64,000 nt of DNA from Altererythrobacter sp. TH136 (GTDB lineage Bacteria; Pseudomonadota; Alphaproteobacteria; Sphingomonadales; Sphingomonadaceae): positions 2,279,501 through 2,343,500 of the forward strand of contig NZ_CP041409.1 in NCBI RefSeq assembly GCF_007065885.1. The letters are read 5' to 3'. The stretch's first letter is position 1. Each line of letters begins with the position of its first letter. The translations under genes were made by a program, and so were the position numbers. Positions 1-64,000 of this stretch are shown in pieces. A model generated the notes under the pieces. The model saw only the letters and a program-made list of their open reading frames with translations, was not told the origin of the DNA and searched no databases.

Positions 1-672
1 CTCCAGATCCTGGATCAGGTGCCGCATCCCCTTTACCAGGTTCTCGCCCTTGCTCTCGATCGTGCGCTGGAGGACGACGGGGTTGGTGGCGAGGAAGTTG
101 TCCGGGCTCATCGCCTCGACGAGCGCCTTGGTGGCGAAGGTCAACTGCTCCTTCTTTTCGGCGTCGATGCCCGGCGCCTGCTCGGCCGCCTTGGTCATGG
201 TCTCGGCGACCATCAGGTAGGTCTGATGAAGCAGCGCGAACGCGGGATGGTTGCGCCACGCCGGATCGGCAAAGCGCTTGTCAGCGCGCGGCAGTTCAGG
301 CTCGGCCGCGCCGGCGCTCATCGCACCGGCGGCGACGGTCTGCCACAGCTTCATGCCTTCTTCGGCCATGCTCTGCGTGGCGGCCAGGCCCTGCTGCGCA
401 GCGGCTTGCCACCCCTGGCTCATCACCATGAACTGCATCGGGTCGAACGCATGGGCCGGATCGCCCGCCGCGCTGGCTTTGGCGGACACGAACTCCAGCC
501 ACATCGCCTGCAGCTTGCGCGCAGTATCCGACCACGCGCCGATCTCGGCCCAGTCGGTCATCACCTGCGGCGTACCACCGGGCATGAGCCCACCCCACAC
601 CTGGCGCATCGCGTCGCCCTGGCTGTTCCACAGCGCGGTGAACGGATCGGGGCTGCGGTCGTCGTCGGCCAT
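1..672 (-). CDS. phaC: Class I poly(3-hydroxyalkanoate) synthase PhaC, N-terminal part (cut by window edge)
   Basis: The enzyme polymerises (R)-3-hydroxyacyl-CoA into polyhydroxyalkanoate storage granules in the cytoplasm. The visible 224 codons are the N-terminal domain. They show the class I signature around residues 135-160 (RFADPAWRNHPAF, then LLHQTYL) and the later stretch SPDNFLATNP. The alpha/beta-hydrolase core with the catalytic Cys-Asp-His lies beyond the window edge, so catalytic integrity cannot be judged. The start is the ATG at 670-672, with a GGAGA-like ribosome site a few bases upstream. The gene diverges from the aminotransferase gene across about 95 bases, which must hold both promoters. 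Confidence 0.93.
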   Translation of the reverse strand, partial: MADDDRSPDPFTALWNSQGDAMRQVWGGLMPGGTPQVMTDWAEIGAWSDTARKLQAMWLEFVSAKASAAGDPAHAFDPMQFMVMSQGWQAAAQQGLAATQSMAEEGMKLWQTVAAGAMSAGAAEPELPRADKRFADPAWRNHPAFALLHQTYLMVAETMTKAAEQAPGIDAEKKEQLTFATKALVEAMSPDNFLATNPVVLQRTIESKGENLVKGMRHLIQDLE

Positions 673-767
673 TGATGCTCTCCGGGTGCGCTAGTTGTTT
701 CACCAGCGTCGATATTCGCTTACAGCCAAACGCGCGGGTGCGCACCCCGCTCCAGCGATTGGGACCG

Positions 768-1967
768 ATGACCGACGAATTCTACCGCATGAAGCGCCTG
801 CCGCCCTACGTGATCGCCGAAGTCAATGGGATGCGCGCGGCCGCCCGCGCGAGCGGCAAGGACATCATCGACCTGGGCATGGGGAACCCCGATCTGCCGC
901 CCCCGCCGCACGTCATCGAAAAGCTGGTTGAGGTCGCGCAAAAGCCCGATGCCCACGGCTATTCGCAATCCAAGGGCATCCCCGGTCTGCGCCGTGCGCA
1001 GGCGAACTATTATGGCCGCCGTTTCGGGGTGGACCTCGATCCGGAAACCGAGGTCGTCGTCACGATGGGTTCGAAGGAGGGGCTCGCCAGCCTCGCCACC
1101 GCGATCACCGCGCCGGGCGATGTCGTGCTGGCGCCCAATCCCAGCTACCCGATCCACACCTTCGGGTTCATCATCGCCGGGGCCACCATCCGCAGCGTGC
1201 CGACTACGCCGGACGAGGATTATTTTCGCAGCCTGGAAAAGGCGATGGCCTTCACTGTGCCGCGGCCAAGCATCCTGGTGGTGAACTATCCCTCCAACCC
1301 CACGGCCGAGACGGTGGACCTGGCGTTCTATGAGCGGCTGGTGGCGTGGGCGAAGGAGAACCGGGTGTGGGTCATCTCCGACCTCGCCTATTCCGAGCTT
1401 TATTATGACGGCAAGCCGACCGTCTCGATCCTGCAGGTGCCGGGCGCGAAGGACATCGCGGTCGAGTTCACCTCGCTCAGCAAGACGTATTCGATGGCCG
1501 GCTGGCGGATCGGCTTCGCGGTCGGCAACCAGCAGCTGATCGCGGCGATGACGCGGGTGAAAAGCTACCTCGATTACGGCGCGTTCACCCCGATCCAGGC
1601 GGCCGCCTGCGCGGCGCTCAACGGCCCGCAGGACATAGTCGAGAAGAACCGCGCGCTGTATCACAAGCGGCGCGACGTGCTGGTCGAGGTGTTCGGGCGC
1701 GCCGGATGGGACATCCCGCCGCCCGCCGCCAGCATGTTCGCCTGGGCACCGCTGCCACCGGCACTGGCGCACATGGGCAGCCTGGAGTTTTCGAAGCAGA
1801 TGCTCACCCAGGCGCAAGTCGCGGTCGCGCCCGGCGTGGGCTACGGCGAGGACGGCGAGGGGTTCGTGCGCATCGCGCTGGTCGAGAACGAGCAGCGCCT
1901 GCGTCAGGCCGCGCGCAACGTGCGCCGCTGGTTCCAGTCGATGGGGGTGAACGCCAGCGCCGCCTGA
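768..1967 (+). CDS. Class I/II PLP-dependent aminotransferase, AlaC / LL-diaminopimelate aminotransferase-like
   Basis: A fold-type I aminotransferase of about 399 residues. Seen directly: GMGNPDLPPP near the N-terminus, the central NYPSNPTAETV segment, and the PLP Schiff-base lysine in SLSKTYSMAGWRIGF, followed by late arginines that usually bind the substrate carboxylate. The closest families are AlaC (glutamate-pyruvate transaminase) and the LL-diaminopimelate aminotransferase group; sequence alone does not settle the substrate. I chose the ATG at 768 because the protein then begins MTDEFYRMKRLPPYV, typical of the family. The reading frame stays open upstream to 672, but that part has no family similarity. 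It is divergent from phaC. Confidence 0.9.
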   Translation: MTDEFYRMKRLPPYVIAEVNGMRAAARASGKDIIDLGMGNPDLPPPPHVIEKLVEVAQKPDAHGYSQSKGIPGLRRAQANYYGRRFGVDLDPETEVVVTMGSKEGLASLATAITAPGDVVLAPNPSYPIHTFGFIIAGATIRSVPTTPDEDYFRSLEKAMAFTVPRPSILVVNYPSNPTAETVDLAFYERLVAWAKENRVWVISDLAYSELYYDGKPTVSILQVPGAKDIAVEFTSLSKTYSMAGWRIGFAVGNQQLIAAMTRVKSYLDYGAFTPIQAAACAALNGPQDIVEKNRALYHKRRDVLVEVFGRAGWDIPPPAASMFAWAPLPPALAHMGSLEFSKQMLTQAQVAVAPGVGYGEDGEGFVRIALVENEQRLRQAARNVRRWFQSMGVNASAA

Positions 1968-2005
1968 CGGCTTGGCACGGGCGGGGCGCTCCCCACATCG
2001 GGAGC

Positions 2006-2581
2006 GTGACCGATCAGCTTGCCTTGTTCAGCGATGCGCCAGCGCCCCCCGCCGTGCCGGGGCTGGTGCAGGTGCACGACGCGATCACGCCCCCACGCGA
2101 AGCTGAAATCTCCGCGCTGATCGACGCTGCGCCCCTGGCCCCGTTCCAGTTCGGCCAGTGGGAGGGGAAGCGCCTGACGGTGAATTACGGCTCGGCCTAC
2201 GATTACCAGCGCGCCCGTCCAAGCGACGCGCCGCCGCTGCCGGACTGGCTGGTGGCGCTGCGCGACGAGCTCGCGCCGCAGGTCGCGCGCGATCCCCGGC
2301 AGTTCGTGCAGGGACTTCTCATTCGCTACGACCCTGGCGCCGGGATCGGCTGGCACCGCGACCGTCCGCAGTATGGCGAGGTGATCGGACTTTCGCTGGG
2401 GGCGCCGGTCACGCTGCGCCTGCGCCGGCGATTGCCGGGCGGCGGGTTCGAACGGGTCGGTGTGCCGCTTCCTCCGCGCTCGCTCTATCTGTTGAGCGGC
2501 GCGGTGCGCGAGCAGTGGGAGCACTCGATCGCGCCGACTGATGCCACCCGCCGCAGCGTAACCCTCCGGACGATGCGCTAG
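2006..2581 (+). CDS. AlkB-like 2-oxoglutarate/Fe(II)-dependent dioxygenase
   Basis: A 191-residue member of the AlkB superfamily, which oxidatively demethylates nucleic acid bases (or proteins) using Fe(II) and 2-oxoglutarate. The iron-binding H-x-D is visible as [11 protein letters not shown]. The second histidine lies in [10 protein letters not shown], and the 2-oxoglutarate-binding arginines are in [10 protein letters not shown] at the C-terminus. NYGSAYDYQ matches the nucleotide-recognition lid of this group. The proposed start is GTG at 2006, because upstream residues are a shadow of the aminotransferase gene. The stop codon shares the tetranucleotide CTAG with the convergent rimO stop. 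Confidence 0.85.
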
Positions 2582-3966
2582 AACGCCACGCCGTACAGGT
2601 CGTGCGCGTCGGCATCCTCGATCCTGGCGTCGGCGAAGTCGCCGGGTTTGAGGTTCGGCGAGACGTTGCGCAGGAACACCTGCCCGTCGATCTCCGGCGC
2701 GTCGGCCTGGCTGCGGGCGGTGGCACCGATATCGCCGTCCTCGTCCGGCTCGCCGACCTCGTCGATGATCACCGGCAGCGTGCGGCCGACCTTGGCGGCG
2801 AGCTTGGCGGCGCTGATCCGCTCGGTGACTTCCATCAGCCGGGCGTAGCGTTCTTCCTTCACCTCGTCGGGCACGTGATCGGGCAGGGCGTTCGCCTGCG
2901 CCCCGGCGACGGGTTCGAACCGGAAACCGCCCACCCGGTCAAGTTGTGCTTCCTCGAGCCAGTCGAGCAGGTAGCGGAAGTCTTCCTCGGTCTCGCCGGG
3001 AAAGCCGACCACGAAGCTCGAGCGGATGGTGAGGTCGGGCGCGATCGCGCGCCATGACTTGATCCGCTCGAGCACGCGCGCCTCGTTCGCCGGGCGCTTC
3101 ATCGCACGCAGCACCTTGGGCGCGGCGTGCTGGAACGGGATGTCGAGGTAGGGCGTCAGCAACCCTTCCGCCATCGGCGGAATGACCTGGTCGACGTGGG
3201 GGTAGGGGTACACGTAATGCAGCCGCACCCACGGCGTGGCGCCTTCCGGTGTGCGCAACTGCCCCAGTTCCCGCGCGAGGTCGGTCATGTGCGCGCGTAC
3301 CTCGCGCCCCTTCCAGGTGCGGGTTTCGTGGCGGGTGTCGACTCCGTACGCCGAGGTGTCCTGGCTGATCACCAGCAGTTCGCGGGTGCCGGCGGCGACC
3401 AGCTTCTCCGCCTCGCGCAGCACCGCGTCGATCCGCCGGCTGGCGAGTTTTCCGCGCAGCGAGGGAATGATGCAGAACGCGCAGGAGTGATTGCAGCCTT
3501 CGGAAATCTTCAGGTAGCTGTAGTGGCGCGGGGTCAGCTTGATCCCGCCGTCGTCGGCGAACGCCTGCGGGATCAGGTCCACGTATGGGCCCTGGCTCGC
3601 CGGCGCCGCCTCGCGCACCGCGTCGATGACCGTTTCGTACTGATGCGCGCCAGTGACCGCGAGCACCTGGGGGAACCGCGCGCGGATCGCCTCCGCCTCC
3701 TCGCCCATGCAACCGGTAACGATCACGCGGCCGTTTTCCGCGATCGCTTCGCCGATTGCCTCCAGGCTTTCCTCCTTGGCCGAATCGAGGAACCCGCAGG
3801 TGTTCACCAGCACCACGTCGGCCCCCGCATAATCAGCGCTCATGGCATAGCCATCAGCACGCAGGGTCGTCAGGATACGCTCGCTGTCGACGAGGTTCTT
3901 GGGACAGCCGAGGCTGACCATCCCGACCTTCTTCTGGTCGGGGATCGCGGTTGCGGAAGATGCCAT
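2578..3966 (-). CDS. rimO: Ribosomal protein S12 methylthiotransferase RimO
   Basis: A radical-SAM enzyme that adds a methylthio group to the conserved aspartate of ribosomal protein S12. It is 462 residues, normal for the family. Three parts are visible. The N-terminal UPF0004 domain has cysteines in [17 protein letters not shown] and TGCMGE for the auxiliary iron-sulfur cluster. The radical-SAM motif C-x3-C-x2-C appears as CNHSCAFC. The C-terminal TRAM domain contains [20 protein letters not shown]. The ASRRIDAV segment separates it from MiaB-type enzymes. It ends in a 4-base tail-to-tail overlap with the AlkB-like gene. Confidence 0.95.
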
Positions 3967-4041
3967 GACGGGCGCGCCCCTACACCTGTTGGCGGCTTTA
4001 CGCTACAGCTTGCGGAACTAACAAATATAAGAGGATCGCGC

Positions 4042-4440
4042 GTGGGCCCCGTCAACTGGATCGCTGTGGTGGTGGCCGTGCTGGTCGCAGGCGGCCTCGC
4101 GCTGGTCTGGTTCGGTCCGCTGTTCGGGCGTGGCGGCGCCCGCCGATCCCTGGCGCCTAAGCCCCTGGCTGTAAAAGCCATGCTGTTCACCGATCTACTG
4201 CTCGTCATCACCGCGGCGATGCTGGGCCATATGTTCGCGCGGGTTGGCGCCGACACGCTCGCCGCCAAGCCATGGCTGTATTTCATGATGAGCGGCGGAC
4301 TGGCGCTCGCCTTCGTTATCCCCGCGCTACTGACCAGTTTCGGCCTGACCCGGGTGCCCGTTCGCGTGACGATCATTCACGCCGGCTATTGGCTGGCGGC
4401 CTACCTCGCGATGGGGTTGGTGTTCTACTTGCTGGGCTGA
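4042..4440 (+). CDS. DUF1761-family small integral membrane protein
   Basis: A 132-residue protein with four hydrophobic helices: residues about 3-26, 45-65, 78-100 and 110-131. The overall pattern (N-terminal NWIAVVVA, then WFGPLFG, then YWLAAYLAMGLVFYLL) fits DUF1761, a family of unknown function. The start is GTG at 4042, preceded by GAGGA at 4031-4035 with good spacing. Its 3' end overlaps the convergent potassium-channel gene by 16 bases, so no separate terminator fits between them. No function is known and I do not propose one. Confidence 0.75.
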   Translation: MGPVNWIAVVVAVLVAGGLALVWFGPLFGRGGARRSLAPKPLAVKAMLFTDLLLVITAAMLGHMFARVGADTLAAKPWLYFMMSGGLALAFVIPALLTSFGLTRVPVRVTIIHAGYWLAAYLAMGLVFYLLG

Positions 4441-5465
4441 GCGCTGATCGTGGGCCGGATCTCGACGATGACGTCGCCGGCCTGCAGCGTGCACGCCTCC
4501 CAAAAGCCCAGTTCCTGCTCTCCGCGATAGATACGCAGACCCCGCGCACCGTTCGTCAGGTCGTCGAGGCTGCGGCCGATCTCCTCCGGCTTCACCGGAC
4601 GCTCGACCAGCTGGACGCGGCCGCCGACCGAGGCGAGGTCGGCCATGTAATCGGCGACGTGGCTCCCTTGCGCGCTGCCGGCCAGCAACAGCCCGGTAAA
4701 GCGCACCGGATTGATCACGTTGTCCGCGCCCGCCTGCCGGGCCAGCAGTTCGTTGTCTTCCGCCCGGACAACCACGCTGATCGGCACCTTGGGGGCAAGG
4801 TGACGCACGGTGAGCACGATCAGGATCGAGCTGTCGTCGCGCCCGGCGGACACCAGCACGGTGCGCGCCTCGGCCACCCGCACCGCCATCAGGTTTTCGT
4901 CGCGCGACGCATCGGCCGCCATGACGTTGCAGCCAAGCTCTTCCGCCTCGTGCAGCCGCTCCTCGCTGGAATCGAGGACCACGATGCAGCTGGGATCGGT
5001 GCCCCGCTCGATCAGTTCGCGCACGGCTTCCGAACCCGAGATGCCGAAGCCGATAACCACTACGTGATCGGTCAGACGTTCCTGAATGCGCTTCATGCGC
5101 CACTTCTCCCAACCGCGCTTGATGACGAAATCGTAGGCGGCGCCCACGAAGATGAACAGCACCGCGATCCGGATCGGGGTGACAATCACCGCCTCGATCA
5201 GCCGCGCCTTGTCGCTCACCGGGGCGATGTCGCCGAACCCGGTGGTGGTGATCGAGATCATCGTGAAATAGACCACGTCGAGCAGGCTGATGTGCCCGTC
5301 ATGGTGGTCGATCAGCCCATCGCGGTCGAACCAGTGGATCGCGACCACCAGCGCGATCAGCCCGATCGCCAGCGCCAGGCGGATGAACGCGTCGGCCCAG
5401 ATGGGCAGCCCCACCTTGCGGCGCAGCGGATGGAACCCGGGCTGAACCCGCTTGGGCCTTACCAT
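4425..5465 (-). CDS. Two-helix potassium channel with RCK (TrkA-N/TrkA-C) regulatory domain
   Basis: A prokaryotic ion channel of the MthK/Kch type. The first membrane helix is around residues 20-40 (ALAIGLIALVVAIHW), followed by a pore loop with the selectivity filter TTTGFGD, then the second helix (IRIAVLFIFVGAAYDFV). A cytoplasmic RCK domain follows, starting with the Rossmann GFGISGSEAVRELIERG, and a TrkA-C-like tail. This predicts a ligand-gated K+ channel in the inner membrane. It is the last gene of serS-surE-channel. The start could be ATG at 5465 (used here) or GTG at 5495, which would overlap surE. The filter residues argue for K+, but the gating ligand is unknown. Confidence 0.85.
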   Translation of the reverse strand: MVRPKRVQPGFHPLRRKVGLPIWADAFIRLALAIGLIALVVAIHWFDRDGLIDHHDGHISLLDVVYFTMISITTTGFGDIAPVSDKARLIEAVIVTPIRIAVLFIFVGAAYDFVIKRGWEKWRMKRIQERLTDHVVVIGFGISGSEAVRELIERGTDPSCIVVLDSSEERLHEAEELGCNVMAADASRDENLMAVRVAEARTVLVSAGRDDSSILIVLTVRHLAPKVPISVVVRAEDNELLARQAGADNVINPVRFTGLLLAGSAQGSHVADYMADLASVGGRVQLVERPVKPEEIGRSLDDLTNGARGLRIYRGEQELGFWEACTLQAGDVIVEIRPTISAQPSK

Positions 5466-5478
5466 GGCGGCGGCCCCA

Positions 5479-6240
5479 TCAAGCGAACCGCTCACCCAGA
5501 TCGCCCAGCGAGGCGTGGTGCGTCAGGTCGAGCTGAAGCGGGGTCACCGACACATACCCGTCGGAGATCGCCTCCAGATCGGTGCCGTGATCCAATGTGT
5601 GCTCGATCGCTTCCAGACCGAACCAGTAATAGGGATATCCGCGCGGATCGCGGCTTTCGACCACCGTGCCGCGCGAATAGTCGTGGAAGCCCTGCCGGAC
5701 CGCCCGAATGCCCTTGATCTCGTCGGCGGGGAGGGCGGGGAAGTTGACGTTGACCAGCGTGCGCCGGGGCAGGGGCACGTCGAGCAGCGGCCCCAGCACC
5801 TTGGCACCCCACGCCAGCGCCGCATCGAACGGCACCGCATCGCCCATGCCTTCGCCGGCATAGACCTGGCTGAGCGCGATCGAGCGGATACCCGCCAGCG
5901 CACCTTCGATGGCTGCGGAAACGGTCCCCGAATAGGTAATGTCGTCGGCCAGGTTGGCGCCGCGATTGACGCCTGACAGGATCACGTCCGGGACGCCGTC
6001 CATCACCTTGCGCAGGCCCATCGTTACGGCGTCGGTCGGGGTGCCGCTGACCGAGAAGCGCCGCTCCTCGTGCTGGCGCATCCGGACCGGGCGGCTGAGG
6101 GTGAGGGAGTGGCCCGCGCCCGATTGCTCCTCGGCCGGGGCGCAGATCCAGATGTCGTCGGTGAACTGGCGCGCGATTTCCTCCAGCACCGCCAGACCGG
6201 GGGCGTAGATGCCGTCGTCGTTGGTGAGGAGGATTTTCAT
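5479..6240 (-). CDS. surE: 5'/3'-nucleotidase SurE
   Basis: A metal-dependent survival-protein nucleotidase of 253 residues that dephosphorylates nucleoside monophosphates and is linked to stationary-phase survival. The N-terminal NDDGIYAPG carries the metal-binding [21 protein letters not shown] is the second signature, with the metal-binding Asn. Length and motif order are normal. The start codon ATG at 6238-6240 overlaps the serS stop in an ATGA arrangement, indicating translational coupling. In many proteobacteria surE lies with pcm and nlpD; here it sits between serS and a K+ channel. Confidence 0.95.
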
Positions 6241-7511
6241 GCCGTCGGCACCAGCCGCTCGAGCCCGCCGGCCCATGGCTTCAGCGCTTCGGGCACGATC
6301 ACCGATCCGTCCTCCTGCTGGTAGTTTTCCAGCACCGCCACCAGCGTGCGCCCAACCGCGAGACCGCTGCCGTTGAGCGTGTGGACGAATGCCGGCTTGC
6401 CGTTCTCCGCCCGATAGCGCGCGTTCATCCGCCGCGCCTGGAAATCGCCGCACCAGCTGATCGAGCTGATCTCGCGGTAGGCGCTTTGGCCCGGCAGCCA
6501 CACTTCGAGGTCGTAGGTCCTTTTCGCTCCGAAACCCATGTCCCCGGCGCACAACAGCATCGTGCGGTACGGCAGCTCGAGCCGTTCCAGGATCGTCTGC
6601 GCCGACCGCAGCATGTGCTGGTGTTCGCCCTCGGCATCATCCGGCCGGCAGATCGAGACCAGCTCCACCTTGTCGAACTGGTGCTGGCGGATGTAGCCCC
6701 GGGTGTCGCGCCCCGCCGATCCCGCCTCGGAACGGAAGCAGGGGGTCAGCGCGGTGAGTCGCAGCGGCTGAGGCAGGTCGATGATTTGCTCGCGCACCGA
6801 ATTGGTCAGGCTGACCTCGCTGGTCGGGATCAGCCAGCGGCCATCGGTTGTGGCGAACGAGTCCTCGGCAAATTTGGGCAGCTGGCCGGTGCCGAACATC
6901 GCCTCTTCGCGCACCAGCAGCGGCGTGGCGCACTCGATAAAGCCATGTTGCATCGTTTGTGCGTCGAGCATGAACTGCGCGAGCGCCCGTTGCAGCCGCG
7001 CCATCTGGCCCTTGAGGAACGTGAAGCGCGCGCCCGCGATGGCCGCGCCGGTTTCGAAATCGAGACCCAGAGCCGGGCCGAAATCGGCATGTTCCTGTGG
7101 CTGAAACGCGAAATTGCGCGGGCTGCCCCAGCAAGCGACCTCGACGTTGCCCGCCTCGTCTTCCCCTTCCGGCACGTCCTCGGCGGGCAGGTTGGGAATG
7201 CTGGCCAGCAGGTTGTCCTGCGCAGTGCCGGCGGCCCGTTCCTCGTCCTCCAGCGCAGGGAGCTCGGTCTTGATCGCCGCGACTTCGGCCTTGAGGGCTT
7301 CGGCCCCATCGTTGTCGCCGCGGCCCATCGCGGCCCCGATCGCCTTCGACGCTTCATTGCGCCTTGCGAGCAGATCCTGCGCCTTCGTCGCGGCCGCGCG
7401 CCGCCGCTCGTCGAACGCGAGAACCTCTTGCGCCGAAGCCGTGAAACCGCGCCGCGCGAGTGCGTCATCGAATGCTTGCGGGTCCTCGCGGATCAGGCGG
7501 ATATCATGCAT
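6237..7511 (-). CDS. serS: Seryl-tRNA synthetase
   Basis: A class II aminoacyl-tRNA synthetase that charges tRNA-Ser (and tRNA-Sec where present). It is 424 residues, the normal size. The N-terminal coiled-coil tRNA-binding arm (residues about 30-105) is followed by the catalytic core. Motif 2 is seen in [24 protein letters not shown] without interruption (read in two adjacent pieces), and motif 3 is near [19 protein letters not shown]. The start is ATG at 7511, giving [11 protein letters not shown]. It heads the serS-surE-channel operon, is divergent from the sulfotransferase gene, and overlaps surE by 4 bases. Confidence 0.96.
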
Positions 7512-7612
7512 GGGCGCGGCCTATGCCCCAGCGCCGGACCCCGCGCAATGCGGGAACCAGCGGCCTTCGCGGCGGTAGAACAGCCACGCCAGGGTGGCGA
7601 CAGGGACCTGAC

Positions 7613-8917
7613 TTGAGCCAGCAAAAGACCGTCCAGCCGCCGCGGCGGACGAAGTTCATCGACATACTCGACGGCACCCTGCGCGCCGGACGCCGCGCGG
7701 GACTGGTTGCGCCGGCCGGTCTGAACAAGAGCGAGATGCTGGCGCGCGCTGTCGAGGACGTCGGCCACGAAGATTTCGGCGATCCGTGGTTCGAACGGCC
7801 GCTGGATGCCTTGCTGGACTCGATTCATGGGGAAGCGCGCCTCAACGCCGCTGGGGACTGGGCCGCCCGCCAGCAGTTTCACCACGTGCTGCGCGATCGC
7901 CTGCTGGCGCAAACGTGGTTCGAGCGGCATCCGGAAATACTCGCCCGCCCAATCCCGCACCCGGTGGTGATCGTCGGCCCTATGCGGTCAGGCACCACCC
8001 GCCTCCACCGCTTGCTCGCCGCCGACCGCCGGTTCGCCCATCTGCGCAGCTTCGAGACGATCAGCCCGGTCCCGCGTTTAGGGTTCGAAGAGGTGATGGC
8101 GGGGCGCAAGGCGGACTTCCGCCCTAAGCTCGCCAGCCGGATCATGAAAGTCGCGCGCCTTGCCAATCCGCGCACGCTGTCGATTCACCCGACCGGACCC
8201 TTCGAACCGGAAGAGGAGCTCGGCCTGCTGGTCGCCAGCATGTACGGGATGAAGCATGAAGCGCAGTGGACCGTGCCGAGCTATGGACGCTGGTGCGAGG
8301 GCGAGGACGCGACGCCAGCCTATCGCCACCTCGCCAATCTGCTCCGCCTCGTCGGCTGGTCACAGCAGGAAAGCAGCCTGCGCCCCTGGATCCTCAAGAC
8401 CCCCCAGCACATGCTCGACTTGCCGGCACTGCTGAAGGTGTTCCCGGACGCTCGACTGATCTTCACCCATCGCGATCCGCGCGCGGTCGTCGGCAGCGCG
8501 GCGTCGCTCGCGTGGAACCAGACGATTATCTATTCCGATCACGCAGATCCGCGCACCGTCGGCCGCGAATGGTTGCGCAAGACCGGGCTGATGGTCGACC
8601 GCATGATGGAAGCGCGCCGGGCGATCCCGGCCGAGCGGATGATCGATGTCCAGTACGACGAGATGGACCGCGATTGGCGCGGAGCCATGGCGCGGGTCTA
8701 TCGCTTTCTCGGGCTGGAAATGGACAGCGCGGTGACGGGGATGGAGCGCTACGTCGAACGCAGCCGCGCGCTGAAGCGCCGCCCTCATCGATACAGCCTG
8801 TCGCAATTCGGCCTCGGCGAGAACGAAGTGCTCGAACGGTTGGAGGACTACGTGCGGCGGTTAGATGTTCCGATGGAAGGCGCCGTCCCTCCGCCGCGCC
8901 GGCTGTTCGGACGCTAG
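7613..8917 (+). CDS. Sulfotransferase-family protein (Sulfotransfer_3 type), substrate unknown
   Basis: A protein of about 434 residues with a PAPS-dependent sulfotransferase fold. The 5'-phosphosulfate loop is clear as VIVGPMRSGTTRLHRLL. The 3'-phosphate-binding segment is LIFTHRDPRAVVGS, with a downstream DEMDRDWRGAMARVYRFLGL region typical of the family. Many sphingomonads carry such proteins; their acceptors (glycolipid, steroid or xenobiotic) are mostly unknown. The likely start is TTG at 7613, after GGGAC, because no in-frame ATG suits the N-terminus, so the start is uncertain. The stop shares CTAG with the convergent DDAH-like gene. Confidence 0.8.
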   Translation: MSQQKTVQPPRRTKFIDILDGTLRAGRRAGLVAPAGLNKSEMLARAVEDVGHEDFGDPWFERPLDALLDSIHGEARLNAAGDWAARQQFHHVLRDRLLAQTWFERHPEILARPIPHPVVIVGPMRSGTTRLHRLLAADRRFAHLRSFETISPVPRLGFEEVMAGRKADFRPKLASRIMKVARLANPRTLSIHPTGPFEPEEELGLLVASMYGMKHEAQWTVPSYGRWCEGEDATPAYRHLANLLRLVGWSQQESSLRPWILKTPQHMLDLPALLKVFPDARLIFTHRDPRAVVGSAASLAWNQTIIYSDHADPRTVGREWLRKTGLMVDRMMEARRAIPAERMIDVQYDEMDRDWRGAMARVYRFLGLEMDSAVTGMERYVERSRALKRRPHRYSLSQFGLGENEVLERLEDYVRRLDVPMEGAVPPPRRLFGR

Positions 8918-9822
8918 GATCCCCGCAGCAGCGGCATCGTCAGACAGTGGACCCCGCCGCCGCAGGCGGTGAACTGGTCGAGATTGGTCTCCGTCACCGT
9001 GAACCCGGCGTCGCGCATCATCGCGCTCACCCGCGGAGTGCCGGCTCCGGCGATGATCCGCTGCCCGTCGATCGACACGACATTGCAACCGAGCAGCCGC
9101 GATTCCTTGTACGTGACCGGCAGGACCTTGATGCCGCGCCGGGCGACGGTTTCGAGAAATGCGTCGTCCAGCACCTCGGTGCAGCCGAGCGCCGTCGTGG
9201 GATTCAGCATCGAAAAGATCGTATCGAGGTGGAGGAAATGCTCGTCGAACCGGTAGAGCAGGACTTCCCACCCCTCGTGCCGGAAACGCGCGGCGAAGGC
9301 TTCCGCGCCCTCGTCATCGGTCCGGTTGCCCGATACCCCGACGATCAGAAGTCCCGGACGCGCGACACAGACATCGCCCCCTTCGATCGAACCGACGGTG
9401 ACCTGCTCGACACGCGACTGGGTGTAGGTTTCGGCCCACGCCTTGAAGTGAGCCACTTCGACCGCGCGATGCTTCAGCGCAGGGTTAAGCGCCACCAGAC
9501 CCCAGGGAGTGCTCACGCCTACATCCCGCGTGAAGCACAGGTCCGGCATCCCCGGGCGCGGGGGAAGCAGGTCCACGGCGGCGCCATTGGCTGCCAGAAT
9601 CTCGCGCAAGCCGCGATGCTGGGCAAGCGCAACATGCGTGTCGGATTCAAAACCGTCGCGGATGCTCTCCTTGGTCACCGAACAGCACGGCACCGGCTTC
9701 AGGTGATTGGGCGCGCACACCAGAACGCGTTGCAACGCGTCGGTTTCACCGGACACTTCAAGGGAGGGGTTTTCGTGCGTGCGGCGCGCGAACAGGCGGC
9801 CGGCTTCCAATTCCAATTTCAT
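8914..9822 (-). CDS. Dimethylarginine dimethylaminohydrolase-like guanidine-modifying enzyme
   Basis: A 302-residue amidinotransferase/hydrolase superfamily (GME fold) protein. The visible catalytic set is FTRD at 97-100, EGGD at 147-150, His198 with Asp200 in LHLD, and the nucleophile Cys293 in CGGGVHCLTMPL at the C-terminus. This arrangement fits DDAH, which releases citrulline and dimethylamine from methylated arginine. Related arginine deiminases and uncharacterised hydrolases cannot be excluded. It lies 42 bases downstream of a methyltransferase gene on the same strand and may be cotranscribed with it. Confidence is high for the family and moderate for the exact reaction. Confidence 0.83.
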   Translation of the reverse strand: MKLELEAGRLFARRTHENPSLEVSGETDALQRVLVCAPNHLKPVPCCSVTKESIRDGFESDTHVALAQHRGLREILAANGAAVDLLPPRPGMPDLCFTRDVGVSTPWGLVALNPALKHRAVEVAHFKAWAETYTQSRVEQVTVGSIEGGDVCVARPGLLIVGVSGNRTDDEGAEAFAARFRHEGWEVLLYRFDEHFLHLDTIFSMLNPTTALGCTEVLDDAFLETVARRGIKVLPVTYKESRLLGCNVVSIDGQRIIAGAGTPRVSAMMRDAGFTVTETNLDQFTACGGGVHCLTMPLLRGS

Positions 9823-9864
9823 GCAACGACAGCCTTTTAAACGGATTTTCGTTCCGCCGGCCCG

Positions 9865-10782
9865 TCAGTTCGCGCCAAGAAAAACCGCCGCCACCAGTTC
9901 GATGCGCTCGACATCGCGGTAAGATGGGTTTGCCAGTTCCTCCCCAAACACGTCCGGATCGAGGGTGCGGTAATTGAGCGCTCGCTGGTGAGCAGCGGCC
10001 AGTCCCTGCAGCTGGGTCTTGAGGCCGTCAGCCCCGTCGATGATCGCCGAGCCGGTATAGAGGATCATGGTCCCGCGCGCCGACAGCCGGGGTAGCGTAT
10101 CGGCAACCATGTCCATCGCCACTTGCGCTCCGTGCAAATCCCCACCGTCACGATAGGCGCGGCTCGCACCGTCGATGATATAGGGTGGGTTGGCGACCGC
10201 GAGATCGATCGGAAGGTCGGGGTGCGGAATGCCGCTCGTTTCGATGAACTCGATTTGCGCTCCGGCGGCCTGGGCGTTCACCGCGGCAAACCGCAGCGCC
10301 TTGGGATTCACGTCGGTGGCGAGCACGCGCGCGGACGGGCACCCCTGGCGGATGACGATCGCGCCCACGCCGGCGCCGGTCCCGATGTCGAGCGCCGTCG
10401 TGACGCGCTGGCTGTCCAATCTGCCGAGTTCCTGTTCGATCAGGTTGGCGAACCGGTAGCTGTCGGGACCGAAGAACACGGCGTCTTCATGCACGGTGGG
10501 ATAGGCTGAATGGACGATCAGATTGTCGCCCAGGCTCGAGACGCGAACGGTGGCCTTCAGCAGGTCGTTGGCGCCAACCTCCGCCAGCCCGCCGTCGATG
10601 ACGATGCGGCAGAGCTCTGGCTCAAGCAGGTCGGGCCGGAAGGGCAGGCTCCACCCGAACACGTCGCGCAGATCGCCCGCCAGCGCCTTGTGCGGCCGCG
10701 CGATCACCCGCTGGTGCGTTGCCGGGGTGGGGCTGACGAAGGCGTAACCGCGCTGTTTGAGCGCTTCGAGCAACGCCAGCAT
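9865..10782 (-). CDS. Class I SAM-dependent methyltransferase with NPPY motif (HemK/PrmC-like)
   Basis: A 305-residue methyltransferase. Motif I is ALDIGTGAGVGAIVI, an acidic ribose-binding Asp follows in ATDVNPKAL, and the catalytic NPPY is in LAVANPPYIIDG. NPPY is used by enzymes that methylate amide or exocyclic amino nitrogens, such as release-factor glutamine or adenine. The remaining sequence does not match classical PrmC closely enough to name it. I chose the ATG at 10782 because GGGAGA lies about 8 bases upstream; an upstream GTG at 10845 lacks a ribosome site. It precedes the DDAH-like gene on the same strand. Confidence 0.75.
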   Translation of the reverse strand: MLALLEALKQRGYAFVSPTPATHQRVIARPHKALAGDLRDVFGWSLPFRPDLLEPELCRIVIDGGLAEVGANDLLKATVRVSSLGDNLIVHSAYPTVHEDAVFFGPDSYRFANLIEQELGRLDSQRVTTALDIGTGAGVGAIVIRQGCPSARVLATDVNPKALRFAAVNAQAAGAQIEFIETSGIPHPDLPIDLAVANPPYIIDGASRAYRDGGDLHGAQVAMDMVADTLPRLSARGTMILYTGSAIIDGADGLKTQLQGLAAAHQRALNYRTLDPDVFGEELANPSYRDVERIELVAAVFLGAN

Positions 10783-10909
10783 CGGCTTGTCTCCCTGCGT
10801 CCGGCGAGGAGATGAAGGATCGGTCTGATGGATATCGAAGGGCACGCTGCAGCGAACGCGCCTGGCTTAACGCCGGTTCCGAGCGCTGGTCAGGCGCCGC
10901 CGACCGTAA

Positions 10910-10984
10910 TGGTGGGCGCGACAGGGATTGAACCTGTGACCCCACCCGTGTGAAGGGTGTGCTCTACCGCTGAGCTACGCGCCC
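10910..10984 (-). tRNA. tRNA-Val (anticodon CAC)
   Basis: On the minus strand the sequence folds as a cloverleaf. The acceptor is GGGCGCG pairing with CGCGCCC. There is a D-arm with GCTC/GAGC and an anticodon stem CACCC/GGGTG around the loop TTCACAC, giving anticodon CAC, which reads GUG codons. The T-arm is ACAGG-TTCAATC-CCTGT. The 3' CCA is encoded. It lies between sppA and the methyltransferase gene. Confidence 0.95.
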
Positions 10985-11062
10985 GTCCTGGCGAACTCCC
11001 AACCTGGTCGGGATGCGGACAGGGGCGCGCCTTTGCCACCCGGTTGGCTGCTTGGCAAGCGC

Positions 11063-12940
11063 CTAAGCCACCAGCGCGATCAACCGGGCGACCCAGCCAG
11101 ACAGCGCCGCCTCATCTGCCCGCTGCACGGTTCCGGCGCACTCCAGGCAATACGCCTGCATTCCCTGTACCCTGGTCAGCCGATCGGCGTCCCCGGCCAG
11201 TTGTGCCAGCACCGACTGGCGGCGCGCGGTGAGGACGCCGAACACGTCGCTCGCGCCGGCGCTTCGCTCGCTTTCCCCGATCAACAGCTGGCGCAGCAGC
11301 GTGTCGCCGACGCCTCGCTGTTCACCCAGGTATTCGGCGTGCCAGTCGCCATCGCCCAGCTTGGCCTGCCCGGCCACCCACGCCAGCGCGTCCTGCAAGC
11401 CGCCGTGCTGATCGACGAGGCCGATCTGGCGCGCGGTGCCGCCGTCCCACACGCGGCCCTGGCCAACGGCATCAACCCGTTCGCGGGTCATCTTGCGCGA
11501 TTGCGCAACCCGGGTGATGAAGTCGCCATAACCGTTCTCGATATAGCCCTGGAGTAGGGCGTCGACCTCTGGCGTGAAGCCTGACACCAGATCGGGCTGG
11601 CCCGACAACGGCGTCGTCTTCACTCCATCGGCGTTGAGACCCCAGCGCGCGGCGGCCCGTTCGAACGTTGGCACCACCGCGAAAATCCCGATCGAACCGG
11701 TGATCGTACTCGGCTCGGCGAAGATGCGCTGCGCCGGGGTCGACACCCAGTAGCCGCCACTGGCTGCGACGTTGGCCATCGACACGGCGACGGGAATCCC
11801 CTTCGCCTTGTGCCGCATGATGGCGCGCCGGATTGCCTCGCTCGCCATAACCGAGCCGCCGGGGGAATCGACCCGCACCACCAGGCCCTTAAGGTCATCG
11901 TCGAGCGCGTCGTCGAGCACCTGGGCGATTCGGTCGCCGCCCGCGGTCCCGGGGCCCGCTTCGCCATCGACGATGTTGCCCGCGATCGTGACGACCCCGA
12001 TTGCGCCGCCCGCTTTTTCTAGCGGGTTGTCCGCCAGCCATGGATCGAGTTCGGTCCTGGCGTAAGCGCCGGGGCTGTCGTCCCACTTGTCTTCGCCCAC
12101 GATCCGGGCGACGCGCTGGCCGAACGCGACCTTGTCGCCCAGTTGATCCACCAGACCGGCCTTTTTCGCCGCGGTCGCCGGATCGAATCCCGCCGACTGC
12201 AGCCAGCCCACCGGATCAGCGGTGATCGCTGCAACCTGCGCCTTGGGCCGCGCCTTGGCGACGTTTGCCTGCCATTCGCTCCACAATGCCCCGTAAAGCT
12301 GGGCGTAATTCTCGCGCGCCGGCTCGGACATTTCATTCAGGTAGTAGGGTTCGACCGCGCTCTTGTAGGTACCCACCTTGTAGATCCGGGCGTTGACATC
12401 GAGGTTGCGGAGCAGCTCACCGTAATACAGGCGGTTGCCGCCCGGCCCGGTAATCACCGCTCCGCCGAGCGGGTCGACCCAGACCTCGCTGGCGTGGCTC
12501 GCCAGCATGACCCCGCTGTCGGTATAGGCGACGGCCCAGGTCAGCACCGGCTTCCTCGCCGCGCGCACCCGGTCGAGCGCAGCGCCCACGTCCTCGATAT
12601 GCACCTGGCCCCCGCCGACAAAACGCGACAGGTCGAGCACGACCGCCTTGATCCGGTCATCGGTGGCGGCGGCGTCGAGCGCGTGTACCAGGTCCTGCAC
12701 ATCGTACTCGCCGGCGGGCACCTGGCCCGAGAGCAGCGTGCTGACGAGGTCGGGCTGGCTCTTTTCTTCCACGATAATGCCATCGAGATCGATCAGCAGC
12801 GCCCCGTCGCGCACCGCCGCGGGGCTGGGGCGGGCAGTGAGCACCGCATAGAGCGCGAAGAAGAACAGCAGCAGGAACAGCAAGCTGAGGCCATCCTTGA
12901 CGGCGACGATCAGGTGCCAGACCTTGCGGGCAAAGGACAT
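11063..12940 (-). CDS. sppA: Signal peptide peptidase SppA (67 kDa type)
   Basis: An inner-membrane serine/lysine protease of family S49 that degrades cleaved signal peptides. It is 625 residues, the size of the tandem-domain E. coli-type enzyme. One N-terminal membrane anchor is visible (LSLLFLLLFFFALYAVL, residues about 18-35). The catalytic lysine is probably in YKVGTYKSAVEPYYL of the first domain. The serine is in MANVAASGGYWVST of the second domain. The start MSFARKVWHL at 12940 is chosen because the upstream in-frame extension is basic and unlike the family. It is divergent from pyrB. Confidence 0.92.
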   Translation of the reverse strand: MSFARKVWHLIVAVKDGLSLLFLLLFFFALYAVLTARPSPAAVRDGALLIDLDGIIVEEKSQPDLVSTLLSGQVPAGEYDVQDLVHALDAAATDDRIKAVVLDLSRFVGGGQVHIEDVGAALDRVRAARKPVLTWAVAYTDSGVMLASHASEVWVDPLGGAVITGPGGNRLYYGELLRNLDVNARIYKVGTYKSAVEPYYLNEMSEPARENYAQLYGALWSEWQANVAKARPKAQVAAITADPVGWLQSAGFDPATAAKKAGLVDQLGDKVAFGQRVARIVGEDKWDDSPGAYARTELDPWLADNPLEKAGGAIGVVTIAGNIVDGEAGPGTAGGDRIAQVLDDALDDDLKGLVVRVDSPGGSVMASEAIRRAIMRHKAKGIPVAVSMANVAASGGYWVSTPAQRIFAEPSTITGSIGIFAVVPTFERAAARWGLNADGVKTTPLSGQPDLVSGFTPEVDALLQGYIENGYGDFITRVAQSRKMTRERVDAVGQGRVWDGGTARQIGLVDQHGGLQDALAWVAGQAKLGDGDWHAEYLGEQRGVGDTLLRQLLIGESERSAGASDVFGVLTARRQSVLAQLAGDADRLTRVQGMQAYCLECAGTVQRADEAALSGWVARLIALVA

Positions 12941-13042
12941 GTAAGGGGAGTTCCCGTTAAAGCGTTGCCGGCGATCTAGGGGCTTGCACCGGCGAGCGCC
13001 ACCCGAATGCACTTGACCGGCCTATGGCGCTCGACCAAGGGC

Positions 13043-14080
13043 ATGGCTTCAATGACATCGGCGGCATTTTCAGGTGGAGCGGGCGCATCGCCCGGACGCT
13101 ATCCGGCGGGCGCACGTGCATTCCCGCACCGCGACCTGCTGGCGATCGCCCAGCTTGAGCGGCACGAGATCCTCTATCTGCTCGATGAGGCGGAGCAGTG
13201 GGTGCAGCTCAATCGCAGCGCGGCCAAGCGCAGCGATTTGCTGGCCGGCCTGACGGTGATCAACGCTTTTTTCGAGAACTCCACCCGCACACTGTTGAGC
13301 TTCGAGATCGCCGGCAAGCGGCTGGGCGCCGACGTGGTCAACATGCACGCCGCGCAATCGAGCGTGAAGAAGGGCGAAACGCTGATCGACACCGCGATCA
13401 CGCTGAACGCGATGCGGCCCGATGCGATCGTCATCCGCCACGGCAGCAGCGGCGCGACGGCGCTGATCGCCGACAAGGTCGATTGCCCGGTGCTCAACGC
13501 CGGCGACGGGCAGCACGAGCATCCGACGCAAGCCTTGCTGGATGCGCTGGCGCTGCGCCATGCCTTGCGGGCGCGGGGTGAAACGGCCGACGACTTCACT
13601 GGCATGACGGTCACGATCTGCGGCGACCTGCTTCACAGCCGTGTCGCGCGGTCCAACATCTTGTGCCTGCAGGCGATGGGCGCCAGCGTCCGGGTGTGCG
13701 CGCCGCCATCCCTGTTGCCGAGCCAGATCGAGGCGATGGGCGTCACTGCCTTCACCGACTTCGACCGCGCACTGGAAGGCGCGGACGTGGCGATGATGCT
13801 GCGCTTGCAGACCGAGCGGATGAGCGGGCAGTTCGTCCCCTCGGCGCGCGAGTACCACCACCTTTACGGCTTGACGCACCAGCGGCTCGCGCGCGCCGCG
13901 CCGAATGCGCTGGTCATGCACCCCGGGCCGATGAACCGCGGGGTGGAGATCGACAGCGAGGTGGCCGATTTGCTCGACAGGTCCCTCATCACCGCGCAGG
14001 TCGAAATGGGCGTGGCGATCCGCATGGCTTGCCTGGAGGTGCTGACCCGGCGCCGCCGCGAAGTGGCGGGCTGGGAATGA
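13043..14080 (+). CDS. pyrB: Aspartate carbamoyltransferase catalytic subunit
   Basis: It catalyses carbamoyl phosphate plus aspartate to carbamoyl aspartate, the first committed step of pyrimidine synthesis. The carbamoyl-phosphate site [12 protein letters not shown], the segment with Ser and Lys in SSVKKGET, and the [12 protein letters not shown] and [12 protein letters not shown] motifs are all present. It is about 345 residues, slightly long at the N-terminus. Candidate starts are ATG 13043 (used) and ATG 13052. Its stop overlaps the next gene's ATG (ATGA). This is the pyrB-pyrC' arrangement known from Pseudomonas, where the second protein is a structural partner of ATCase. Confidence 0.95.
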
Positions 14081-15297
14081 GGCAGGCGGGCCCTCTGGCG
14101 ATCGTTGGCGGCCGGCTGGTGCTGCCCGACGGTATTCGCGAGGGCGCGCTGCGGCTCGCAAGCGGGCGCATCGCCGGGTTCGACGAGCCGTGTGACGGCG
14201 ACGAAGTGATCGACGCAAAGGGGCTGCTCATCGCACCGGGACTGGTTGATCTGGGGGTGTTCGCGGTCGACAAGCCCGCCTTCCGCTTCGGCGGGATCAC
14301 CCGCGCCGGGTTGATGCCCGACCAGCACCCGCCGCTCGACTATCCGGCGCGGGTCAACTTTATCGCCAAGAGCGGGAAGCCCGATCTGTGGGTCCACCCG
14401 CTGGCAGCCGCGACGGTGGGTCTGGCCGGGCACGAACTGGCCGAGATCGCGCTGATGCGGGAAGCCGGCGCGCGCGCGGTCGCCACGGGTCGCAAGTGGA
14501 TCGGCGATTCAGGCGTGATGCTGCGGTTGCTGCAGTACGCCGCCATGCTGGACCTGGTGGTGGTGGTCCATGCAGAGGATGCGGGCCTTGCGGGGGATGC
14601 GGCGGCCACCGCGGGCGAGATGGCGACCCGTCTTGGCCTGCCCGGCGCGCCTGCCGAGGCGGAGGCGCTCGCCGTCGCCCGCGATATCGCGCTGGCGGAA
14701 CTCAGCGGAGCGCGGGTGCACTTCCGCCAGGTGACGACCCGCGCGGCGCTGGCGCTGGTGCGCTCAGCCAAGGCGCGGGGCGTTGCAGTGACCGCGGGGA
14801 TCACCTCGGCGCACTTCGTGCTGTCCGACCTGGCGACGATGAACTTCCGCACATTCGCGCGGCTGTCGCCGCCGCTGCGGAACGAGGATGATCGCCTGGC
14901 GGTACGCGAAGCCCTGGCGGACGGCACGATCGACGTGATTGCCAGCGGGCACGATCCACGCGGCCCGGAAGACAAACGTCTACCCTTCGCCGATGCCGCT
15001 CCTGGCATGGCAGGGGCCGAAACGCTGCTCGCCATGACGCTTACGCTGGTGAGGGACGGAGTCATCGACTTGGCCCGCGCGTTCGATCTTCTCGCGGGCG
15101 CCCCGGCTCGCCTGTTGGGCGTCGAGGCAGGCGAACTGCGCGAAGGATTCGAGGCGGACGTGGCGCTGATCGATCCCGAACGGCCATGGGTGATCGACAG
15201 CCGCGAAATGGCAGCGACCGCTGGCAATACCCCATTCGATCGCCAACCGACCCAGGGGCGGGTGGTGGCGCTCTACAAGGGTGGCTTGGCTCTCTAA
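14077..15297 (+). CDS. pyrX: Dihydroorotase-like protein PyrC', probably non-catalytic ATCase partner
   Basis: A 406-residue amidohydrolase-fold protein translationally coupled to pyrB. True dihydroorotases carry H-x-H after the first strand (as in PGLIDMHVHLR). Here the equivalent reads [14 protein letters not shown], so both metal-binding histidines are missing. A later VHAED and an ASGHDPRG segment remain. This matches the degenerate PyrC' that holds the PyrB dodecamer together in Pseudomonas, which implies a separate active dihydroorotase elsewhere in the genome. The loss of ligands is seen directly; the scaffold role is inferred from the family. Some pipelines name it pyrC. Confidence 0.85.
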
Positions 15298-15303
15298 AGA
15301 AAA

Positions 15304-15331
15304 GGCCCCTCCCGCGGGTGCGGGAGAGGCC
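15304..15331 (-). terminator. Intrinsic terminator of the SPOR-lipoprotein operon
   Basis: A GC-rich hairpin with arms at 15304-15315 and 15320-15331 (CTCCCGC/GCGGGAG plus GGCC/GGCC, one mismatch) and a GGGT loop. Read on the minus strand it is followed by CCTTTTCTTT, so it terminates transcripts coming from the SPOR gene. It may also slow transcripts leaving pyrC'. Confidence 0.8.
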
Positions 15332-15356
15332 TTCGCTCGGTGGCTTGTGAAACGGG

Positions 15357-16748
15357 TTAGCGGCGCGCCATGCGCACCCCGGTATTGACCGCGCCCGGCA
15401 GCGGCCGGCCCTCGGCCCAGGCGATGCACTGTTCGCCCTTGCCGCGCACCGTCGAGCAGACAGAGCTTGCCTGAGCCCGCTGGAGGCCGCCGGCGCTGAC
15501 CCGGTAGTAGGTCTTACCGCGCACCACCGCCTTAGTGATCACCATGTCGAAGGCGGAGAGCTGCGGGAACCGCTTGGCGTAAATGGCCCATGCGCGCTGG
15601 GCACTGGCTTCGGAAGAGAAGGAGCCGAGCTGCACGAGATGGTCGCCGGACTGACTGGCGGCGACGGTCCGGTTCGCGGCTTTGCGGACCGGCTTGGCCG
15701 AAGCGACGCGGGTCGGAGCCTGCTGGATCACCGGCTGGGCGACAAATTCCGCAGCGGAAGCGATCATCTGTGCAGGTGTCGCGCCACTGGGCGCTTGCGC
15801 GGCGAACGCGGTGTCGAAGTCTGCCGAGGGCACGGGTGTAGGCGCGGGCGCAGGAGCAGCCACTGCCACCTGCATCGCCACCGGGGCAGGCTGGGCGGCT
15901 GGTGCATAGCTGCCGACTGGCGGCAATTCGCCACCGGCAAAGGCGACTTCCTGCGCTGGCGCGGGTTCGGTCACCGGGGCGGCGACGGCTGCTGCCTCGG
16001 CCACCAGCTGGCCGTGGCTCGGGTGATTGGCGAGCGCCAGTTGCACCGGCTGGCCGGCGTCAGCCACCGCCCGCGTGCCCAGCAGGGCCGCCACGCGGTT
16101 GGTCGACTGGTCGGGCGTCGAAAGCGCCGCCCACTGGGTAAGTCGCGCGCCGAGTTGGTCGGCGGGCACATCTTCTGCCGCCATGATCCGGGCGCCGGCC
16201 CAATCGCCGCCCAGGGCGAGCGCATAGGCCAGGTTCTGGCGCACCTTGGGCGTGTTGTCTCCGCTGCGCAGGGCATTCGACAGCACGAACGCACCCTGCT
16301 GCGGTTCACCGGCGAGGGCGAGCGCCAGGCCCAGGTCCGCCGCGGCGATATCGTCGCCATAATCGCTGAGGACGCGCAACGCGGCTGCCCGGTCGCCCGC
16401 CGCCACCGACGCCAGCGCGAAGCCCAACACTGTGCGCGGGCTGGTATCACCCAGCGTCATCGCGTCGTCGAAGCTGGTGCGCGCGGCCAGGAAGCGGCCC
16501 GCATCCATGTACGCCGCGCCCAGCATCGTGCGATAGCTTGCGTTGCGCGGGTCGGCCAGCACGGCGGCTTCCGCATTAGTGATCGCCGAGCCGCTGTCGC
16601 CCCGCGTCATGGCGACCTCTGCCTTGCTCGCCGACAAGTCGGCACGCGGCGCGACATTGGTGGCGCAGCCTGCCAGCGCGGTGGAAGCGAGCGCTGTACC
16701 GGCGGCCAGCGCCAGCATGCGAGAGGTGCGGTTCGTGCGGGTGATCAT
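15357..16748 (-). CDS. SPOR-domain lipoprotein with TPR-like repeats
   Basis: A 463-residue predicted lipoprotein. The signal peptide ends in the lipobox LAGC at residues 25-28. Residues about 40-200 are helical TPR-like repeats (AVLADPRNASYRTMLGAAYM and similar). A long Ala/Pro-rich linker follows, then a C-terminal SPOR domain beginning HLVQLGSFSSEASAQRAW. SPOR domains bind denuded septal peptidoglycan, so the protein probably acts in the periplasm at division sites. It is the last gene of parA-RHH-SPOR, 23 bases after the RHH gene. The family is clear; the precise role is unknown. Confidence 0.85.
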   Translation of the reverse strand: MITRTNRTSRMLALAAGTALASTALAGCATNVAPRADLSASKAEVAMTRGDSGSAITNAEAAVLADPRNASYRTMLGAAYMDAGRFLAARTSFDDAMTLGDTSPRTVLGFALASVAAGDRAAALRVLSDYGDDIAAADLGLALALAGEPQQGAFVLSNALRSGDNTPKVRQNLAYALALGGDWAGARIMAAEDVPADQLGARLTQWAALSTPDQSTNRVAALLGTRAVADAGQPVQLALANHPSHGQLVAEAAAVAAPVTEPAPAQEVAFAGGELPPVGSYAPAAQPAPVAMQVAVAAPAPAPTPVPSADFDTAFAAQAPSGATPAQMIASAAEFVAQPVIQQAPTRVASAKPVRKAANRTVAASQSGDHLVQLGSFSSEASAQRAWAIYAKRFPQLSAFDMVITKAVVRGKTYYRVSAGGLQRAQASSVCSTVRGKGEQCIAWAEGRPLPGAVNTGVRMARR

Positions 16749-16771
16749 GGTATCTTCCCCTGTGGTCGCGT

Positions 16772-17317
16772 TCAGCGCCGCTGAACTTGCGCGGCGAGCG
16801 TATCGAGTTCGGGCATGTCAGCGAGCAGCGCGTCGAGCGCGTCGGTCACCAGCGCCTGTGCGCTCACGCCCTTGATGGTGGTGGCAAGCCGCAGCTTCAG
16901 ATGGCGGTGCGGATCGAGACGCAGCGTAAACGCGGCCCGGCCGGTCCGCTGTTGCACCGAACGCCGTTTGGTCGGTGCCGGCGCGGGGGCCATGTCCGGT
17001 GCCGGTGCATCGAGACGCTCGGCGAGCTGTTCCTGCTGGCGAACCACGGCCGGCAGCGGAGCCTCGGTGTCCGTTTCTTCGACCATGCGCGGCATCGGGG
17101 TGAGCTGATACACCTCCGCGCCGGTCGCGACGGCAGGCTCGTGCTCGCCCATGTCGTTCCAGCCGAGATCCTCGAGCTGGTCGGGCGCAGGTGCCGTCAT
17201 GGGTTCGGCTGCCGTCATCGCGGCGAGCGCCGCATGCTGCGGACGCATGGCCGGCTTCGCGCCGCCCTTGCGAGCGAGCAGCGACGGGCTGAGCGAGGCG
17301 AAGGTGACTTCGGCCAT
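16772..17317 (-). CDS. Ribbon-helix-helix protein encoded downstream of ParA (ParG-like)
   Basis: A 181-residue protein. Residues about 1-125 are low-complexity, Pro/Ala- and Glu-rich, probably disordered. The C-terminal part contains GRAAFTLRLDPHRHLKLRL, followed by two helices ending in LVTDALDALL. This is the beta-strand/helix/helix pattern of ribbon-helix-helix DNA-binding proteins. Type Ib partition systems (ParF/ParG) pair a small ParA with exactly such a protein in this gene order. DNA binding and any partner role are inferred. The start at 17317 gives MAEVTF and leaves 31 bases after the parA stop. Confidence 0.7.
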   Translation of the reverse strand: MAEVTFASLSPSLLARKGGAKPAMRPQHAALAAMTAAEPMTAPAPDQLEDLGWNDMGEHEPAVATGAEVYQLTPMPRMVEETDTEAPLPAVVRQQEQLAERLDAPAPDMAPAPAPTKRRSVQQRTGRAAFTLRLDPHRHLKLRLATTIKGVSAQALVTDALDALLADMPELDTLAAQVQRR

Positions 17318-17348
17318 CTGCGATTCGGCCTTTCTCTCGTGCCTGCGC

Positions 17349-18065
17349 TTACTGCGCCACCCGGCGGCCGAAGCCACCCTGGGGACGATATGCGCTGGGC
17401 GCGGCGGACACCGCGTTGGGCGCGGCGAACACAGTGCGGCGGAAGTTCTTCTCCAGCCGGTCGGATACATAGTTCCAAAGCGCGGCGACCTCGGCGGCCG
17501 AGCGGCCTTCGGGGTCGACTTCCATCACCGTGCGGCCGTCGATCATCGAGGCGGCGAAGTCAGTGCGGTGGTGCAGCGTGATCGGCGCGACGGTTCCGTG
17601 CTGGCTTAGCGCGACGGCGGCTTCGGACGTGATCTTGGCCTTGGGCGTCGCGGCGTTGACTACGAAGATCAGCGGCTTGCCGGCCCGTTCGCACAAATCG
17701 ACCGTGGCGCCGACGGCGCGCAGATCGTGCGGGCTGGGGCGGGTGGGAACGACGATCAGTTCGGCCACACCGATGACCGACTGGATCGCCATCGTGATCG
17801 CCGGCGGAGTATCGATCACCGCCAGTTTGAAGCCCTGCTGGCGCAGCACCTGGAGATCGCTGGCGAGTCGCGCCACTGTCGTCTGGGCGAAAGCCGGATA
17901 TTCGGCCTCCCGCTCGTTCCACCAGTCGGCCAGCGATCCTTGCGGATCGATGTCGATCAGCACCACCGGCCCGGCGCCGGCGCGCTGCGCCTGTACGGCC
18001 ATGTGCCCGGACAAGGTTGTCTTGCCCGATCCACCCTTCTGCGAAGCCAATGCCAGTACCCGCAA
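17349..18065 (-). CDS. Small ParA/MinD-family ATPase (orphan, type Ib-like)
   Basis: A 238-residue Walker-type ATPase. The deviant Walker A is ASQKGGSGKTT, Walker A' is VLIDIDPQGSLADWW, and Walker B is LAVIDTPPA. It lacks an N-terminal HTH domain, as in ParF-type partition ATPases and positioning ATPases. The start is TTG at 18063-18065, giving MRVLALASQKGG, with AGGGGGAC just upstream. The open frame continues to 18302 but is not family-like. No parB is nearby; a ribbon-helix-helix gene follows instead. Likely roles are positioning of a cargo, protein complex or DNA locus; the true cargo is unknown. Confidence 0.82.
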   Translation of the reverse strand: MRVLALASQKGGSGKTTLSGHMAVQAQRAGAGPVVLIDIDPQGSLADWWNEREAEYPAFAQTTVARLASDLQVLRQQGFKLAVIDTPPAITMAIQSVIGVAELIVVPTRPSPHDLRAVGATVDLCERAGKPLIFVVNAATPKAKITSEAAVALSQHGTVAPITLHHRTDFAASMIDGRTVMEVDPEGRSAAEVAALWNYVSDRLEKNFRRTVFAAPNAVSAAPSAYRPQGGFGRRVAQ

Positions 18066-18096
18066 GGCTGGTCCCCCTGAAAAACCCGTTGCCAAA

Positions 18097-18154
18097 GTGC
18101 ACCCATGCACCCTTCGCCAGAGGAGATCGCAGCATACCCCTAATTTAACGTTAA
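18097..18154. promoter_or_regulatory. Candidate operator region between parA and the SPOR/Sel1 gene
   Basis: The 222-base divergent region holds a perfect inverted repeat GTGCA-CCCA-TGCAC (18097-18110), which also contains the direct repeat GCACCC twice. It also holds a 10-base palindrome TTAACGTTAA (18145-18154). Ribbon-helix-helix regulators of ParA cassettes bind short repeated elements upstream of their operon, so these are plausible sites. There is no experimental support. Confidence 0.4.
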
Positions 18155-18287
18155 TCCTCCCGTCGGCGGTGCCACTGCTGGGCGCCCGAAAGTGCCCTCC
18201 ACAGAAACCCTTTGCTAACGGCTGGTTCACTATGTCACGCTGGTCATCAGCCCGTTCATCGGGCGACAGGGGAAGAGCTCGATCACC

Positions 18288-19409
18288 ATGCGCCTGACGC
18301 ACTCCATCGCCATCACGATGCTCGCGGCGGGGCTCGCGTTAGCCTCGATCCCGGCGCACGCGGACGTGAAGGCGGGCGTGGACGCGTGGGCTTCGGGAGA
18401 CTTCGCGCGCGCGATCGCGGAATGGAAGGGACCCGCCGCCAAGGGCGATGCGGATGCGTTATTCAACCTCGCCCAGGCGTATCGGCTTGGGCGCGGGGTG
18501 CCCGAAAACATTGCCGAAGCCGAGAGCCTGTATGCACGCGCGGCGGCGAAAGGGCATCTCAAGGCGGCCGACAACTATGGCCTGCTGCTGTTCCAGGACG
18601 GCCGCCGCGAGCAGGCTTTGCCGTATGTCACCGCCGCTGCCGAACGCGGCGATCCGCGTGCGCAGTACCTGCTGGGGATCGCCTATTTCAACGGCGACCT
18701 GGTAGTGCGAGACTGGGTGCGGGCTTACGCGCTGCTAACGCTGGCGAACGCGGCTGACCTGCCGCAAGCGCGGCCCGCGATCCAGCAGATGGACGAATTC
18801 GTGCCGTTGGCGCAGCGCCAGCAAGCGCAGTCGCTGGCGGCGCAGATGCGCGCGCAGGCAGATGCCATCCGCACTGCGCAGTTGTCCGCGGCGGATCTGG
18901 GGCAGGGCTTCGATGGCGTAGTGCAGACGCCGGTGCGCACCGCCGCGGTGCAGGGATCTCAGCCGATTGCTGGCGCGCCGGCTCCGCTGTCCGTGGCTTC
19001 TGCCGAAGCCGCGGTGGCCGAAGCCATGCGCGCGACCGGCACCGAAAGTCCGGCTGATGCCGGAGCGGACTTTGCCAGGCCGGCGCGGGCCCAGGTTGCC
19101 GCTGCGCCGCCGGTGCGCGAGCGCGCGCAGGTGCAAGCGGCGCGCGCCGCTTCGCCCGCTCGCGCCGAAGCGCCTGACACGAGCGGACCGTGGAAGGTTC
19201 AGCTCGGTGCCTTTGCAGTGGCCGGCAACGCCGACCGGCTGTGGTCGCAGTTGACGGGCAGGTCGGTGCTTTCCGGCAAGAGCAAGGTCACTATGCGATC
19301 CGGACGGTTGACCCGGCTTCTTGCAGCCGGGTGGGCGACGCAGGGCGACGCGCAAGGTGCGTGCAACGCGCTCAAGGCGGCGGGGCAGGGCTGCATCGTC
19401 ACCCGTTGA
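18288..19409 (+). CDS. Secreted Sel1-repeat protein with C-terminal SPOR domain
   Basis: A 373-residue protein with a signal peptide cleaved after AHA (residues about 1-25). Residues 30-150 contain Sel1-like repeats (FNLAQAYRLGRGVPENIAEA, then YLLGIAYFNGD), followed by a Gln/Ala-rich region. The C-terminal SPOR domain starts at WKVQLGAFAVAGNADRLW. It is predicted periplasmic and able to bind septal peptidoglycan. AGGGGAAG lies upstream of the ATG at 18288, and a GCCCG-TTCAT-CGGGC hairpin sits in the leader. It is divergent from the parA operon, whose last gene encodes another SPOR protein, which suggests a shared process. Confidence 0.85.
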   Translation: MRLTHSIAITMLAAGLALASIPAHADVKAGVDAWASGDFARAIAEWKGPAAKGDADALFNLAQAYRLGRGVPENIAEAESLYARAAAKGHLKAADNYGLLLFQDGRREQALPYVTAAAERGDPRAQYLLGIAYFNGDLVVRDWVRAYALLTLANAADLPQARPAIQQMDEFVPLAQRQQAQSLAAQMRAQADAIRTAQLSAADLGQGFDGVVQTPVRTAAVQGSQPIAGAPAPLSVASAEAAVAEAMRATGTESPADAGADFARPARAQVAAAPPVRERAQVQAARAASPARAEAPDTSGPWKVQLGAFAVAGNADRLWSQLTGRSVLSGKSKVTMRSGRLTRLLAAGWATQGDAQGACNALKAAGQGCIVTR

Positions 19410-19440
19410 GCCGGGGCCGCGACCAGCCTACGGGCGCGCG

Positions 19441-20694
19441 GTGAGCGCCGCCGATCCTTCCGCCCTGCCGACGGCGACCGGCGAGCGACTGGTAAGCCTC
19501 GATTTCATTCGCGGCATCGCGGTCATGGGCATCCTGGCCGCCAACATCGTCGCCTTTGGGCAACCTTACATGGCCTACATGTGGCCCGGCGGTTTTGTGA
19601 CCGCGCACGGCCCGGTGTCCGATTGGCTATGGGTTGCTCAGTTCGTCTTCGTCGACGGCAAGATGCGCGGATTGTTCACGCTATTGTTCGGGGCGGGGCT
19701 GGTGCTGTTCGCCGACCGGGTGACGGTGCGTACGGGCTCGTCCTGGGTGCAGGTGCGGCGGCTCGGCTGGCTGCTGGTCTTCGGGCTGGCGCATTATTAC
19801 CTGCTGTGGCGCGGCGACATCCTGACCCTTTATGCTCTATGCGGGTTGATCGCGCTGCTCGTCTTACGCTTGCCAGCGGTCCACCAACTAGCGGCGGGCC
19901 TGACCATGTACTTGTTCGGCGCGGTGCTGAACTCGCTGCAATATGGGCTGATGTGGGCTGCCAGCGAGAAGTCGTTGGGTGCGAACCCGCAGTATGCGCC
20001 GCTGGCGCGCGATGCGGCCGCCATGCTCGACGGTGAACGCGCCGACGCCTTGCGCGAGATCGCGATCAACACCCGCGGCTCGTATGCCGACTACGTCGCC
20101 CACGCGTGGGGCGATCACCGGTGGAACTGGATCGACCAGTTCACGCACACCGCGCTCGAAACGGTGCCATTGATGCTGGTCGGCATGTCTCTTTATCGGA
20201 CCGGGCTGTTTGACGGGAGGATCGACCGGCGCACCCAGGCCCGGTGGGGCTGGTGGGGGCTGGGCGCCGGTACGGCAATGACGCTCGCGCTCGCGCTGGG
20301 GGCCCTCGCCGATGGGCTGACCTACACGGGCACGATGTTCGCGTTTCTGGGACCCCAGACCCTCACCCGGTTGCCCGCGATCTTTGGCCTTGCGGCGCTG
20401 CTCGCGCTGTGGGCGCCGCAGGCGACCGGCTGGCTCGGGCGCCGGGTCACGGCGGCGGGCCGGATGGCATTTTCGAATTACCTTGGCACCTCCCTCATCA
20501 TGCTGGTGGTGTTCCAGAGCTGGGGCCTGAACCTGTTCGGCGCGCTCGACCGCCCGAAGCTGTATCTCGTGGTGTTGCTGGCATGGCTGGCGATGCTCGC
20601 ATGGTCGCAGCCATGGCTTGCACGGTTCCGGTATGGCCCGCTCGAGTGGCTGTGGCGCTGTCTCACCTACGGTCGGATTTTCCCGCTGCGATAG
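19441..20694 (+). CDS. DUF418 family multispanning membrane protein
   Basis: A 417-residue integral membrane protein with about ten hydrophobic segments. The N-terminal RLVSLDFIRGIAVMGILAAN and the C-terminal GRRVTAAGRMAFSNYLGTSL fit the DUF418 (YeiB-like) family, related to acyltransferase-3-type membrane proteins. Function is unknown; a role in modification or transport of envelope compounds has been suggested for the family but is not shown here. The start is GTG at 19441, beginning VSAADPSALP; the frame is open upstream but there it overlaps the SPOR/Sel1 gene and has no family similarity. Confidence 0.85.
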   Translation: MSAADPSALPTATGERLVSLDFIRGIAVMGILAANIVAFGQPYMAYMWPGGFVTAHGPVSDWLWVAQFVFVDGKMRGLFTLLFGAGLVLFADRVTVRTGSSWVQVRRLGWLLVFGLAHYYLLWRGDILTLYALCGLIALLVLRLPAVHQLAAGLTMYLFGAVLNSLQYGLMWAASEKSLGANPQYAPLARDAAAMLDGERADALREIAINTRGSYADYVAHAWGDHRWNWIDQFTHTALETVPLMLVGMSLYRTGLFDGRIDRRTQARWGWWGLGAGTAMTLALALGALADGLTYTGTMFAFLGPQTLTRLPAIFGLAALLALWAPQATGWLGRRVTAAGRMAFSNYLGTSLIMLVVFQSWGLNLFGALDRPKLYLVVLLAWLAMLAWSQPWLARFRYGPLEWLWRCLTYGRIFPLR

Positions 20695-20704
20695 CACTTG
20701 CTCT

Positions 20705-20719
20705 TGCGACTTGTTCGCA
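20705..20719. promoter_or_regulatory. Candidate iron-responsive (Fur-like) operator upstream of bfd-bfr
   Basis: A perfect inverted repeat TGCGA-N5-TCGCA followed by TTAG, 18 bases before the bfd ATG. Its position in front of iron-storage genes and its TTGCGA...TCGCAT form resemble alphaproteobacterial Fur-family sites. The assignment is an inference from context. Confidence 0.45.
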
Positions 20720-20736
20720 TTAGCTTCCGATTCGTC

Positions 20737-20925
20737 ATGTACATCTGTGTCTGCAACGCCATCAAGGAATGCGAGTTGCGCCGGGCGGCGCTGCGGAGCA
20801 CCGGCGATGCAGAGGCGCTCTATGCGGCGCTCGGCAAGCGACCGAACTGCGGTCAATGCCTGGACGAAGCCGACGAGATCGTGGAGGAAGAGCGGACACT
20901 CGCCTCCGTCCCCATTGCTGCCTGA
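20737..20925 (+). CDS. bfd: Bacterioferritin-associated ferredoxin Bfd
   Basis: A 62-residue [2Fe-2S] protein that reduces and mobilises iron from bacterioferritin. The four cluster cysteines are present as CVC (residues 4-6) and CGQC (about residues 38-41), the standard Fer2_BFD pattern. The start is ATG at 20737, beginning MYICVCNAIKE; thirteen upstream in-frame codons are not conserved in the family. It is followed 112 bases later by bacterioferritin on the same strand, its known partner. Confidence 0.93.
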   Translation: MYICVCNAIKECELRRAALRSTGDAEALYAALGKRPNCGQCLDEADEIVEEERTLASVPIAA

Positions 20926-21037
20926 CGCTGCGACGCACTCGCAATTGGCGGATTTCCGCCGTTTACCGGCTGTTTTCCTTGCTCGCTTGGCCGCGCGTCG
21001 CCATAACCACGGCTAGGCCGCGACAGGAGATACCAGA

Positions 21038-21532
21038 GTGAAGAGCGACCCCCAGGTCATCGATTTTCTCAATCGCGCGCTCACGAACGAACTGACCGCG
21101 ATCAACCAGTACTGGCTGCACTACCGCGTGCTGCACCACTGGGGCATCCACAAGCTGGCCGAATACGAGCGTCACGAATCGATCGACGAGATGAAACACG
21201 CCGACGTGCTGGCAGAGCGCGTCCTGTTTCTCGATGGCCTACCCAACTTCCAGGCGATCCACCGGCTGAAGGTGGGGGAAACGGTCGAGGAGATTCTGCG
21301 CGCCGACTTGGCGCTGGAGATGGAAGCGATCCCGCTGCTGCGCGACGCTATCCAGCACTGCGAAACGGTGCGCGACTATGTCAGTCGCGAAATCTTCGAG
21401 CGGATCCTCGAAAGCGAGGAAGAACACGTCGACTTCCTCGAGACCCAGTTCGAGATGATCGAGCGCATGGGTCTGCAGAACTATGTCCAGCTCCACAGCG
21501 AGCCGGCGGGCGAAGGCGGGACGGGCGCCTAG
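21038..21532 (+). CDS. bfr: Bacterioferritin
   Basis: A 164-residue haem-containing iron-storage ferritin that forms a 24-mer in the cytoplasm. All six ferroxidase ligands are in place: Glu18, Glu51, His54, Glu94, Glu127 and His130. The haem ligand Met52 is in the DEMKHAD segment. The start is GTG at 21038 with AGGAGA 7 bases upstream. It lies downstream of bfd, with a likely iron-responsive site in front of that gene. Its stop shares CTAG with the convergent der gene. Confidence 0.97.
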   Translation: MKSDPQVIDFLNRALTNELTAINQYWLHYRVLHHWGIHKLAEYERHESIDEMKHADVLAERVLFLDGLPNFQAIHRLKVGETVEEILRADLALEMEAIPLLRDAIQHCETVRDYVSREIFERILESEEEHVDFLETQFEMIERMGLQNYVQLHSEPAGEGGTGA

Positions 21533-22914
21533 TCCTTCCCGAACGGGTTCTTCGGGCTTTTCAGTACGATCCGCAGCGGCACCCCGTCGAAACCGAGCGC
21601 GCTGCGGATCGAATTCAGCAGATACCGTTCATAGCTCGCGGGCAGCATGTCCAGCCGAGTGCCGAACACCACGAACCGCGGCGGGCGCGTGCCGGCCTGC
21701 GTGATATAGCGCAGCTTGATGCGCTTGCCCTTGGGGGCCGGCGGCGGGTTGGCTTCCAGCGCATCGTCGAACCAGCGGTTGAGGGCTGCTGTCGGCACCC
21801 GTTTCGACCAGGCATCGCGCAACACGAATGCCGCCTGCAGCATCTGGTCCAGCCCCTTGCCCGTCCGCGCGCTCACCGCGAACACCGGCACGCCCTTCAC
21901 CTGCGAAAGGCCGTCCTCAAGCGCACCCTTGATGCCGTTGAACAGGCTGCTTGCGTTCTCGGCGATGTCCCATTTGTTGATCGCGATCATCAGCGCGCGG
22001 CCTTCTTCCAGCACGTGCGCGGCGATCTTGAGGTCCTGATGTTCAAGTCCGCGCGTGGCGTCGAGCAGCAGGACGACCACTTCGGCGAAGTCGACCGCGC
22101 GCTTGGCATCGGCGACCGACATCTTTTCCAGCTTGTCGACCACCTGGGCACGCTTGCGCATCCCGGCGGTGTCGATCAGCCGCACGTCGCGCACCTCGCC
22201 GTCCGCATCGGTCCATTGCCAGTCGACCGCGATCGAATCGCGGGTGATCCCCGCCTCTGGCCCGGTGAGCAGGCGATCCTCGCCCAGAAAACGGTTGATC
22301 AGAGTGGATTTGCCGGCGTTCGGCCGCCCGACGATGGCCAGCTTGAGGGGCCCGAGTTCAAGCTCCTCCATGTCAGCGGGCTCGCCTGCGCGGTCGGCGG
22401 CCGCACGCTCGGCCTCCGCCGCGCCGATCAGGGGCCACAGCGCTTCGAACAGGTCGGCCACGCCTTCGCCGTGCTCTGCACTGAGCGCCACGGGTTCGCC
22501 GAAACCAAGGGAGAACGCCTCGAACAGTCCGGCGTCACCGGCGCTGCCCTCGGCCTTGTTGGCCACCGCCACCACCGGAATCTCCTGCGTGCGCAGCCAG
22601 CGGGCGATCTCCTCGTCTAGCGGCGTCAGGCCGGCGCGAGCGTCGATCACGAATAGCGCCGCATCGGCTCCCTCGACGCTGACCTCGGTCTGCTTGCGCA
22701 TCCGGCCGGGGAGGGTCTCCTCGTCCTCGTCTTCCCACCCGGCGGTGTCCACGATCGTGAACTCCAGCCCGGCCAGCACCGCGTCGCCCATGCGGCGGTC
22801 GCGGGTGACGCCGGGCTGATCGTCGACCAGGGCGAGCTTCTTGCCGACCAGCCGGTTGAACAGGGTCGATTTGCCGACGTTGGGCCGGCCGATGATGATG
22901 ACCTCGGGTTTCAT
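21529..22914 (-). CDS. der: Ribosome biogenesis GTPase Der (EngA)
   Basis: A double GTPase needed for 50S subunit maturation. Two G domains are visible, with P-loops GRPNVGKST near the N-terminus and GRPNAGKST around residue 190. The corresponding DxxG motifs are DTAGWEDED and DTAGMRKR, and the base-specificity motifs are NKAEG and NKWD. The C-terminal KH-like domain includes GKRIKLRYITQAGTRPP. It is 461 residues, typical. GAGG lies 5 bases before the ATG at 22914. Confidence 0.97.
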   Translation of the reverse strand: MKPEVIIIGRPNVGKSTLFNRLVGKKLALVDDQPGVTRDRRMGDAVLAGLEFTIVDTAGWEDEDEETLPGRMRKQTEVSVEGADAALFVIDARAGLTPLDEEIARWLRTQEIPVVAVANKAEGSAGDAGLFEAFSLGFGEPVALSAEHGEGVADLFEALWPLIGAAEAERAAADRAGEPADMEELELGPLKLAIVGRPNAGKSTLINRFLGEDRLLTGPEAGITRDSIAVDWQWTDADGEVRDVRLIDTAGMRKRAQVVDKLEKMSVADAKRAVDFAEVVVLLLDATRGLEHQDLKIAAHVLEEGRALMIAINKWDIAENASSLFNGIKGALEDGLSQVKGVPVFAVSARTGKGLDQMLQAAFVLRDAWSKRVPTAALNRWFDDALEANPPPAPKGKRIKLRYITQAGTRPPRFVVFGTRLDMLPASYERYLLNSIRSALGFDGVPLRIVLKSPKNPFGKD

Positions 22915-23002
22915 GCCCGCCTCAGGTGGCCGCTCGGCACGCGCTTGGCAAGCGAAGCGGTCGGTAGGGCGATGTTAACCCTGGCGCGGCAGCTTAAGGG
23001 AC

Positions 23003-23761
23003 ATGAGGGGAAGGTTCATCATCGTGGCCGGTGCGATCGGCCTGGGCTGGTCCGGCATGGCGCAGGCCGACGCCTCGGCCAGCTTCGATCCGGGGCAGCG
23101 CGCCGAGAGCCAGGAGTTGCAGCCCTATCTGCAATGCGTGCCCTATGCGCGCGAACGGTCCGGCGTGCAGATCTATGGAGATGCCCGAACCTGGTGGGAC
23201 CAAGCGGCCGGACGCTACAAGCGCGGTATCCGGCCCCGGGCCGGCGCGGTGATGACATTCCGCCCCTCCGGCGCGATGACGCTGGGCCATGTCGCCGCCG
23301 TGGCGCGGGTGATCGACGACCGGACCGTGCTGCTCGATCACGCTAACTGGTCGCCGATCGGCGGGCGTCGCGGGCAGATCGAGCGCGGGGTCAAGGCCGT
23401 GGACGTGTCGCCCGCTAATGATTGGAGCCAGGTACGCGTGTGGTACGATCCGATCGGCGGCCTCGGAACGACCGCGTGGCCGGTAGCGGGTTTCATCTAC
23501 AACGAGCGCGACAACGAGGACGCCCCGTTAGGCGGACCGCGCGTGCTGGCAAGCGCAGGCTATAGCGCGCACGCGGTGAAGCCGCCGATCTCCGCCAAAC
23601 CGACCAAGCGGTTCGCTGCGGCTTTCGCCTCTTTGGAAAGCCCGCGCATCGAAAAACCCGCGCCCAGGCGCGTAGCGCTGACGCAGGCGCCGGCGCGAAC
23701 CGCAGGCAGGCCAGCGGCGGGCGATCCGATCGCGACCGCACTGGCGCGTTACGACCGCTAG
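23003..23761 (+). CDS. Secreted CHAP-domain amidase/endopeptidase
   Basis: A 252-residue protein with a signal peptide (MRGRFIIVAGAIGLGWSGMAQA). The CHAP domain follows with a probable catalytic Cys45 in QCVPYARERSGV, His96 in LGHVAAVARV and Asn115 in LDHANWSP. CHAP enzymes cleave amide bonds in peptidoglycan. The C-terminal 80 residues are low-complexity, Ala/Pro/Lys-rich, possibly a wall-associating tail. It is divergent from der and ends in a CTAG overlap with the DUF3297 gene. Substrate bond unknown. Confidence 0.85.
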   Translation: MRGRFIIVAGAIGLGWSGMAQADASASFDPGQRAESQELQPYLQCVPYARERSGVQIYGDARTWWDQAAGRYKRGIRPRAGAVMTFRPSGAMTLGHVAAVARVIDDRTVLLDHANWSPIGGRRGQIERGVKAVDVSPANDWSQVRVWYDPIGGLGTTAWPVAGFIYNERDNEDAPLGGPRVLASAGYSAHAVKPPISAKPTKRFAAAFASLESPRIEKPAPRRVALTQAPARTAGRPAAGDPIATALARYDR

Positions 23762-24042
23762 TCGGACTTGCGGGCCACCGGCGGCTCGTCGCCCAGGTCT
23801 TCGAACCAGGCTTCGACGGGGCCGTTGAGCTTCAGCGTCAGCGGCTGGCCCTTGCGGTCCATCGTCTTGCCCGCCTGCACCCGAATCCAGCCTTCGGAGA
23901 TGCAATACTCCTCTACGTCGGTCCGCACCCGGTCCTTGAACCGGATACCGATGCCGCGCTGCAGCGAATCGGCATCGAAGAACGGGCTCTGCGGATTGAC
24001 CGAGAGGTGATCGGGGGGTGTCTGGCTCTGCTCGTCGCTCAT
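23758..24042 (-). CDS. DUF3297 family protein
   Basis: A 94-residue soluble protein with the conserved features of DUF3297: DHLSVNPQSPFFD near the N-terminus, then GIGIRFKDRVRTDVEEYCISEGWIR read across the middle, and KLNGPVEAWFED near the end. The family has no assigned function and is common in alphaproteobacteria. It is first in direction of its own strand after the two small Pro-rich genes and shares its stop with the CHAP gene. Confidence 0.85.
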   Translation of the reverse strand: MSDEQSQTPPDHLSVNPQSPFFDADSLQRGIGIRFKDRVRTDVEEYCISEGWIRVQAGKTMDRKGQPLTLKLNGPVEAWFEDLGDEPPVARKSD

Positions 24043-24080
24043 GGGTCGGGCCCTTAGTCGGCACGGGCCTGACCGGCAAG

Positions 24081-24284
24081 TCAGTCGGGCGGCAGTTCAG
24101 CCTCGGGCGGCGCCGCCCGCTCCGGGTCCGGGCGGACACCGGCGTTGCGACGCTCGATGTCGATTTCGCTGGGGCCGATGTCGAGCACCGGGCCGTCGTC
24201 CGCAAAATCGCGGTCGTCTTCGCCCAGTTCATCGGCTGACAGCGGCGTGGTCGCCGGGTCTGGCGGCGGGACGGGAGTGCCCAT
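24081..24284 (-). CDS. Small acidic hypothetical protein
   Basis: A 67-residue, Asp/Glu/Pro-rich protein (MGTPVPPPDPATTPLSADEL to PPEAELPPD) with no predicted helix or signal peptide. Its ATG lies 2 bases after the stop of the next small Pro-rich gene on the same strand, suggesting coupled translation. I recognise no family. It may be real because of this coupling and its position 38 bases before DUF3297 on the same strand. Confidence 0.5.
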   Translation of the reverse strand: MGTPVPPPDPATTPLSADELGEDDRDFADDGPVLDIGPSEIDIERRNAGVRPDPERAAPPEAELPPD

Positions 24285-24286
24285 GC

Positions 24287-24475
24287 TCAGTTCAGCGGCG
24301 GCAGTTCGGTCGGCTGCTGGCCGGGTTGCAAGGTATCGGGCGAAGGCGCCTCGATCTCGCCGGGCTGCTGCATCGGCTCTTCCGCCGGCGCTTGCGAGGG
24401 CTGGGTTTCCGGGGGGCTTTGCGGGTCGATCCGGTCGGGACCGGGGTCGGGCCGGATTTCGGGATTGGAGGCCAT
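24287..24475 (-). CDS. Small Pro/Gln-rich hypothetical protein
   Basis: A 62-residue low-complexity protein rich in Pro, Gln and Glu (MASNPEIRPDPGPDRIDP to QPTELPPLN). An AAAGGAA ribosome site sits at good distance upstream of the ATG at 24475. It is followed at once by the other small acidic gene. It has no recognised domain; likely disordered. Confidence 0.5.
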   Translation of the reverse strand: MASNPEIRPDPGPDRIDPQSPPETQPSQAPAEEPMQQPGEIEAPSPDTLQPGQQPTELPPLN

Positions 24476-24617
24476 GGGCAGTTCCTTTCGTCGGGCATCA
24501 ACGCGGGGATACGGCGGGGTGTTCCACGCGGCTTGCCCTTTGCCCGCGCGCGCTGTAACGGCGCACCCCTGTTCGCGCAGCGGGGCCTAACAGCCCACGC
24601 GCGGCTGCGTTCGGGAT

Positions 24618-24702
24618 GCGGGCGTGGCGGAATTGGTAGACGCGCTGGTTTTAGGTACCAGTATCGCAAGATGTGGGGGTTCGAGTCCCTTCGCCCGCAC
24701 CA
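24618..24702 (+). tRNA. tRNA-Leu (anticodon TAG)
   Basis: A class II tRNA with acceptor GCGGGCG/CGCCCGC, a D-loop of leucine type, an anticodon stem CTGGT/ACCAG around the loop TTTAGGT (anticodon TAG), a long variable arm (GTATCGCAAGATGT), a T-arm with GTTCGAGTC and an encoded CCA. It precedes tig by 60 bases on the same strand. Confidence 0.97.
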
Positions 24703-24762
24703 CCTTCCGCCCGGGCCCGAGCGCAGTGACACGTTTGCATCGAAAAGGCTTTTGACCGTCCC

Positions 24763-26340
24763 ATGAAGATCGAAGAGACCACCAACGAAGGCCTGCGCCG
24801 CACCTATGCCGTGACCATCCCGGCCCAGGACATCGACGCTGCGATCGAAGCCGAGGTGAAGAAGATCGCGCCTCAGGTGCGCATGCCCGGCTTCCGCCCC
24901 GGAAAGGTGCCAGCCAACCTCGTCAAGAAGATGCACGGCGAGGCGATTCACGGCCAGGTGGTCAACGAGCAGATCCAGGGCGCGGTAGACGGCCTGATGC
25001 GCGACAAGCAACTGCGTCCCGCGATGCAGCCGCAGGTCCAGTTCGGAGACGGTTATGAGCAGGGCAAGGACGCGACCCTGACGGTCGATGTCGAAGTGCT
25101 GCCCGAGATCGAGGCGCCGTCGCTCGACGGTCTCAAGCTGGAACGGCTGACGGTGCCGGTTGCCGACAGCGAAGTGGACGAGGCGGTGAACAACATCGCC
25201 AGCCAGCAGAAGACCTTCAAGGATTCGCCGAAGAACCGGAAGGCCGCTGACGGCGACCAGTTGATCATCGACTTCACCGGCTCGATCGACGGGGTCGAAT
25301 TCGAAGGCGGCAAGGCGGAAGAGACCCCGCTGGTGATCGGCGCCAACCGCTTCATCCCCGGATTCGAGGAGCAGCTTGCCGGTGCCAAGGCCGGCGACGA
25401 CAAGACCATCACGGTCACTTTCCCGGCCGACTATCCGGCCAAGGAACTCGCCGGCAAGGATGCCCAGTTCGCAATCCACGTGCACAAGGTGCAGGTGGAA
25501 GACGAAACCGCAGTGGACGAGGAATTCGCCAAGTCGCTCGGCCTCGAAAGCCTGGAGCAACTGCGCGGCCTGCTGAAGGGCCAGCTGGAGCAGGAGCTGA
25601 ACGGCCTCACCCGCACCGCCATGAAGCGTCAGCTGCTCGACACGCTCGCTTCTGGTCACGACTTCCCGGTGCCGCAGGGCATGGTCGATGCCGAATTCGA
25701 ACAGATCTGGCAGCAGCTTCAGCAGGAAGCCGCTGGCGAGGAAGACCCTGAGGCGGCGCTCAAGGAGATCGAGGCAGAAAAGGCCGATTACCGCGCCATT
25801 GCCGAACGCCGCGTGCGTCTGGGGCTGCTGCTGTCCGAAATCGGCCAGGCAAACGGGGTGCAGGTGACCCAGCAGGAAATGAGCATGCTCATCCAGCAGG
25901 CAGCCCAACAATACCGCCCGGAAGACCGTGACCGGTTCATGGAACTCATCCGCACCAACGACATGGCCGCCGCCCAGCTGCGCGCGCCCTTGTACGAGGA
26001 CAAGGTGGTCGATTTCCTGTTCGACAAGGCTGATATCACCGACCGCGAGGTGACCCGCGAGGAACTGCAGGCCGCGATCGAGGCGGAGGAAACTTCTGCC
26101 CCTGCCGCTGCCGCAAGCCCGGCCGGAAAGAAAAAGGCGCCGGCGAAGAAGGCCGCCAAGGCGCAACCAGCCGCCGATGCTCCGGCTGAGGACGCTCCGG
26201 TTGCCGGCGAGGCTTCGTCGGAAGACGCCACGCCTGCCAAGCCGGCAAAGAAAGCCGCGGCCAAGAAGAACGCTGAGGCGACCGAAGACAAGTCGGCGGC
26301 CAAGAAAGCGCCGGCGAAAAAGGCTGCTGCCAAGAAGTAA
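24763..26340 (+). CDS. tig: Trigger factor with lysine/alanine-rich C-terminal extension
   Basis: A ribosome-associated chaperone and prolyl isomerase, 525 residues against roughly 430-450 for most family members. The N-terminal ribosome-binding domain carries the signature region PGFRPGKVP (residues 45-53). The FKBP-like domain is at about 150-245 (DGDQLIIDFTGSIDG). The C-terminal cradle ends near residue 440. The remaining 80 residues are an unusual AAKK/APAKK/EDA low-complexity tail, rich in Lys near its end. It lies upstream of clpP and clpX, the conserved proteobacterial order. The tail resembles histone H1 tails and could bind nucleic acid or ribosomal RNA; this is speculative. Confidence 0.96.
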   Translation: MKIEETTNEGLRRTYAVTIPAQDIDAAIEAEVKKIAPQVRMPGFRPGKVPANLVKKMHGEAIHGQVVNEQIQGAVDGLMRDKQLRPAMQPQVQFGDGYEQGKDATLTVDVEVLPEIEAPSLDGLKLERLTVPVADSEVDEAVNNIASQQKTFKDSPKNRKAADGDQLIIDFTGSIDGVEFEGGKAEETPLVIGANRFIPGFEEQLAGAKAGDDKTITVTFPADYPAKELAGKDAQFAIHVHKVQVEDETAVDEEFAKSLGLESLEQLRGLLKGQLEQELNGLTRTAMKRQLLDTLASGHDFPVPQGMVDAEFEQIWQQLQQEAAGEEDPEAALKEIEAEKADYRAIAERRVRLGLLLSEIGQANGVQVTQQEMSMLIQQAAQQYRPEDRDRFMELIRTNDMAAAQLRAPLYEDKVVDFLFDKADITDREVTREELQAAIEAEETSAPAAAASPAGKKKAPAKKAAKAQPAADAPAEDAPVAGEASSEDATPAKPAKKAAAKKNAEATEDKSAAKKAPAKKAAAKK

Positions 26341-26387
26341 GCTGCGCTGCGGCGGAACCTGTTGCTACGTAAGCCGGTTCACGCCGT

Positions 26388-26810
26388 ATGGAGCACTGGA
26401 TCCGCGAATTTACCCTCGCCACCTCGCTGGTGGTGGAGGGTATCGCGGCGCTGATCGTCGCGTTCGCGGTTGCCGAAGCGGTCGCGCGGCTGGTCATGTC
26501 CATCCCCCGCCACAGCGGCGCGGCGCCCGGGCATGTGTCTCATGGCGTGAAGGAAGAGATCCGGCTGCGGCTGGGTCGCTGGCTGGCGCTGGCGCTGGAA
26601 CTGCTGCTCGGTGCCGACATCCTGCGCACGGCAGTCGCGCCGACCTGGTCGGAGATCGGCCAACTTGCTGCCGTCGCCGCCATTCGCACCTTGCTCAATT
26701 TCTTCCTCCAGCGCGAGATCGCGGCTGAGGAGGTACGCAAGAGTGCGCAGAGAGCTAAGCTTGACGAGAGTGACGGCCGCGGCGGAGCGGCAGACCCGAC
26801 GGCGGAATAG
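26388..26810 (+). CDS. DUF1622 family membrane protein
   Basis: A 140-residue protein with two or three membrane segments: LATSLVVEGIAALIVAFAVA, LALALELLLGADILRTAV and AAIRTLLNFFL. The stretch IRLRLGRWLALALELLLGAD is diagnostic of DUF1622. The C-terminus is charged and probably cytoplasmic (EIAAEEVRKSAQRAKLDESD). Function unknown. It sits between tig and clpP, 47 bases after tig. Confidence 0.8.
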   Translation: MEHWIREFTLATSLVVEGIAALIVAFAVAEAVARLVMSIPRHSGAAPGHVSHGVKEEIRLRLGRWLALALELLLGADILRTAVAPTWSEIGQLAAVAAIRTLLNFFLQREIAAEEVRKSAQRAKLDESDGRGGAADPTAE

Positions 26811-26908
26811 GCCGAGCCCTCGCTGAAGCTGGCCAACGCGAATGCTGCGGAGAGCACCTGCCGCTTCGGGCGACATTCCACCGGGGATTGCAGGCGTCGG
26901 GGTTAACG

Positions 26909-26939
26909 CCCTTGAACATGCGCCGGCCACTCGCGACAT
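26909..26939 (+). promoter_or_regulatory. RpoH (sigma-32) type promoter of clpP
   Basis: CCCTTGAA (26909-26916), a 17-base spacer and CGACAT (26934-26939) match the Sinorhizobium meliloti RpoH consensus CNCTTGAA-N17-CCANAT with one mismatch. Transcription would begin near 26946, about 29 bases before the clpP ATG. ClpP is a classical heat-shock gene, and rpoH itself lies in this window. Confidence 0.65.
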
Positions 26940-26974
26940 AGGCGGCCGACAAGAGACGGAAGGACAGAGTTTTC

Positions 26975-27679
26975 ATGATCGACGTGTTGGGCGGCTACGG
27001 CGAGACCTACGGCAGCCAGGGCAAGTTCACTCGCGACCCGTTCACCGGCGCACTGGTGCCGGTGGTGGTCGAGCAGACCAGCCGCGGCGAGCGCAGCTTC
27101 GACATTTTTTCCCGCCTGCTGCGCGAACGCATCGTGTTCGTGACCGATCAGGTGGAAGACAACATGGCTTCGCTGATCGTGGCGCAGCTGTTGTTCCTCG
27201 AAAGCGAAAACCCGTCCAAGCCGATCAGCATGTACATCAATTCGCCCGGCGGCGTGGTCACGGCCGGCATGGCGATTCACGACACCATGCAGTATATCAA
27301 ACCGCGCGTTTCCACCGTCTGCGTCGGGCAGGCCGCGTCGATGGGCAGCTTCCTGCTCGCCGCCGGTGAGCCGGGCATGCGCATCGCGCTGCCCAATGCG
27401 CGGATCATGGTGCACCAGCCCTCGGGTGGCGCGCGTGGCATGGCTTCGGATATCGAAATCCAGGCACGCGAGATCCTGCGCATGCGCACTCGTCTCAACG
27501 ATCTGTACGCCAAGTACACCGGTAAATCGCTGGAGGAGATCGAGAAGGCGATGGACCGCGACACCTTCCTCGAGGCTGAGGAAGCCCGCGCGTTCGGCAT
27601 CGTCGACAAGGTGTTCGAAACCCGCCCGGAGAGTGAGACCACCGGCGAGGGCGAGGGCAGCGGCGGCGCGCCGGAGTGA
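26975..27679 (+). CDS. clpP: ATP-dependent Clp protease proteolytic subunit
   Basis: A serine protease forming the tetradecameric proteolytic chamber used by ClpX and ClpA. It has 234 residues. Catalytic triad by alignment: Ser122 in GQAASMGSF, His147 in IMVHQPSGG and Asp196 in AMDRDTFLE, with the same spacing as E. coli Ser97/His122/Asp171. The C-terminal 15 residues are acidic and Gly-rich. clpX follows 144 bases downstream. It is probably heat-induced from the RpoH-type promoter. Confidence 0.97.
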
Positions 27680-27823
27680 GCCGTAGCATTTCGGCAACCG
27701 TGCCCCTTCAGCTTGGCGCAAGGCGCTCAGTGCTAGGCGCTGCAGGTTGATTATCGAAAATCCGGCCCTACGGTCGGCGAATCCCGCATTGCTGCAAGCC
27801 GCGGGCCTTGAAGGTTTCAGGAT

Positions 27824-29089
<1,266 letters not shown>

Positions 29090-29091
29090 GC

Positions 29092-29439
29092 ATGGCGGCC
29101 ACGGTGATCGTGATCGTGATCGCGATCGCCGGGGTCTCTGTGCTGTTCGGTCTCGCGTTGCGAACCAGCCGGCGCTTCGGACGCTTCGAGCAACTGCCCA
29201 CACACTTTGACTTGCGCGGCCGGGCCGATGCGTTCGGGCCGGCCAGGGTCATTCTGTGGATAGTCCCCGGCATCCTGATGAGCACGTTGGCACTGATTGC
29301 CGCGATCATGTTCATCGTCCCGCGCGAGGCGCAGAACGGCAATCCGGTGGTGGGCATCGTGATCACGGTGGTGACGCTGGTTGGCGCGCAAGTGCTGATT
29401 GGGTGGCTTCTACAACGATGGGCGGCAACGCAGGTCTAA
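29092..29439 (+). CDS. Small membrane protein with DUF1648-like segment
   Basis: A 115-residue protein with an N-terminal hydrophobic helix ([19 protein letters not shown]). The segment [16 protein letters not shown] resembles the DUF1648 (LPxHFxxxGxxD) motif found in SdpI-type proteins. Two further membrane segments follow (IPGILM... region and [20 protein letters not shown]). Its ATG begins 2 bases after the clpX stop, so expression is likely coupled. No function can be given. Confidence 0.65.
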
Positions 29440-29463
29440 GTGTAACTCGCTCGCCCTCGTGGG

Positions 29464-30057
29464 TCAGAATCGGTTGGCCAATCTCATCAGGCGCGCCCGA
29501 ACCTCGCTCATGTCGATCGACATAGTCGCCGGGTGCGGGACGTTCTTCAGCGCAGGCAGGGCCAGCGACGCGTAGTGGCTTGCCTCCTTCTTGCGTCCGG
29601 CAAGATCAAGCACCAGCGCCTTGGCCACGAAGACTTCGGGATCGGCGCCAAAGGCGCCGTCTTCCGCCACGTCATCCATCAGGGCCATTGCGCGCGGCAA
29701 ACGCTCCGTGCGGCGGAACGCGCCTACTAGGAACAGGTAATCGACCGGCTGGATTACAGACGAGCGCGACCCGGGCGGACGGTCCAGCGCCGTCTCATAC
29801 GCGCCGAGCGCTCCATCGATGTCCCCCAGCGCCACCTTGGCAGTCGCAAGGTAAAGCAGCGCCCGCGGCGTCTCGAACTCGTCGCCGAACGCGATGGAGC
29901 GCTCCAGCAGTCCGACCGCCACGTCGGGATGCCCCGCGATCAGGTAAAAGCCCTGGAGCGACAGGTTCTGCGCCTTCTGGTGGCGCGAGCGGGCCAGGCG
30001 CCGCTCGAAATCGGCGGCGATTTCGTCCGACCAGTTGGTGTTACGGTACCAGCCCAC
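29464..30057 (-). CDS. Hypothetical TPR-like protein
   Basis: A 197-residue protein without signal peptide or membrane segment. It contains at least two TPR-like helix pairs (LLYLATAKVALGDIDGALGAY; AKALVLDLAGRKKEASHYAS). Many Sphingomonadales have similar small TPR proteins of unknown role. The start is GTG at 30057, giving a protein beginning GWYRNTNWSDEI; the ribosome site is weak, so the start is uncertain. It is 10 bases downstream of the CDF transporter gene and is probably the last gene of mtgA-CDF-TPR. Confidence 0.6.
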   Translation of the reverse strand: MGWYRNTNWSDEIAADFERRLARSRHQKAQNLSLQGFYLIAGHPDVAVGLLERSIAFGDEFETPRALLYLATAKVALGDIDGALGAYETALDRPPGSRSSVIQPVDYLFLVGAFRRTERLPRAMALMDDVAEDGAFGADPEVFVAKALVLDLAGRKKEASHYASLALPALKNVPHPATMSIDMSEVRARLMRLANRF

Positions 30058-30067
30058 CTGCCCGGTG

Positions 30068-31003
30068 TTAGGTGCCGCGGATTAAATCCGGGTTAGCGCA
30101 ATCGTCCTCGCACCGGTCAGTTTCGACCTGCACGGTGGTATGGCCGATGGCGAACTCATGCTCCAGATCATGCGCCAGGTCGCGCAGGAAGGCGTCGCCG
30201 GGGTGGCCTGCGGGAATGACCAGATGGGCGGTCAGCGCGGCTTCGGTGGTGCTCATCGGCCAGATGTGGAGATCGTGCACCGCCGTCACTCCGGGTAGCG
30301 CTGCCAGGTGCGCGCGCACCGCGGCTTCGTCGATATGCTCGGGCACGGCGTTGAGGCTCAGTTTAACGCTGTCCTTGAGCAATCCCCAGGTGCCCCAAGC
30401 GATCACCAGCACGATCACCAGGCTGGTGACGGGGTCGATCCATCGCTCTCCCGTCAGCAGGATGGCCGCGCCTGCGATCACCACGCCGAGGCTCACCAGC
30501 GCGTCGGCGGTCATGTGCAGAAAGGCGCCGCGGATGTTGAGATCATGCTTGCGCCCGCGCATGAACAGCAGCGCCGTGGCGCCGTTGATCAGGATGCCGA
30601 TGCTGGCCACGGCGATCATCGTGCGCCCCTCGACCGCGGGTGGCGCGGCCATGCGGTTCAGCGTCTCGAATGCAATCGCCCCGATCGCCACCAGCAACAG
30701 CCCCGCGTTCGCCAGCGCCGCCAGGATGGTCGAACTCTTGAACCCATAGGTATACCGCCCCGACGGCGCGCGCCGCGCGAGCACGCTGGCACCCCACGCC
30801 AGTGCTAGGCTGAGCACGTCGGACAGGTTGTGGCCGGCATCGGCCAACAGCGCCATCGATCCCGCGAGGAAGCCGTACACCGCCTCCACCACGACGAACG
30901 CCAGGTTGAGCGTCACCCCGATCGCGAACGCGGGGCCGTGGTTCACCGGCCCGTGCCCGTGCCCGTGCCCGTGTCCGTGGTCGTGAGAATGTGCGGCGCT
31001 CAT
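30068..31003 (-). CDS. Cation diffusion facilitator (zinc/cobalt/cadmium efflux), ZitB/CzcD-like
   Basis: A 311-residue CDF exporter with six membrane helices. The first metal site is in LLADAGHNLSDVLSLAL (H and D of helix 2). The second is in HMTADALVSLGVVIA (H and D of helix 5). The N-terminus is an unusual run of alternating His and Gly (HSHDHGHGHG), and the C-terminal domain holds DLHIWPMSTT, with further cysteines in CEDDCANPD. This suggests Zn2+/Co2+/Cd2+ export by H+ antiport. The start ATG at 31003 lies 1 base after the mtgA stop. Confidence 0.9.
   Translation of the reverse strand: MSAAHSHDHGHGHGHGHGPVNHGPAFAIGVTLNLAFVVVEAVYGFLAGSMALLADAGHNLSDVLSLALAWGASVLARRAPSGRYTYGFKSSTILAALANAGLLLVAIGAIAFETLNRMAAPPAVEGRTMIAVASIGILINGATALLFMRGRKHDLNIRGAFLHMTADALVSLGVVIAGAAILLTGERWIDPVTSLVIVLVIAWGTWGLLKDSVKLSLNAVPEHIDEAAVRAHLAALPGVTAVHDLHIWPMSTTEAALTAHLVIPAGHPGDAFLRDLAHDLEHEFAIGHTTVQVETDRCEDDCANPDLIRGT
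30950..30985. repeat. CCCGTG hexanucleotide tandem repeat in CDF gene
   Basis: Four perfect copies of CCCGTG (30950-30973), then TCCGTG and GTCGTG. On the coding strand it encodes the HG repeat at the N-terminus of the CDF transporter. Copy number may vary between strains by slippage without breaking the frame, as the unit is six bases. Confidence 0.7.
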
Positions 31004-31004
31004 C

Positions 31005-31673
31005 TTACTCGTAGATACAGGCGTCGAGGCCGTCCCGCCGCACGACACCGATGCGCGCGGCGATGGTGTTACCATAGCGGCGCACGAAGCCTGACGGGCT
31101 GACCACCGACCGCTCTTTGGGCAAGGGCAGCGCGGCGACCATGCGCGCGGCCTCCGTGCGGGAAAGACGGTCTGCGGAGTGGCGGAAATACCGCTGCGCG
31201 CCCGCTTCGGCGCCGTACGTCCCGATGCCGGTCTCGGCGACGTTGAGATAGACTTCCATGATCCGCCGCTTGCCCCACAGCTTCTCGATCAGGAACGTGA
31301 ACCACGCCTCCAGCCCTTTGCGGAAATACCCGCCGCCCTGCCACAGGAACACGTTCTTGGCGGTCTGCTGGCTGATCGTGGAGCCGCCGCGGATGCGGCC
31401 GCCCCGCATGTTTTTCTTGATCGCCGCCTCGATCGCTTCCTGATCGAAACCTGCATGGGTGCAGAACTTGCCGTCCTCCCCCGCGATCGCCGCCGCAACC
31501 AGGTTGCGGTCGATGTTCGACAACGGCTCCCAGTCCTTGGTGATGCCGTTGCCGTCCATGATCATCGTCGCGGTAACTGGAACCGGCACGAAGCGGAACA
31601 CGATCACCAGCACCAGGCTGAGCGCGATGAAGCCGACGATCAGCTTGGCGAGGAGCTTTCCGAACCGGAACAT
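31005..31673 (-). CDS. mtgA: Monofunctional biosynthetic peptidoglycan transglycosylase MtgA
   Basis: A family GT51 glycosyltransferase that polymerises lipid II into glycan strands on the periplasmic face of the inner membrane. It has 222 residues with one N-terminal membrane anchor (LIVGFIALSLVLVIVFRFVPV). The catalytic Glu is in AAAIAGEDGKFCTHAGFD, and the second conserved block is GGSTISQQTAKNVFLW. There is no transpeptidase domain. It is first in an operon with a CDF exporter. Confidence 0.94.
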   Translation of the reverse strand: MFRFGKLLAKLIVGFIALSLVLVIVFRFVPVPVTATMIMDGNGITKDWEPLSNIDRNLVAAAIAGEDGKFCTHAGFDQEAIEAAIKKNMRGGRIRGGSTISQQTAKNVFLWQGGGYFRKGLEAWFTFLIEKLWGKRRIMEVYLNVAETGIGTYGAEAGAQRYFRHSADRLSRTEAARMVAALPLPKERSVVSPSGFVRRYGNTIAARIGVVRRDGLDACIYE

Positions 31674-31700
31674 GCCTGTCGTCTAGCGGATGCCGGGCAA

Positions 31701-31733
31701 AAGAAAACGCCCCCGATCGGCTGACCGGGGGCG
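31701..31733 (-). terminator. Intrinsic terminator downstream of rpoH
   Basis: The arms CGCCCCCG (31708-31715) and CGGGGGCG (31726-31733) form an 8-bp stem. On the minus strand it is followed by TTTTCTT (complement of 31701-31707). It sits 24 bases after the rpoH stop. Confidence 0.88.
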
Positions 31734-31756
31734 CTCTGTTCGATTGGGCGGGAAGA

Positions 31757-32668
31757 TCAGCCGGCCACGGGCGCCGGCAGCAGCCGCTCGCCGGCGATGC
31801 GTTGCATCGCCTTCTGCAGCTTCTCGAACGCGCGCACTTCGATCTGGCGGATGCGTTCGCGGCTTACGTCGTAAACCTGGCTAAGTTCCTCCAGCGTTTG
31901 CGGATCGTCGGTCAGTCGGCGTTCGGTAAGGATGTGCTTCTCACGCTCGTTGAGGCTGTCCATCGCCTCCACCAGCATTTCGTGACGCACGTGCGCTTCC
32001 TCGACCTCGGCGGTGATCTCGTCCTGCAGCGGACGGTCGTCCTTCAACCAGTCCTGCCATTCGCCAGCGCCTTCTTCGCCGTTGCGCATCGAGACGTTGA
32101 GCGAGCCGTCGCCGCCCATCATCATCCGCCGGTTCATGTTGATCACTTCCTGCTCGGGCACGCCGAGGTCGGTTGCGATCTTGGTCACATCGTCGGGGTG
32201 AAGGTCCGAATCCTCGAACGCCTCCAGCTCCTTCTTCATCCGCCGCAGGTTGAAGAACAGCTTCTTCTGCGCGGCGGTGGTGCCCATCTTGACGAGCGAC
32301 CACGAGCGGAGGATGAATTCCTGGATCGACGCCTTGATCCACCACATCGCGTACGTCGCGAGGCGGAAGCCGCGATCGGGTTCGAACTTCTTGACGCCCT
32401 GCATCAGGCCGACGTTGCCTTCGGATATAAGATCCGACACCGGCAGGCCGTAGCCGCGATAGCCCATGGCGATCTTCGCCACGAGCCGCAGGTGGCTGGT
32501 CACCAGCTGCGCCGCGGCTTCCGAATCTTCATGTTCGGCATACCGCTTGGCGAGCATGTATTCCTGCTCGGGCTTCAGAATGGGGAATTTCTTGATCTCG
32601 GCCAGATAACGGTTGAGGCTCTGTTCGCCGTTCAACGCGGGGACCGCGATCTTCTTGGATGTACTCAC
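31757..32668 (-). CDS. rpoH: RNA polymerase sigma factor RpoH (sigma-32)
   Basis: The heat-shock sigma factor of 303 residues. Region 2 contains GYGLPVSDLISEGNVGLMQG and YAMWWIKASIQEFIL. The RpoH-specific box is present as QKKLFFNLRRMK (about residue 135). Region 4 with the -35-binding helix is LSQVYDVSRERIRQIEVRA. It directs transcription of chaperone and protease genes such as the clpP in this window. A possible housekeeping promoter is 80 bases upstream. Alphaproteobacteria often have several rpoH copies; whether this is the only one cannot be told. Confidence 0.97.
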   Translation of the reverse strand: MSTSKKIAVPALNGEQSLNRYLAEIKKFPILKPEQEYMLAKRYAEHEDSEAAAQLVTSHLRLVAKIAMGYRGYGLPVSDLISEGNVGLMQGVKKFEPDRGFRLATYAMWWIKASIQEFILRSWSLVKMGTTAAQKKLFFNLRRMKKELEAFEDSDLHPDDVTKIATDLGVPEQEVINMNRRMMMGGDGSLNVSMRNGEEGAGEWQDWLKDDRPLQDEITAEVEEAHVRHEMLVEAMDSLNEREKHILTERRLTDDPQTLEELSQVYDVSRERIRQIEVRAFEKLQKAMQRIAGERLLPAPVAG

Positions 32669-32748
32669 TTAAACCCTGACCTTTCCTGCGTCGCCTCGAT
32701 TATCGGGACCCCTGCACGGGCATCCGTCGGGCTGGGCACGCTCTGCTG

Positions 32749-32778
32749 TATATAGAGGGTTGCATGCTCGGTTGGCAG
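32749..32778 (-). promoter_or_regulatory. Candidate housekeeping promoter of rpoH
   Basis: On the minus strand CTGCCA (32773-32778) and TATATA (32749-32754) are separated by 18 bases. They match four of six positions of the -35 and -10 consensus each. The predicted leader is about 75 bases. The match is modest. Confidence 0.35.
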
Positions 32779-32793
32779 TGCTTTTCATCGATC

Positions 32794-33750
32794 TCAATGA
32801 GCGGTTCGGTCGATAAGTTCCGCCATGTCGGCGGGCAGTTTCGCTGAAAAGACGAGCCGTTCCGCAGTAACCGGATGGAGGAACCCAAGGCTGGCGGCGT
32901 GAAGCGCCTGACGGGCAAACCCGAGCTCCCGGAGGAGCGGCCGCAGTGGCTTGGGATCGTGTCCATAAACCGGATCCCCCACTAGCGGATGACCGATTGA
33001 CGCAAGGTGAACCCGGACCTGGTGCGTGCGCCCGGTTTCCAGCCTGCATTCGATCAGGGTGCAGTCGTGCAGGCGCTGGAGAGTGCGGAAATGAGTCACC
33101 GCGTGCTTACCACGCGAACTGTCTGCGGGCAGTACCGCCATCTTCTTGCGGTTGGCGTCCGACCGGCCGAGGCGCGCGGTCACGGTGCCTTCCCCCGGCT
33201 TGGGATGGCCCGCGCAAACCGCCAGATAGGTTCGCTCGATCGAGTGATCCGCAAACTGCCGTGCCAGCCCTTCGTGCGCGGCGTCGCTCTTGGCGACGAC
33301 CAGCAGGCCCGAGGTGTCCTTGTCGATCCGGTGCACGATGCCGGGGCGCAAGGTGCCGTTGATGCCCGAAAGGCGCCCCGCGCAATGGTGTAGCAAGGCA
33401 TTGACCAGCGTGCCGTCAAGATTGCCCGCCGCGGGATGCACCACCAGCCCGGCTGGCTTGTCGACTACGATCAGGTGATTGTCCTCGAACACGACATCGA
33501 GCGGGATATCCTGCGCCTGCGCGTCGAGCGGGGCGGGCGGGGGCAGGGCGATCGCGAAAGCTTCGCCGCCACGGATCTTCCCGGACGGGTTGGTCGCCGT
33601 TTGCCCCGCGACCGTGACCGCCCCGTCGGCGATCAGCTGCTTGATGCGTTCGCGCGACAGGCCGCTCGCATGGGCCAGCGCCTTGTCCAGGCGGCCGGGC
33701 GTGGGCAGAACCCCATTGATGATTTCCCCATCTCGCATGCCGGCGCCCAT
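32794..33750 (-). CDS. rluD: 23S rRNA pseudouridine synthase, RluD-like (RluA family)
   Basis: A 318-residue enzyme. An N-terminal S4 RNA-binding domain (GRLDKALAHASGLSRERIKQLI) is followed by the catalytic domain with the active-site Asp in GIVHRIDKDTSGLLVVAK. Family members convert uridines in helix 69 of 23S rRNA. The C-terminal HASLGFLHPVT motif is present. It could start at ATG 33750 or at ATG 33738. It is divergent from the JAMM gene, only 16 bases from that ATG. Another RluA-family gene is found at 60856-62046. Confidence 0.92.
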   Translation of the reverse strand: MGAGMRDGEIINGVLPTPGRLDKALAHASGLSRERIKQLIADGAVTVAGQTATNPSGKIRGGEAFAIALPPPAPLDAQAQDIPLDVVFEDNHLIVVDKPAGLVVHPAAGNLDGTLVNALLHHCAGRLSGINGTLRPGIVHRIDKDTSGLLVVAKSDAAHEGLARQFADHSIERTYLAVCAGHPKPGEGTVTARLGRSDANRKKMAVLPADSSRGKHAVTHFRTLQRLHDCTLIECRLETGRTHQVRVHLASIGHPLVGDPVYGHDPKPLRPLLRELGFARQALHAASLGFLHPVTAERLVFSAKLPADMAELIDRTAH

Positions 33751-33766
33751 GCTAGGAAGATGGGCG

Positions 33767-34159
33767 ATGGGGATCGAAGTCTCAAGCTGGGTGGTGGAGC
33801 GGCTGATCGCCGAAGCCGCCGACGCCTATCCGCTGGAAGCGTGCGGGCTGCTGCTCGGCCACGAGCGGGTGGAGCAGGTCCGCCCGTGTGCCAACGTCCA
33901 TCCCGATCCCGCGCGGCATTTCGCAATCGACCCGCAAGCGCTGATCGACGCCCACCGGGCGGCGCGCGGTGGCGGGCTGCAGGTCATCGGTTATTACCAT
34001 TCCCACCCCCTCGGCCCGCCCGCCCCGTCAGCCACTGACCGCGCGCACGCCACGGGCGACGGCAGGGTGTGGGCGATCGTCGGCGAAGGGAGGGTCGGCT
34101 GGTGGCGAGATAGCGCGACGGGCTTCGAGCCACTTTCCTACCGGCAAGCGGGCGGGTAG
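33767..34159 (+). CDS. JAMM/MPN (Mov34) metallopeptidase, orphan
   Basis: A 130-residue prokaryotic JAB1/MPN domain. All zinc-site residues are present: Glu24 in YPLEACGLLLGH, His78 and His80 in YYHSHPLGPP, Ser88 and Asp91 (H-x-H-x7-S-x2-D). Bacterial relatives remove ubiquitin-like or sulfur-carrier modifications (for example CysO-Cys cleavage). No carrier (ThiS/MoaD) or E1 gene is next to it here, so the partner is unknown. The start is ATG at 33767 after AGGAAG (33754-33759). Confidence 0.85.
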   Translation: MGIEVSSWVVERLIAEAADAYPLEACGLLLGHERVEQVRPCANVHPDPARHFAIDPQALIDAHRAARGGGLQVIGYYHSHPLGPPAPSATDRAHATGDGRVWAIVGEGRVGWWRDSATGFEPLSYRQAGG

Positions 34160-34243
34160 GGCACTGCACATGCACTTCATCGCTTCCTCTTGCCGACTGC
34201 TGACCGAGCGGTTGGGGCGGGGCGAGGTTTCTTCTACAGAACA

Positions 34244-34261
34244 GTGTGACACGTGTGACAC
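34244..34261. promoter_or_regulatory. Operator-like tandem/palindromic repeat upstream of chpT
   Basis: GTGTGACAC is repeated twice head to tail (34244-34252 and 34253-34261). The 18 bases also form a near-perfect palindrome: 16 of 18 positions are symmetric around CACGTG. It lies 24 bases before the chpT ATG, where a repressor or activator could act. The protein that binds it is unknown. Confidence 0.55.
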
Positions 34262-34285
34262 ATCCTACAGGATCGCCTCCCTTAC

Positions 34286-34930
34286 ATGAACGATACCGAC
34301 AGCCTCGACCTTGCAAGCATGCTCTGCTCGCGCCTGTGCCACGATCTGCTGTCGCCGGTAGGTGCGCTGACCAACGGACTGGAGCTGCTCGCCGACGAGC
34401 GTGATCCCGACATGCGCCAGCGGTGCTTCGAATTGCTGGAGCAGAGCGCGAAAGTGAGCGCGGACAAGCTCAAGTTCTTCCGCCTCGCGTTCGGCGCAGC
34501 CGGCGGGTTCGGCGAAAGCGTGCCGGTCGATGAGGCCCGCAGCGTGACCGAGGCACTGGTCGGCGATGCCAAGCGGGTAGAGCTCAACTGGGCACTCAGC
34601 GCCGACCGCCTGCCCAAGGGCGCGGTGAAGGTGCTGCTCAATTTCGCGCAGATCGGGCTCGACGCGCTGGTGCGCGGCGGGACGCTGGATGTGGGTGCCG
34701 AGAGCCGCGACGGCGCGAGCGAGATCGTCGTGCGCGCCGCGGGGCCGCGGATCGCGTTCGATGAGATCATCGGCCGCGCGCTAGAAGGCCGCCTGAAGCC
34801 CGGCGAACTGACCAGCCGGACGGCGGCGGCGCATATGCTCAGCATGGTGGCGGCGCAGGCGGGCGGGGGCCTCCAATACATGCTGTCGGACGATGCGCTG
34901 GTGCTCGGCGCGGTGCTGCCGGGGGCCTGA
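34286..34930 (+). CDS. chpT: Histidine phosphotransferase ChpT
   Basis: An essential phosphorelay protein of alphaproteobacteria: it accepts phosphate from CckA and passes it to CtrA (and CpdR), controlling the cell cycle or motility. It has 214 residues. The DHp-like helix has the phosphorylated His19 in SRLCHDLLSPVGALTNGLEL. The following part is the degenerate ATPase-like domain (KGAVKVLLNFAQIGLDAL). Its 3' end lies 3 bases before amiD. The CckA and CtrA genes are not in the window. Confidence 0.92.
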   Translation: MNDTDSLDLASMLCSRLCHDLLSPVGALTNGLELLADERDPDMRQRCFELLEQSAKVSADKLKFFRLAFGAAGGFGESVPVDEARSVTEALVGDAKRVELNWALSADRLPKGAVKVLLNFAQIGLDALVRGGTLDVGAESRDGASEIVVRAAGPRIAFDEIIGRALEGRLKPGELTSRTAAAHMLSMVAAQAGGGLQYMLSDDALVLGAVLPGA

Positions 34931-34933
34931 CGC

Positions 34934-35638
34934 GTGGACGAGCTCGTCCACCGCGCCGTACCATCGCCCAACTGGGACGAGCGCGCGTTGCCGATTTCGA
35001 TGGTCGTCCTGCATTATACCGAGATGCCCAGCGCCGAGGACGCGCTGACCCGGCTGATCGATCCGGAGGCCAAGGTCAGCGCGCACTACCTGATCAGCGA
35101 AGCGGGCGAGGTCATCCGGCTGGTCGACGAGGACAAGCGCGCGTGGCACGCGGGGCAGAGCTACTGGCGCGGCCATCCCGACGTGAACTCGGCCAGCATC
35201 GGCATCGAGCTCGATCATCCAGGTCACGCACTCGGTTACCGCGATTTCGCCGATGCCCAGATCGATGCGCTGGTCCCGCTGCTCGCCCGGATCGTGCAGG
35301 AGTACGACATTCCGCGAGCGAACGTCATCGGCCATTCGGATGTCGCGCCGGCGCGCAAGATCGATCCGGGCGAACTGTTCCCGTGGGACCGGCTTGCCGA
35401 ATACAAGCTGTGCCTGCCGCGGCCCGACAAGCTGGAACAGGGCGATCCGTTCGACAACGATGCCGCGTTTTACCTAGCGCTCGAACGGTTCGGATATGAC
35501 ATCACCGATGGGCACAAGGCGGTGGAGGCGTTCCAGCGGCGCTGGCGGCCCGACAGGATCGACGGGGCGATCGACGGCCAGGTGCGTGCGATCCTGTTTC
35601 AGCTTCTGCTGGACCGCGACCGCGGGCTTGCTAGATAG
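34934..35638 (+). CDS. amiD: N-acetylmuramoyl-L-alanine amidase, AmiD-like
   Basis: An amidase_2 domain protein with C-terminal peptidoglycan-binding domain, 234 residues. Zinc ligands are His in VVLHYTEM, His in IGHSDVAPARKIDPG and Asp in the same motif. The PG-binding helices are near FYLALERFGYDI and VEAFQRRWRPD. It cleaves the lactyl-alanine bond of murein or muropeptides. No signal peptide is visible after the GTG start at 34934, so it could act in the cytoplasm, as AmpD does, or have a missed start. It lies 3 bases after chpT. Confidence 0.86.
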   Translation: MDELVHRAVPSPNWDERALPISMVVLHYTEMPSAEDALTRLIDPEAKVSAHYLISEAGEVIRLVDEDKRAWHAGQSYWRGHPDVNSASIGIELDHPGHALGYRDFADAQIDALVPLLARIVQEYDIPRANVIGHSDVAPARKIDPGELFPWDRLAEYKLCLPRPDKLEQGDPFDNDAAFYLALERFGYDITDGHKAVEAFQRRWRPDRIDGAIDGQVRAILFQLLLDRDRGLAR

Positions 35639-36036
35639 GGAAGGCCAGGGGGCTGGGCAGCCGCGAGCAGATTTCTGTTCGAGGAAAGTCCGGGCTCCAC
35701 GTAACAAGGGTGGCGGGTAACGCCCGCCGTGGGCAACCATAGGGAAAGTGCCACAGAGAGAAGACCGCCTTGCTTCGCAAGGTAAGGCTGAAAGGGTGCG
35801 GTAAGAGCGCACCGGGGCGTTGGTAACAGGGCTCGCATGGCAAACCCCACCCGGAGCAAAGCCGAATAGGGGCGGCGCGCTGCTTGCAGCAGGTCGGATA
35901 CGGACCAGTCGCCCGGGTTGGCTGCTCGAGCCGGCGAGCAATCGTCGGCCTAGATGAATGGCTGCCCCCGCGCGGCCGGTCCTCTCACGAGGTACCGTGC
36001 GCGGGACAGAACCCGGCTTACAGGCCCCCTGGCATC
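35636..36036 (+). ncRNA. rnpB: RNase P RNA (class A)
   Basis: Catalytic RNA of RNase P. The 5' end GCCAGGGGGC (35644-35653) pairs with GCCCCCTGGC (36024-36033) to make helix P1. The hallmark GAGGAAAGTCCGGGCTCC (about 35678-35698) and the late ACAGAACCCGGCTTA (about 36006-36020) are the universally conserved P4 strands. The distance between them is normal for a type A RNA. It starts where amiD ends, so its promoter must lie within or overlap the amiD coding region. This accounts for the only gene-free stretch above 300 bases. Confidence 0.96.
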
Positions 36037-36105
36037 GGCTCTGCTGGACAATCTTCGGGCGGCGCGACAAGGCACGTCAACGAGTCTTTTGGGGAGCCAT
36101 ACTGC

Positions 36106-38139
36106 ATGATCCGTTCCGCCCTGTTCCTGTCGGCCTGCGCGCTCGCTTTTGCCGCCGCGCCCGCCACCGCCGATGAAGGCATGTGGACCTTCGACAACTT
36201 CCCGACCGCCAAGATGAAGGCGGACTATGGCTGGGCGCCGGATCAGGCCTGGCTCAACCGGGTGCAGAACGGCGCGGTTCGCCTGACGGGGGGCTGCTCG
36301 GCCAGCTTCGTGTCGCCGCAGGGGCTGATCCTGACGAACCACCACTGCATCGCCAGCTGCCTTTACGACAACTCCACGGCGGCGACCGATTACCTCGATC
36401 GCGGTTTCGTGGCCGCGCGCCGCGACTTGGAGCTGAAGTGCCCGGGTCAGCAGGCAGAGGTGGTGACCCGCATCTCGGACGTGACCAACGATGTGAAAGC
36501 CTCGTTCGGATCGCTCACCGGCGAAGCGCTGACCAAGGCGCGCGATGCCAAGATTGCCGAGATCGAAAAAGCCGGGTGCACCGATACGGCCACCACCCGC
36601 TGCCAGGTCGTGACGCTGTTCGGCGGCGGCCAGTACAAGTTGTACCAGTATCGCAAGTACTCGGATGTCCGCCTCGCATGGGCGCCCGAGGATCGCGCGG
36701 CGACGTTCGGCGGCGATCCCGACAATTTCAATTTCCCGCGCTACTCGCTCGATGCCAGCTTCCTGCGCGCGTACGAGAACGGCCAGCCGGTCAGCACGCC
36801 CAATCACCTGAAGTGGAACCCGCGTCCGCCCAAGGAAGGCGAGACGACCTTCGTGGTCGGCAACCCCGGCTCGACCAGCCGCCTCTATACCTCGAGCCAG
36901 CTCGCCTTCACGCGCGAAGTCGCGCTGCCCGTCACGGTTGCCACGACGTCCGAGCTGCGCGGCCGCCTCATCCGCGCCATGCAGGAAAGCCCTGACCGCC
37001 AGCGTGAAGGCCTTGATACCCTGAACGGGATCGAGAACAGCCTGAAGGTCTACATCGGCCAGTCTAAGGCATTGAACGACCCCGCGTTTACCGGGAAGCT
37101 CGCCGCTGCGGAGGCGGACCTGCGCGCCAAGGGCGCAGGGGGAGCCGATCCGTGGACCACAGTGGACACCGCTGTTGCCGCTTACCGCCCGCTTTATCTG
37201 GCGCAGCGCTTCACCCAGCCATCGAGCCAGCTCTACTCGTACGCGCGCACCCTGGTGTTCGCGGCGCAGGAACGCGCCAAGCCCAACGCCGAGCGGCTGC
37301 CCGGGTACACTGACAGTGCGCTTCCCCTCCTGGAAAAGCGCACCCTGGACGCGCGCCCGGTCTACCCGTGGCTGGAGGAACTGCGGCTCAACTGGAGCCT
37401 GTCGAAGGCCCGCGAGTACCTCGGCGCCGACGATCCGGACACGCAGCTTTTGCTCGGCAAGGCCAGTCCCGAAGGCCTGGCCACCTCGTTGGTCAACGGC
37501 ACCAAGCTGGCCGATCCGGCGGTCCGCAAGGCGCTGTGGGATGGCGGCATAAAGGCGATCCGCGCGTCCGACGACCCGATGATCGTCTATGCGCTGCGTT
37601 TGGCGGATCGTCAGCGCGAACTGCAGCGGGCGACCGAGACGGTGTATGGCGCGCCGTTGGCGATCGCCGGTAGCCAGCTCGCCGATGCACGGTTCGCGGC
37701 GTATGGCGACAGCGCGTACCCGGACGCAACCTTCAGCCTGCGCATCAGCTACGGCAAGGTCGCCGGGTGGATGGAGCGCGGCAAGCAGGTGCCGTTCCAG
37801 ACCACGCTTGGCGGCACGTTCGACCGCGCAACCGGCAGCGAGCCGTTCGATGCCCCGTCCGCCTTCCTCGCTAACAAGGCGAAGATCGATCCGCGCACCA
37901 CGTACGACTTCGTGACGACGAATGACATCATCGGCGGCAATTCAGGCTCGCCGGTGATCGACCGCGCGGGCACCGTGATCGGGGCCGCCTTCGACGGCAA
38001 CATTCACTCGCTCGGCGGGACGTACGGCTACGACGGCACGCTCAATCGAACGGTCGTGGTGTCGACCGACGCGGTGCAGGAAGCACTGGAGAAGATCTAC
38101 CCCGCGCCGGCTCTGGTGAAGGAACTGGCGGCGAAGTAA
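36106..38139 (+). CDS. S46 family dipeptidyl peptidase, DPP7-like
   Basis: A secreted serine peptidase of 677 residues, normal for S46. The signal peptide is ALFLSACALAFAAAPATA. The catalytic His is at about 80 in LILTNHHCIA, and the serine is in GGNSGSPVIDRAGTV. In DPP11 the residue 18 positions after this serine is Arg; DPP7 has Gly. Here it is Gly (AAFDGN), which predicts removal of dipeptides with hydrophobic or aliphatic, not acidic, residues in P1. It probably works in the periplasm, releasing dipeptides from peptides. GGGGAG precedes the ATG at 36106; the upstream frame overlaps rnpB. Confidence 0.9.
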   Translation: MIRSALFLSACALAFAAAPATADEGMWTFDNFPTAKMKADYGWAPDQAWLNRVQNGAVRLTGGCSASFVSPQGLILTNHHCIASCLYDNSTAATDYLDRGFVAARRDLELKCPGQQAEVVTRISDVTNDVKASFGSLTGEALTKARDAKIAEIEKAGCTDTATTRCQVVTLFGGGQYKLYQYRKYSDVRLAWAPEDRAATFGGDPDNFNFPRYSLDASFLRAYENGQPVSTPNHLKWNPRPPKEGETTFVVGNPGSTSRLYTSSQLAFTREVALPVTVATTSELRGRLIRAMQESPDRQREGLDTLNGIENSLKVYIGQSKALNDPAFTGKLAAAEADLRAKGAGGADPWTTVDTAVAAYRPLYLAQRFTQPSSQLYSYARTLVFAAQERAKPNAERLPGYTDSALPLLEKRTLDARPVYPWLEELRLNWSLSKAREYLGADDPDTQLLLGKASPEGLATSLVNGTKLADPAVRKALWDGGIKAIRASDDPMIVYALRLADRQRELQRATETVYGAPLAIAGSQLADARFAAYGDSAYPDATFSLRISYGKVAGWMERGKQVPFQTTLGGTFDRATGSEPFDAPSAFLANKAKIDPRTTYDFVTTNDIIGGNSGSPVIDRAGTVIGAAFDGNIHSLGGTYGYDGTLNRTVVVSTDAVQEALEKIYPAPALVKELAAK

Positions 38140-38142
38140 CTG

Positions 38143-38183
38143 ATCGGCACGGCGCGGCTTTCTCGGCCGCGTCCGTTGCCGAT
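38143..38183. terminator. Long hairpin between S46 peptidase and ugd (bidirectional terminator candidate)
   Basis: ATCGGCA-CGG-CGCGGC (38143-38158) pairs with GCCGCG-(T)CCG(T)-TGCCGAT (38166-38183) around the loop TTTCTCG. It starts four bases after the peptidase stop and lies 47 bases beyond the ugd stop (minus strand). No strong T-run follows, so termination efficiency is uncertain. Confidence 0.6.
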
Positions 38184-38229
38184 GATTGCGGGGCTCCGGC
38201 CGCGCCGGCAGCTCACCCGCGCGGCGTTC

Positions 38230-39540
38230 TCAGCTGCGACCGATGCTCGTGTATGCGAACCCGGCAGCGCGGACGTCTTCGGGCCGGTAGATATTGCGCA
38301 GGTCCACTAGCACCGGCGCCTTGGCGATTTGCTTGATCCGCGCGAAGTCGAGCGCGCGGAACACGTCCCATTCGGTGACGATGACCACCGCGTCGGCGTC
38401 GCGGATCGCTTCGTAAGGACTGGTGCACATCTCTACATCCGGCATCAGCGGCCGGGCTTGCTCCATGCCTTCAGGGTCGTACGCGGCCACCGAAACGCCC
38501 GCATCGATCAGCGCCTGCGCCACCGCGATTGCCGGGCTGTCGCGCATGTCGTCCGTGTTGGGCTTGAAGGTGAGGCCCAGCAGCGCAACTTTCTTGCCGC
38601 GCGCAGCCTCCACCCCGCCAATCGCATCCAGCACCTTGCGGCCCATCGCCCGCTTGCGGGTGTCGTTGACCTTGACCACCGCTTCCACGATCCGCACCGG
38701 GCTGTCGTAGTCCTCGGCCGTCTTGAGCAGGGCCAGCGTGTCCTTGGGGAAGCAGCTTCCGCCATAGCCGGGACCGGCGTGGAGGAACTTGGGGCCGATG
38801 CGGTTGTCCATGCCGATCCCGCGGCTGATGTCCTGCACGTTGGCGCCGACCTTTTCGCACAGATCGGCTATCTCGTTGATGAAGGTGATCTTGACCGCCA
38901 GAAATGCGTTGGCGGCATACTTGATGAGTTCGCTCGAACGCCGGCTGACGAAGAGGATCGGGGATTCGTTGAGGAACAGCGGGCGATATACCTCGCGCAT
39001 CACCTCGCGGCCGAAATCATCCTCGGCGCCGATGACGATCCGGTCGGGCCGCTTGAAATCGCCGATGGCCGCGCCTTCGCGCAAGAACTCTGGGTTGGAG
39101 ACCACCGACACGCGATGCGGGCAGCCGCTGTCGGCGATGATCCGTTCGACCTCGTCGCCGGTGCCGACCGGCACGGTCGATTTGGTGACCACCACCGCAT
39201 CGTTTTCCAGCGCTTCGCCTACCTCCTGTGCGACGGCGTGGACAAACGACAGGTCGGCATGGCCATCTCCGCGCCGGCTGGGCGTCCCCACCGCGATGAA
39301 AATGGCCGAAGCGCCGCGGATCCCGGCGGTGAGATCAGTGGTGAACGAAAGCCGCCCCGCCTTGACGTTCGCCGCGACCAGTGCGTCGAGACCGGGCTCG
39401 TAGATCGGCATGATGCCGTCTTCGAGCCGCCCGATCTTGACGGCATCCTTGTCGATGCAGACCACCTCGTGCCCAAAATCGGCGAAGCAGGCTCCCGAGA
39501 CCAGGCCGACATATCCCGAGCCCACCATCGCGATCTTCAT
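38230..39540 (-). CDS. ugd: UDP-glucose 6-dehydrogenase
   Basis: NAD-dependent oxidation of UDP-glucose to UDP-glucuronate, a precursor for exopolysaccharide and lipid modification. It has 436 residues. Nucleotide-binding MVGSGYVGLVSGACFADFGH is at the N-terminus, and the catalytic cysteine is in GGSCFPKDTLALL (about residue 260). The C-terminal UDP-binding domain contains LGLTFKPNTDDMRDSP. The start ATG overlaps the stop of the phosphatase gene in an ATGA overlap, so the two are expressed together. Confidence 0.95.
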   Translation of the reverse strand: MKIAMVGSGYVGLVSGACFADFGHEVVCIDKDAVKIGRLEDGIMPIYEPGLDALVAANVKAGRLSFTTDLTAGIRGASAIFIAVGTPSRRGDGHADLSFVHAVAQEVGEALENDAVVVTKSTVPVGTGDEVERIIADSGCPHRVSVVSNPEFLREGAAIGDFKRPDRIVIGAEDDFGREVMREVYRPLFLNESPILFVSRRSSELIKYAANAFLAVKITFINEIADLCEKVGANVQDISRGIGMDNRIGPKFLHAGPGYGGSCFPKDTLALLKTAEDYDSPVRIVEAVVKVNDTRKRAMGRKVLDAIGGVEAARGKKVALLGLTFKPNTDDMRDSPAIAVAQALIDAGVSVAAYDPEGMEQARPLMPDVEMCTSPYEAIRDADAVVIVTEWDVFRALDFARIKQIAKAPVLVDLRNIYRPEDVRAAGFAYTSIGRS

Positions 39541-40364
39541 GCCGTCAGTGCTCCGTGTTCGATGTGCGTCGCGCCATCACGCTCCACCGCCTGGATGACT
39601 CGTCGTTCGGTCCCCTCCAGCACGAGAGCGGTCAGGCAACCCGAGCGATAGGCGCCGGTATCGATCCCGATCCGATTAGATCGCTGGTCGAGCCCGTCCG
39701 TGATCGTGTGGCCATGGATCACAAAGTGTTCATGCGGCTCGGCATGGTCGAGGAACGGTTCACGGATCCAACGCATATGATGGTCCGCCTGCTCCGCCAG
39801 CGGGACGCCGGGCGCGATGCCCGCATGCACGAACAGGTAGTCGCCGGCGACGAGGTAATCCTTGGCGCTGCTGAGAAACTGCCGATCCTCCTCCGGCAGC
39901 GCATTCGATAACAGCTGCTGCACCTCTTCAACGGTCGCGCGATCGTAGTCTTGACGGGAAATCCCGTAACTCAGCGCGGTTTCGCGACCGCCATGCCGCA
40001 GGAAGTGGCGCAGCACGGCCACGTCGCTGAGCCCTCCGAGGAACATCTCCTCGTGATTGCCGGCGAGCAGCTTGACCCGACGTGTGGCTTGCCAAACGCG
40101 CGCGCGGGCTACCACGCCCGCGCTGTCCGGCCCCCGATCAACGAGATCGCCCAGCAGGACAACCGTAGTTTCCGCTGGAGCAGCGGACGCGTCGTCCTGC
40201 TCAATCGCGGCAATGAGGGCTTCGAACAGATCCAGGCGGCCATGAATGTCACCCACCGCATACCAGCGAGTGCCTGGCGGTACTGCGGGAGGCGGACGGT
40301 CTGCTGCGCGGGGGCGCAGCCGGAACATTTGGCGGAGCGGTTCGAACATCAGGCGCGGTCGCAT
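39537..40364 (-). CDS. PPP-family metallophosphatase (serine/threonine phosphatase or Ap4A hydrolase-like)
   Basis: A protein of about 275 residues with the three metal motifs: VGDIHGRLDL, LLGDLVDRGPDSAGV and LLAGNHEEM, plus the later VHAGIAPG and VIHGHT. This is the bacterial PP2B/PrpE-like group; substrates may be phosphoproteins or dinucleoside polyphosphates. The start is uncertain: ATG 40364 (used) or ATG 40349. The frame runs open to 40517 without family features. It is translationally coupled to ugd downstream. Similar PPP genes sit with exopolysaccharide genes in other alphaproteobacteria. Confidence 0.82.
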   Translation of the reverse strand: MRPRLMFEPLRQMFRLRPRAADRPPPAVPPGTRWYAVGDIHGRLDLFEALIAAIEQDDASAAPAETTVVLLGDLVDRGPDSAGVVARARVWQATRRVKLLAGNHEEMFLGGLSDVAVLRHFLRHGGRETALSYGISRQDYDRATVEEVQQLLSNALPEEDRQFLSSAKDYLVAGDYLFVHAGIAPGVPLAEQADHHMRWIREPFLDHAEPHEHFVIHGHTITDGLDQRSNRIGIDTGAYRSGCLTALVLEGTERRVIQAVERDGATHIEHGALTA

Positions 40365-40586
40365 AGGCCACGGTATCCTGCCGGGCAATGAACGATGCCT
40401 GCGGGCGATGGCTGTGATGCATCGAATCCACATCGGCACGTCTCCGGAAGGCGACGCGCCGTTTTTTCTTGTGCGATGCAGCAACTCGCGGCAAGAAAGT
40501 TGCGCATTGGCTGCCAAACGCCCGCGAGCACGATGGGCTTCAGCCGCGGCGCAGGTGGGACGATCGGCACAAACGAGGAGTTTGCC

Positions 40587-41345
40587 ATGCTAACGTCCAT
40601 CCGCGGTCTTGGGGCCGCAACCATTCTGGGTCTATCCGTCGTCGCGGCGCCTGCTTTCGCGCAGGACGAAAGCACTGCCGCCACCGGCGGCTTGTCCGTG
40701 TCCGGCAGCGTCACGCTGGTGTCTGACTATCGCTTTCGCGGCGTATCGCTGTCGGGCGGAGATCCGGCCATCCAAGGCGGCGTGACTGTCACCAGTGACA
40801 CCGGGTTTTATGTCGGAACCTGGGCATCCTCGATCGACGATGGCGGCACCGACGTATTCGGCGACGTCGAGGTCGATCTGTTCGGCGGGTGGAGCGGCGC
40901 CGTGTCCGAAGGCATCGGACTCGATGTGGGACTGCTGTATTACGCCTACCCATCCAACGGGGCCGGGATCGATGCCGAGTACTTCGAGCCTTACGCGACG
41001 GTCTCAGGCGATCTCGGACCAGTCTCGGCCAAGTTCGGGGTCAATTATGCGTGGGATCAAAAGGGATTGGCCGACGACAATCTGTATCTTCATACCGAAT
41101 TGAGCTCGGCCATTCCGACCACGCCGCTGACGCTGTCGGCGCACCTGGGCTATACCGATGGTTCGCTGGCGCCGACATTGCTCGCAGGCACGGGTGATGA
41201 CAGCGCGTTCGACTGGTCGGTGGGCGCCAGCGCCACCGTCCTTGGCAGCGTCACCCTGGGTGTCTCATACGTCGGTGTGGAAGGTCCCTCGATCGACGGG
41301 CTGACGGACGACGCGGTGGTGGTGTCCTTAGGCGCAAGCTTCTGA
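40587..41345 (+). CDS. TorF-family putative outer membrane porin-like protein
   Basis: A 252-residue protein with signal peptide (LGAATILGLSVVAAPAFA) and alternating amphipathic strands ending in Phe (SLGASF), typical of an outer membrane beta-barrel. The conserved LVSDYRFRGVSLSGGDPAIQG near the mature N-terminus is characteristic of the TorF/TIGR02001 family, found in many proteobacteria with unknown cargo. GAGGAG lies 6 bases before the ATG at 40587. A strong hairpin follows the stop. Confidence 0.85.
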   Translation: MLTSIRGLGAATILGLSVVAAPAFAQDESTAATGGLSVSGSVTLVSDYRFRGVSLSGGDPAIQGGVTVTSDTGFYVGTWASSIDDGGTDVFGDVEVDLFGGWSGAVSEGIGLDVGLLYYAYPSNGAGIDAEYFEPYATVSGDLGPVSAKFGVNYAWDQKGLADDNLYLHTELSSAIPTTPLTLSAHLGYTDGSLAPTLLAGTGDDSAFDWSVGASATVLGSVTLGVSYVGVEGPSIDGLTDDAVVVSLGASF

Positions 41346-41354
41346 GCCGAATTG

Positions 41355-41380
41355 CGGGGCCGGTTTTCGCACCGGCCCCG
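41355..41380 (+). terminator. Hairpin after the TorF gene
   Basis: CGGGGCCGGT (41355-41364) and ACCGGCCCCG (41371-41380) form a perfect 10-bp stem with the loop TTTCGC, 9 bases after the stop codon. The sequence after it is T-poor, so this may be a weak intrinsic terminator or a 3' stabilising structure. Confidence 0.6.
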
Positions 41381-41530
41381 ACTTCGGCCATCGCCCGAGA
41401 CCGCTAGTGATCAGTCACCCGCAGGACCAATGGTGAGCGGCCGGGTTGATCCGTCACCAAGTCAGCGGCTAGTTGCCTGGCTTGCAGCCGGCGGCATGGG
41501 CCGATCGGCCAGTGCTGACCGGAGTGTCCC

Positions 41531-41968
41531 TTGGCGAAGTTTCTTCACACGATGATCCGGGTGACGGACCCGGATGCGACCATCGCGTTCTTCAACCTCG
41601 TGGGTCTGGAAGAAGTGCGCCGGTTCGATAGCGAGCAGGGACGCTTCACCCTGATCTTCCTTGCGGCGCCGGGGCAGGAGGGGGTGGCCGAGGTCGAATT
41701 GACCTACAACTGGCCGCCCGCCGATGGCAGCGCGACCGAGCAATACGACGGGGGGCGCAACTTCGGGCACCTCGCCTACCAGGTCGACAATATCTACGAC
41801 ACGTGCGCCCAGCTGGCTGAGGCAGGCCACATTATCCACCGCCCGCCGCGCGATGGACACATGGCGTTCGTCAAGTCGCCGGACGGTATCTCGGTCGAGT
41901 TGCTGCAGGACGGTCGCCTGCCTCCGCAAGAGCCGTGGGCCTCGATGGAGAATACGGGCACTTGGTGA
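41531..41968 (+). CDS. gloA: Lactoylglutathione lyase (glyoxalase I)
   Basis: A 145-residue VOC-fold metalloenzyme that isomerises the hemithioacetal of methylglyoxal and glutathione to lactoylglutathione. Metal ligands expected of GloA are seen: His in KFLHTMIRV, Glu in EVELTYNW, His in NFGHLAYQV and Glu in SVELLQDG. The start is TTG at 41531 with GGAG 6 bases upstream; it begins MAKFLHTMIRV. It lies alone on this strand, between the TorF gene and the NfrB-like gene. Confidence 0.93.
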   Translation: MAKFLHTMIRVTDPDATIAFFNLVGLEEVRRFDSEQGRFTLIFLAAPGQEGVAEVELTYNWPPADGSATEQYDGGRNFGHLAYQVDNIYDTCAQLAEAGHIIHRPPRDGHMAFVKSPDGISVELLQDGRLPPQEPWASMENTGTW

Positions 41969-42140
41969 TGCTGACCTGATCGACTTAAGCACACGCGGCG
42001 CGGCACAAAGAACGATACCCCGAGGGGCGAGTAAGCAGCGTTGCAACCCCGCCAAGTTGTTGAACAGCCTTCACGAATAGCGCGTTGCGCCCGGGTGTGC
42101 CGCTTGGTAGGCGGCGATCTCGGGCAAGAGGGGGTCGCAA

Positions 42141-43541
42141 TTGCCGGGAGAAGGCTTCACGCCTGCGCAATGGCTTGTGCTGGTCGAGCATGAGCTGTTG
42201 CTTTTCGCCGGATTGTTCTTCCTGCTCGGCGCGCTCGATGAACTGGCGGTCGATCTGATCTGGGTGTGGCTGCGGATCACCGGGCGTGGAAAATCAGAGC
42301 GGCAGGTGGCGGACCAGGAACACCTGCCGCTATCGGGGCGGGCGGCGGTTTTCATTCCGGCTTGGCGCGAGGAAGCAGTCATCGAAGCGACCGTGCGGCA
42401 TGCCCTTGACGCATGGCCCCAGGCAGACATGCGGCTCTATGTCGGCTGCTATCCCAACGACCTCGCTACTGCTCACGCCGCGCATGCGGGAGCCGATGGC
42501 GATGCCCGCCTCCGGGTGGTGATCATGTCCCACCCGGGTCCGACGACCAAGGCGGATTGCCTCAACGGCCTATATGGAGCGTTGCGAGATGAGGAGCGAT
42601 CGTCTGGCGTGCCGTTCCACATGGTCGTGCTGCACGATGCCGAAGACATGGTCGATCCCGCTGCGCTGAGCCTGCTGGATCGGCACATCGGGGCTGCCGA
42701 CCTGGTGCAGCTGCCGGTCCTGCCTCATCCGATGCCGCAGTCGCGCTGGATTGCATCCCATTACTGCGAGGAATTCGCCGAACAGCACGGCAAGGGCATG
42801 GTCGTGCGCGATGCCTTAGGCGCGGGTCTGCCAACCGCAGGCGTGGGATGCGCCATTGCCCGCCACGCTTTGGCGACCCTCGACAGCAGGAGTGCGGGCG
42901 AAGGGCCGTTCGCGGCGGAATGCCTGACCGAGGATTACGAACTGGGCTTGGGCGTTTCTGCGCTGGGCGGGAATGCCCGGTTCGTTCGCTGCCGGACGGC
43001 AAGCGGGCGCCTGGTCGCCACGCGCGCCTGTTTCCCGGCCAAGCTGGAAGCAGCTGTCCGCCAGAAGACCCGCTGGGTCCACGGCATCGCCTTTCAATCG
43101 TGGTACCGGCTCGGCTGGAGCCGCAATCCGGCCGATTTGTGGATGCGGCTGCGCGATCGGCGCGGTCCGCTCACCGCGCTGGTGCTATTGATCGCGTATC
43201 TGCTGCTGTTTCTTGTGTCAGCGGGATGGATCGCGCAGCTCGCCGGGTTTGCCCCAGAAGCCGATTTGTCGCCCGCGCTGCTCGTCCTGTTGGCTATCAA
43301 TTTGGCGAGCTTTGCGTGGCGGGCGGCGTGGCGATTTGCCTTCACCGCCAAGGAATACGGCGCGGCGGAAGGTCTGCGGGCGATCCTGCGCATTCCTGTG
43401 ACCAACGTCATCTCGATCATGGCGGGGCGGCGCGCGTTCGTCGCCTACGTCGCCTCGTTGGGAGGACGCAATCCGCGCTGGGACAAGACCGAGCACATAG
43501 TTCACCCGGCGCTCGCCGCCCCGCACCGGGAAGCAGCGTGA
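42141..43541 (+). CDS. NfrB-like family 2 membrane glycosyltransferase
   Basis: A 466-residue protein with an N-terminal membrane helix (LLLFAGLFFLLGALDELAVD) and a cytoplasmic GT2 domain with nucleotide site VLHDAEDMVDP, acid-base TEDYELG and QKTRW (Q-x-x-R-W). Three or four C-terminal membrane helices follow. This resembles the first half of NfrB, the phage N4 adsorption protein B that makes a surface glycan. The cyclic-di-GMP-binding C-terminal part known from E. coli NfrB is absent. The start is TTG at 42141 after AGAGGGG. It overlaps the next gene by 4 bases (GTGA). Confidence 0.85.
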   Translation: MPGEGFTPAQWLVLVEHELLLFAGLFFLLGALDELAVDLIWVWLRITGRGKSERQVADQEHLPLSGRAAVFIPAWREEAVIEATVRHALDAWPQADMRLYVGCYPNDLATAHAAHAGADGDARLRVVIMSHPGPTTKADCLNGLYGALRDEERSSGVPFHMVVLHDAEDMVDPAALSLLDRHIGAADLVQLPVLPHPMPQSRWIASHYCEEFAEQHGKGMVVRDALGAGLPTAGVGCAIARHALATLDSRSAGEGPFAAECLTEDYELGLGVSALGGNARFVRCRTASGRLVATRACFPAKLEAAVRQKTRWVHGIAFQSWYRLGWSRNPADLWMRLRDRRGPLTALVLLIAYLLLFLVSAGWIAQLAGFAPEADLSPALLVLLAINLASFAWRAAWRFAFTAKEYGAAEGLRAILRIPVTNVISIMAGRRAFVAYVASLGGRNPRWDKTEHIVHPALAAPHREAA

Positions 43542-44605
43542 AACCACACGCCACCGCGCGCCGCCGCGGTGAGCCGCTGGCGGCGCTTGTCCTGCTTGTC
43601 GCAGGATGGATGGGTGTGCGCGCCGCGCTGTGGGAAACGCCTTTCTCATTTGTGCGGGAAACGCCCGCGCAAGATGCCGATGAGGCCGCGCGGCTCATCA
43701 ACTCTACTTCGCACGCAACACCGCGGGAATCGGGCCCAGCGACTGCGTTGCTTACTCGGGAGAGGAGCGCCGGCCGGGACCGGAAGTTCGTGTTCGCCCT
43801 GGCCCCCGTCGCGCCCTATCATGCCGGGATTGCGGCGCCTCCGTTGCCACGGCACCTCTACATCACCCCGGGGGCTGCACAAACGACGGCGAAAGCGCCC
43901 GATCGGGATACGCCGGTTCCGGCTATCGTCGCCTTGCCACCTCCCTTCATGCGCCCGCCAGCGACACGCTTGCACCTGGCAGCGTGGTCTTCGTGGCGGC
44001 AGGGAAGCGGACTGCCCATACTGGCGACTGGGGCGCGGCCGGCGGGCTATGGCGGCACGCAGATGGGCTTTGTGGGACAGTTCGACCTGATGACAGAACC
44101 GCGTCGCCCGGCGGTGCACGTGCGGGCGACTTACGCGCCCGATCGACCCCGCCAGCGCGAGGCGGCGGTGGGGATCGGCGTGCGTCCGCTGGCTGACGTG
44201 CCTATCCGTGTGCTCGCAGAGGTGCGGGCAACGGACAGCCAAGGATCGACCCAAATCCGGCCCGCTGCCTTTGCCGTCACCGAACTTGCGGCGACGCCTT
44301 TGCCGCTAGGTCTTTCCGCCGAAGGCTACGCCCAGGGCGGGTGGGTCGGCGGTCGTTTCGCCACGGCCTTCGCCGATGGCCAGCTTCGCGTGATGCGCCC
44401 GATAGCCCGGGGCGGCGGGGTTCGGGCAAGCATAGGTGTGGGTGCTTGGGGCGGCGCACAAAAGTTTGCCGAGCGCCTGGATGTCGGGCCAAGCGCCACC
44501 ATCGACCTTGCGCCGGTGCGGCTCTCGCTGGACTATCGCGTGAGGGTCGCCGGCAATGCCACGCCCGGCAATGGCGCCGCTTTGACGCTTTCGACGGGTT
44601 TCTAG
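43538..44605 (+). CDS. NfrA C-terminal-domain-like outer membrane protein
   Basis: A 355-residue protein. It starts with one hydrophobic helix (PLAALVLLVAGWMGVRAAL), then about 130 residues of Pro/Ala-rich linker. The last half is a series of predicted beta strands (AAVGIGVRPLADVPIRVLAEV to GAALTLSTGF), ending in Phe as outer membrane barrels do. It resembles the C-terminal region of NfrA, the partner of NfrB in the N4 glycan receptor system. The TPR part of NfrA is missing. GTG start at 43538, overlapping nfrB. Family assignment is by pattern and context. Confidence 0.65.
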   Translation: MKPHATARRRGEPLAALVLLVAGWMGVRAALWETPFSFVRETPAQDADEAARLINSTSHATPRESGPATALLTRERSAGRDRKFVFALAPVAPYHAGIAAPPLPRHLYITPGAAQTTAKAPDRDTPVPAIVALPPPFMRPPATRLHLAAWSSWRQGSGLPILATGARPAGYGGTQMGFVGQFDLMTEPRRPAVHVRATYAPDRPRQREAAVGIGVRPLADVPIRVLAEVRATDSQGSTQIRPAAFAVTELAATPLPLGLSAEGYAQGGWVGGRFATAFADGQLRVMRPIARGGGVRASIGVGAWGGAQKFAERLDVGPSATIDLAPVRLSLDYRVRVAGNATPGNGAALTLSTGF

Positions 44606-44652
44606 GCACCGGCACCTTCAATCGCGCGGCGCTAGGGCGTAGGGCCCCTTGT

Positions 44653-45567
44653 ATGGACGTCTACCTCCCGATCGCGAACCTGTCGGTGAACGGACTGGTG
44701 ATCGTCCTGCTGGGCGCGCTGACCGGTGTCCTGTCCGGCCTGTTCGGAGTGGGGGGTGGGTTCCTGACGACCCCGCTGCTGATCTTTTACGGCGTCCCGC
44801 CGACGGTGGCCGCTGCCTCTGCCTCGACACAGGTGACCGGAGCGAGCGTATCGGGCGTGCTGGCCCACAACCGCCGCGGCGGGGTCGATTACCGGATGGG
44901 CACGGTGACGATCGTGGGCGGGATGATCGGCAGCGGCATCGGCGCGCTGCTGTTCCGCTTCTTCCAGTCGATCGGTCAGATCGATACGGTGATCTCGATC
45001 CTTTACGTGGTGATGCTCGGGTCGATTGGCACCCTGATGGCGCGCGAAGCGTGGACTTCGCTGCGGGCGGACAAGCGGAGTGCACGTCCGCGGGCCGCCA
45101 AGCGGCGCCACCACCCGCTGGTGGCGGCCTTGCCCGGCCGGTGGCGGTTCTATCGCTCGGGCCTGTACATCTCTCCGCTCGCGCCGCTGATCCTGGGGGT
45201 GGGCGTAGGCATTCTGACAATGCTGATGGGCGTCGGCGGCGGGTTCATCATGGTGCCCGCGATGCTCTACATCCTCGGCATGAGCGCCGGGGTGGTGGTC
45301 GGCACCAGCCTGTTCAACATCCTGTTCGTGACCATGGTCACCACGATGATGCACGCGTTGACCACCAAGGCGGTCGATATCGTGCTGGCCGCGCTGCTGC
45401 TGCTGGGGTCGGTGTCCGGGGCGCAGATCGGCAGCCAGTTGGCCCAGAAAGCCAAGCCCGAGACCCTGCGCCTGATCCTGGCGGCTTTGGTGCTGCTGAT
45501 AGCGCTGCGCATGTTGTGGGGGCTGGGCGTGCGGCCTGACGAAATCTACACGGTGGCCCCGCTGTGA
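44653..45567 (+). CDS. TauE/SafE-type (TSUP) sulfite exporter family permease
   Basis: A 304-residue inner-membrane protein with about eight helices and the duplicated TSUP motif GLFGVGGGFLTTPLLIFYGV and LMGVGGGFIMVPAMLYILG, with a basic central loop. TSUP members move sulfite, sulfoacetate or other anions; the substrate cannot be read from sequence. Its stop codon overlaps the next start (GTGA) of an Alph_Pro_TM protein, a pairing often seen in alphaproteobacteria, so the two likely form a functional unit. Confidence 0.88.
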   Translation: MDVYLPIANLSVNGLVIVLLGALTGVLSGLFGVGGGFLTTPLLIFYGVPPTVAAASASTQVTGASVSGVLAHNRRGGVDYRMGTVTIVGGMIGSGIGALLFRFFQSIGQIDTVISILYVVMLGSIGTLMAREAWTSLRADKRSARPRAAKRRHHPLVAALPGRWRFYRSGLYISPLAPLILGVGVGILTMLMGVGGGFIMVPAMLYILGMSAGVVVGTSLFNILFVTMVTTMMHALTTKAVDIVLAALLLLGSVSGAQIGSQLAQKAKPETLRLILAALVLLIALRMLWGLGVRPDEIYTVAPL

Positions 45568-46319
45568 GGCGGCTTTTCTTGCTCCTGCTCGCGTTGTTCG
45601 CGCTCACCGGTGCGCGGGACCCTATCCTGGTGCCCGAAGTCAGCCAGCACGAGGTGCTGGTGCGCCAGGGCTTTACCGGCACCGAGCTGCTGTTGTTCGG
45701 CGCGATCCTCGACCCGGCGGGAACGCGGGCGGCGCGGGATTACGATGTTGTGGTGGTGCTCAAGGGGCCGACAGAACCGATCCGCCTGCGCGAGAAGTCG
45801 AAGGTGGGCGGCGTCTGGCTCAACGCCGCGAGCACCGATTTTCGTTCCGCCCCTTCGTACTTCGCCGTCGCCGCTTCGCGCCCGGTCAAGGATATCGTCG
45901 ATGAACGGACCGCCGCGATCTACGAATTCGGCACCGACTTCATCCAGTTATCGCCCATCGGGGAGATCGACCCGCAGGAACAGGCGCGTTTCAGTGCCGG
46001 ACTGGTCGATCTCATGCGCCGGCAGGGTCTGTATGCCGAGGCGATGACGGGGGTGAAGATCAGCGGCCAGGTGCTCTATCAGGCGCGCTTCCAGTTACCG
46101 TCGAGCGTGCAGACGGGCACGTACACGGCCGAGACGTTTGCCGTTACCAGAGGCCGGGTGGTCGCTTCCGCCATTGCTGAAGTGGAGGTTCGCAAGGTCG
46201 GTTTCGAACGCTTCGTCGAGTTGTTCGCCCAGCAGCAGTCGTTGCTGTACGGCTTGCTCGCCGTAAGCCTGTCGGTGGCCATGGGCTGGATCGCGGGACG
46301 CCTGTTTGCGCTGATCTGA
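45564..46319 (+). CDS. TIGR02186 / Alph_Pro_TM family protein
   Basis: A 251-residue protein with an N-terminal signal sequence (RRLFLLLLALFALTGA), a beta-rich periplasmic region (ILVPEVSQHEVLVRQGFTGT) and a C-terminal membrane helix (LLYGLLAVSLSVAMGWIAG). This matches the alphaproteobacterial family PF09608, which has no known function beyond association with a TSUP permease gene. It is translationally coupled to that permease. GTG start at 45564. Confidence 0.85.
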   Translation: MRRLFLLLLALFALTGARDPILVPEVSQHEVLVRQGFTGTELLLFGAILDPAGTRAARDYDVVVVLKGPTEPIRLREKSKVGGVWLNAASTDFRSAPSYFAVAASRPVKDIVDERTAAIYEFGTDFIQLSPIGEIDPQEQARFSAGLVDLMRRQGLYAEAMTGVKISGQVLYQARFQLPSSVQTGTYTAETFAVTRGRVVASAIAEVEVRKVGFERFVELFAQQQSLLYGLLAVSLSVAMGWIAGRLFALI

Positions 46320-46408
46320 TCAGGGAGCGTTCTCCACAGCGTTGACCCGATCTTAACCGCATTCAGGTCATGGCCGCCCTTCAAGATTGTCGAGGGGCAG
46401 GTCCGCAC

Positions 46409-48103
46409 ATGGACGACATGGGTAAGCAGACGTTTCATGGTTCCGCCGGCAGTGCGGCGGCACTGGCTACGGAGGACGGCGCAGCGGATGCGTCGATCGA
46501 CAATGCGATGCAGCCAATCGGCGTCGTGCTGGAGATCGCCGGATCGGGGTCGCAAATCGCACTCGATCTACAGCGGCTCAACGAATGCATGACCGACGGG
46601 GATCCATCCATCGCGCTGGCGGGCCAGGTCGGCAGCCAGGTGAAGATCCGCGTCGGCAATTCGTGGCTGCTCGCCAGCGTGCGCAACCAGAAGCAGGACC
46701 GGCGAGCCGGCGGCGGGATTGTCGCCAACATCGATTTCCTGGGCGAAGGTAACGAAGAGAAACTGACCGGCCGGATCCACGGCTTCCGCCGCGGTGTCAC
46801 CCGTTACCCTGTTCCCGGGGCGCTGATCTACCCAGCGACCACCGCGGACCTGCGTCAGATCTACGCCAGCGACGGCCGTTCGAATATCCAGATCGGCACG
46901 GTCTATCCCACCAAGGACATCCGCGCCGGCGTCTATATCGACGCGATGCTCGGCAAGCACTTCGCTCTGCTTGGTTCCACCGGCACGGGCAAGTCGACCA
47001 GCGCGGCGCTCATCCTGCACCGGATCTGCGATGCGGCGCCAGACGGGCACATCCTGATGATCGACCCGCACGGCGAGTATTCGGCGGCGTTCCGCAACAC
47101 CGGCCTGATCCTCGACGTGTCCAACCTGCAGATGCCGTACTGGCTGATGAATTTCGAAGAGCACTGCGAAGTCTTGCTGAGCAGCAGCGGCAACGATCTG
47201 CAGACCGATCAGGACGTCCTTGCCAAGTGCCTGCTGCGCGCGCGCGGCAAGAACCGCTTGGCCGAAACGATGGGCAAGATCACCGTCGATTCGCCGATCC
47301 CGTATCTGTTGTCGGACCTCACCAACGAGATCCAGAACGAGATGGGCAAGCTCGACAAGGCGACCAACACCGCGCCGTACATGCGGATCAAGACCAAGCT
47401 CGACGAGCTCAAGGCCGATCCGCGGTACCAGTTCATGTTCTCCGGCATGCTGGTCGGAGACACGATGGCGGACTTTCTCGCCAAGATCTTCCGCATGCCC
47501 AGCGCCGGCAAACCGATCGCGATCATCGACGTGTCGGGCGTGCCGTCCGACATCACCAGCACCGTGGTCGCCGTGCTCAGCCGGTTGGTGTTCGACTTCG
47601 CCATCTGGGGCCGCGAGGAGCGTACCCGGCCGATCCTATTGGTGTGCGAGGAGGCGCACCGGTACGTGCCGAACGAGAAGAATGCCGATGGCTCTTCGGT
47701 CGGCAAGATTCTCAGCCGCATCGCCAAGGAAGGCCGCAAGTACGGCATCAGCCTGGGCCTGATTACCCAGCGCCCGTCCGACCTTGCCGAGGGCGTGCTG
47801 TCGCAATGCGGCACCATCATTTCGATGCGCCTCAACAACGAACGGGATCAGGCATTCGTGAAAGCCGCGATGCCCGAAGGCGCGCGCGGATTTCTCGATT
47901 CCATCCCGGCGCTGCGCAACCGCGAGTGCATCATCTGCGGCGAGGGCGTCGCCATTCCCATGCGGGTCAGCTTCGACAATCTTGAGGAACAGAAGCGCCC
48001 GGCTTCCGAAGATCCCAGCTTCGTCGACCTGTGGCGTCAGTCGGGCGGGGAGGAAGAGCGGGTTCACCGCATCGTCCAACGCTGGCGCAGCCAGGGGAAG
48101 TGA
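46409..48103 (+). CDS. HerA-like DNA translocase ATPase (DUF87)
   Basis: A 564-residue AAA+ (FtsK/HerA superfamily) ATPase. The N-terminal HerA barrel domain is around residues 25-150 and the Walker A motif is LLGSTGTGKSTSAALIL (about residue 189). Walker B is PILLVCEEAHRYVP, with a GLITQRPSDLAEGVLSQCG arginine-finger region. HerA hexamers pump DNA and usually act with the nuclease NurA; no NurA is encoded next to it. The start could be ATG 46409 (used) or 46370. It ends directly against the convergent MATE gene with no gap. Confidence 0.85.
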   Translation: MDDMGKQTFHGSAGSAAALATEDGAADASIDNAMQPIGVVLEIAGSGSQIALDLQRLNECMTDGDPSIALAGQVGSQVKIRVGNSWLLASVRNQKQDRRAGGGIVANIDFLGEGNEEKLTGRIHGFRRGVTRYPVPGALIYPATTADLRQIYASDGRSNIQIGTVYPTKDIRAGVYIDAMLGKHFALLGSTGTGKSTSAALILHRICDAAPDGHILMIDPHGEYSAAFRNTGLILDVSNLQMPYWLMNFEEHCEVLLSSSGNDLQTDQDVLAKCLLRARGKNRLAETMGKITVDSPIPYLLSDLTNEIQNEMGKLDKATNTAPYMRIKTKLDELKADPRYQFMFSGMLVGDTMADFLAKIFRMPSAGKPIAIIDVSGVPSDITSTVVAVLSRLVFDFAIWGREERTRPILLVCEEAHRYVPNEKNADGSSVGKILSRIAKEGRKYGISLGLITQRPSDLAEGVLSQCGTIISMRLNNERDQAFVKAAMPEGARGFLDSIPALRNRECIICGEGVAIPMRVSFDNLEEQKRPASEDPSFVDLWRQSGGEEERVHRIVQRWRSQGK

Positions 48104-49567
48104 TCACAGCTCCGGCTTGAACCGGCCGGCCGTGTCGGCGGTGGTGAGGCATTCCTCGGCCGCGCGCTCCGGGCTGATGGCGCGGCCCTGGGTGCGCCAG
48201 CCAGGACGGCGGTAGAACCAGATCGCGATCAGCATCGACACCGCCGAGCCGAACGGGAAGCACAGCCACAACGCGTCCTGCCCAAGCCACGGTTCAAGGC
48301 CATAGTAGAAGCCCAGCCTGGCCGGGAACATGGCAACGCCAAGCGCGATCAGCGGCACCCACACCACGCCTGCTGCACGCATGGTGCCGAATAGGACGAT
48401 GGTGACCCCAAACAGGATGAAGCTCCAGCTCGCGAGATACTGGATGTGCCTGGCAAGCGGCACCGCGGGGCTGTCCGGTCCCAGGAACAGGACGAGCGCC
48501 GGCCGGTCGAACAACAGCAGCAGCGCGGCCATCGATCCGGTCATCGCCAGGTTCACCAGAATGCCGGCGCGGCTGATCTGATCGATCCGTTCCGGCAGCC
48601 GCGCGCCAATTGCCTGCGCCGCCATAGCGCTCACCCCCGCGCCGATCGCCATCGCCGGCATCTGGAGATAGGTCCACAGCTGAAGCGACGCACCGTAAGC
48701 AGCGGCGGAGATGATGCCGTAGCGGTTGACGAGCCCGATAATGACAATCCCGGCGGACGAGATCAGCAGCATCTGTGCGCCCATCGGCAGACCCTTGCCG
48801 ACGATATAGCCGAGTTCCTCGCGGCGCGGGATCAGATAGCGGATCTCCGTCCCCCGCAGCCGCAGCGGCAGGTCCTTGGCATAGACGTAACCCACCAGCG
48901 CGGCGAGCGAGGCGTAGCCGGCAAAAGCGGTCGATGCCGCCGAACCGGCGATACCCATCTGCGGGAAAGGCCCGATGCCGGAGATCAGCAGCGGGTTGAG
49001 GATGACATCGAGCGCGACGGACAGGCCCATGAACAGGAACGGGGTGCGCGAATCGCCTGCTCCGCGCAGACCCATCGCGATCATCACCGTCAGCATCCCG
49101 CCGGGGATCGAGATGAAGATGATCCGCAGGTAATCGAGCGCCAGTGCATAGCTTTCGCCGGGCGTGCCGAGCAGCGTCAGCAGCGGTGGCGCAAACACCC
49201 ACCCGGCGGTCGCCACGATCACCGCCAGCACCAGGCACAGCCCGACCGCGCTGCCGAACGTGCGGCGGGCCACATCGACCTCTCCCGCGCCGAACGCCTG
49301 GCCCATCTTGACGGTCGCCGCCATGCCGAACCCGAACACGGCGGAGAAGACGAGGAACATGACGATGTTGGCATTGGCGGTCGCCGCCAGCGCGGCTTCG
49401 CCGATCAGCCGGCCGACCCAGATCGAATTGACCGTGCCGTTGAGCGATTGCAGCAGGTTCGATCCCAGCGTCGGCAGGCTGAACAGCACCAGCGTCCGCA
49501 GCACCGGCCCGGCGGTGAGATCGCGCATGCCCGGGCGGAGGGCGGGCACGGCGGCCGCATCGCTCAT
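48104..49567 (-). CDS. MATE family multidrug/toxin efflux transporter
   Basis: A 487-residue inner-membrane protein with twelve hydrophobic segments in two halves (FSLPTLGSNLLQSLNGTVNSIWVG near the start; DSRTPFLFMGLSVALDVILNP in the middle). MATE proteins export cationic drugs using Na+ or H+ gradients. Substrates cannot be inferred. The start ATG at 49567 overlaps the queE stop (ATGA), so it is cotranscribed with queE. Confidence 0.92.
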   Translation of the reverse strand: MSDAAAVPALRPGMRDLTAGPVLRTLVLFSLPTLGSNLLQSLNGTVNSIWVGRLIGEAALAATANANIVMFLVFSAVFGFGMAATVKMGQAFGAGEVDVARRTFGSAVGLCLVLAVIVATAGWVFAPPLLTLLGTPGESYALALDYLRIIFISIPGGMLTVMIAMGLRGAGDSRTPFLFMGLSVALDVILNPLLISGIGPFPQMGIAGSAASTAFAGYASLAALVGYVYAKDLPLRLRGTEIRYLIPRREELGYIVGKGLPMGAQMLLISSAGIVIIGLVNRYGIISAAAYGASLQLWTYLQMPAMAIGAGVSAMAAQAIGARLPERIDQISRAGILVNLAMTGSMAALLLLFDRPALVLFLGPDSPAVPLARHIQYLASWSFILFGVTIVLFGTMRAAGVVWVPLIALGVAMFPARLGFYYGLEPWLGQDALWLCFPFGSAVSMLIAIWFYRRPGWRTQGRAISPERAAEECLTTADTAGRFKPEL

Positions 49568-50298
49568 GTGCCGCGCGTGTCGCCGTACAGGTGGATGTGC
49601 AGGCGGTCGGACGTGTGGAAGCCGTGGCTGTCAGCCAACGGCATGAGCCATTCCTGCCGGGCGCGCAGGGTTGCGCTGTCGGTGCCCTCGGGCATCAGGA
49701 AAATCTTGTCGGGAGCGATGGCATAGGCACGTTGCAGGAACAGAACCTCGTCCACATCGGCGGGTTCCGCGATGACGAACTTGAAGAACGCGCGGGGATC
49801 GCCGGCCCATTGGCGCATCCGCGGCGGCAGCAGGGCAAGAGTGGCCGGATTGCCGCTATGCGACAGTTTGGGGCTGACGTTGTACTGACTGACAAGAGGA
49901 TCGAAGCGCGCGTGCGGCTCGACCGTGCCGTTGGTTTCGACCTCGATCGTGTGTTCGGGGAGCAGCGCGGCGAGCTGCGCTAAAGCCGCCCCTTGCAGCA
50001 ATGGTTCGCCGCCGGTCACGACCAGCCGGCGCGGCTGAAAGGCGGCGATGATCCGCGCGGCTTCCGCCACATCGAGCACCACTTGGTTGGCCTTGCGAGC
50101 GTATGTCACCCCGCCGCGATGGGGCCGCTCGTCCCCCTCGAAGCGCCAGGTATAGCCGGTGTCGCACCACACGCAGGCAAGATTGCAGCGCGACAGGCGG
50201 ATGAACGTGCACGGGACACCGATCGATGGGCCTTCGCCCTGGAGCGAGGCGAAGATCTCCGGCCCGCCGGTGTCGTCGGTGGCGAGGACAAGGTTCAC
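49564..50298 (-). CDS. queE: 7-carboxy-7-deazaguanine synthase QueE
   Basis: A radical-SAM enzyme that contracts the ring of carboxy-tetrahydropterin to CDG in queuosine synthesis. It has 244 residues. The radical-SAM cysteines are C-N-L-A-C-V-W-C. The preceding SLQGEGPSIG is the QueE fingerprint, and VTGGEPLLQG and IEVETNGT are later binding motifs. The start GTG at 50298 gives MNLVLATDDTGG. It heads queE-MATE; 217 bases upstream are free of recognised genes. Confidence 0.94.
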   Translation of the reverse strand: MNLVLATDDTGGPEIFASLQGEGPSIGVPCTFIRLSRCNLACVWCDTGYTWRFEGDERPHRGGVTYARKANQVVLDVAEAARIIAAFQPRRLVVTGGEPLLQGAALAQLAALLPEHTIEVETNGTVEPHARFDPLVSQYNVSPKLSHSGNPATLALLPPRMRQWAGDPRAFFKFVIAEPADVDEVLFLQRAYAIAPDKIFLMPEGTDSATLRARQEWLMPLADSHGFHTSDRLHIHLYGDTRGT

Positions 50299-50515
50299 CG
50301 CTCAGCCCCGCGCGGCTGATGCTGAACCGTGGACCGGCTGGACCACTGTCCCGGATTTAACGGCCAGACCTGCGAAAAGCCGGCGTGGCCCGGTCGATTG
50401 AAGGCGCGAAAGAAGCACATCGCTCGCCCATGACACAGTCGCCGAGGGTAGGAAATTGCGATGGACGGGGCGCATTGTCGTGCGCACCGGGCTGCCTCAA
50501 AGCGCACCGGGATTC

Positions 50516-50875
50516 TCAGGAATAAACCGTCACTTCGATGCGCATCCCATCGGGATCGCGGAAGAACGTCGCGATCTCGCTGCCAATATATTGCTTCTCA
50601 GGCACCTCAAACCCTGCCGATGTCATTCCTGCCCGGACGCGGTCGAGATCGCCCTCAGTGAGCGCGGTGAACCCGAGATGGTTGAGGCCCGGGCCGCGCC
50701 GTTCGTAGTCCCGCGTGTCCGGCTCTGCCTGCTTGAGGTCGAGATAGATGCCGTCCGCGTTGCCCCACACGTGCGCCCGGCTCCTGGTGAAACCGATCAG
50801 ACTCAGCAAAGTCTCGTACCAGGGAAGGCTCGCTTCGAGCGAGCGAACCATCACGACCATGTGATCAAGCTTCAC
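50516..50875 (-). CDS. VOC-family (glyoxalase/dioxygenase superfamily) protein
   Basis: A 119-residue single-repeat vicinal oxygen chelate protein. Possible metal ligands are His5 in KLDHMVVMV, His in GLNHLGFTAL and Glu in MRIEVTVYS. It differs from the GloA gene at 41531. Substrate unknown (detoxification, resistance or a small-molecule reaction). GTG start at 50875. It lies 5 bases downstream of valS on the same strand and may be its distal operon gene. Confidence 0.8.
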   Translation of the reverse strand: MKLDHMVVMVRSLEASLPWYETLLSLIGFTRSRAHVWGNADGIYLDLKQAEPDTRDYERRGPGLNHLGFTALTEGDLDRVRAGMTSAGFEVPEKQYIGSEIATFFRDPDGMRIEVTVYS

Positions 50876-50880
50876 CGCGG

Positions 50881-53694
50881 TCAGCCCAACCGCTCGAGCG
50901 CCGCCTTGAGGCGATCGGCTTCGGTGCTGTGATGCGCGTGATCGGCGCGGGCCTTTTCCACCGCTTCGGGCTTGGCGCGTTCAACGAAGCTCGCATTGCC
51001 GAGCCGGCCGGCCAGGGAAGCTGCTTCTTTCTCAGAAGCCGCCAGCGCCTTGGTCAGGCGGGCCTTCTCGGCCTCGACGTCAATCAGCCCTTCGAGCGGG
51101 ATGACCAATGCATCGCTGCCCGCGCTGACCTGGATCGCCGGGCCTTCGGGCGCCGGAGTGACGTTCACCGCCGACAGCCGGGCGACCCGTTCGATGGCGG
51201 ACGCGTTACCCGACAGCACCCGGCTAGCGGTGTCGGACGGGGTCGCCAGCCACGCTTCCAGCTTGGCACCGGGCGCGAGGCCGAGTTCGTTCTTGGCGGT
51301 GCGAAGCGAACGGGTGAGGTCGATCAGCCATTCGACCTCGGCGGTCGCGACCGCATCGATCGCAGCCTCCGGCCGCGGCCATTGCGCCACGATCAGTTCG
51401 TACGGCCGCGATCCTTGCGCATGCCACAACTCCTCGGTGATGAACGGCATGAAGGGATGGAGCATGACCAGGATCTGGTCGAGCGCCCAGCCGGCGACCG
51501 CCTTCGTCTCTTCGTCAATCTGACCCTTGATGAGTTCCAGATACCAATCGCAGAAGGTGTCCCACGCGAAGCGGTAGATCGCGCCCGCTGCCACGTCGAA
51601 GCGCAGCTCGGCCATGGCCTTGTCGAGTTCGGCCACGGTGTCGGCCACTTCGCCGATGATCCACTTGTTGACCGCTGCGGTCGCTTGCGGCGGGGCCACG
51701 GACACGCTCGCGCCGATGCCGTTCGCCTGACAGAAGCGGGTGGCATTCCACAGCTTGGTCGCGAAGTTGCGATAGCCTTCAACCCGGCTTTCATCCATCT
51801 TCACGTCGCGGCCCTGGCTCTCCATCGCACACATGAAGAAGCGCAGCGCATCGGCGCCATAGCGGTCGATCAGGCCAAGCGGATCGACCACGTTGCCCTT
51901 CGACTTCGACATCTTGGCGCCATCAGCAGCGCGCACGAGACCGTGGAGATACAGCCGTTTCCACGGCACATCGTCCATGAAGTGCATCCCCTGCATCGCC
52001 ATCCGCGCGTCCCAGAAGAACAGGATGTCGAAGCCAGAGATCAGCAGGTCGTTGGGGTAGTGGCGCTGGACCAGGTCGCTCTGTTCGGGCCAGCCGAGCG
52101 TGGCGAACGGCCACAGCGCGGACGAGAACCAGGTGTCGAGCACGTCGTTGTCGCGGCTAAGTGTGACGCGCTTCTGACTGAACGATCCATCGCCGATGGC
52201 CACTTCAACATCGCTGCCGTAGTATGCTTGGGCCAGTCTGATCGCCTCATCTTCGGACTGCGCAACAAACGGCTGTTTGTCCAAAACGGCACGTGTTTGG
52301 CTTGACGCCGCGAAGGCCTCAGCATTTTCCGCTAAGCGGACATACAGCCCGTCATCTGCTTTCTTTGGTCCATACCACGCCGGGATCCGGTGTCCCCACC
52401 ACAATTGGCGGCTGACGCACCACGGCTGGATGTTCTCCATCCAGTTGAAGAAGGTCTTCTCCCAGGTCTTGGGGACGATCTCGATCCGGCCGTCGCGCAC
52501 CGCCTGCATCGGCGCCTGCGCCAGCTTCTCGGCATCGACGTACCACTGGTCGGTCAGCCACGGTTCGATGACCACCCCGCCGCGGTCACCGAAGGGGGTG
52601 GCGATGGTGCGCGGCTCGGCGTCGTGTTCCGCCCCGTCCTTGTCGACGTGGGGGATGAGGAAGCCCAGTTCCTTCATCCGGGTCACCACCAACGATCGGG
52701 CAACGAAGCGGTCGAGACCGATGAATTCGTCCGGCACTAACCCGTCGGCGGTCTGCACCACCGCGGCCTTCGCATCGAGCATGTTGAGCATGTCACCCGC
52801 CGCGAAGCCGGCGCGCTTGCCGACCTCGAAGTCGTTGAAATCGTGGCCCGGGGTGATCTTCACCACGCCCGAACCAAGCTCTGGATCGGCATGTTCGTCG
52901 GCAATGACCTTGAACCGGCGGCCGGTGATCGGCTGGACGATCTCCTTGCCGATCACGCTGGCATACCGCGCGTCATCGGGGTGCACGGCGACGGCCATGT
53001 CCGCCAGCAGCGTTTCGGGCCGGGTGGTCGCCACCAGAAGGTGATTTGCCCCGGCATCGGTGGTGACCCCGTCCGCCAGCGGATAGCGGAAGTGCCAGAA
53101 GCCGCCCTTGATCTCGTGCGTCTCGACCTCGAGGTCGCTGATCGCAGTGCCCAGCGCCGGGTCCCAGTTCACCAGTCGCTTGTCGCGGTAGATCAGGCCT
53201 TGGTTGTAAAGGTCCACGAACACCTTCACCACGGCGCGGGTGAAGTGAGGGTCCATAGTGAATTGCTCGCGCGACCAGTCCATCGAACAGCCCAGCCGGC
53301 GCAGCTGGCCCGTGATGGTGCCGCCGCTTTCCGCCTTCCACTCCCACACCTTGTCAACGAACTGTTCGCGCGAATAGTTCGTGCGCTTGTCCTGGGTGAG
53401 CGCCATCTGCCGCTCGACCACCATCTGTGTGGCGATGCCCGCGTGGTCGGTCCCGACCACCCACAGCGCGTCCTTGCCGCGCATCCGTTCGTACCGCACG
53501 ACCACGTCCTGGAGCGTATTGTCGAGCGCATGGCCGATGTGCAGCGAACCGGTCACGTTTGGCGGCGGGTTGACGATGGTGAACGGCTGGGCGTCCGGCC
53601 GTTCGGGCCGGAACAGGCCCTTGGTTTCCCAATGCTGGTACCACCGCGCCTCGATGGCGGCGGGATCGAAAGTCTTGGCTAGTTCGCTGGTCAT
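50881..53694 (-). CDS. valS: Valyl-tRNA synthetase
   Basis: A class Ia synthetase of 937 residues that charges tRNA-Val. HIGH is seen in [14 protein letters not shown] and KMSKS in [14 protein letters not shown]. The CP1 editing domain is at about residues 200-400 ([16 protein letters not shown]), and a C-terminal coiled-coil contains [19 protein letters not shown]. The start [11 protein letters not shown] at 53694 is normal; ATG 53709 is possible. The open frame extends to 54213 but overlaps mlaE and is non-coding. It is divergent from the mla operon. Confidence 0.96.
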
Positions 53695-53787
53695 GGCGCG
53701 CGGGGACATGCCAGCGCGTCCCGCCCCGCGCAACGGGTTCAAGCATGCGCTTGTGGCAACGTGCTTTTCACCGCATACGCGCAAGCG

Positions 53788-54897
53788 ATGAGCGACGGGG
53801 CGGCATTCACGATCGACGAGGCGAATGGAGGCCGGCGGCTGGCGCTGTCGGGCAACTACCTCGTATCGACGATTGGCCGGATCGACACCGATCTTCGCGC
53901 AGTCGACGAACCGCTTCAGGAGATCGACCTGTCCGCGGTGCGCGAGATCGACACGGTCGGCGCGTGGATCGCGCTCAGCCTCTCGCGCAAGACGGGGGGC
54001 GAGATCGTCGGCGCGAGTGATCGTGCGACCCGGTTGATCGAGGCGCTGAGCGCAACTGACGACAGCGGCCCGCTGGAACCTGAACGCCTGCCGGTGTTCA
54101 CCCGCGTCGCGTCCGCCACCGGTGCCAGGGTCGCCGCCGCCCAGCGCGGCACGGTGGGCGCGGTGGCGTTCGTGGGCCAGTTCATCGCCGCCGTGGGCAT
54201 GCTGATCCGCCACCCGCGGCGTTTCCGGACCAAGGCGTTCGTGCGTCAGATGGAGCTGGTGGGGGTCGACGCGCTCGGCATCATCGGCCTGATGAGTTTC
54301 CTGATTGGCATCGTCATCGCGCAGCAGGGCGCGGTGCAGTTGCAGCAGTTCGGCGCCGAGACGCTGACCGTCAACCTGGTCGGCCGGATCACCATGCGCG
54401 AACTGGGCGTGCTTATGACCGCGATCATGGTCGCGGGCCGTTCCGGCAGCGCGTTCGCCGCCCAGCTTGGCACGATGAAACTGACCGAGGAGGTCGACGC
54501 CATGCGCACGATCGGCATCTCGCCGATGGAGGCGCTGGTGGTTCCCCGCGTGCTCGCGGTCACTGTGATGATGGTGCTGCTGGGATTCTACGCCAGTTGC
54601 GTGGCGATCGTCGGCGGCGCGGTGGTGGGAGAGCTGTCGCTCGGCATCCCGTTCGGATCGTTCCTGGCCCGGATCAAGGATGTGGTTCCGACCTATGACC
54701 TCTATGTCGGCCTGGTGAAGGCGCCAGTGTTCGGGCTGATCGTCGGGATGACCGGCTGCTATCAGGGGCTCAAGGTCGAAGGCAATTCGGAGCAGGTCGG
54801 CCTGAAGACCACCAACGCGGTGGTGTTCGCGATCTTCACCGTGATCGTGCTCGACGCATTCTTCGCGGTGTTCTTCACCAACGTGGGCTGGGCGTGA
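53788..54897 (+). CDS. mlaE: MlaE-type ABC lipid transport permease with fused N-terminal STAS-like (MlaB) domain
   Basis: The inner-membrane permease of the Mla phospholipid-transport system, 369 residues. The first 100 residues are soluble and STAS-like ([18 protein letters not shown], then [19 protein letters not shown]), corresponding to MlaB, which is a separate protein in E. coli. The permease follows: [40 protein letters not shown], then three helices. The gene order mlaE-F-D-lipoprotein is as expected. ATG 53788 was chosen; an earlier GTG at 53761 is possible. Confidence 0.93.
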
Positions 54898-55835
54898 TGA
54901 CAGACGACGAGCCCGACGAACCCCAGACCGACGGCGCCGCCCTTGGCGACCCCGACGTCAACCGCCCGCTGGAGCGGTTCCGGGGTCAGTATCCGATCGT
55001 GGTCGAAGGGCTGACCAACTCGTTCGGCGAGCAGGTCATTCATGAAAACCTGTCGTTGAAGGTGCGGCGCGGCGAAATCCTGGGCGTCGTCGGCGGGTCG
55101 GGCACCGGCAAATCGGTGCTGATGCGTTCGATCATCGGGCTGCAAACGCCGGATTCCGGCAATATCGAGGTGTTCGGTCGCTCGATCACCGATGGCGACC
55201 CGGAAGACGTGATCGGCGTGCGCAACCGCTGGGGCGTGCTGTTCCAAGGTGGGGCGCTGTTCTCCACCTTGACGGTGGGCGAGAACGTCGAGGTGCCGCT
55301 GAAACAGTTCTATCCCGACATCGCGCTCGACCTGATGCACGAGATCGCTCGTTACAAGGTGACGCTGTCCGGCCTGCCGCCTGAGGCTGCGACCAAGTTC
55401 CCGAGCGAGCTGTCGGGCGGCATGCGCAAGCGCGCCGGGCTGGCGCGCGCGCTGGCGCTCGATCCCGAATTGCTGTTCCTCGACGAGCCGACCGCGGGCC
55501 TGGACCCGATCGGCGCGGCGGCGTTCGACCGCCTCACGCGCGAGTTGCAGGATACGCTGGGGCTGACGGTGTTCCTGATAACTCACGACCTCGATACCCT
55601 GCACGAGATTTGCGACCGAGTGGCGGTGATCGCGGACAAGCGGGTGATCGCGGTCGACACCGTACCCAACCTGATGAAGCTCGATCACCCGTGGATCCAG
55701 GAATATTTCAACGGTCCGCGCGGCCGGGCGGCGCTGACGGCGCAGGCACTGGACGAACTGCGGCGGCACATGGACCAGCCGATCGCGGCGCACGCGGTCA
55801 AAGCGTTGGACAATATCAACGGTAAGCAGGCATAG
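54897..55835 (+). CDS. mlaF: MlaF-type ABC transporter ATPase
   Basis: A 312-residue ATPase of the lipid-transport ABC complex. Walker [16 protein letters not shown], the signature [16 protein letters not shown], Walker [11 protein letters not shown] and the switch histidine in LITHDLDTL are all visible. It has an acidic N-terminal extension of about 25 residues and a C-terminal helical extension like other MlaF proteins. The ATG overlaps the mlaE stop (TGATG). Confidence 0.94.
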
Positions 55836-55845
55836 GCGAAGGCGA

Positions 55846-56811
55846 ATGGAAACCAGGGCCAATAATGTCTGGGTGGGGGCAGTCACCCTCGCGCTGCTGG
55901 CGGCGCTGGCGCTGTTCTTCGTCTGGCTGGCTGGCCTGAACAAGGGCGAGCAGAACGAATACGACATCTTTTTCAAGCAGTCGGTCGCCGGTCTTGCCAA
56001 GGGTTCGCAGGTGTCGTTCGCGGGCGTGCCGTCCGGACAGGTCGACACGATCGAGCTGTGGCCCACCGACCCCGGCTTTGTCCGTGTGCGGATCAAGGTG
56101 GATGAACAGACCCCGATCCTGGTCGGCACCACCGCCACCATCCAAGGGTCGTTCACCGGCGTTTCGACGATCCTGCTCGACGGCGCGCGCCGTGGGGCGC
56201 CGGCGATAACCTGCACCGGCACTGGTCTGGGGAAGACCGCTTGCCCCGAAGGCGTGCCGGTCATCCCGACCAAACCGGGTGGCCTTGGCGAACTGCTCGC
56301 CAACGCGCCGTTGCTGCTGGAGCGGCTGGCGACGCTGACGGAGCGGCTGACGATGCTGCTGTCCGATCGCAATCAGGCCTCGATCGCGGGCATCCTCGAC
56401 AACACCAACCAGATGACCGCCGACCTCTCGCAGGCTACGCCGCAAGTCCAGCGTACGCTGGCCGAGCTGCAGGTGACCTTGCGCGAAGCAAGCGGCGCCT
56501 TGAACCAGTTCGAGACGGTGCTGGGATCGACTGACCGGCTGCTCAATCAGGAAGGGCAGAGCCTTGCCGCGCAGATGCGCGAGACGTTGAAGTCGGCCGG
56601 CGCGGCGGCGGATGCATTGACTGCCACTGCCAACGATGCGCGCCCTGCTACCCGGCAATTGTCCGAAAGCACGCTGCCTGCGGCCGAGGCCACCTTGCGC
56701 GACCTGCGTGAGACCAGCCGCGCTCTGCGGGCGGTGACCGAGAAGATCGAAACCCAGGGTGCGGGCGGGCTGATCGGTGGGCAGAAGCTGCCCGATTACG
56801 ATCCGAAGTAA
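55846..56811 (+). CDS. mlaD: MlaD/MCE-family substrate-binding protein
   Basis: A 321-residue protein anchored by one N-terminal helix (VWVGAVTLALLAALALFFVWL). The MCE domain, residues about 40-130, contains SVAGLAKGSQVSFAGVPSGQV and GSFTGVSTILLDGA. The C-terminal 190 residues are alpha-helical and coiled-coil-like, as in MCE proteins that form a tube. It links MlaE to periplasmic lipid carriers. It lies 10 bases after mlaF. Confidence 0.92.
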   Translation: METRANNVWVGAVTLALLAALALFFVWLAGLNKGEQNEYDIFFKQSVAGLAKGSQVSFAGVPSGQVDTIELWPTDPGFVRVRIKVDEQTPILVGTTATIQGSFTGVSTILLDGARRGAPAITCTGTGLGKTACPEGVPVIPTKPGGLGELLANAPLLLERLATLTERLTMLLSDRNQASIAGILDNTNQMTADLSQATPQVQRTLAELQVTLREASGALNQFETVLGSTDRLLNQEGQSLAAQMRETLKSAGAAADALTATANDARPATRQLSESTLPAAEATLRDLRETSRALRAVTEKIETQGAGGLIGGQKLPDYDPK

Positions 56812-56847
56812 GGTTGGCCGGCGCGCACCGGCCCAGAGAGGGACGCC

Positions 56848-57432
56848 ATGAGCAAGATCAAGATCGCGGCCGCCGTGGGTGCCACCGCTCTATTGGCCGG
56901 CTGCATCAGCTTTGGCGCCGAGCCACCCGAAAGCTTGCTGAACCTCACGGCCGCCCGGACAGTGGCCGCGGGTACCACCATCAACGGTGATATGACTCAG
57001 GCGATCGCGGTGGTCGAACCGGAGGCGCCCGCCAAGCTGGCGGTTACGCGCGTGCCCGTCCAGATCGACGATACCAACGTGGCTTACGTCAAGGATGCGG
57101 TGTGGGTCGACCGGCCCACCCGCCTGTTCCGCCGGCTGCTGGGGGAAACCATCCGCGCGCGGTCCGGCCGGCTGGTGATCGACAATGATGATGCCGCGCT
57201 GACGCCCACAAACCAGCTGCGCGGCAGCCTGATCGACTTCGGTTACGACGCGCGCACCGCCAGCGTGGTGGTGACGTTCGACGCGGTGCGCGACGTGAAC
57301 GGCACCCAAGTGATGACCCGCCGCTTTTCGTCCACTGTGCCGGGCATCGCGGCCGAGGCTGCGCCGATCGGCGCCGCGCTGAACCAGGCGGCGAACGACG
57401 TGGCGGGCCAGGTCGCCGACTGGGTCGGCTGA
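56848..57432 (+). CDS. ABC-type transport auxiliary lipoprotein (PqiC/MlaA-associated type)
   Basis: A 194-residue outer or inner membrane lipoprotein with the lipobox LLAGC (residues 15-19). The mature part is beta-rich, with VTRVPVQIDDTNVAYVKDAVW resembling the ABC_trans_aux domain of PqiC. Such a gene closes many mla operons in alphaproteobacteria, where it may act as the outer membrane partner. It lies 36 bases after mlaD. Confidence 0.85.
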   Translation: MSKIKIAAAVGATALLAGCISFGAEPPESLLNLTAARTVAAGTTINGDMTQAIAVVEPEAPAKLAVTRVPVQIDDTNVAYVKDAVWVDRPTRLFRRLLGETIRARSGRLVIDNDDAALTPTNQLRGSLIDFGYDARTASVVVTFDAVRDVNGTQVMTRRFSSTVPGIAAEAAPIGAALNQAANDVAGQVADWVG

Positions 57433-57453
57433 CCGCGCGCAGCCCCGGCTGGG

Positions 57454-58659
57454 TCAGCGACGCGCCATGCCGCTCCACTTTGGCGGGGCGAAGCGCAGGA
57501 TGGTGAAGCCGACCAGCGCCGACAGCAGCGAGCCGCCCAGTACGCCGATCTTCATTTCGGACTGCAGCAACGGATCGGCAAATGCGAGGCCGCCGATGAA
57601 GAAGCTCATCGTGAACCCGATTCCGCACAAGATCGATACGCCGTAAATCTGCAGCCAGGTCGAACCACTCGGCCGCGAAGCCAGTCCGAGCGCGATCGTC
57701 AGGGCGACACCGGCGAAGACGCCGATCTGCTTGCCCAGGAACAGCCCTGCGGCGATCGCGACGGGCAGCGGTGCGAACACTTCGCTCCACTCCATTCCGC
57801 CCAGGGGCACGCCCGCGTTCGCAAAGCCGAAGATCGGCACTACCGCGAAGGCGACCCACGGCTGGATGCCGTGTTCGAGCCGGTGGAGCGGTGATGTCTG
57901 GCTGTCAGGCCGTCCAGGCGTGCGCGTGACGGGGATGGTGAAGGCGGCGAGTACCCCCGCCAGGGTCGCGTGGACCCCTGACAAGAGCACCGCGAGCCAC
58001 AGCACCGCAGCCAGCGCAAGGTAGATGGACAGGCGCTGCACTCCGGCTTTGTTCAGTCCGAACATCACCAGCAGGATCACCGCCGAGGCGCCGAGGGCGA
58101 GCAGGTTGAGGTCGGCCGTATATGCAAGAGCGATGATCGCGACGGCGCCCATGTCATCGACGATCGCCACGGTGGTGAGGAACAGCTTGAGCGATGTCGG
58201 CGCGCGGCGGCCGAGGAGGGCGAGCACGCCGATGGCAAAGGCGATGTCGGTCGCGGCGGGGATTGCCCAGCCACGGGCCAGGCCTGGCGTTCCGCCAACC
58301 ACAAGCAGGTAGACTAGCGCCGGGATCGCCATGCCCGCCGCGGCGGCAATAAATGGCAACATGCGATCCGCCCATGTCGCCAGCCGTCCGTCGACGAACT
58401 CGCGCTTGATCTCCAGGCCCACGAGCAGAAAGAACAGGGCCATCAGCCCGTCGTTGATCCAGTGATGCACCGATAGCGGCCCGAGGTACGAATGGAGCAC
58501 CTCGAAATATGGATCGGCGAGCGGGCTGTTGGCGACCACCATCGCCAGCGCGGCGGCGGCCATCAACAACAAGCCGCCGGTCGCCTCGCTCTTGAGGAAA
58601 GAGCGGAGGACTGAGTTGGCTCCGGTGCGCGCTACGGTTGGCTTCACATGCGTGCTCAT
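57454..58659 (-). CDS. nhaA: Na+/H+ antiporter NhaA
   Basis: An electrogenic sodium/proton antiporter with 11-12 helices, 401 residues. The conserved ion-binding aspartates appear in VAIVDDMGAVAIIALAYT, with further motifs LFFLLVGLEIKREFVDG and GCNP-like features in ATDIAFAIGVLALLG. It contributes to pH and Na+ homeostasis. Its ATG at 58659 overlaps the atp12 stop. It is the last gene of the crcB-nhaA operon. The frame stays open to 59031 but that part is atp12 in another frame. Confidence 0.93.
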   Translation of the reverse strand: MSTHVKPTVARTGANSVLRSFLKSEATGGLLLMAAAALAMVVANSPLADPYFEVLHSYLGPLSVHHWINDGLMALFFLLVGLEIKREFVDGRLATWADRMLPFIAAAAGMAIPALVYLLVVGGTPGLARGWAIPAATDIAFAIGVLALLGRRAPTSLKLFLTTVAIVDDMGAVAIIALAYTADLNLLALGASAVILLVMFGLNKAGVQRLSIYLALAAVLWLAVLLSGVHATLAGVLAAFTIPVTRTPGRPDSQTSPLHRLEHGIQPWVAFAVVPIFGFANAGVPLGGMEWSEVFAPLPVAIAAGLFLGKQIGVFAGVALTIALGLASRPSGSTWLQIYGVSILCGIGFTMSFFIGGLAFADPLLQSEMKIGVLGGSLLSALVGFTILRFAPPKWSGMARR

Positions 58660-59354
58660 GGGTGCGCCGCCGCGCGCGCGAATTGCACTGCGTGGTGGAA
58701 ATCGTCCGCGCGCCGCTGCCGGCGTTCCTCCGCCAGCGCATCGCTGCCCCACAGTTCCACTTGCCAGGTCTCCTCCAGTTCGGCCGCGGCCCACAGGGCG
58801 GCGGGATCGGCATCGGGTTCGAGCGCCGAAAGGGCGACGGTCAGCGATGCCGAAAGCGAGGCCAGCACTTCCAGCGCGGCCAGGGTGAATGGGTCGAGCG
58901 ACTCCAGCCGCTGCTGCAGACGGGCGAGGGTCGCAGCCGGTTGCCGGCGGTGGACGATGCCGCTGACCCGTTCCAGCGTCACCCCTTCGCGCGCTTCTAA
59001 CGCGGCGATCACCGGCTCCCATTCCGCCCACTGCCGCCGGTGCAGCGGCTCGTCAGGATCGGCGCGGTAGCAGAGGGTGTCGGTTTCAGCGTAACGCAGG
59101 ATCTTGGCGACCACCTGGGCCGGATCGAGCGTGACCACATCCACGGCATAGTCCGCCAGATCGCGCGCCCGGAACGCTGCGGGATCGATCTCCTCGCCCT
59201 GTGCGCGCCATTCATCGGCCAGCAGTTCGGCCAGCGCGCGGGAGGGGACCACCTGAGCGGCGCCGCCCTGGGTGCGCACACGGCGCCCGTCGAGCGTGAC
59301 TTGCCAGCCACCGCTTTCCGGCTCGACCGACACGCCTTTCCAGAAACGCTTCAT
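58656..59354 (-). CDS. ATP12-family F1-ATPase assembly chaperone
   Basis: A 232-residue homologue of mitochondrial Atp12, which binds the alpha subunit during F1 assembly. The sequence MKRFWKGVSVEPESGGWQV, followed by LDGRRVRTQGG, AELLADEWRAQGEEIDPA and DTLCYRADPDEPL, matches the bacterial family. It starts at ATG 59354, which overlaps the stop of a small membrane protein gene (ATGA); this decides against a GTG 15 bases upstream. Confidence 0.93.
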   Translation of the reverse strand: MKRFWKGVSVEPESGGWQVTLDGRRVRTQGGAAQVVPSRALAELLADEWRAQGEEIDPAAFRARDLADYAVDVVTLDPAQVVAKILRYAETDTLCYRADPDEPLHRRQWAEWEPVIAALEAREGVTLERVSGIVHRRQPAATLARLQQRLESLDPFTLAALEVLASLSASLTVALSALEPDADPAALWAAAELEETWQVELWGSDALAEERRQRRADDFHHAVQFARAAAHP

Positions 59355-59533
59355 TTCGGCGTGCGCCACCTGCGAGCGAGAACCTGGGGCAAGACAAAGA
59401 GGTCGATCAGGCCGGCAATAATGATCGCGTATCCGACCACGCGGCCTTGGTCCCGCTCAAAGCCCCAAATTCCCTGCGTGATCAGGATGCCGAGGATCAC
59501 CAGCGCTACGCCGGCAAGCCGCGCCGCCTGCAA
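59351..59533 (-). CDS. Small two-helix membrane protein between gph and atp12
   Basis: A 60-residue protein with two membrane helices (LAGVALVILGILITQGIWGF and VVGYAIIIAGLIDLFVL) and a short basic C-terminus (LARRWRTPK). Coupled by ATGA to atp12. The first codon is uncertain: TTG at 59533 fits best, with no strong ribosome site. I do not recognise the family. Confidence 0.6.
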   Translation of the reverse strand: MQAARLAGVALVILGILITQGIWGFERDQGRVVGYAIIIAGLIDLFVLPQVLARRWRTPK

Positions 59534-59597
59534 CGCCGCCCAGCGGTTGCGGGCTCGCGTGTCGCTTGCCGCGGAACGGTCTACCGGTCCGTGGTTC

Positions 59598-60260
59598 TCA
59601 GGCGGGCGGCTGGCGATCGAGCAATCCTTCGAGTTCGTCCATCGTGTGCGCCACCGCGTCCGCCCCTGCGGCGACGAGTTCGCTCACTGTGTGATAGCCC
59701 CATGCAACGCCGATCGCCCGCACGCCAGCGGCGCAGGCCATCGCCATGTCGAAGCTCGTATCACCAATCATCACCGCCTGCGCCGGTTCCGCGCCTGCCT
59801 CGGCGAGAGCGGCTTCGAGCATCGCGGGATCGGGCTTGGATGCATGGCGGTCGGCAGTCTGCAGCGAACAGAACAGGTGGTCGATCCCATGGCTGGCGAG
59901 GCACGCGGCGAGACCCCTGTCGGACTTGCCGGTCGCGACCGCGAGCTGCCAGCCCGATGCGTGCAGGCGGGCCAGCAGGGCGGCCATATCCGGGTAAAGC
60001 GGCTCCTCCAGCGATCCGCTGTCACGCGCGGCGCGGAAGGCGGCCTTGTAAGCGTCCACCGCCGCGGCCTGCCGGTCAGGCTCGGCTTCAGGGGCAAGCA
60101 CGCGCACCGCTTGCGGCAGGCTGAGGCCGACGATCCGCCGCACATCGCCGCGGTCGGGTGCCGGCAGCCCGGCCTGCGCGAACGCGGCGTCCATCGCGTC
60201 GCACACCGCCGCCTGGCCATCGACCAGCGTTCCGTCGCAGTCGAACACGGCCAGCTTCAT
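59598..60260 (-). CDS. gph: HAD-superfamily phosphatase, phosphoglycolate phosphatase-like
   Basis: A 220-residue HAD subfamily IA hydrolase. The nucleophile motif is FDCDGTLVDGQ, motif II is in VATGKSDRGL, motif III is KPDPAMLEAAL and motif IV is MIGDTSFDMAMA. The cap domain lies between residues 20 and 90. Phosphoglycolate is the usual annotation, but related HADs dephosphorylate several sugars and nucleotides. Its ATG overlaps the preceding paiB stop. Confidence 0.87.
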   Translation of the reverse strand: MKLAVFDCDGTLVDGQAAVCDAMDAAFAQAGLPAPDRGDVRRIVGLSLPQAVRVLAPEAEPDRQAAAVDAYKAAFRAARDSGSLEEPLYPDMAALLARLHASGWQLAVATGKSDRGLAACLASHGIDHLFCSLQTADRHASKPDPAMLEAALAEAGAEPAQAVMIGDTSFDMAMACAAGVRAIGVAWGYHTVSELVAAGADAVAHTMDELEGLLDRQPPA

Positions 60261-60856
60261 GGCGCCAGCCGCCGGACCAGCTCGGCCAGCGCAGGCGATC
60301 CGGCGGCATCCAGTCCGGCAGCGATCGCGGCGCGGTCTTCGGCCGGCTTGTTCTGCGACAGCTTGATCGTCGGCCGCCAGGCGCGCACCTCCAGCTCGAA
60401 CCCAACGATGCCGCCCAGCAGCTGGCGCCACATGGCGGGCGGAGTTTCGTCAGCGCGCCACGGATCCCCGCCTAGCTGTGCTTCATGCCGCTGGATCAGA
60501 CCGTGCAGCAGAGCCTCTAGCCCGTCGCTGTCCATCCGCCGCACGCGGCCTTCCAGCTCCAGCGCGACATAGTTCCAGGTCGGCACGGTCGCCCGGTCGG
60601 AATACCAGCGCGGCGAGATGTAGCCGTCCGGGCCGTTGACCGTGATCAGCGCGGTGGCGCCGTCCAGCCAGCGGGTGAGGGCGTTGCCGCGAGCGAGGTG
60701 GAACTGCACCGCGCCGTTTCCGGTCGAGAGAACGGGCGTGTGCGCCACCCGGGGGCCGTCGGGCGTGGTCTGGAACACCATCCCGAAGCCCACCTCCTCG
60801 ATCAGCGTTTCAAGCAGCGCGCGATCGTCGCTGCGGAACAGCTGGTTGGGGTGCAT
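60257..60856 (-). CDS. PaiB-family FMN-binding negative transcriptional regulator
   Basis: A 199-residue protein like Bacillus PaiB, named for its repression of sporulation and protease genes. Conserved features are MHPNQLFRSDD at the N-terminus, GPDGYISPRWYS, TWNYVALELEGRVR and MWRQLLGGIVGFEL. Members have a flavin-reductase-like split barrel; the true activity is not established. The start overlaps the rluC stop by one base (TGATG) and its stop overlaps gph. Confidence 0.87.
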   Translation of the reverse strand: MHPNQLFRSDDRALLETLIEEVGFGMVFQTTPDGPRVAHTPVLSTGNGAVQFHLARGNALTRWLDGATALITVNGPDGYISPRWYSDRATVPTWNYVALELEGRVRRMDSDGLEALLHGLIQRHEAQLGGDPWRADETPPAMWRQLLGGIVGFELEVRAWRPTIKLSQNKPAEDRAAIAAGLDAAGSPALAELVRRLAP

Positions 60857-62046
60857 CAGCGCTTGCCCCTGCCGGGTGATTTCGGCCCGGGCTTCGCTCC
60901 ACTCTTGTTCGGGCCCGTCTTCTTCGGCGGCGCCTTGGGCATATCCTTGCGCCCGCGGCGGGTCGGCTTGGACTTGCGCAGTTGCTTGGCATGCTGGCGC
61001 GCTGCCTGCTTCTTGTCTTCGCGCGACGGCGGCGGCGGGCCTTCGGTGGGGGACGCATCGCTCAAGGATTCATCAAAGCCCAGCTGGATCATGCTGGCGG
61101 CGAAGTGCTCGGGCAGCGGTGCGGTGACGTCCAGCTTGCCGCCACCCCCGGACTTACCGACCGGGTGATCGATGATCAGGCGGCGCGCGTGAAGGTGCAT
61201 CTTGCGGCTGACGCTGCCGGTCAGGAACGCCTCCTGCCCGCCATACTTGCCGTCGCCTACGATCGGGTGGCCAATCGCCGCCATGTGCGCGCGCAGCTGG
61301 TGCGTGCGGCCGGTGAGCGGTTCCAGCTCCACCCATGCCGCGGCGTTGCCGGCGCGTTCGACGACGCGATAGCGGGTCTTGGCCGGCTGACCGTTCTCCT
61401 CGTCGACGTGCATCTTTTCGCCGCCGGTGCCGGGCTGCTTGGCGAGCGGCGCCTCGATCATGCCGTGCGCCACGTCGGGCACGCCGGTGACCAACGCCCA
61501 GTAGACTTTCTTGGCCGAGCGGCCGGAGAACCGCTTGGAAAAGAACGCCGCGCTGCCGGGAGTTCGGGCGATCAGCAGGACGCCGGAGGTGTCCTTGTCC
61601 AGCCGGTGAACCAGCCGGGGGCGCGGCTCCTCGCCGGTGACGAAGGCGTCGAGCAGGCCATCGACATGGCTGTGCGTCTTGGTGCCGCCTTGCGTCGCAA
61701 GACCGGGCGGCTTGTTGAGCACGATGGCGGCTGGCGTCTTTTCCAGCACCATCGCTTCGGCTTCCGCGATTTGCGCGTCGGTCAGTTCGCGTTTCGCCGG
61801 AGCGGCTTTGCGATTGGGCAAGTCGCCGCCGGGCGGGACCCGCAGCACCTGGCCAGCGGCGAGGCGATCTTCGGGCTTGGCGCGCTTGCCGTCGACCCGG
61901 ATCTGCCCGGTGCGCGCCCACCGGCTGACGGTGGCGAATCCGACTTGCGGCAGGTGGCGCTTGAACCAGCGGTCGAGGCGAATGTCGTCATCGTCCGGCG
62001 CGACGGTGAACTGGCGCACATCGCTCGATGGCAGGGGATCGCTCAT
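60856..62046 (-). CDS. rluC: RluC-like 23S rRNA pseudouridine synthase with basic C-terminal tail
   Basis: A 396-residue RluA-family enzyme. The S4 domain (DDIRLDRWFKRHLPQVGFATVSRW, residues 18-41, with GKRAKPEDRLAAG) precedes the catalytic core with Asp in LVHRLDKDTSGVLLI, and PLTGRTHQLRAHMAAIGHP is present. About 70 C-terminal residues are highly basic with Lys/Arg/Pro repeats (RRGRKDMPKAPPKKTG), an unusual extension that may bind RNA. RluC modifies 23S positions 955, 2504 and 2580 in E. coli. It overlaps crcB and paiB. Confidence 0.92.
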   Translation of the reverse strand: MSDPLPSSDVRQFTVAPDDDDIRLDRWFKRHLPQVGFATVSRWARTGQIRVDGKRAKPEDRLAAGQVLRVPPGGDLPNRKAAPAKRELTDAQIAEAEAMVLEKTPAAIVLNKPPGLATQGGTKTHSHVDGLLDAFVTGEEPRPRLVHRLDKDTSGVLLIARTPGSAAFFSKRFSGRSAKKVYWALVTGVPDVAHGMIEAPLAKQPGTGGEKMHVDEENGQPAKTRYRVVERAGNAAAWVELEPLTGRTHQLRAHMAAIGHPIVGDGKYGGQEAFLTGSVSRKMHLHARRLIIDHPVGKSGGGGKLDVTAPLPEHFAASMIQLGFDESLSDASPTEGPPPPSREDKKQAARQHAKQLRKSKPTRRGRKDMPKAPPKKTGPNKSGAKPGPKSPGRGKR

Positions 62047-62450
62047 GCCGCGAGCCGCATGACGATAAGCCCGATATACAGCCCGGTCAGTCCCGCCAGC
62101 ACCGACACCGCGGCGTACGCCAGCGCAGCACCGCTCTGCCCCCGCTCGATGAGCAGCATCAGTTCAAGGCTGAAGCTTGAGAAGGTGGTGAACCCGCCGA
62201 GCAGGCCCACGCCCACCAGCAGGCGCCACTGCTCGCCGCCCGTGCCATGGCGCGCTAGCCAGCCCGCGAGCAGGCCCATCGCCAGGCTGCCGGTGACGTT
62301 GACCACCAGCGTCGCCCATGGAAATGCCATCATCGCGGAGGGGCCGAACACCTGGGTGAGGCCACGCCCCACCTGATAGCGCAGCAGGGCGCCCGCTCCG
62401 CCACCGGCGAAGACCATGGCACTTGCGGTCAAGGGAGAAGGGGCGTTCAC
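62043..62450 (-). CDS. crcB: Fluoride ion channel CrcB (Fluc)
   Basis: A 135-residue four-helix protein; dimers form the fluoride exit channel. GGGAGALLRYQVGRGL, WATLVVNVTGSLAMGLL and LGGFTTFSSFSLELMLL are the typical motifs, with the conserved Asn and Phe residues lining the pore and the central GFTTFS. The start is GTG at 62450; ATG 62417 is an alternative. I looked for a fluoride riboswitch upstream and saw none. It is first in the operon that ends with nhaA. Confidence 0.92.
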   Translation of the reverse strand: MNAPSPLTASAMVFAGGGAGALLRYQVGRGLTQVFGPSAMMAFPWATLVVNVTGSLAMGLLAGWLARHGTGGEQWRLLVGVGLLGGFTTFSSFSLELMLLIERGQSGAALAYAAVSVLAGLTGLYIGLIVMRLAA

Positions 62451-62575
62451 GCCGGGCGCCTTAGCGGGTGCCTCGCGCGATGCAAAGGCATGCGCGGCCT
62501 TGCAGAATCGCGGAGGCCGCGCTAAGGGCGCTCCGGTTCGCGGGACATCCGGCTCGGATGCCTCGCCTTTTTCGT

Positions 62576-62610
62576 TATAAAACAATGGCGCAATCCCGCC
62601 GCGAAGCGGG
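62576..62610 (+). promoter_or_regulatory. rpsU promoter -10 element and leader hairpin
   Basis: TATAAA (62576-62581) is a good -10 element, with transcription expected near 62588. The leader then holds a CCCGC-CGCGAA-GCGGG hairpin (62595-62610), 32 bases before the rpsU ATG. No convincing -35 is seen. The hairpin could have a role in autoregulation; this is an inference. Confidence 0.4.
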
Positions 62611-62642
62611 CTCTGGGCTTTTGCTGTGAGGTTTACGGCTAC

Positions 62643-62849
62643 ATGCAAATCATCGTTCGCGATAACAACGTCGACCAGGCTCTGCGCGCGCTCAAGAAGA
62701 AGCTGCAGCGCGAGGGCGTGTATCGCGAGATGAAGCTTCGCCGGCACTATGAAAAGCCCAGCGAAGTGCGCGCCCGTGAAAAGGCTGCCGCCGTCCGCCG
62801 CGCCCGCAAGATGGAGCGCAAGCGGGCGGAGCGCGACGGGGTCAAGTAA
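62643..62849 (+). CDS. rpsU: 30S ribosomal protein S21
   Basis: A 68-residue highly basic protein of the small subunit, involved in initiation on mRNAs. The sequence [20 protein letters not shown] is conserved, and the C-terminal part has many Arg/Lys residues ([15 protein letters not shown]). It is a single-gene unit followed by an intrinsic terminator. Confidence 0.97.
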
Positions 62850-62884
62850 GCCCCGCTTGCACCGAACACAGCTCTAAGGCATCG

Positions 62885-62913
62885 GGGCGCGGAGAAATCC
62901 GCGCCCTTTGCTT
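62885..62913 (+). terminator. Intrinsic terminator of rpsU
   Basis: The perfect 9-bp stem GGGCGCGGA/TCCGCGCCC (62885-62893, 62898-62906) has a GAAA tetraloop and is followed by TTTGCTT. It sits 35 bases after the rpsU stop and 20 bases before the FKBP gene. Confidence 0.93.
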
Positions 62914-62933
62914 ATCACCCGCGAGAACAGTTT

Positions 62934-63518
62934 ATGACCGAGATCACCCGCGTACCGCTCCGGCCGATCACCAGGGGATCGCTGACCAAGCTGTGGCTGG
63001 GGGTCGCGGCGGCGGTGGCGCTGGCCGGCGGGCTCGCCTGGGCGGCCGCGCCGCAAGGGGTGCAGGTGGAAACCGTGGCCGAGGGCAACGGACCGCGTCC
63101 GGGACCCGACGATGTGGTGTTCATCCGCTATACCGGCAAGCTGACCGACGGCACGGTGTTCGACCAGTCGAAGGAACTGCCGTTCCCGACCGGTGGACTG
63201 CTGCCCGAAGGCATGCCGATGCAGGTGTCAGGCGTCGTCCCGGGCTTCAGCGAAGGGCTGCAGCAGATGCAGAAGGGCGGCAAGTACGTCCTGACCATCC
63301 CGTCGGACAAGGCGTATGGCGCCACGCCGCCCCCGGGCGCGCCGATCCCGCCCAATGCGGACCTCGTGTTCGATGTCGAGCTGGTTGATTTCATGAGCGA
63401 GGCCGATGCCCAGCGCCGGTTCCAGGTGCTGCAGCAGATGATGGAACAGCAACAGGGGCAGCAGGGTGCCCCCGGCCAGGCTCCGGGCGCGCCGCGCGAT
63501 CCGGGCGCCCCGCAGTAA
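62934..63518 (+). CDS. FKBP-type peptidyl-prolyl isomerase, membrane-anchored
   Basis: A 194-residue protein with an N-terminal helix (LTKLWLGVAAAVALAGGLAWAAA) that serves as anchor or signal. The FKBP domain, residues about 50-150, contains PDDVVFIRYTGKLTDGTVFDQS, FSEGLQQMQKGGKYVLTIPS and YGATPPPGAPIPPNADL. The C-terminus is Gln/Pro/Gly-rich. It probably folds proteins in the periplasm. Confidence 0.9.
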   Translation: MTEITRVPLRPITRGSLTKLWLGVAAAVALAGGLAWAAAPQGVQVETVAEGNGPRPGPDDVVFIRYTGKLTDGTVFDQSKELPFPTGGLLPEGMPMQVSGVVPGFSEGLQQMQKGGKYVLTIPSDKAYGATPPPGAPIPPNADLVFDVELVDFMSEADAQRRFQVLQQMMEQQQGQQGAPGQAPGAPRDPGAPQ

Positions 63519-63604
63519 GCTTTTCACGACAAGCTCACCTTTCGCTCATGGCGCGCGAAATGTGATGCGCTAGCGTGGCTCCATCGAAATGCGAGGAGCC
63601 ACCT

Positions 63605-64000
63605 GTGCGCGAAGCGACAACTGATGACCTGACCGGCGCTGACCCGACCGGACCTGACCTGACCGGGGAAGACCGGGCGGAATGGCCGCTTCGCCCATGG
63701 CTGTTGGCGGCCTTGCTGGGCGGCGCAGGCCTGCTGGTTTACCTTGCCAGTGGCGGGGACGGTCCTGACACGCGGGTCCCGTGGCGGGCAGCGGTCGTGG
63801 CGCTGTGCTTCTTCGGCCCGCTCGTGTTCGCCTTTACCCTTGAGCGGGGCCGGTGGAAGGAGCCGCTGGCGTTCGCCGCCCTGGCCGGGGCGGTCATGGC
63901 CGGTCTGGCGTGGCGCGCCGTGGCGGGCGCGGAAAGCTATGCCAGCCCGCAGTACGGCTTCCTCGCCGGAGTGATCGCCACCGCGATCGCGCTGCCGCTG
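63605..64000 (+). CDS. DUF4153-like membrane protein, N-terminal part (cut by window edge)
   Basis: An incomplete gene with at least 132 residues visible. After a repeated N-terminus (three D-x-T-G units) it has EWPLRPWLLAALLGGAG, then multiple membrane helices. This resembles DUF4153-type proteins of sphingomonads. The start is GTG at 63605 with GAGGAG at 63593-63598, spacing 6. The gene runs past the end of the window, so the family call is tentative. Confidence 0.65.
   Translation, partial: MREATTDDLTGADPTGPDLTGEDRAEWPLRPWLLAALLGGAGLLVYLASGGDGPDTRVPWRAAVVALCFFGPLVFAFTLERGRWKEPLAFAALAGAVMAGLAWRAVAGAESYASPQYGFLAGVIATAIALPL
63626..63670 (+). repeat. Three tandem 15-base repeats in the DUF4153-like gene
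   Basis: GACCTGACCGGCGCT, GACCCGACCGGACCT and GACCTGACCGGGGAA are consecutive imperfect copies of a 15-base unit that encode DLTGA, DPTGP and DLTGE. Variable copy number would keep the frame. Confidence 0.7.

Follow-up and report, generated by a model that had tools for sequence, protein, structure and literature searches.

Gene organization of the locus

Four genes occupy positions 15357 to 19409 of the window, the 64,000-nucleotide stretch of DNA that was analyzed. The parA gene (17349..18065, minus strand) starts with TTG and encodes a type Ib-like Walker-box ATPase of 238 amino acids. It is followed by the gene of a ribbon-helix-helix (RHH) adaptor (16772..17317, minus strand), a protein of 181 amino acids with an N-terminal ParA-partner motif, a variable linker and a C-terminal RHH domain; its start was taken as the ATG at 17317 in place of a longer ORF. 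A SPOR/TPR lipoprotein gene (15357..16748, minus strand) comes last, and the gene of a secreted SPOR/Sel1 protein (18288..19409, plus strand) diverges from parA. These are the four genes that the original prediction described. The spacers between the parA, RHH and lipoprotein genes, 31 and 23 nt long, suggest that these three are likely to form one operon.

SPOR domains bind septal peptidoglycan. The SPOR domain of the lipoprotein spans residues 367-442 (15423..15650, minus strand; PF05036, 40.3 bits), and a lipobox, LAGC, was recognized by eye. That of the Sel1 protein spans residues 299-372 (19182..19403, plus strand; PF05036, 49.7 bits), and its signal peptide was judged by eye alone. Both proteins look exported on such inspection and so could not touch ParA or the RHH protein, which makes a direct cytoplasmic complex of the pair with the SPOR proteins of the window unlikely.

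A CtrA-box-like site, TTAACGTTAAATTAG (TTAA-N7-TTAG; 18140..18154, minus strand), lies 75-89 nt upstream of the ParA start. The CtrA consensus is TTAA-N7-TTA(A/G). A box of the same form is present in 40 of 50 loci of the family, against a mean of 0.5 of 50 in shuffled sequences. Genome-wide its word occurs 4 times, against 3 for the reversed control, and a role as a dispersed centromere was rejected on these counts. The lack of genome-wide enrichment also speaks against the CtrA idea, as does the absence of the exact box from one genome that has lost the RHH gene (G125) and from ten family loci. No word of at least 3 copies recurs upstream in the 50 loci, a search of exact words that degenerate repeats may escape.

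The ParA protein

ParA has no N-terminal helix-turn-helix and carries the deviant Walker A sequence KGGSGKTT at residues 10-17, as expected of small ParAs with the pattern KGGxGK[ST]. It matches Pfam AAA_31 (E 3.2e-12). At E<=1e-10 the ParA profile picks out only two solved structures, namely ParF of plasmid TP228 (E 2.6e-20) and a ParA (5u1g). With the RHH model described below, these features agree with the predicted pairing of a type Ib-like ParA and an RHH partner. The protein scores 162.5 bits against NCBIfam NF041546, 'ParA family partition ATPase', which is below the curated cut-off of 180 and leaves it outside the ParA_partition equivalog. The MipZ profile PF09140 gives 31.1 bits (cut-off 20.7) over residues 4-55 (profile positions 2-53 of 262); identification as MipZ was rejected because only the P-loop part is covered and homology is not full-length.

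Of 147 genomes sampled from the order, 122 have a ParA match at E<=1e-55, one per genome, and 97 columns are invariant among 31 sequences. Within the family, the median best-segment identity of ParA is 89% (49 loci), compared with 76% for Der (21) and 77% for PyrB (40). By these alignments ParA is under strong constraint and exceeds both of these housekeeping proteins in conservation. No function for it was found in the literature searched, and a search on essentiality in sphingomonads gave nothing useful; a protein so widespread and so conserved, with no function in that literature, is a tractable unknown.

It is not the main ParA of the genome, a candidate role that was rejected since a second, Soj-like ParA is encoded elsewhere (G000:C1:1778086-1778907), beside genes that look gid-type by eye. 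A second ParA was found in 20 of 20 genomes checked. The ParB-family partner that lies beside ParA in chromosomal ParABS systems is missing from this locus, and no ParB domain was found at E<=1 (Pfam) in the RHH protein or the two SPOR proteins.

The RHH protein as a ParA partner

Against Pfam RHH the adaptor is sub-threshold (E 0.019). The best Foldseek match of its AlphaFold model is ParG (1P94; probability 0.98, rmsd 0.9 over 40 columns), a match that is weak by E value (0.56). Structure prediction, one of the checks proposed originally, returns an RHH-like fold with ParG as the nearest structure. Predicted fold and alignment place the RHH domain at residues 127-169 (16811..16939, minus strand), where T131 and R133 in the predicted strand are invariant.

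The N-terminal motif, LxxxLLARKGxAxPA, is basic and near-invariant among 36 aligned partners. The codons of the motif ASLSPSLLARKGGAKP (17252..17299, minus strand) would encode a ParA-binding, ATPase-stimulating peptide. In the plasmid modules with the closest ParAs, the partner opens with a similar motif, as do the membrane-bound SPOR partners described below. KKXXA is a motif of type Ib partners; a literature search for it gave nothing usable. The linker contains a second motif, EDLGWNDMG (codons 17147..17173, minus strand), conserved in most of the window's family.

Because the RHH protein has the motif common to plasmid partners, it is itself likely to be the ParA partner. The ParA had been called an orphan; this is correct in that no ParB-type gene adjoins it, and goes too far in that the RHH protein probably serves as its partner. 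A separate partner elsewhere, which was to count against the cassette, did not stand out: each of 20 genomes searched has one strong motif protein, and the next-best match in them has an E value of 0.003.

Conservation and losses across the order

The host order, the Sphingomonadales, is a large bacterial group found in soil and water. Sixty of its loci were selected by RHH hits from 82 genomes with RHH; A1, A2 and A3 contain 36, 31 and 18 of them. The RHH partner directly downstream of ParA that marks type Ib par is found in all 60 of these RHH-chosen loci, with gaps of -11 to +33 nt. A SPOR gene lies directly downstream of the RHH gene in 59/60 loci, and 49/60 have a divergent SPOR gene on the upstream side of ParA. 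The neighborhood is therefore conserved among relatives, as the prediction demanded. The adjacency does not depend on one set of flanking genes: pyrB/pyrC lie near the locus in 41 of the 60, and 18 of the 19 loci without them retain the downstream SPOR gene. In other families of the order it holds in 9 of 10 loci, the tenth (L097) being rearranged, and Pfam SPOR is above cut-off in all eight downstream genes tested from these families. The 2.6 Mb genome has five SPOR matches; two of them at the ParA-RHH locus, in a layout that recurs across the order, are more than chance.

The genome of the window is a single 2.6 Mb contig, which together with the recurrent pyrB/pyrC bears out the chromosomal setting that had been noted. 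The locus is not on the plasmid or mobile element where type Ib par is expected, and a mobile-element remnant was rejected in view of the conserved chromosomal surroundings, the single match per genome and the strong conservation.

Two natural losses are informative. G132 lacks both ParA and RHH but has the two SPOR genes and the promoter box; the SPOR proteins thus have a role of their own, and the box is unlikely to be an RHH operator, a candidate that was set aside. In G125 RHH alone is missing, and its ParA deviates at 12 of the 97 invariant columns, compared with 0-1 in 29 controls. The joint loss and the deviating ParA are counted as dependence between ParA and RHH. Three further genomes (G105, G121, G133) lack this kind of ParA and RHH and have no full match to the SPOR lipoprotein, the one SPOR gene that this comparison covered.

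Relatives on plasmids and partners with a SPOR domain

The closest plasmid par modules are on PLAsvaD, Comamonas pZM22-2, and in Deefgea piscis and Methylomonas sp., with ParAs 63-66% identical to that of the window. Their partners, 80-114 amino acids long and encoded downstream of ParA, start with SLTSGLVAKKGQAxPA or a close variant and have a weakly RHH-like C-terminus; the four closest match the RHH profile of the order weakly (E 0.004 to 0.12). Plasmids searched with the RHH protein gave no match. Ten plasmid loci were considered, four passing the motif filter and six showing a looser form by eye. These modules differ from the window in being plasmid-borne (a Rep or TrfA gene is beside par in the three annotated), in the short partner, and in having no SPOR protein annotated in the stretches compared.

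Outside the family, 43 class-level ParA places were found, of which 40 were fetched as wide loci. A partner could be read in 35 of these; L247, L252, L255, L257 and L259 gave none, owing to contig ends, an internal stop or the lack of a recognizable P-loop. The motif filter failed in 7 of the 35 (L136, L137, L138, L147, L153, L246, L260), where the motif was picked by eye; it is degenerate in L138, L147 and L260. Seven of the 35 partners, all outside the order, combine the motif with a transmembrane helix and a SPOR domain (TM-SPOR partners). As RHH proteins none scores below 0.24, and SPOR alone was found by Pfam in the two that were scanned. A quick tree (17 of 50 family rows and 10 from other families, omitting L247, L252, L255 and L259) splits the TM-SPOR partners with 3 changes, although one origin is possible. 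Six of the seven genomes also have an argS-linked SPOR protein without the motif, which its position identifies as FtsN; the TM-SPOR partner was rejected as FtsN for these six, all but G371. Across the first 20 class-level loci a home-made SPOR profile detected nothing beside ParA, but it missed both TM-SPOR partners among them that Pfam detects, and its negative on SPOR neighbors is unreliable for that reason.

A motif peptide followed by a SPOR remainder resembles a ParA/MinD partner carrying its cargo, with the contact and the cargo both being proposals. As judged from their domain layout, the TM-SPOR partners are the best evidence in support of a functional link between ParA and SPOR proteins, and a more direct one than gene order.

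A proposed role for the ParA-RHH pair

The most likely reading is a domesticated plasmid-type ParA/adaptor pair that acts at the interface of nucleoid and septum. Chances are about even that such a type Ib-like pair entered the chromosome, probably in a common ancestor of the order's families, and was kept as a cell-cycle or envelope unit. From its sequence, ParA is almost certainly an intact ATPase of the deviant Walker A type that has the RHH protein as its dedicated partner. The motif and the known ParA partners make it very probable that the basic N-terminal peptide binds the nucleoid-bound ATP-ParA dimer; it would trigger hydrolysis and thereby set up a moving gradient of ParA and adaptor. 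The RHH domain probably attaches the adaptor to DNA. The weakest step, put forward tentatively, is that the pair and the co-inherited SPOR proteins may tie the state of the nucleoid to constriction. The seven TM-SPOR loci would provide this tie directly, since the ParA-binding peptide in the cytoplasm and the SPOR domain in the periplasm would be on one polypeptide. In the window's group it might depend on a putative factor that spans the envelope, or on shared cell-cycle expression of the CtrA-box-like kind. Of the division or envelope role first suggested, the context remains plausible; a direct complex with exported proteins is unlikely, and G132 has both SPOR genes without the pair.

Local DNA partition, an improbable alternative, would have RHH bind a site near the operon and ParA position that chromosomal locus, as a left-over or re-used plasmid par with the SPOR genes as mere neighbors. 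The closeness to plasmid ParAs, the shared partner motif, the invariant T131 and R133 and the ParG-like model fit this, and with the second ParA as a stand-in for the origin, the locus lies 0.13-0.30 of the chromosome away in 10 of 15 single-contig genomes (of the 20 checked), four of them of one genus. Over all 15, however, that distance spans 0.04 to 0.50, no upstream repeat was found, and the box word is neither enriched nor dependent on RHH. The second ParA in every genome checked and the SPOR gene that follows in nearly every locus also argue against partition.

A transcriptional switch, improbable as well, would have ParA-modulated RHH repress the divergent promoter region and time both SPOR genes, with no positioning. 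Autoregulation is common among the RHH partners of plasmid ParAs, each SPOR gene lies either in the operon or at the shared intergenic region, and a switch accounts for a cytoplasmic pair influencing exported proteins; yet the box persists in the RHH-less G132, a switch has no obvious need for an ATPase 89% identical across genera, and the TM-SPOR partners have no RHH domain. Passenger linkage of unrelated genes by operon inertia is the least probable, being favored by the SPOR genes that persist in G132 and by the SPOR-free neighborhoods of most class-level ParA-RHH loci under the home-made profile with its two misses, and contradicted by an adjacency that survives differing flanks, other families of the order included, and by motif-TM-SPOR partners within the same ParA family.

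The cargos that ParA-type ATPases position include plasmids, chromosomes, carboxysomes and chemoreceptor arrays, and coupling of nucleoid and division is usually attributed to inhibitors (Min, Noc, MipZ). A ParA whose partner peptide is part of a membrane protein that binds septal peptidoglycan would connect the nucleoid physically and directly with the division wall. A wider form of the idea, which is possible but doubtful, is that a class of plasmid-derived, nucleoid-bound ParA in Alphaproteobacteria acts on the septum: the partner peptide that it reads would be grafted onto an RHH DNA-binding protein or onto a SPOR protein that spans the membrane, its gradient would link septal peptidoglycan to the clearance or position of the nucleoid, and the RHH and SPOR operon of the Sphingomonadales would be a split form of this machine. 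Genomes with natural losses and genomes with TM-SPOR partners offer ready-made tests.

Comparison with known systems

ParF/ParG of TP228 (type Ib) likewise pairs a small ParA with an RHH protein whose N-terminal tail is basic. The window's pair differs in being chromosomal, kept across the order and joined to SPOR genes; its RHH partner is longer than ParG, with another N-terminal motif and an extra linker motif, and no repeat array was found upstream of window-type loci. PpfA/TlpT, ParC/ParP, McdA/McdB and PomXYZ are, in the parts of the reports available, also chromosomal ParAs with non-ParB partners; the partners and cargos (chemoreceptors, carboxysomes, division site) are other ones, and those parts name no SPOR partner. 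The available parts of two papers describe the partner N-terminus as a ParA-binding tag in ParA-type positioning (PMC10241942, PMC9178275), and in the first of them ParA/MinD partners work via a positively charged, disordered N-terminus (PMC10241942). FtsN and the FtsN-like RgsS share the layout of the TM-SPOR partners, an N-terminal tail, one transmembrane helix and a C-terminal SPOR domain; FtsN is set apart by the separate argS-linked, motif-less SPOR protein in six of the seven genomes, and RgsS influences growth polarity and oriC movement, according to the part of the report available (PMC7822825).

Conservation of the gene cluster within the Sphingomonadales

The genes for ParA (17349-18065, TTG start), the ribbon-helix-helix (RHH) protein (16772-17317) and the SPOR/TPR lipoprotein (15357-16748) lie on the minus strand, and a divergent SPOR/Sel1 gene (18288-19409) lies on the plus strand; the four genes are where the original prediction placed them. 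The short spacers in the ParA/RHH/lipoprotein run, 31 and 23 nt, suggest a single operon. The genome around the window is one contig of 2.6 Mb, and the best 80 named ParA relatives are mainly from Erythrobacteraceae, Novosphingobium and Sphingobium, so the host is probably an erythrobacter-like bacterium within the Sphingomonadales.

Among 147 sampled genomes of the order, ParA is matched in 122 (E<=1e-55) and RHH in 82 (E<=1e-3). Sixty of the 82 RHH loci were fetched, a sample that thereby selects for RHH. In every one of the 60, RHH comes immediately after ParA, with a gap of -11 to +33 nt, and in 59 the next gene downstream of RHH is a SPOR gene, assigned by a home-made profile or tblastn; the exception, locus L097, has two rearranged SPOR genes close by. 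In the order's other families, all eight downstream genes put to Pfam, among them that of L097, exceed its SPOR cut-off. The divergent SPOR gene is upstream of ParA in 49 of the 60 loci (45/50 in the window's family, 4/10 in other families). Of the 19 loci in this set where no PyrB/PyrC was detected in the vicinity, 18 retain the SPOR gene downstream of RHH. Median best-segment identity in family loci is 89% for ParA (49 loci), 76% for Der (21), 77% for PyrB (40) and 45% for RHH (49); the two SPOR proteins have 43% and 48%. By sequence, the unit is conserved and chromosomal, its ATPase is intact, and it has a dedicated motif-bearing partner.

A second, Soj-like ParA was present in all 20 genomes checked. 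In the 15 of these that are single contigs, it is separated from the ParA studied here by 0.04-0.50 of the chromosome, a span that lends no support to a fixed site at the origin or terminus. There may be a loose positional preference; the distance is 0.13-0.30 in 10 of the 15, four of the ten being from one genus.

The RHH protein as the probable ParA partner

An alignment of 36 RHH proteins reveals two conserved parts, an N-terminal LxxxLLARKGxAxPA motif, the proposed ParA-binding peptide, and a C-terminal RHH domain in which T131 and R133 are invariant. A profile built from the N-termini has one strong protein match per genome in 20 of 20 genomes. Partners of ParA/MinD proteins work via a disordered, positively charged N-terminus, according to published work (PMC10241942). 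The linker is variable apart from EDLGWNDMG (window 17147-17173), which most family members keep; it is missing in L086 and changed in L060 and L072, and none of the ten aligned rows from other families has it. It is possibly a second binding site. The RHH partner of L080 (5848-7362) is 505 aa long, with a long, acidic, repeat-rich linker of ALELTDAIE-like repeats.

The predicted RHH model has a mean pLDDT of 71, with blocks of residues 131-180 at 84-96. Its top Foldseek match is ParG (probability 0.98, but E 0.56), and numerous RHH proteins also match it, with Z scores of 3.8-5.5 that the tool grades as middling. With the sequence profile, the ParG match reaches only E 0.3, compared with 0.002 for an archaeal-virus RHH protein.

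Natural losses

Five family genomes were chosen for inspection because they have no RHH match. Three (G105, G121, G133) lack such a ParA, the sole ParA-like match in G121 being only 36% identical, and show no full-length match to the SPOR lipoprotein. In G132 (L310, contig C21) ParA and RHH are both missing and the two SPOR genes stand face to face, so the SPOR genes can be retained where the pair is absent. In G125 (L309, contig C7) only RHH is missing, from between the ParA and lipoprotein genes. Its ParA has 70-72% identity and deviates at 12 of 97 columns invariant in 31 sequences, including TPP after Walker B, whereas 29 held-out family ParAs with RHH deviate at 0-1. ParA thus diverges where RHH is missing, and the constraint on it seems to depend on RHH.

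A conserved box upstream of ParA

Forty of the 50 family loci have a TTAA-N7-TTAG site at a distance of 60-105 nt on the upstream side of ParA, where dinucleotide-shuffled sequences give a mean of 0.5 and at most 3; the site is absent in G125. The relaxed form TTAA-N7-TTA(A/G) is found in 2 of 10 loci of the order's other families, which is within chance, and in none of 48 class-level and plasmid loci. The box resembles a CtrA box. TTAACN6TTAG has 4 genome copies versus 3 for the reversed control, and therefore marks no large site set. The box is unlikely to be an RHH operator, because G132 retains it between its two SPOR genes without RHH.

A further word, TTAGCAAA or its complement, recurs in 17 of the 50 ParA-upstream regions (L042-L091). 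By eye it is closer to the divergent SPOR gene, and is possibly that gene's promoter.

SPOR partners outside the order

ParA is matched at E<=1e-55 in 39 of 289 sampled alphaproteobacterial genomes, four of them from the window's family. Outside that family there are 43 ParA places; loci were retrieved for 40 of them, and the partner could be read in 35. Seven partners (L154, L155, L248-L251, L253) consist of the motif, a linker, a single hydrophobic transmembrane-like helix (mean Kyte-Doolittle 1.96-2.71, versus <=1.55 in the others) and a SPOR domain, above the Pfam cut-off in all seven. Of the remaining 28, 25 score as RHH (E<=0.012, 45-sequence search) and three (L138, L151, L243) do not. 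The ParA-SPOR association thus recurs in two architectures. Five of the TM-SPOR genomes (G155, G288, G268, G371, G352) have an RHH-type locus as well, and six of the seven have a separate argS-linked SPOR protein, FtsN by position, in which the motif is absent by eye.

In a quick, midpoint-rooted ParA tree with many weak forks, the order's 27 rows group together (SH-aLRT 91) with one long-branch class row within, and plasmid rows fall outside. TM-SPOR rows are near one another in no single clade; these partners may have one origin.

The L151 partner (G307, contig C3) has the N-terminal motif and a C-terminal part scoring neither as RHH nor as TM, and is possibly a third kind of adaptor. In L243 (G202) and L257 (G374) the ParA homologue is extended far beyond the usual C-terminus, to total lengths of 313 and 382 aa.

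Proposed mechanism and comparison with plasmid par modules

In the window's group ParA and RHH would be cytoplasmic, and the SPOR proteins look exported. The peptide would stimulate ATP hydrolysis by ParA on the nucleoid, RHH would bind DNA, and the pair may be coupled to the septum. The literature searched, whose coverage mostly excluded subscription journals, yielded no account of a ParA partnered by a SPOR protein; this is weak evidence of novelty.

Among solved structures, the ParA profile finds TP228 ParF and a ParA (5u1g), and the closest plasmid ParAs are 63-66% identical to the window ParA. Searching plasmids with the RHH sequence gave no match, so it is the motif and the gene position that tie this protein to the plasmid partners. 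The C-termini of the short plasmid partners have weak RHH scores (E 0.004-0.12). These proteins, encoded downstream of the plasmid ParAs, start with SLTSGLVAKKGQAxPA or near it, like the motif of the order.
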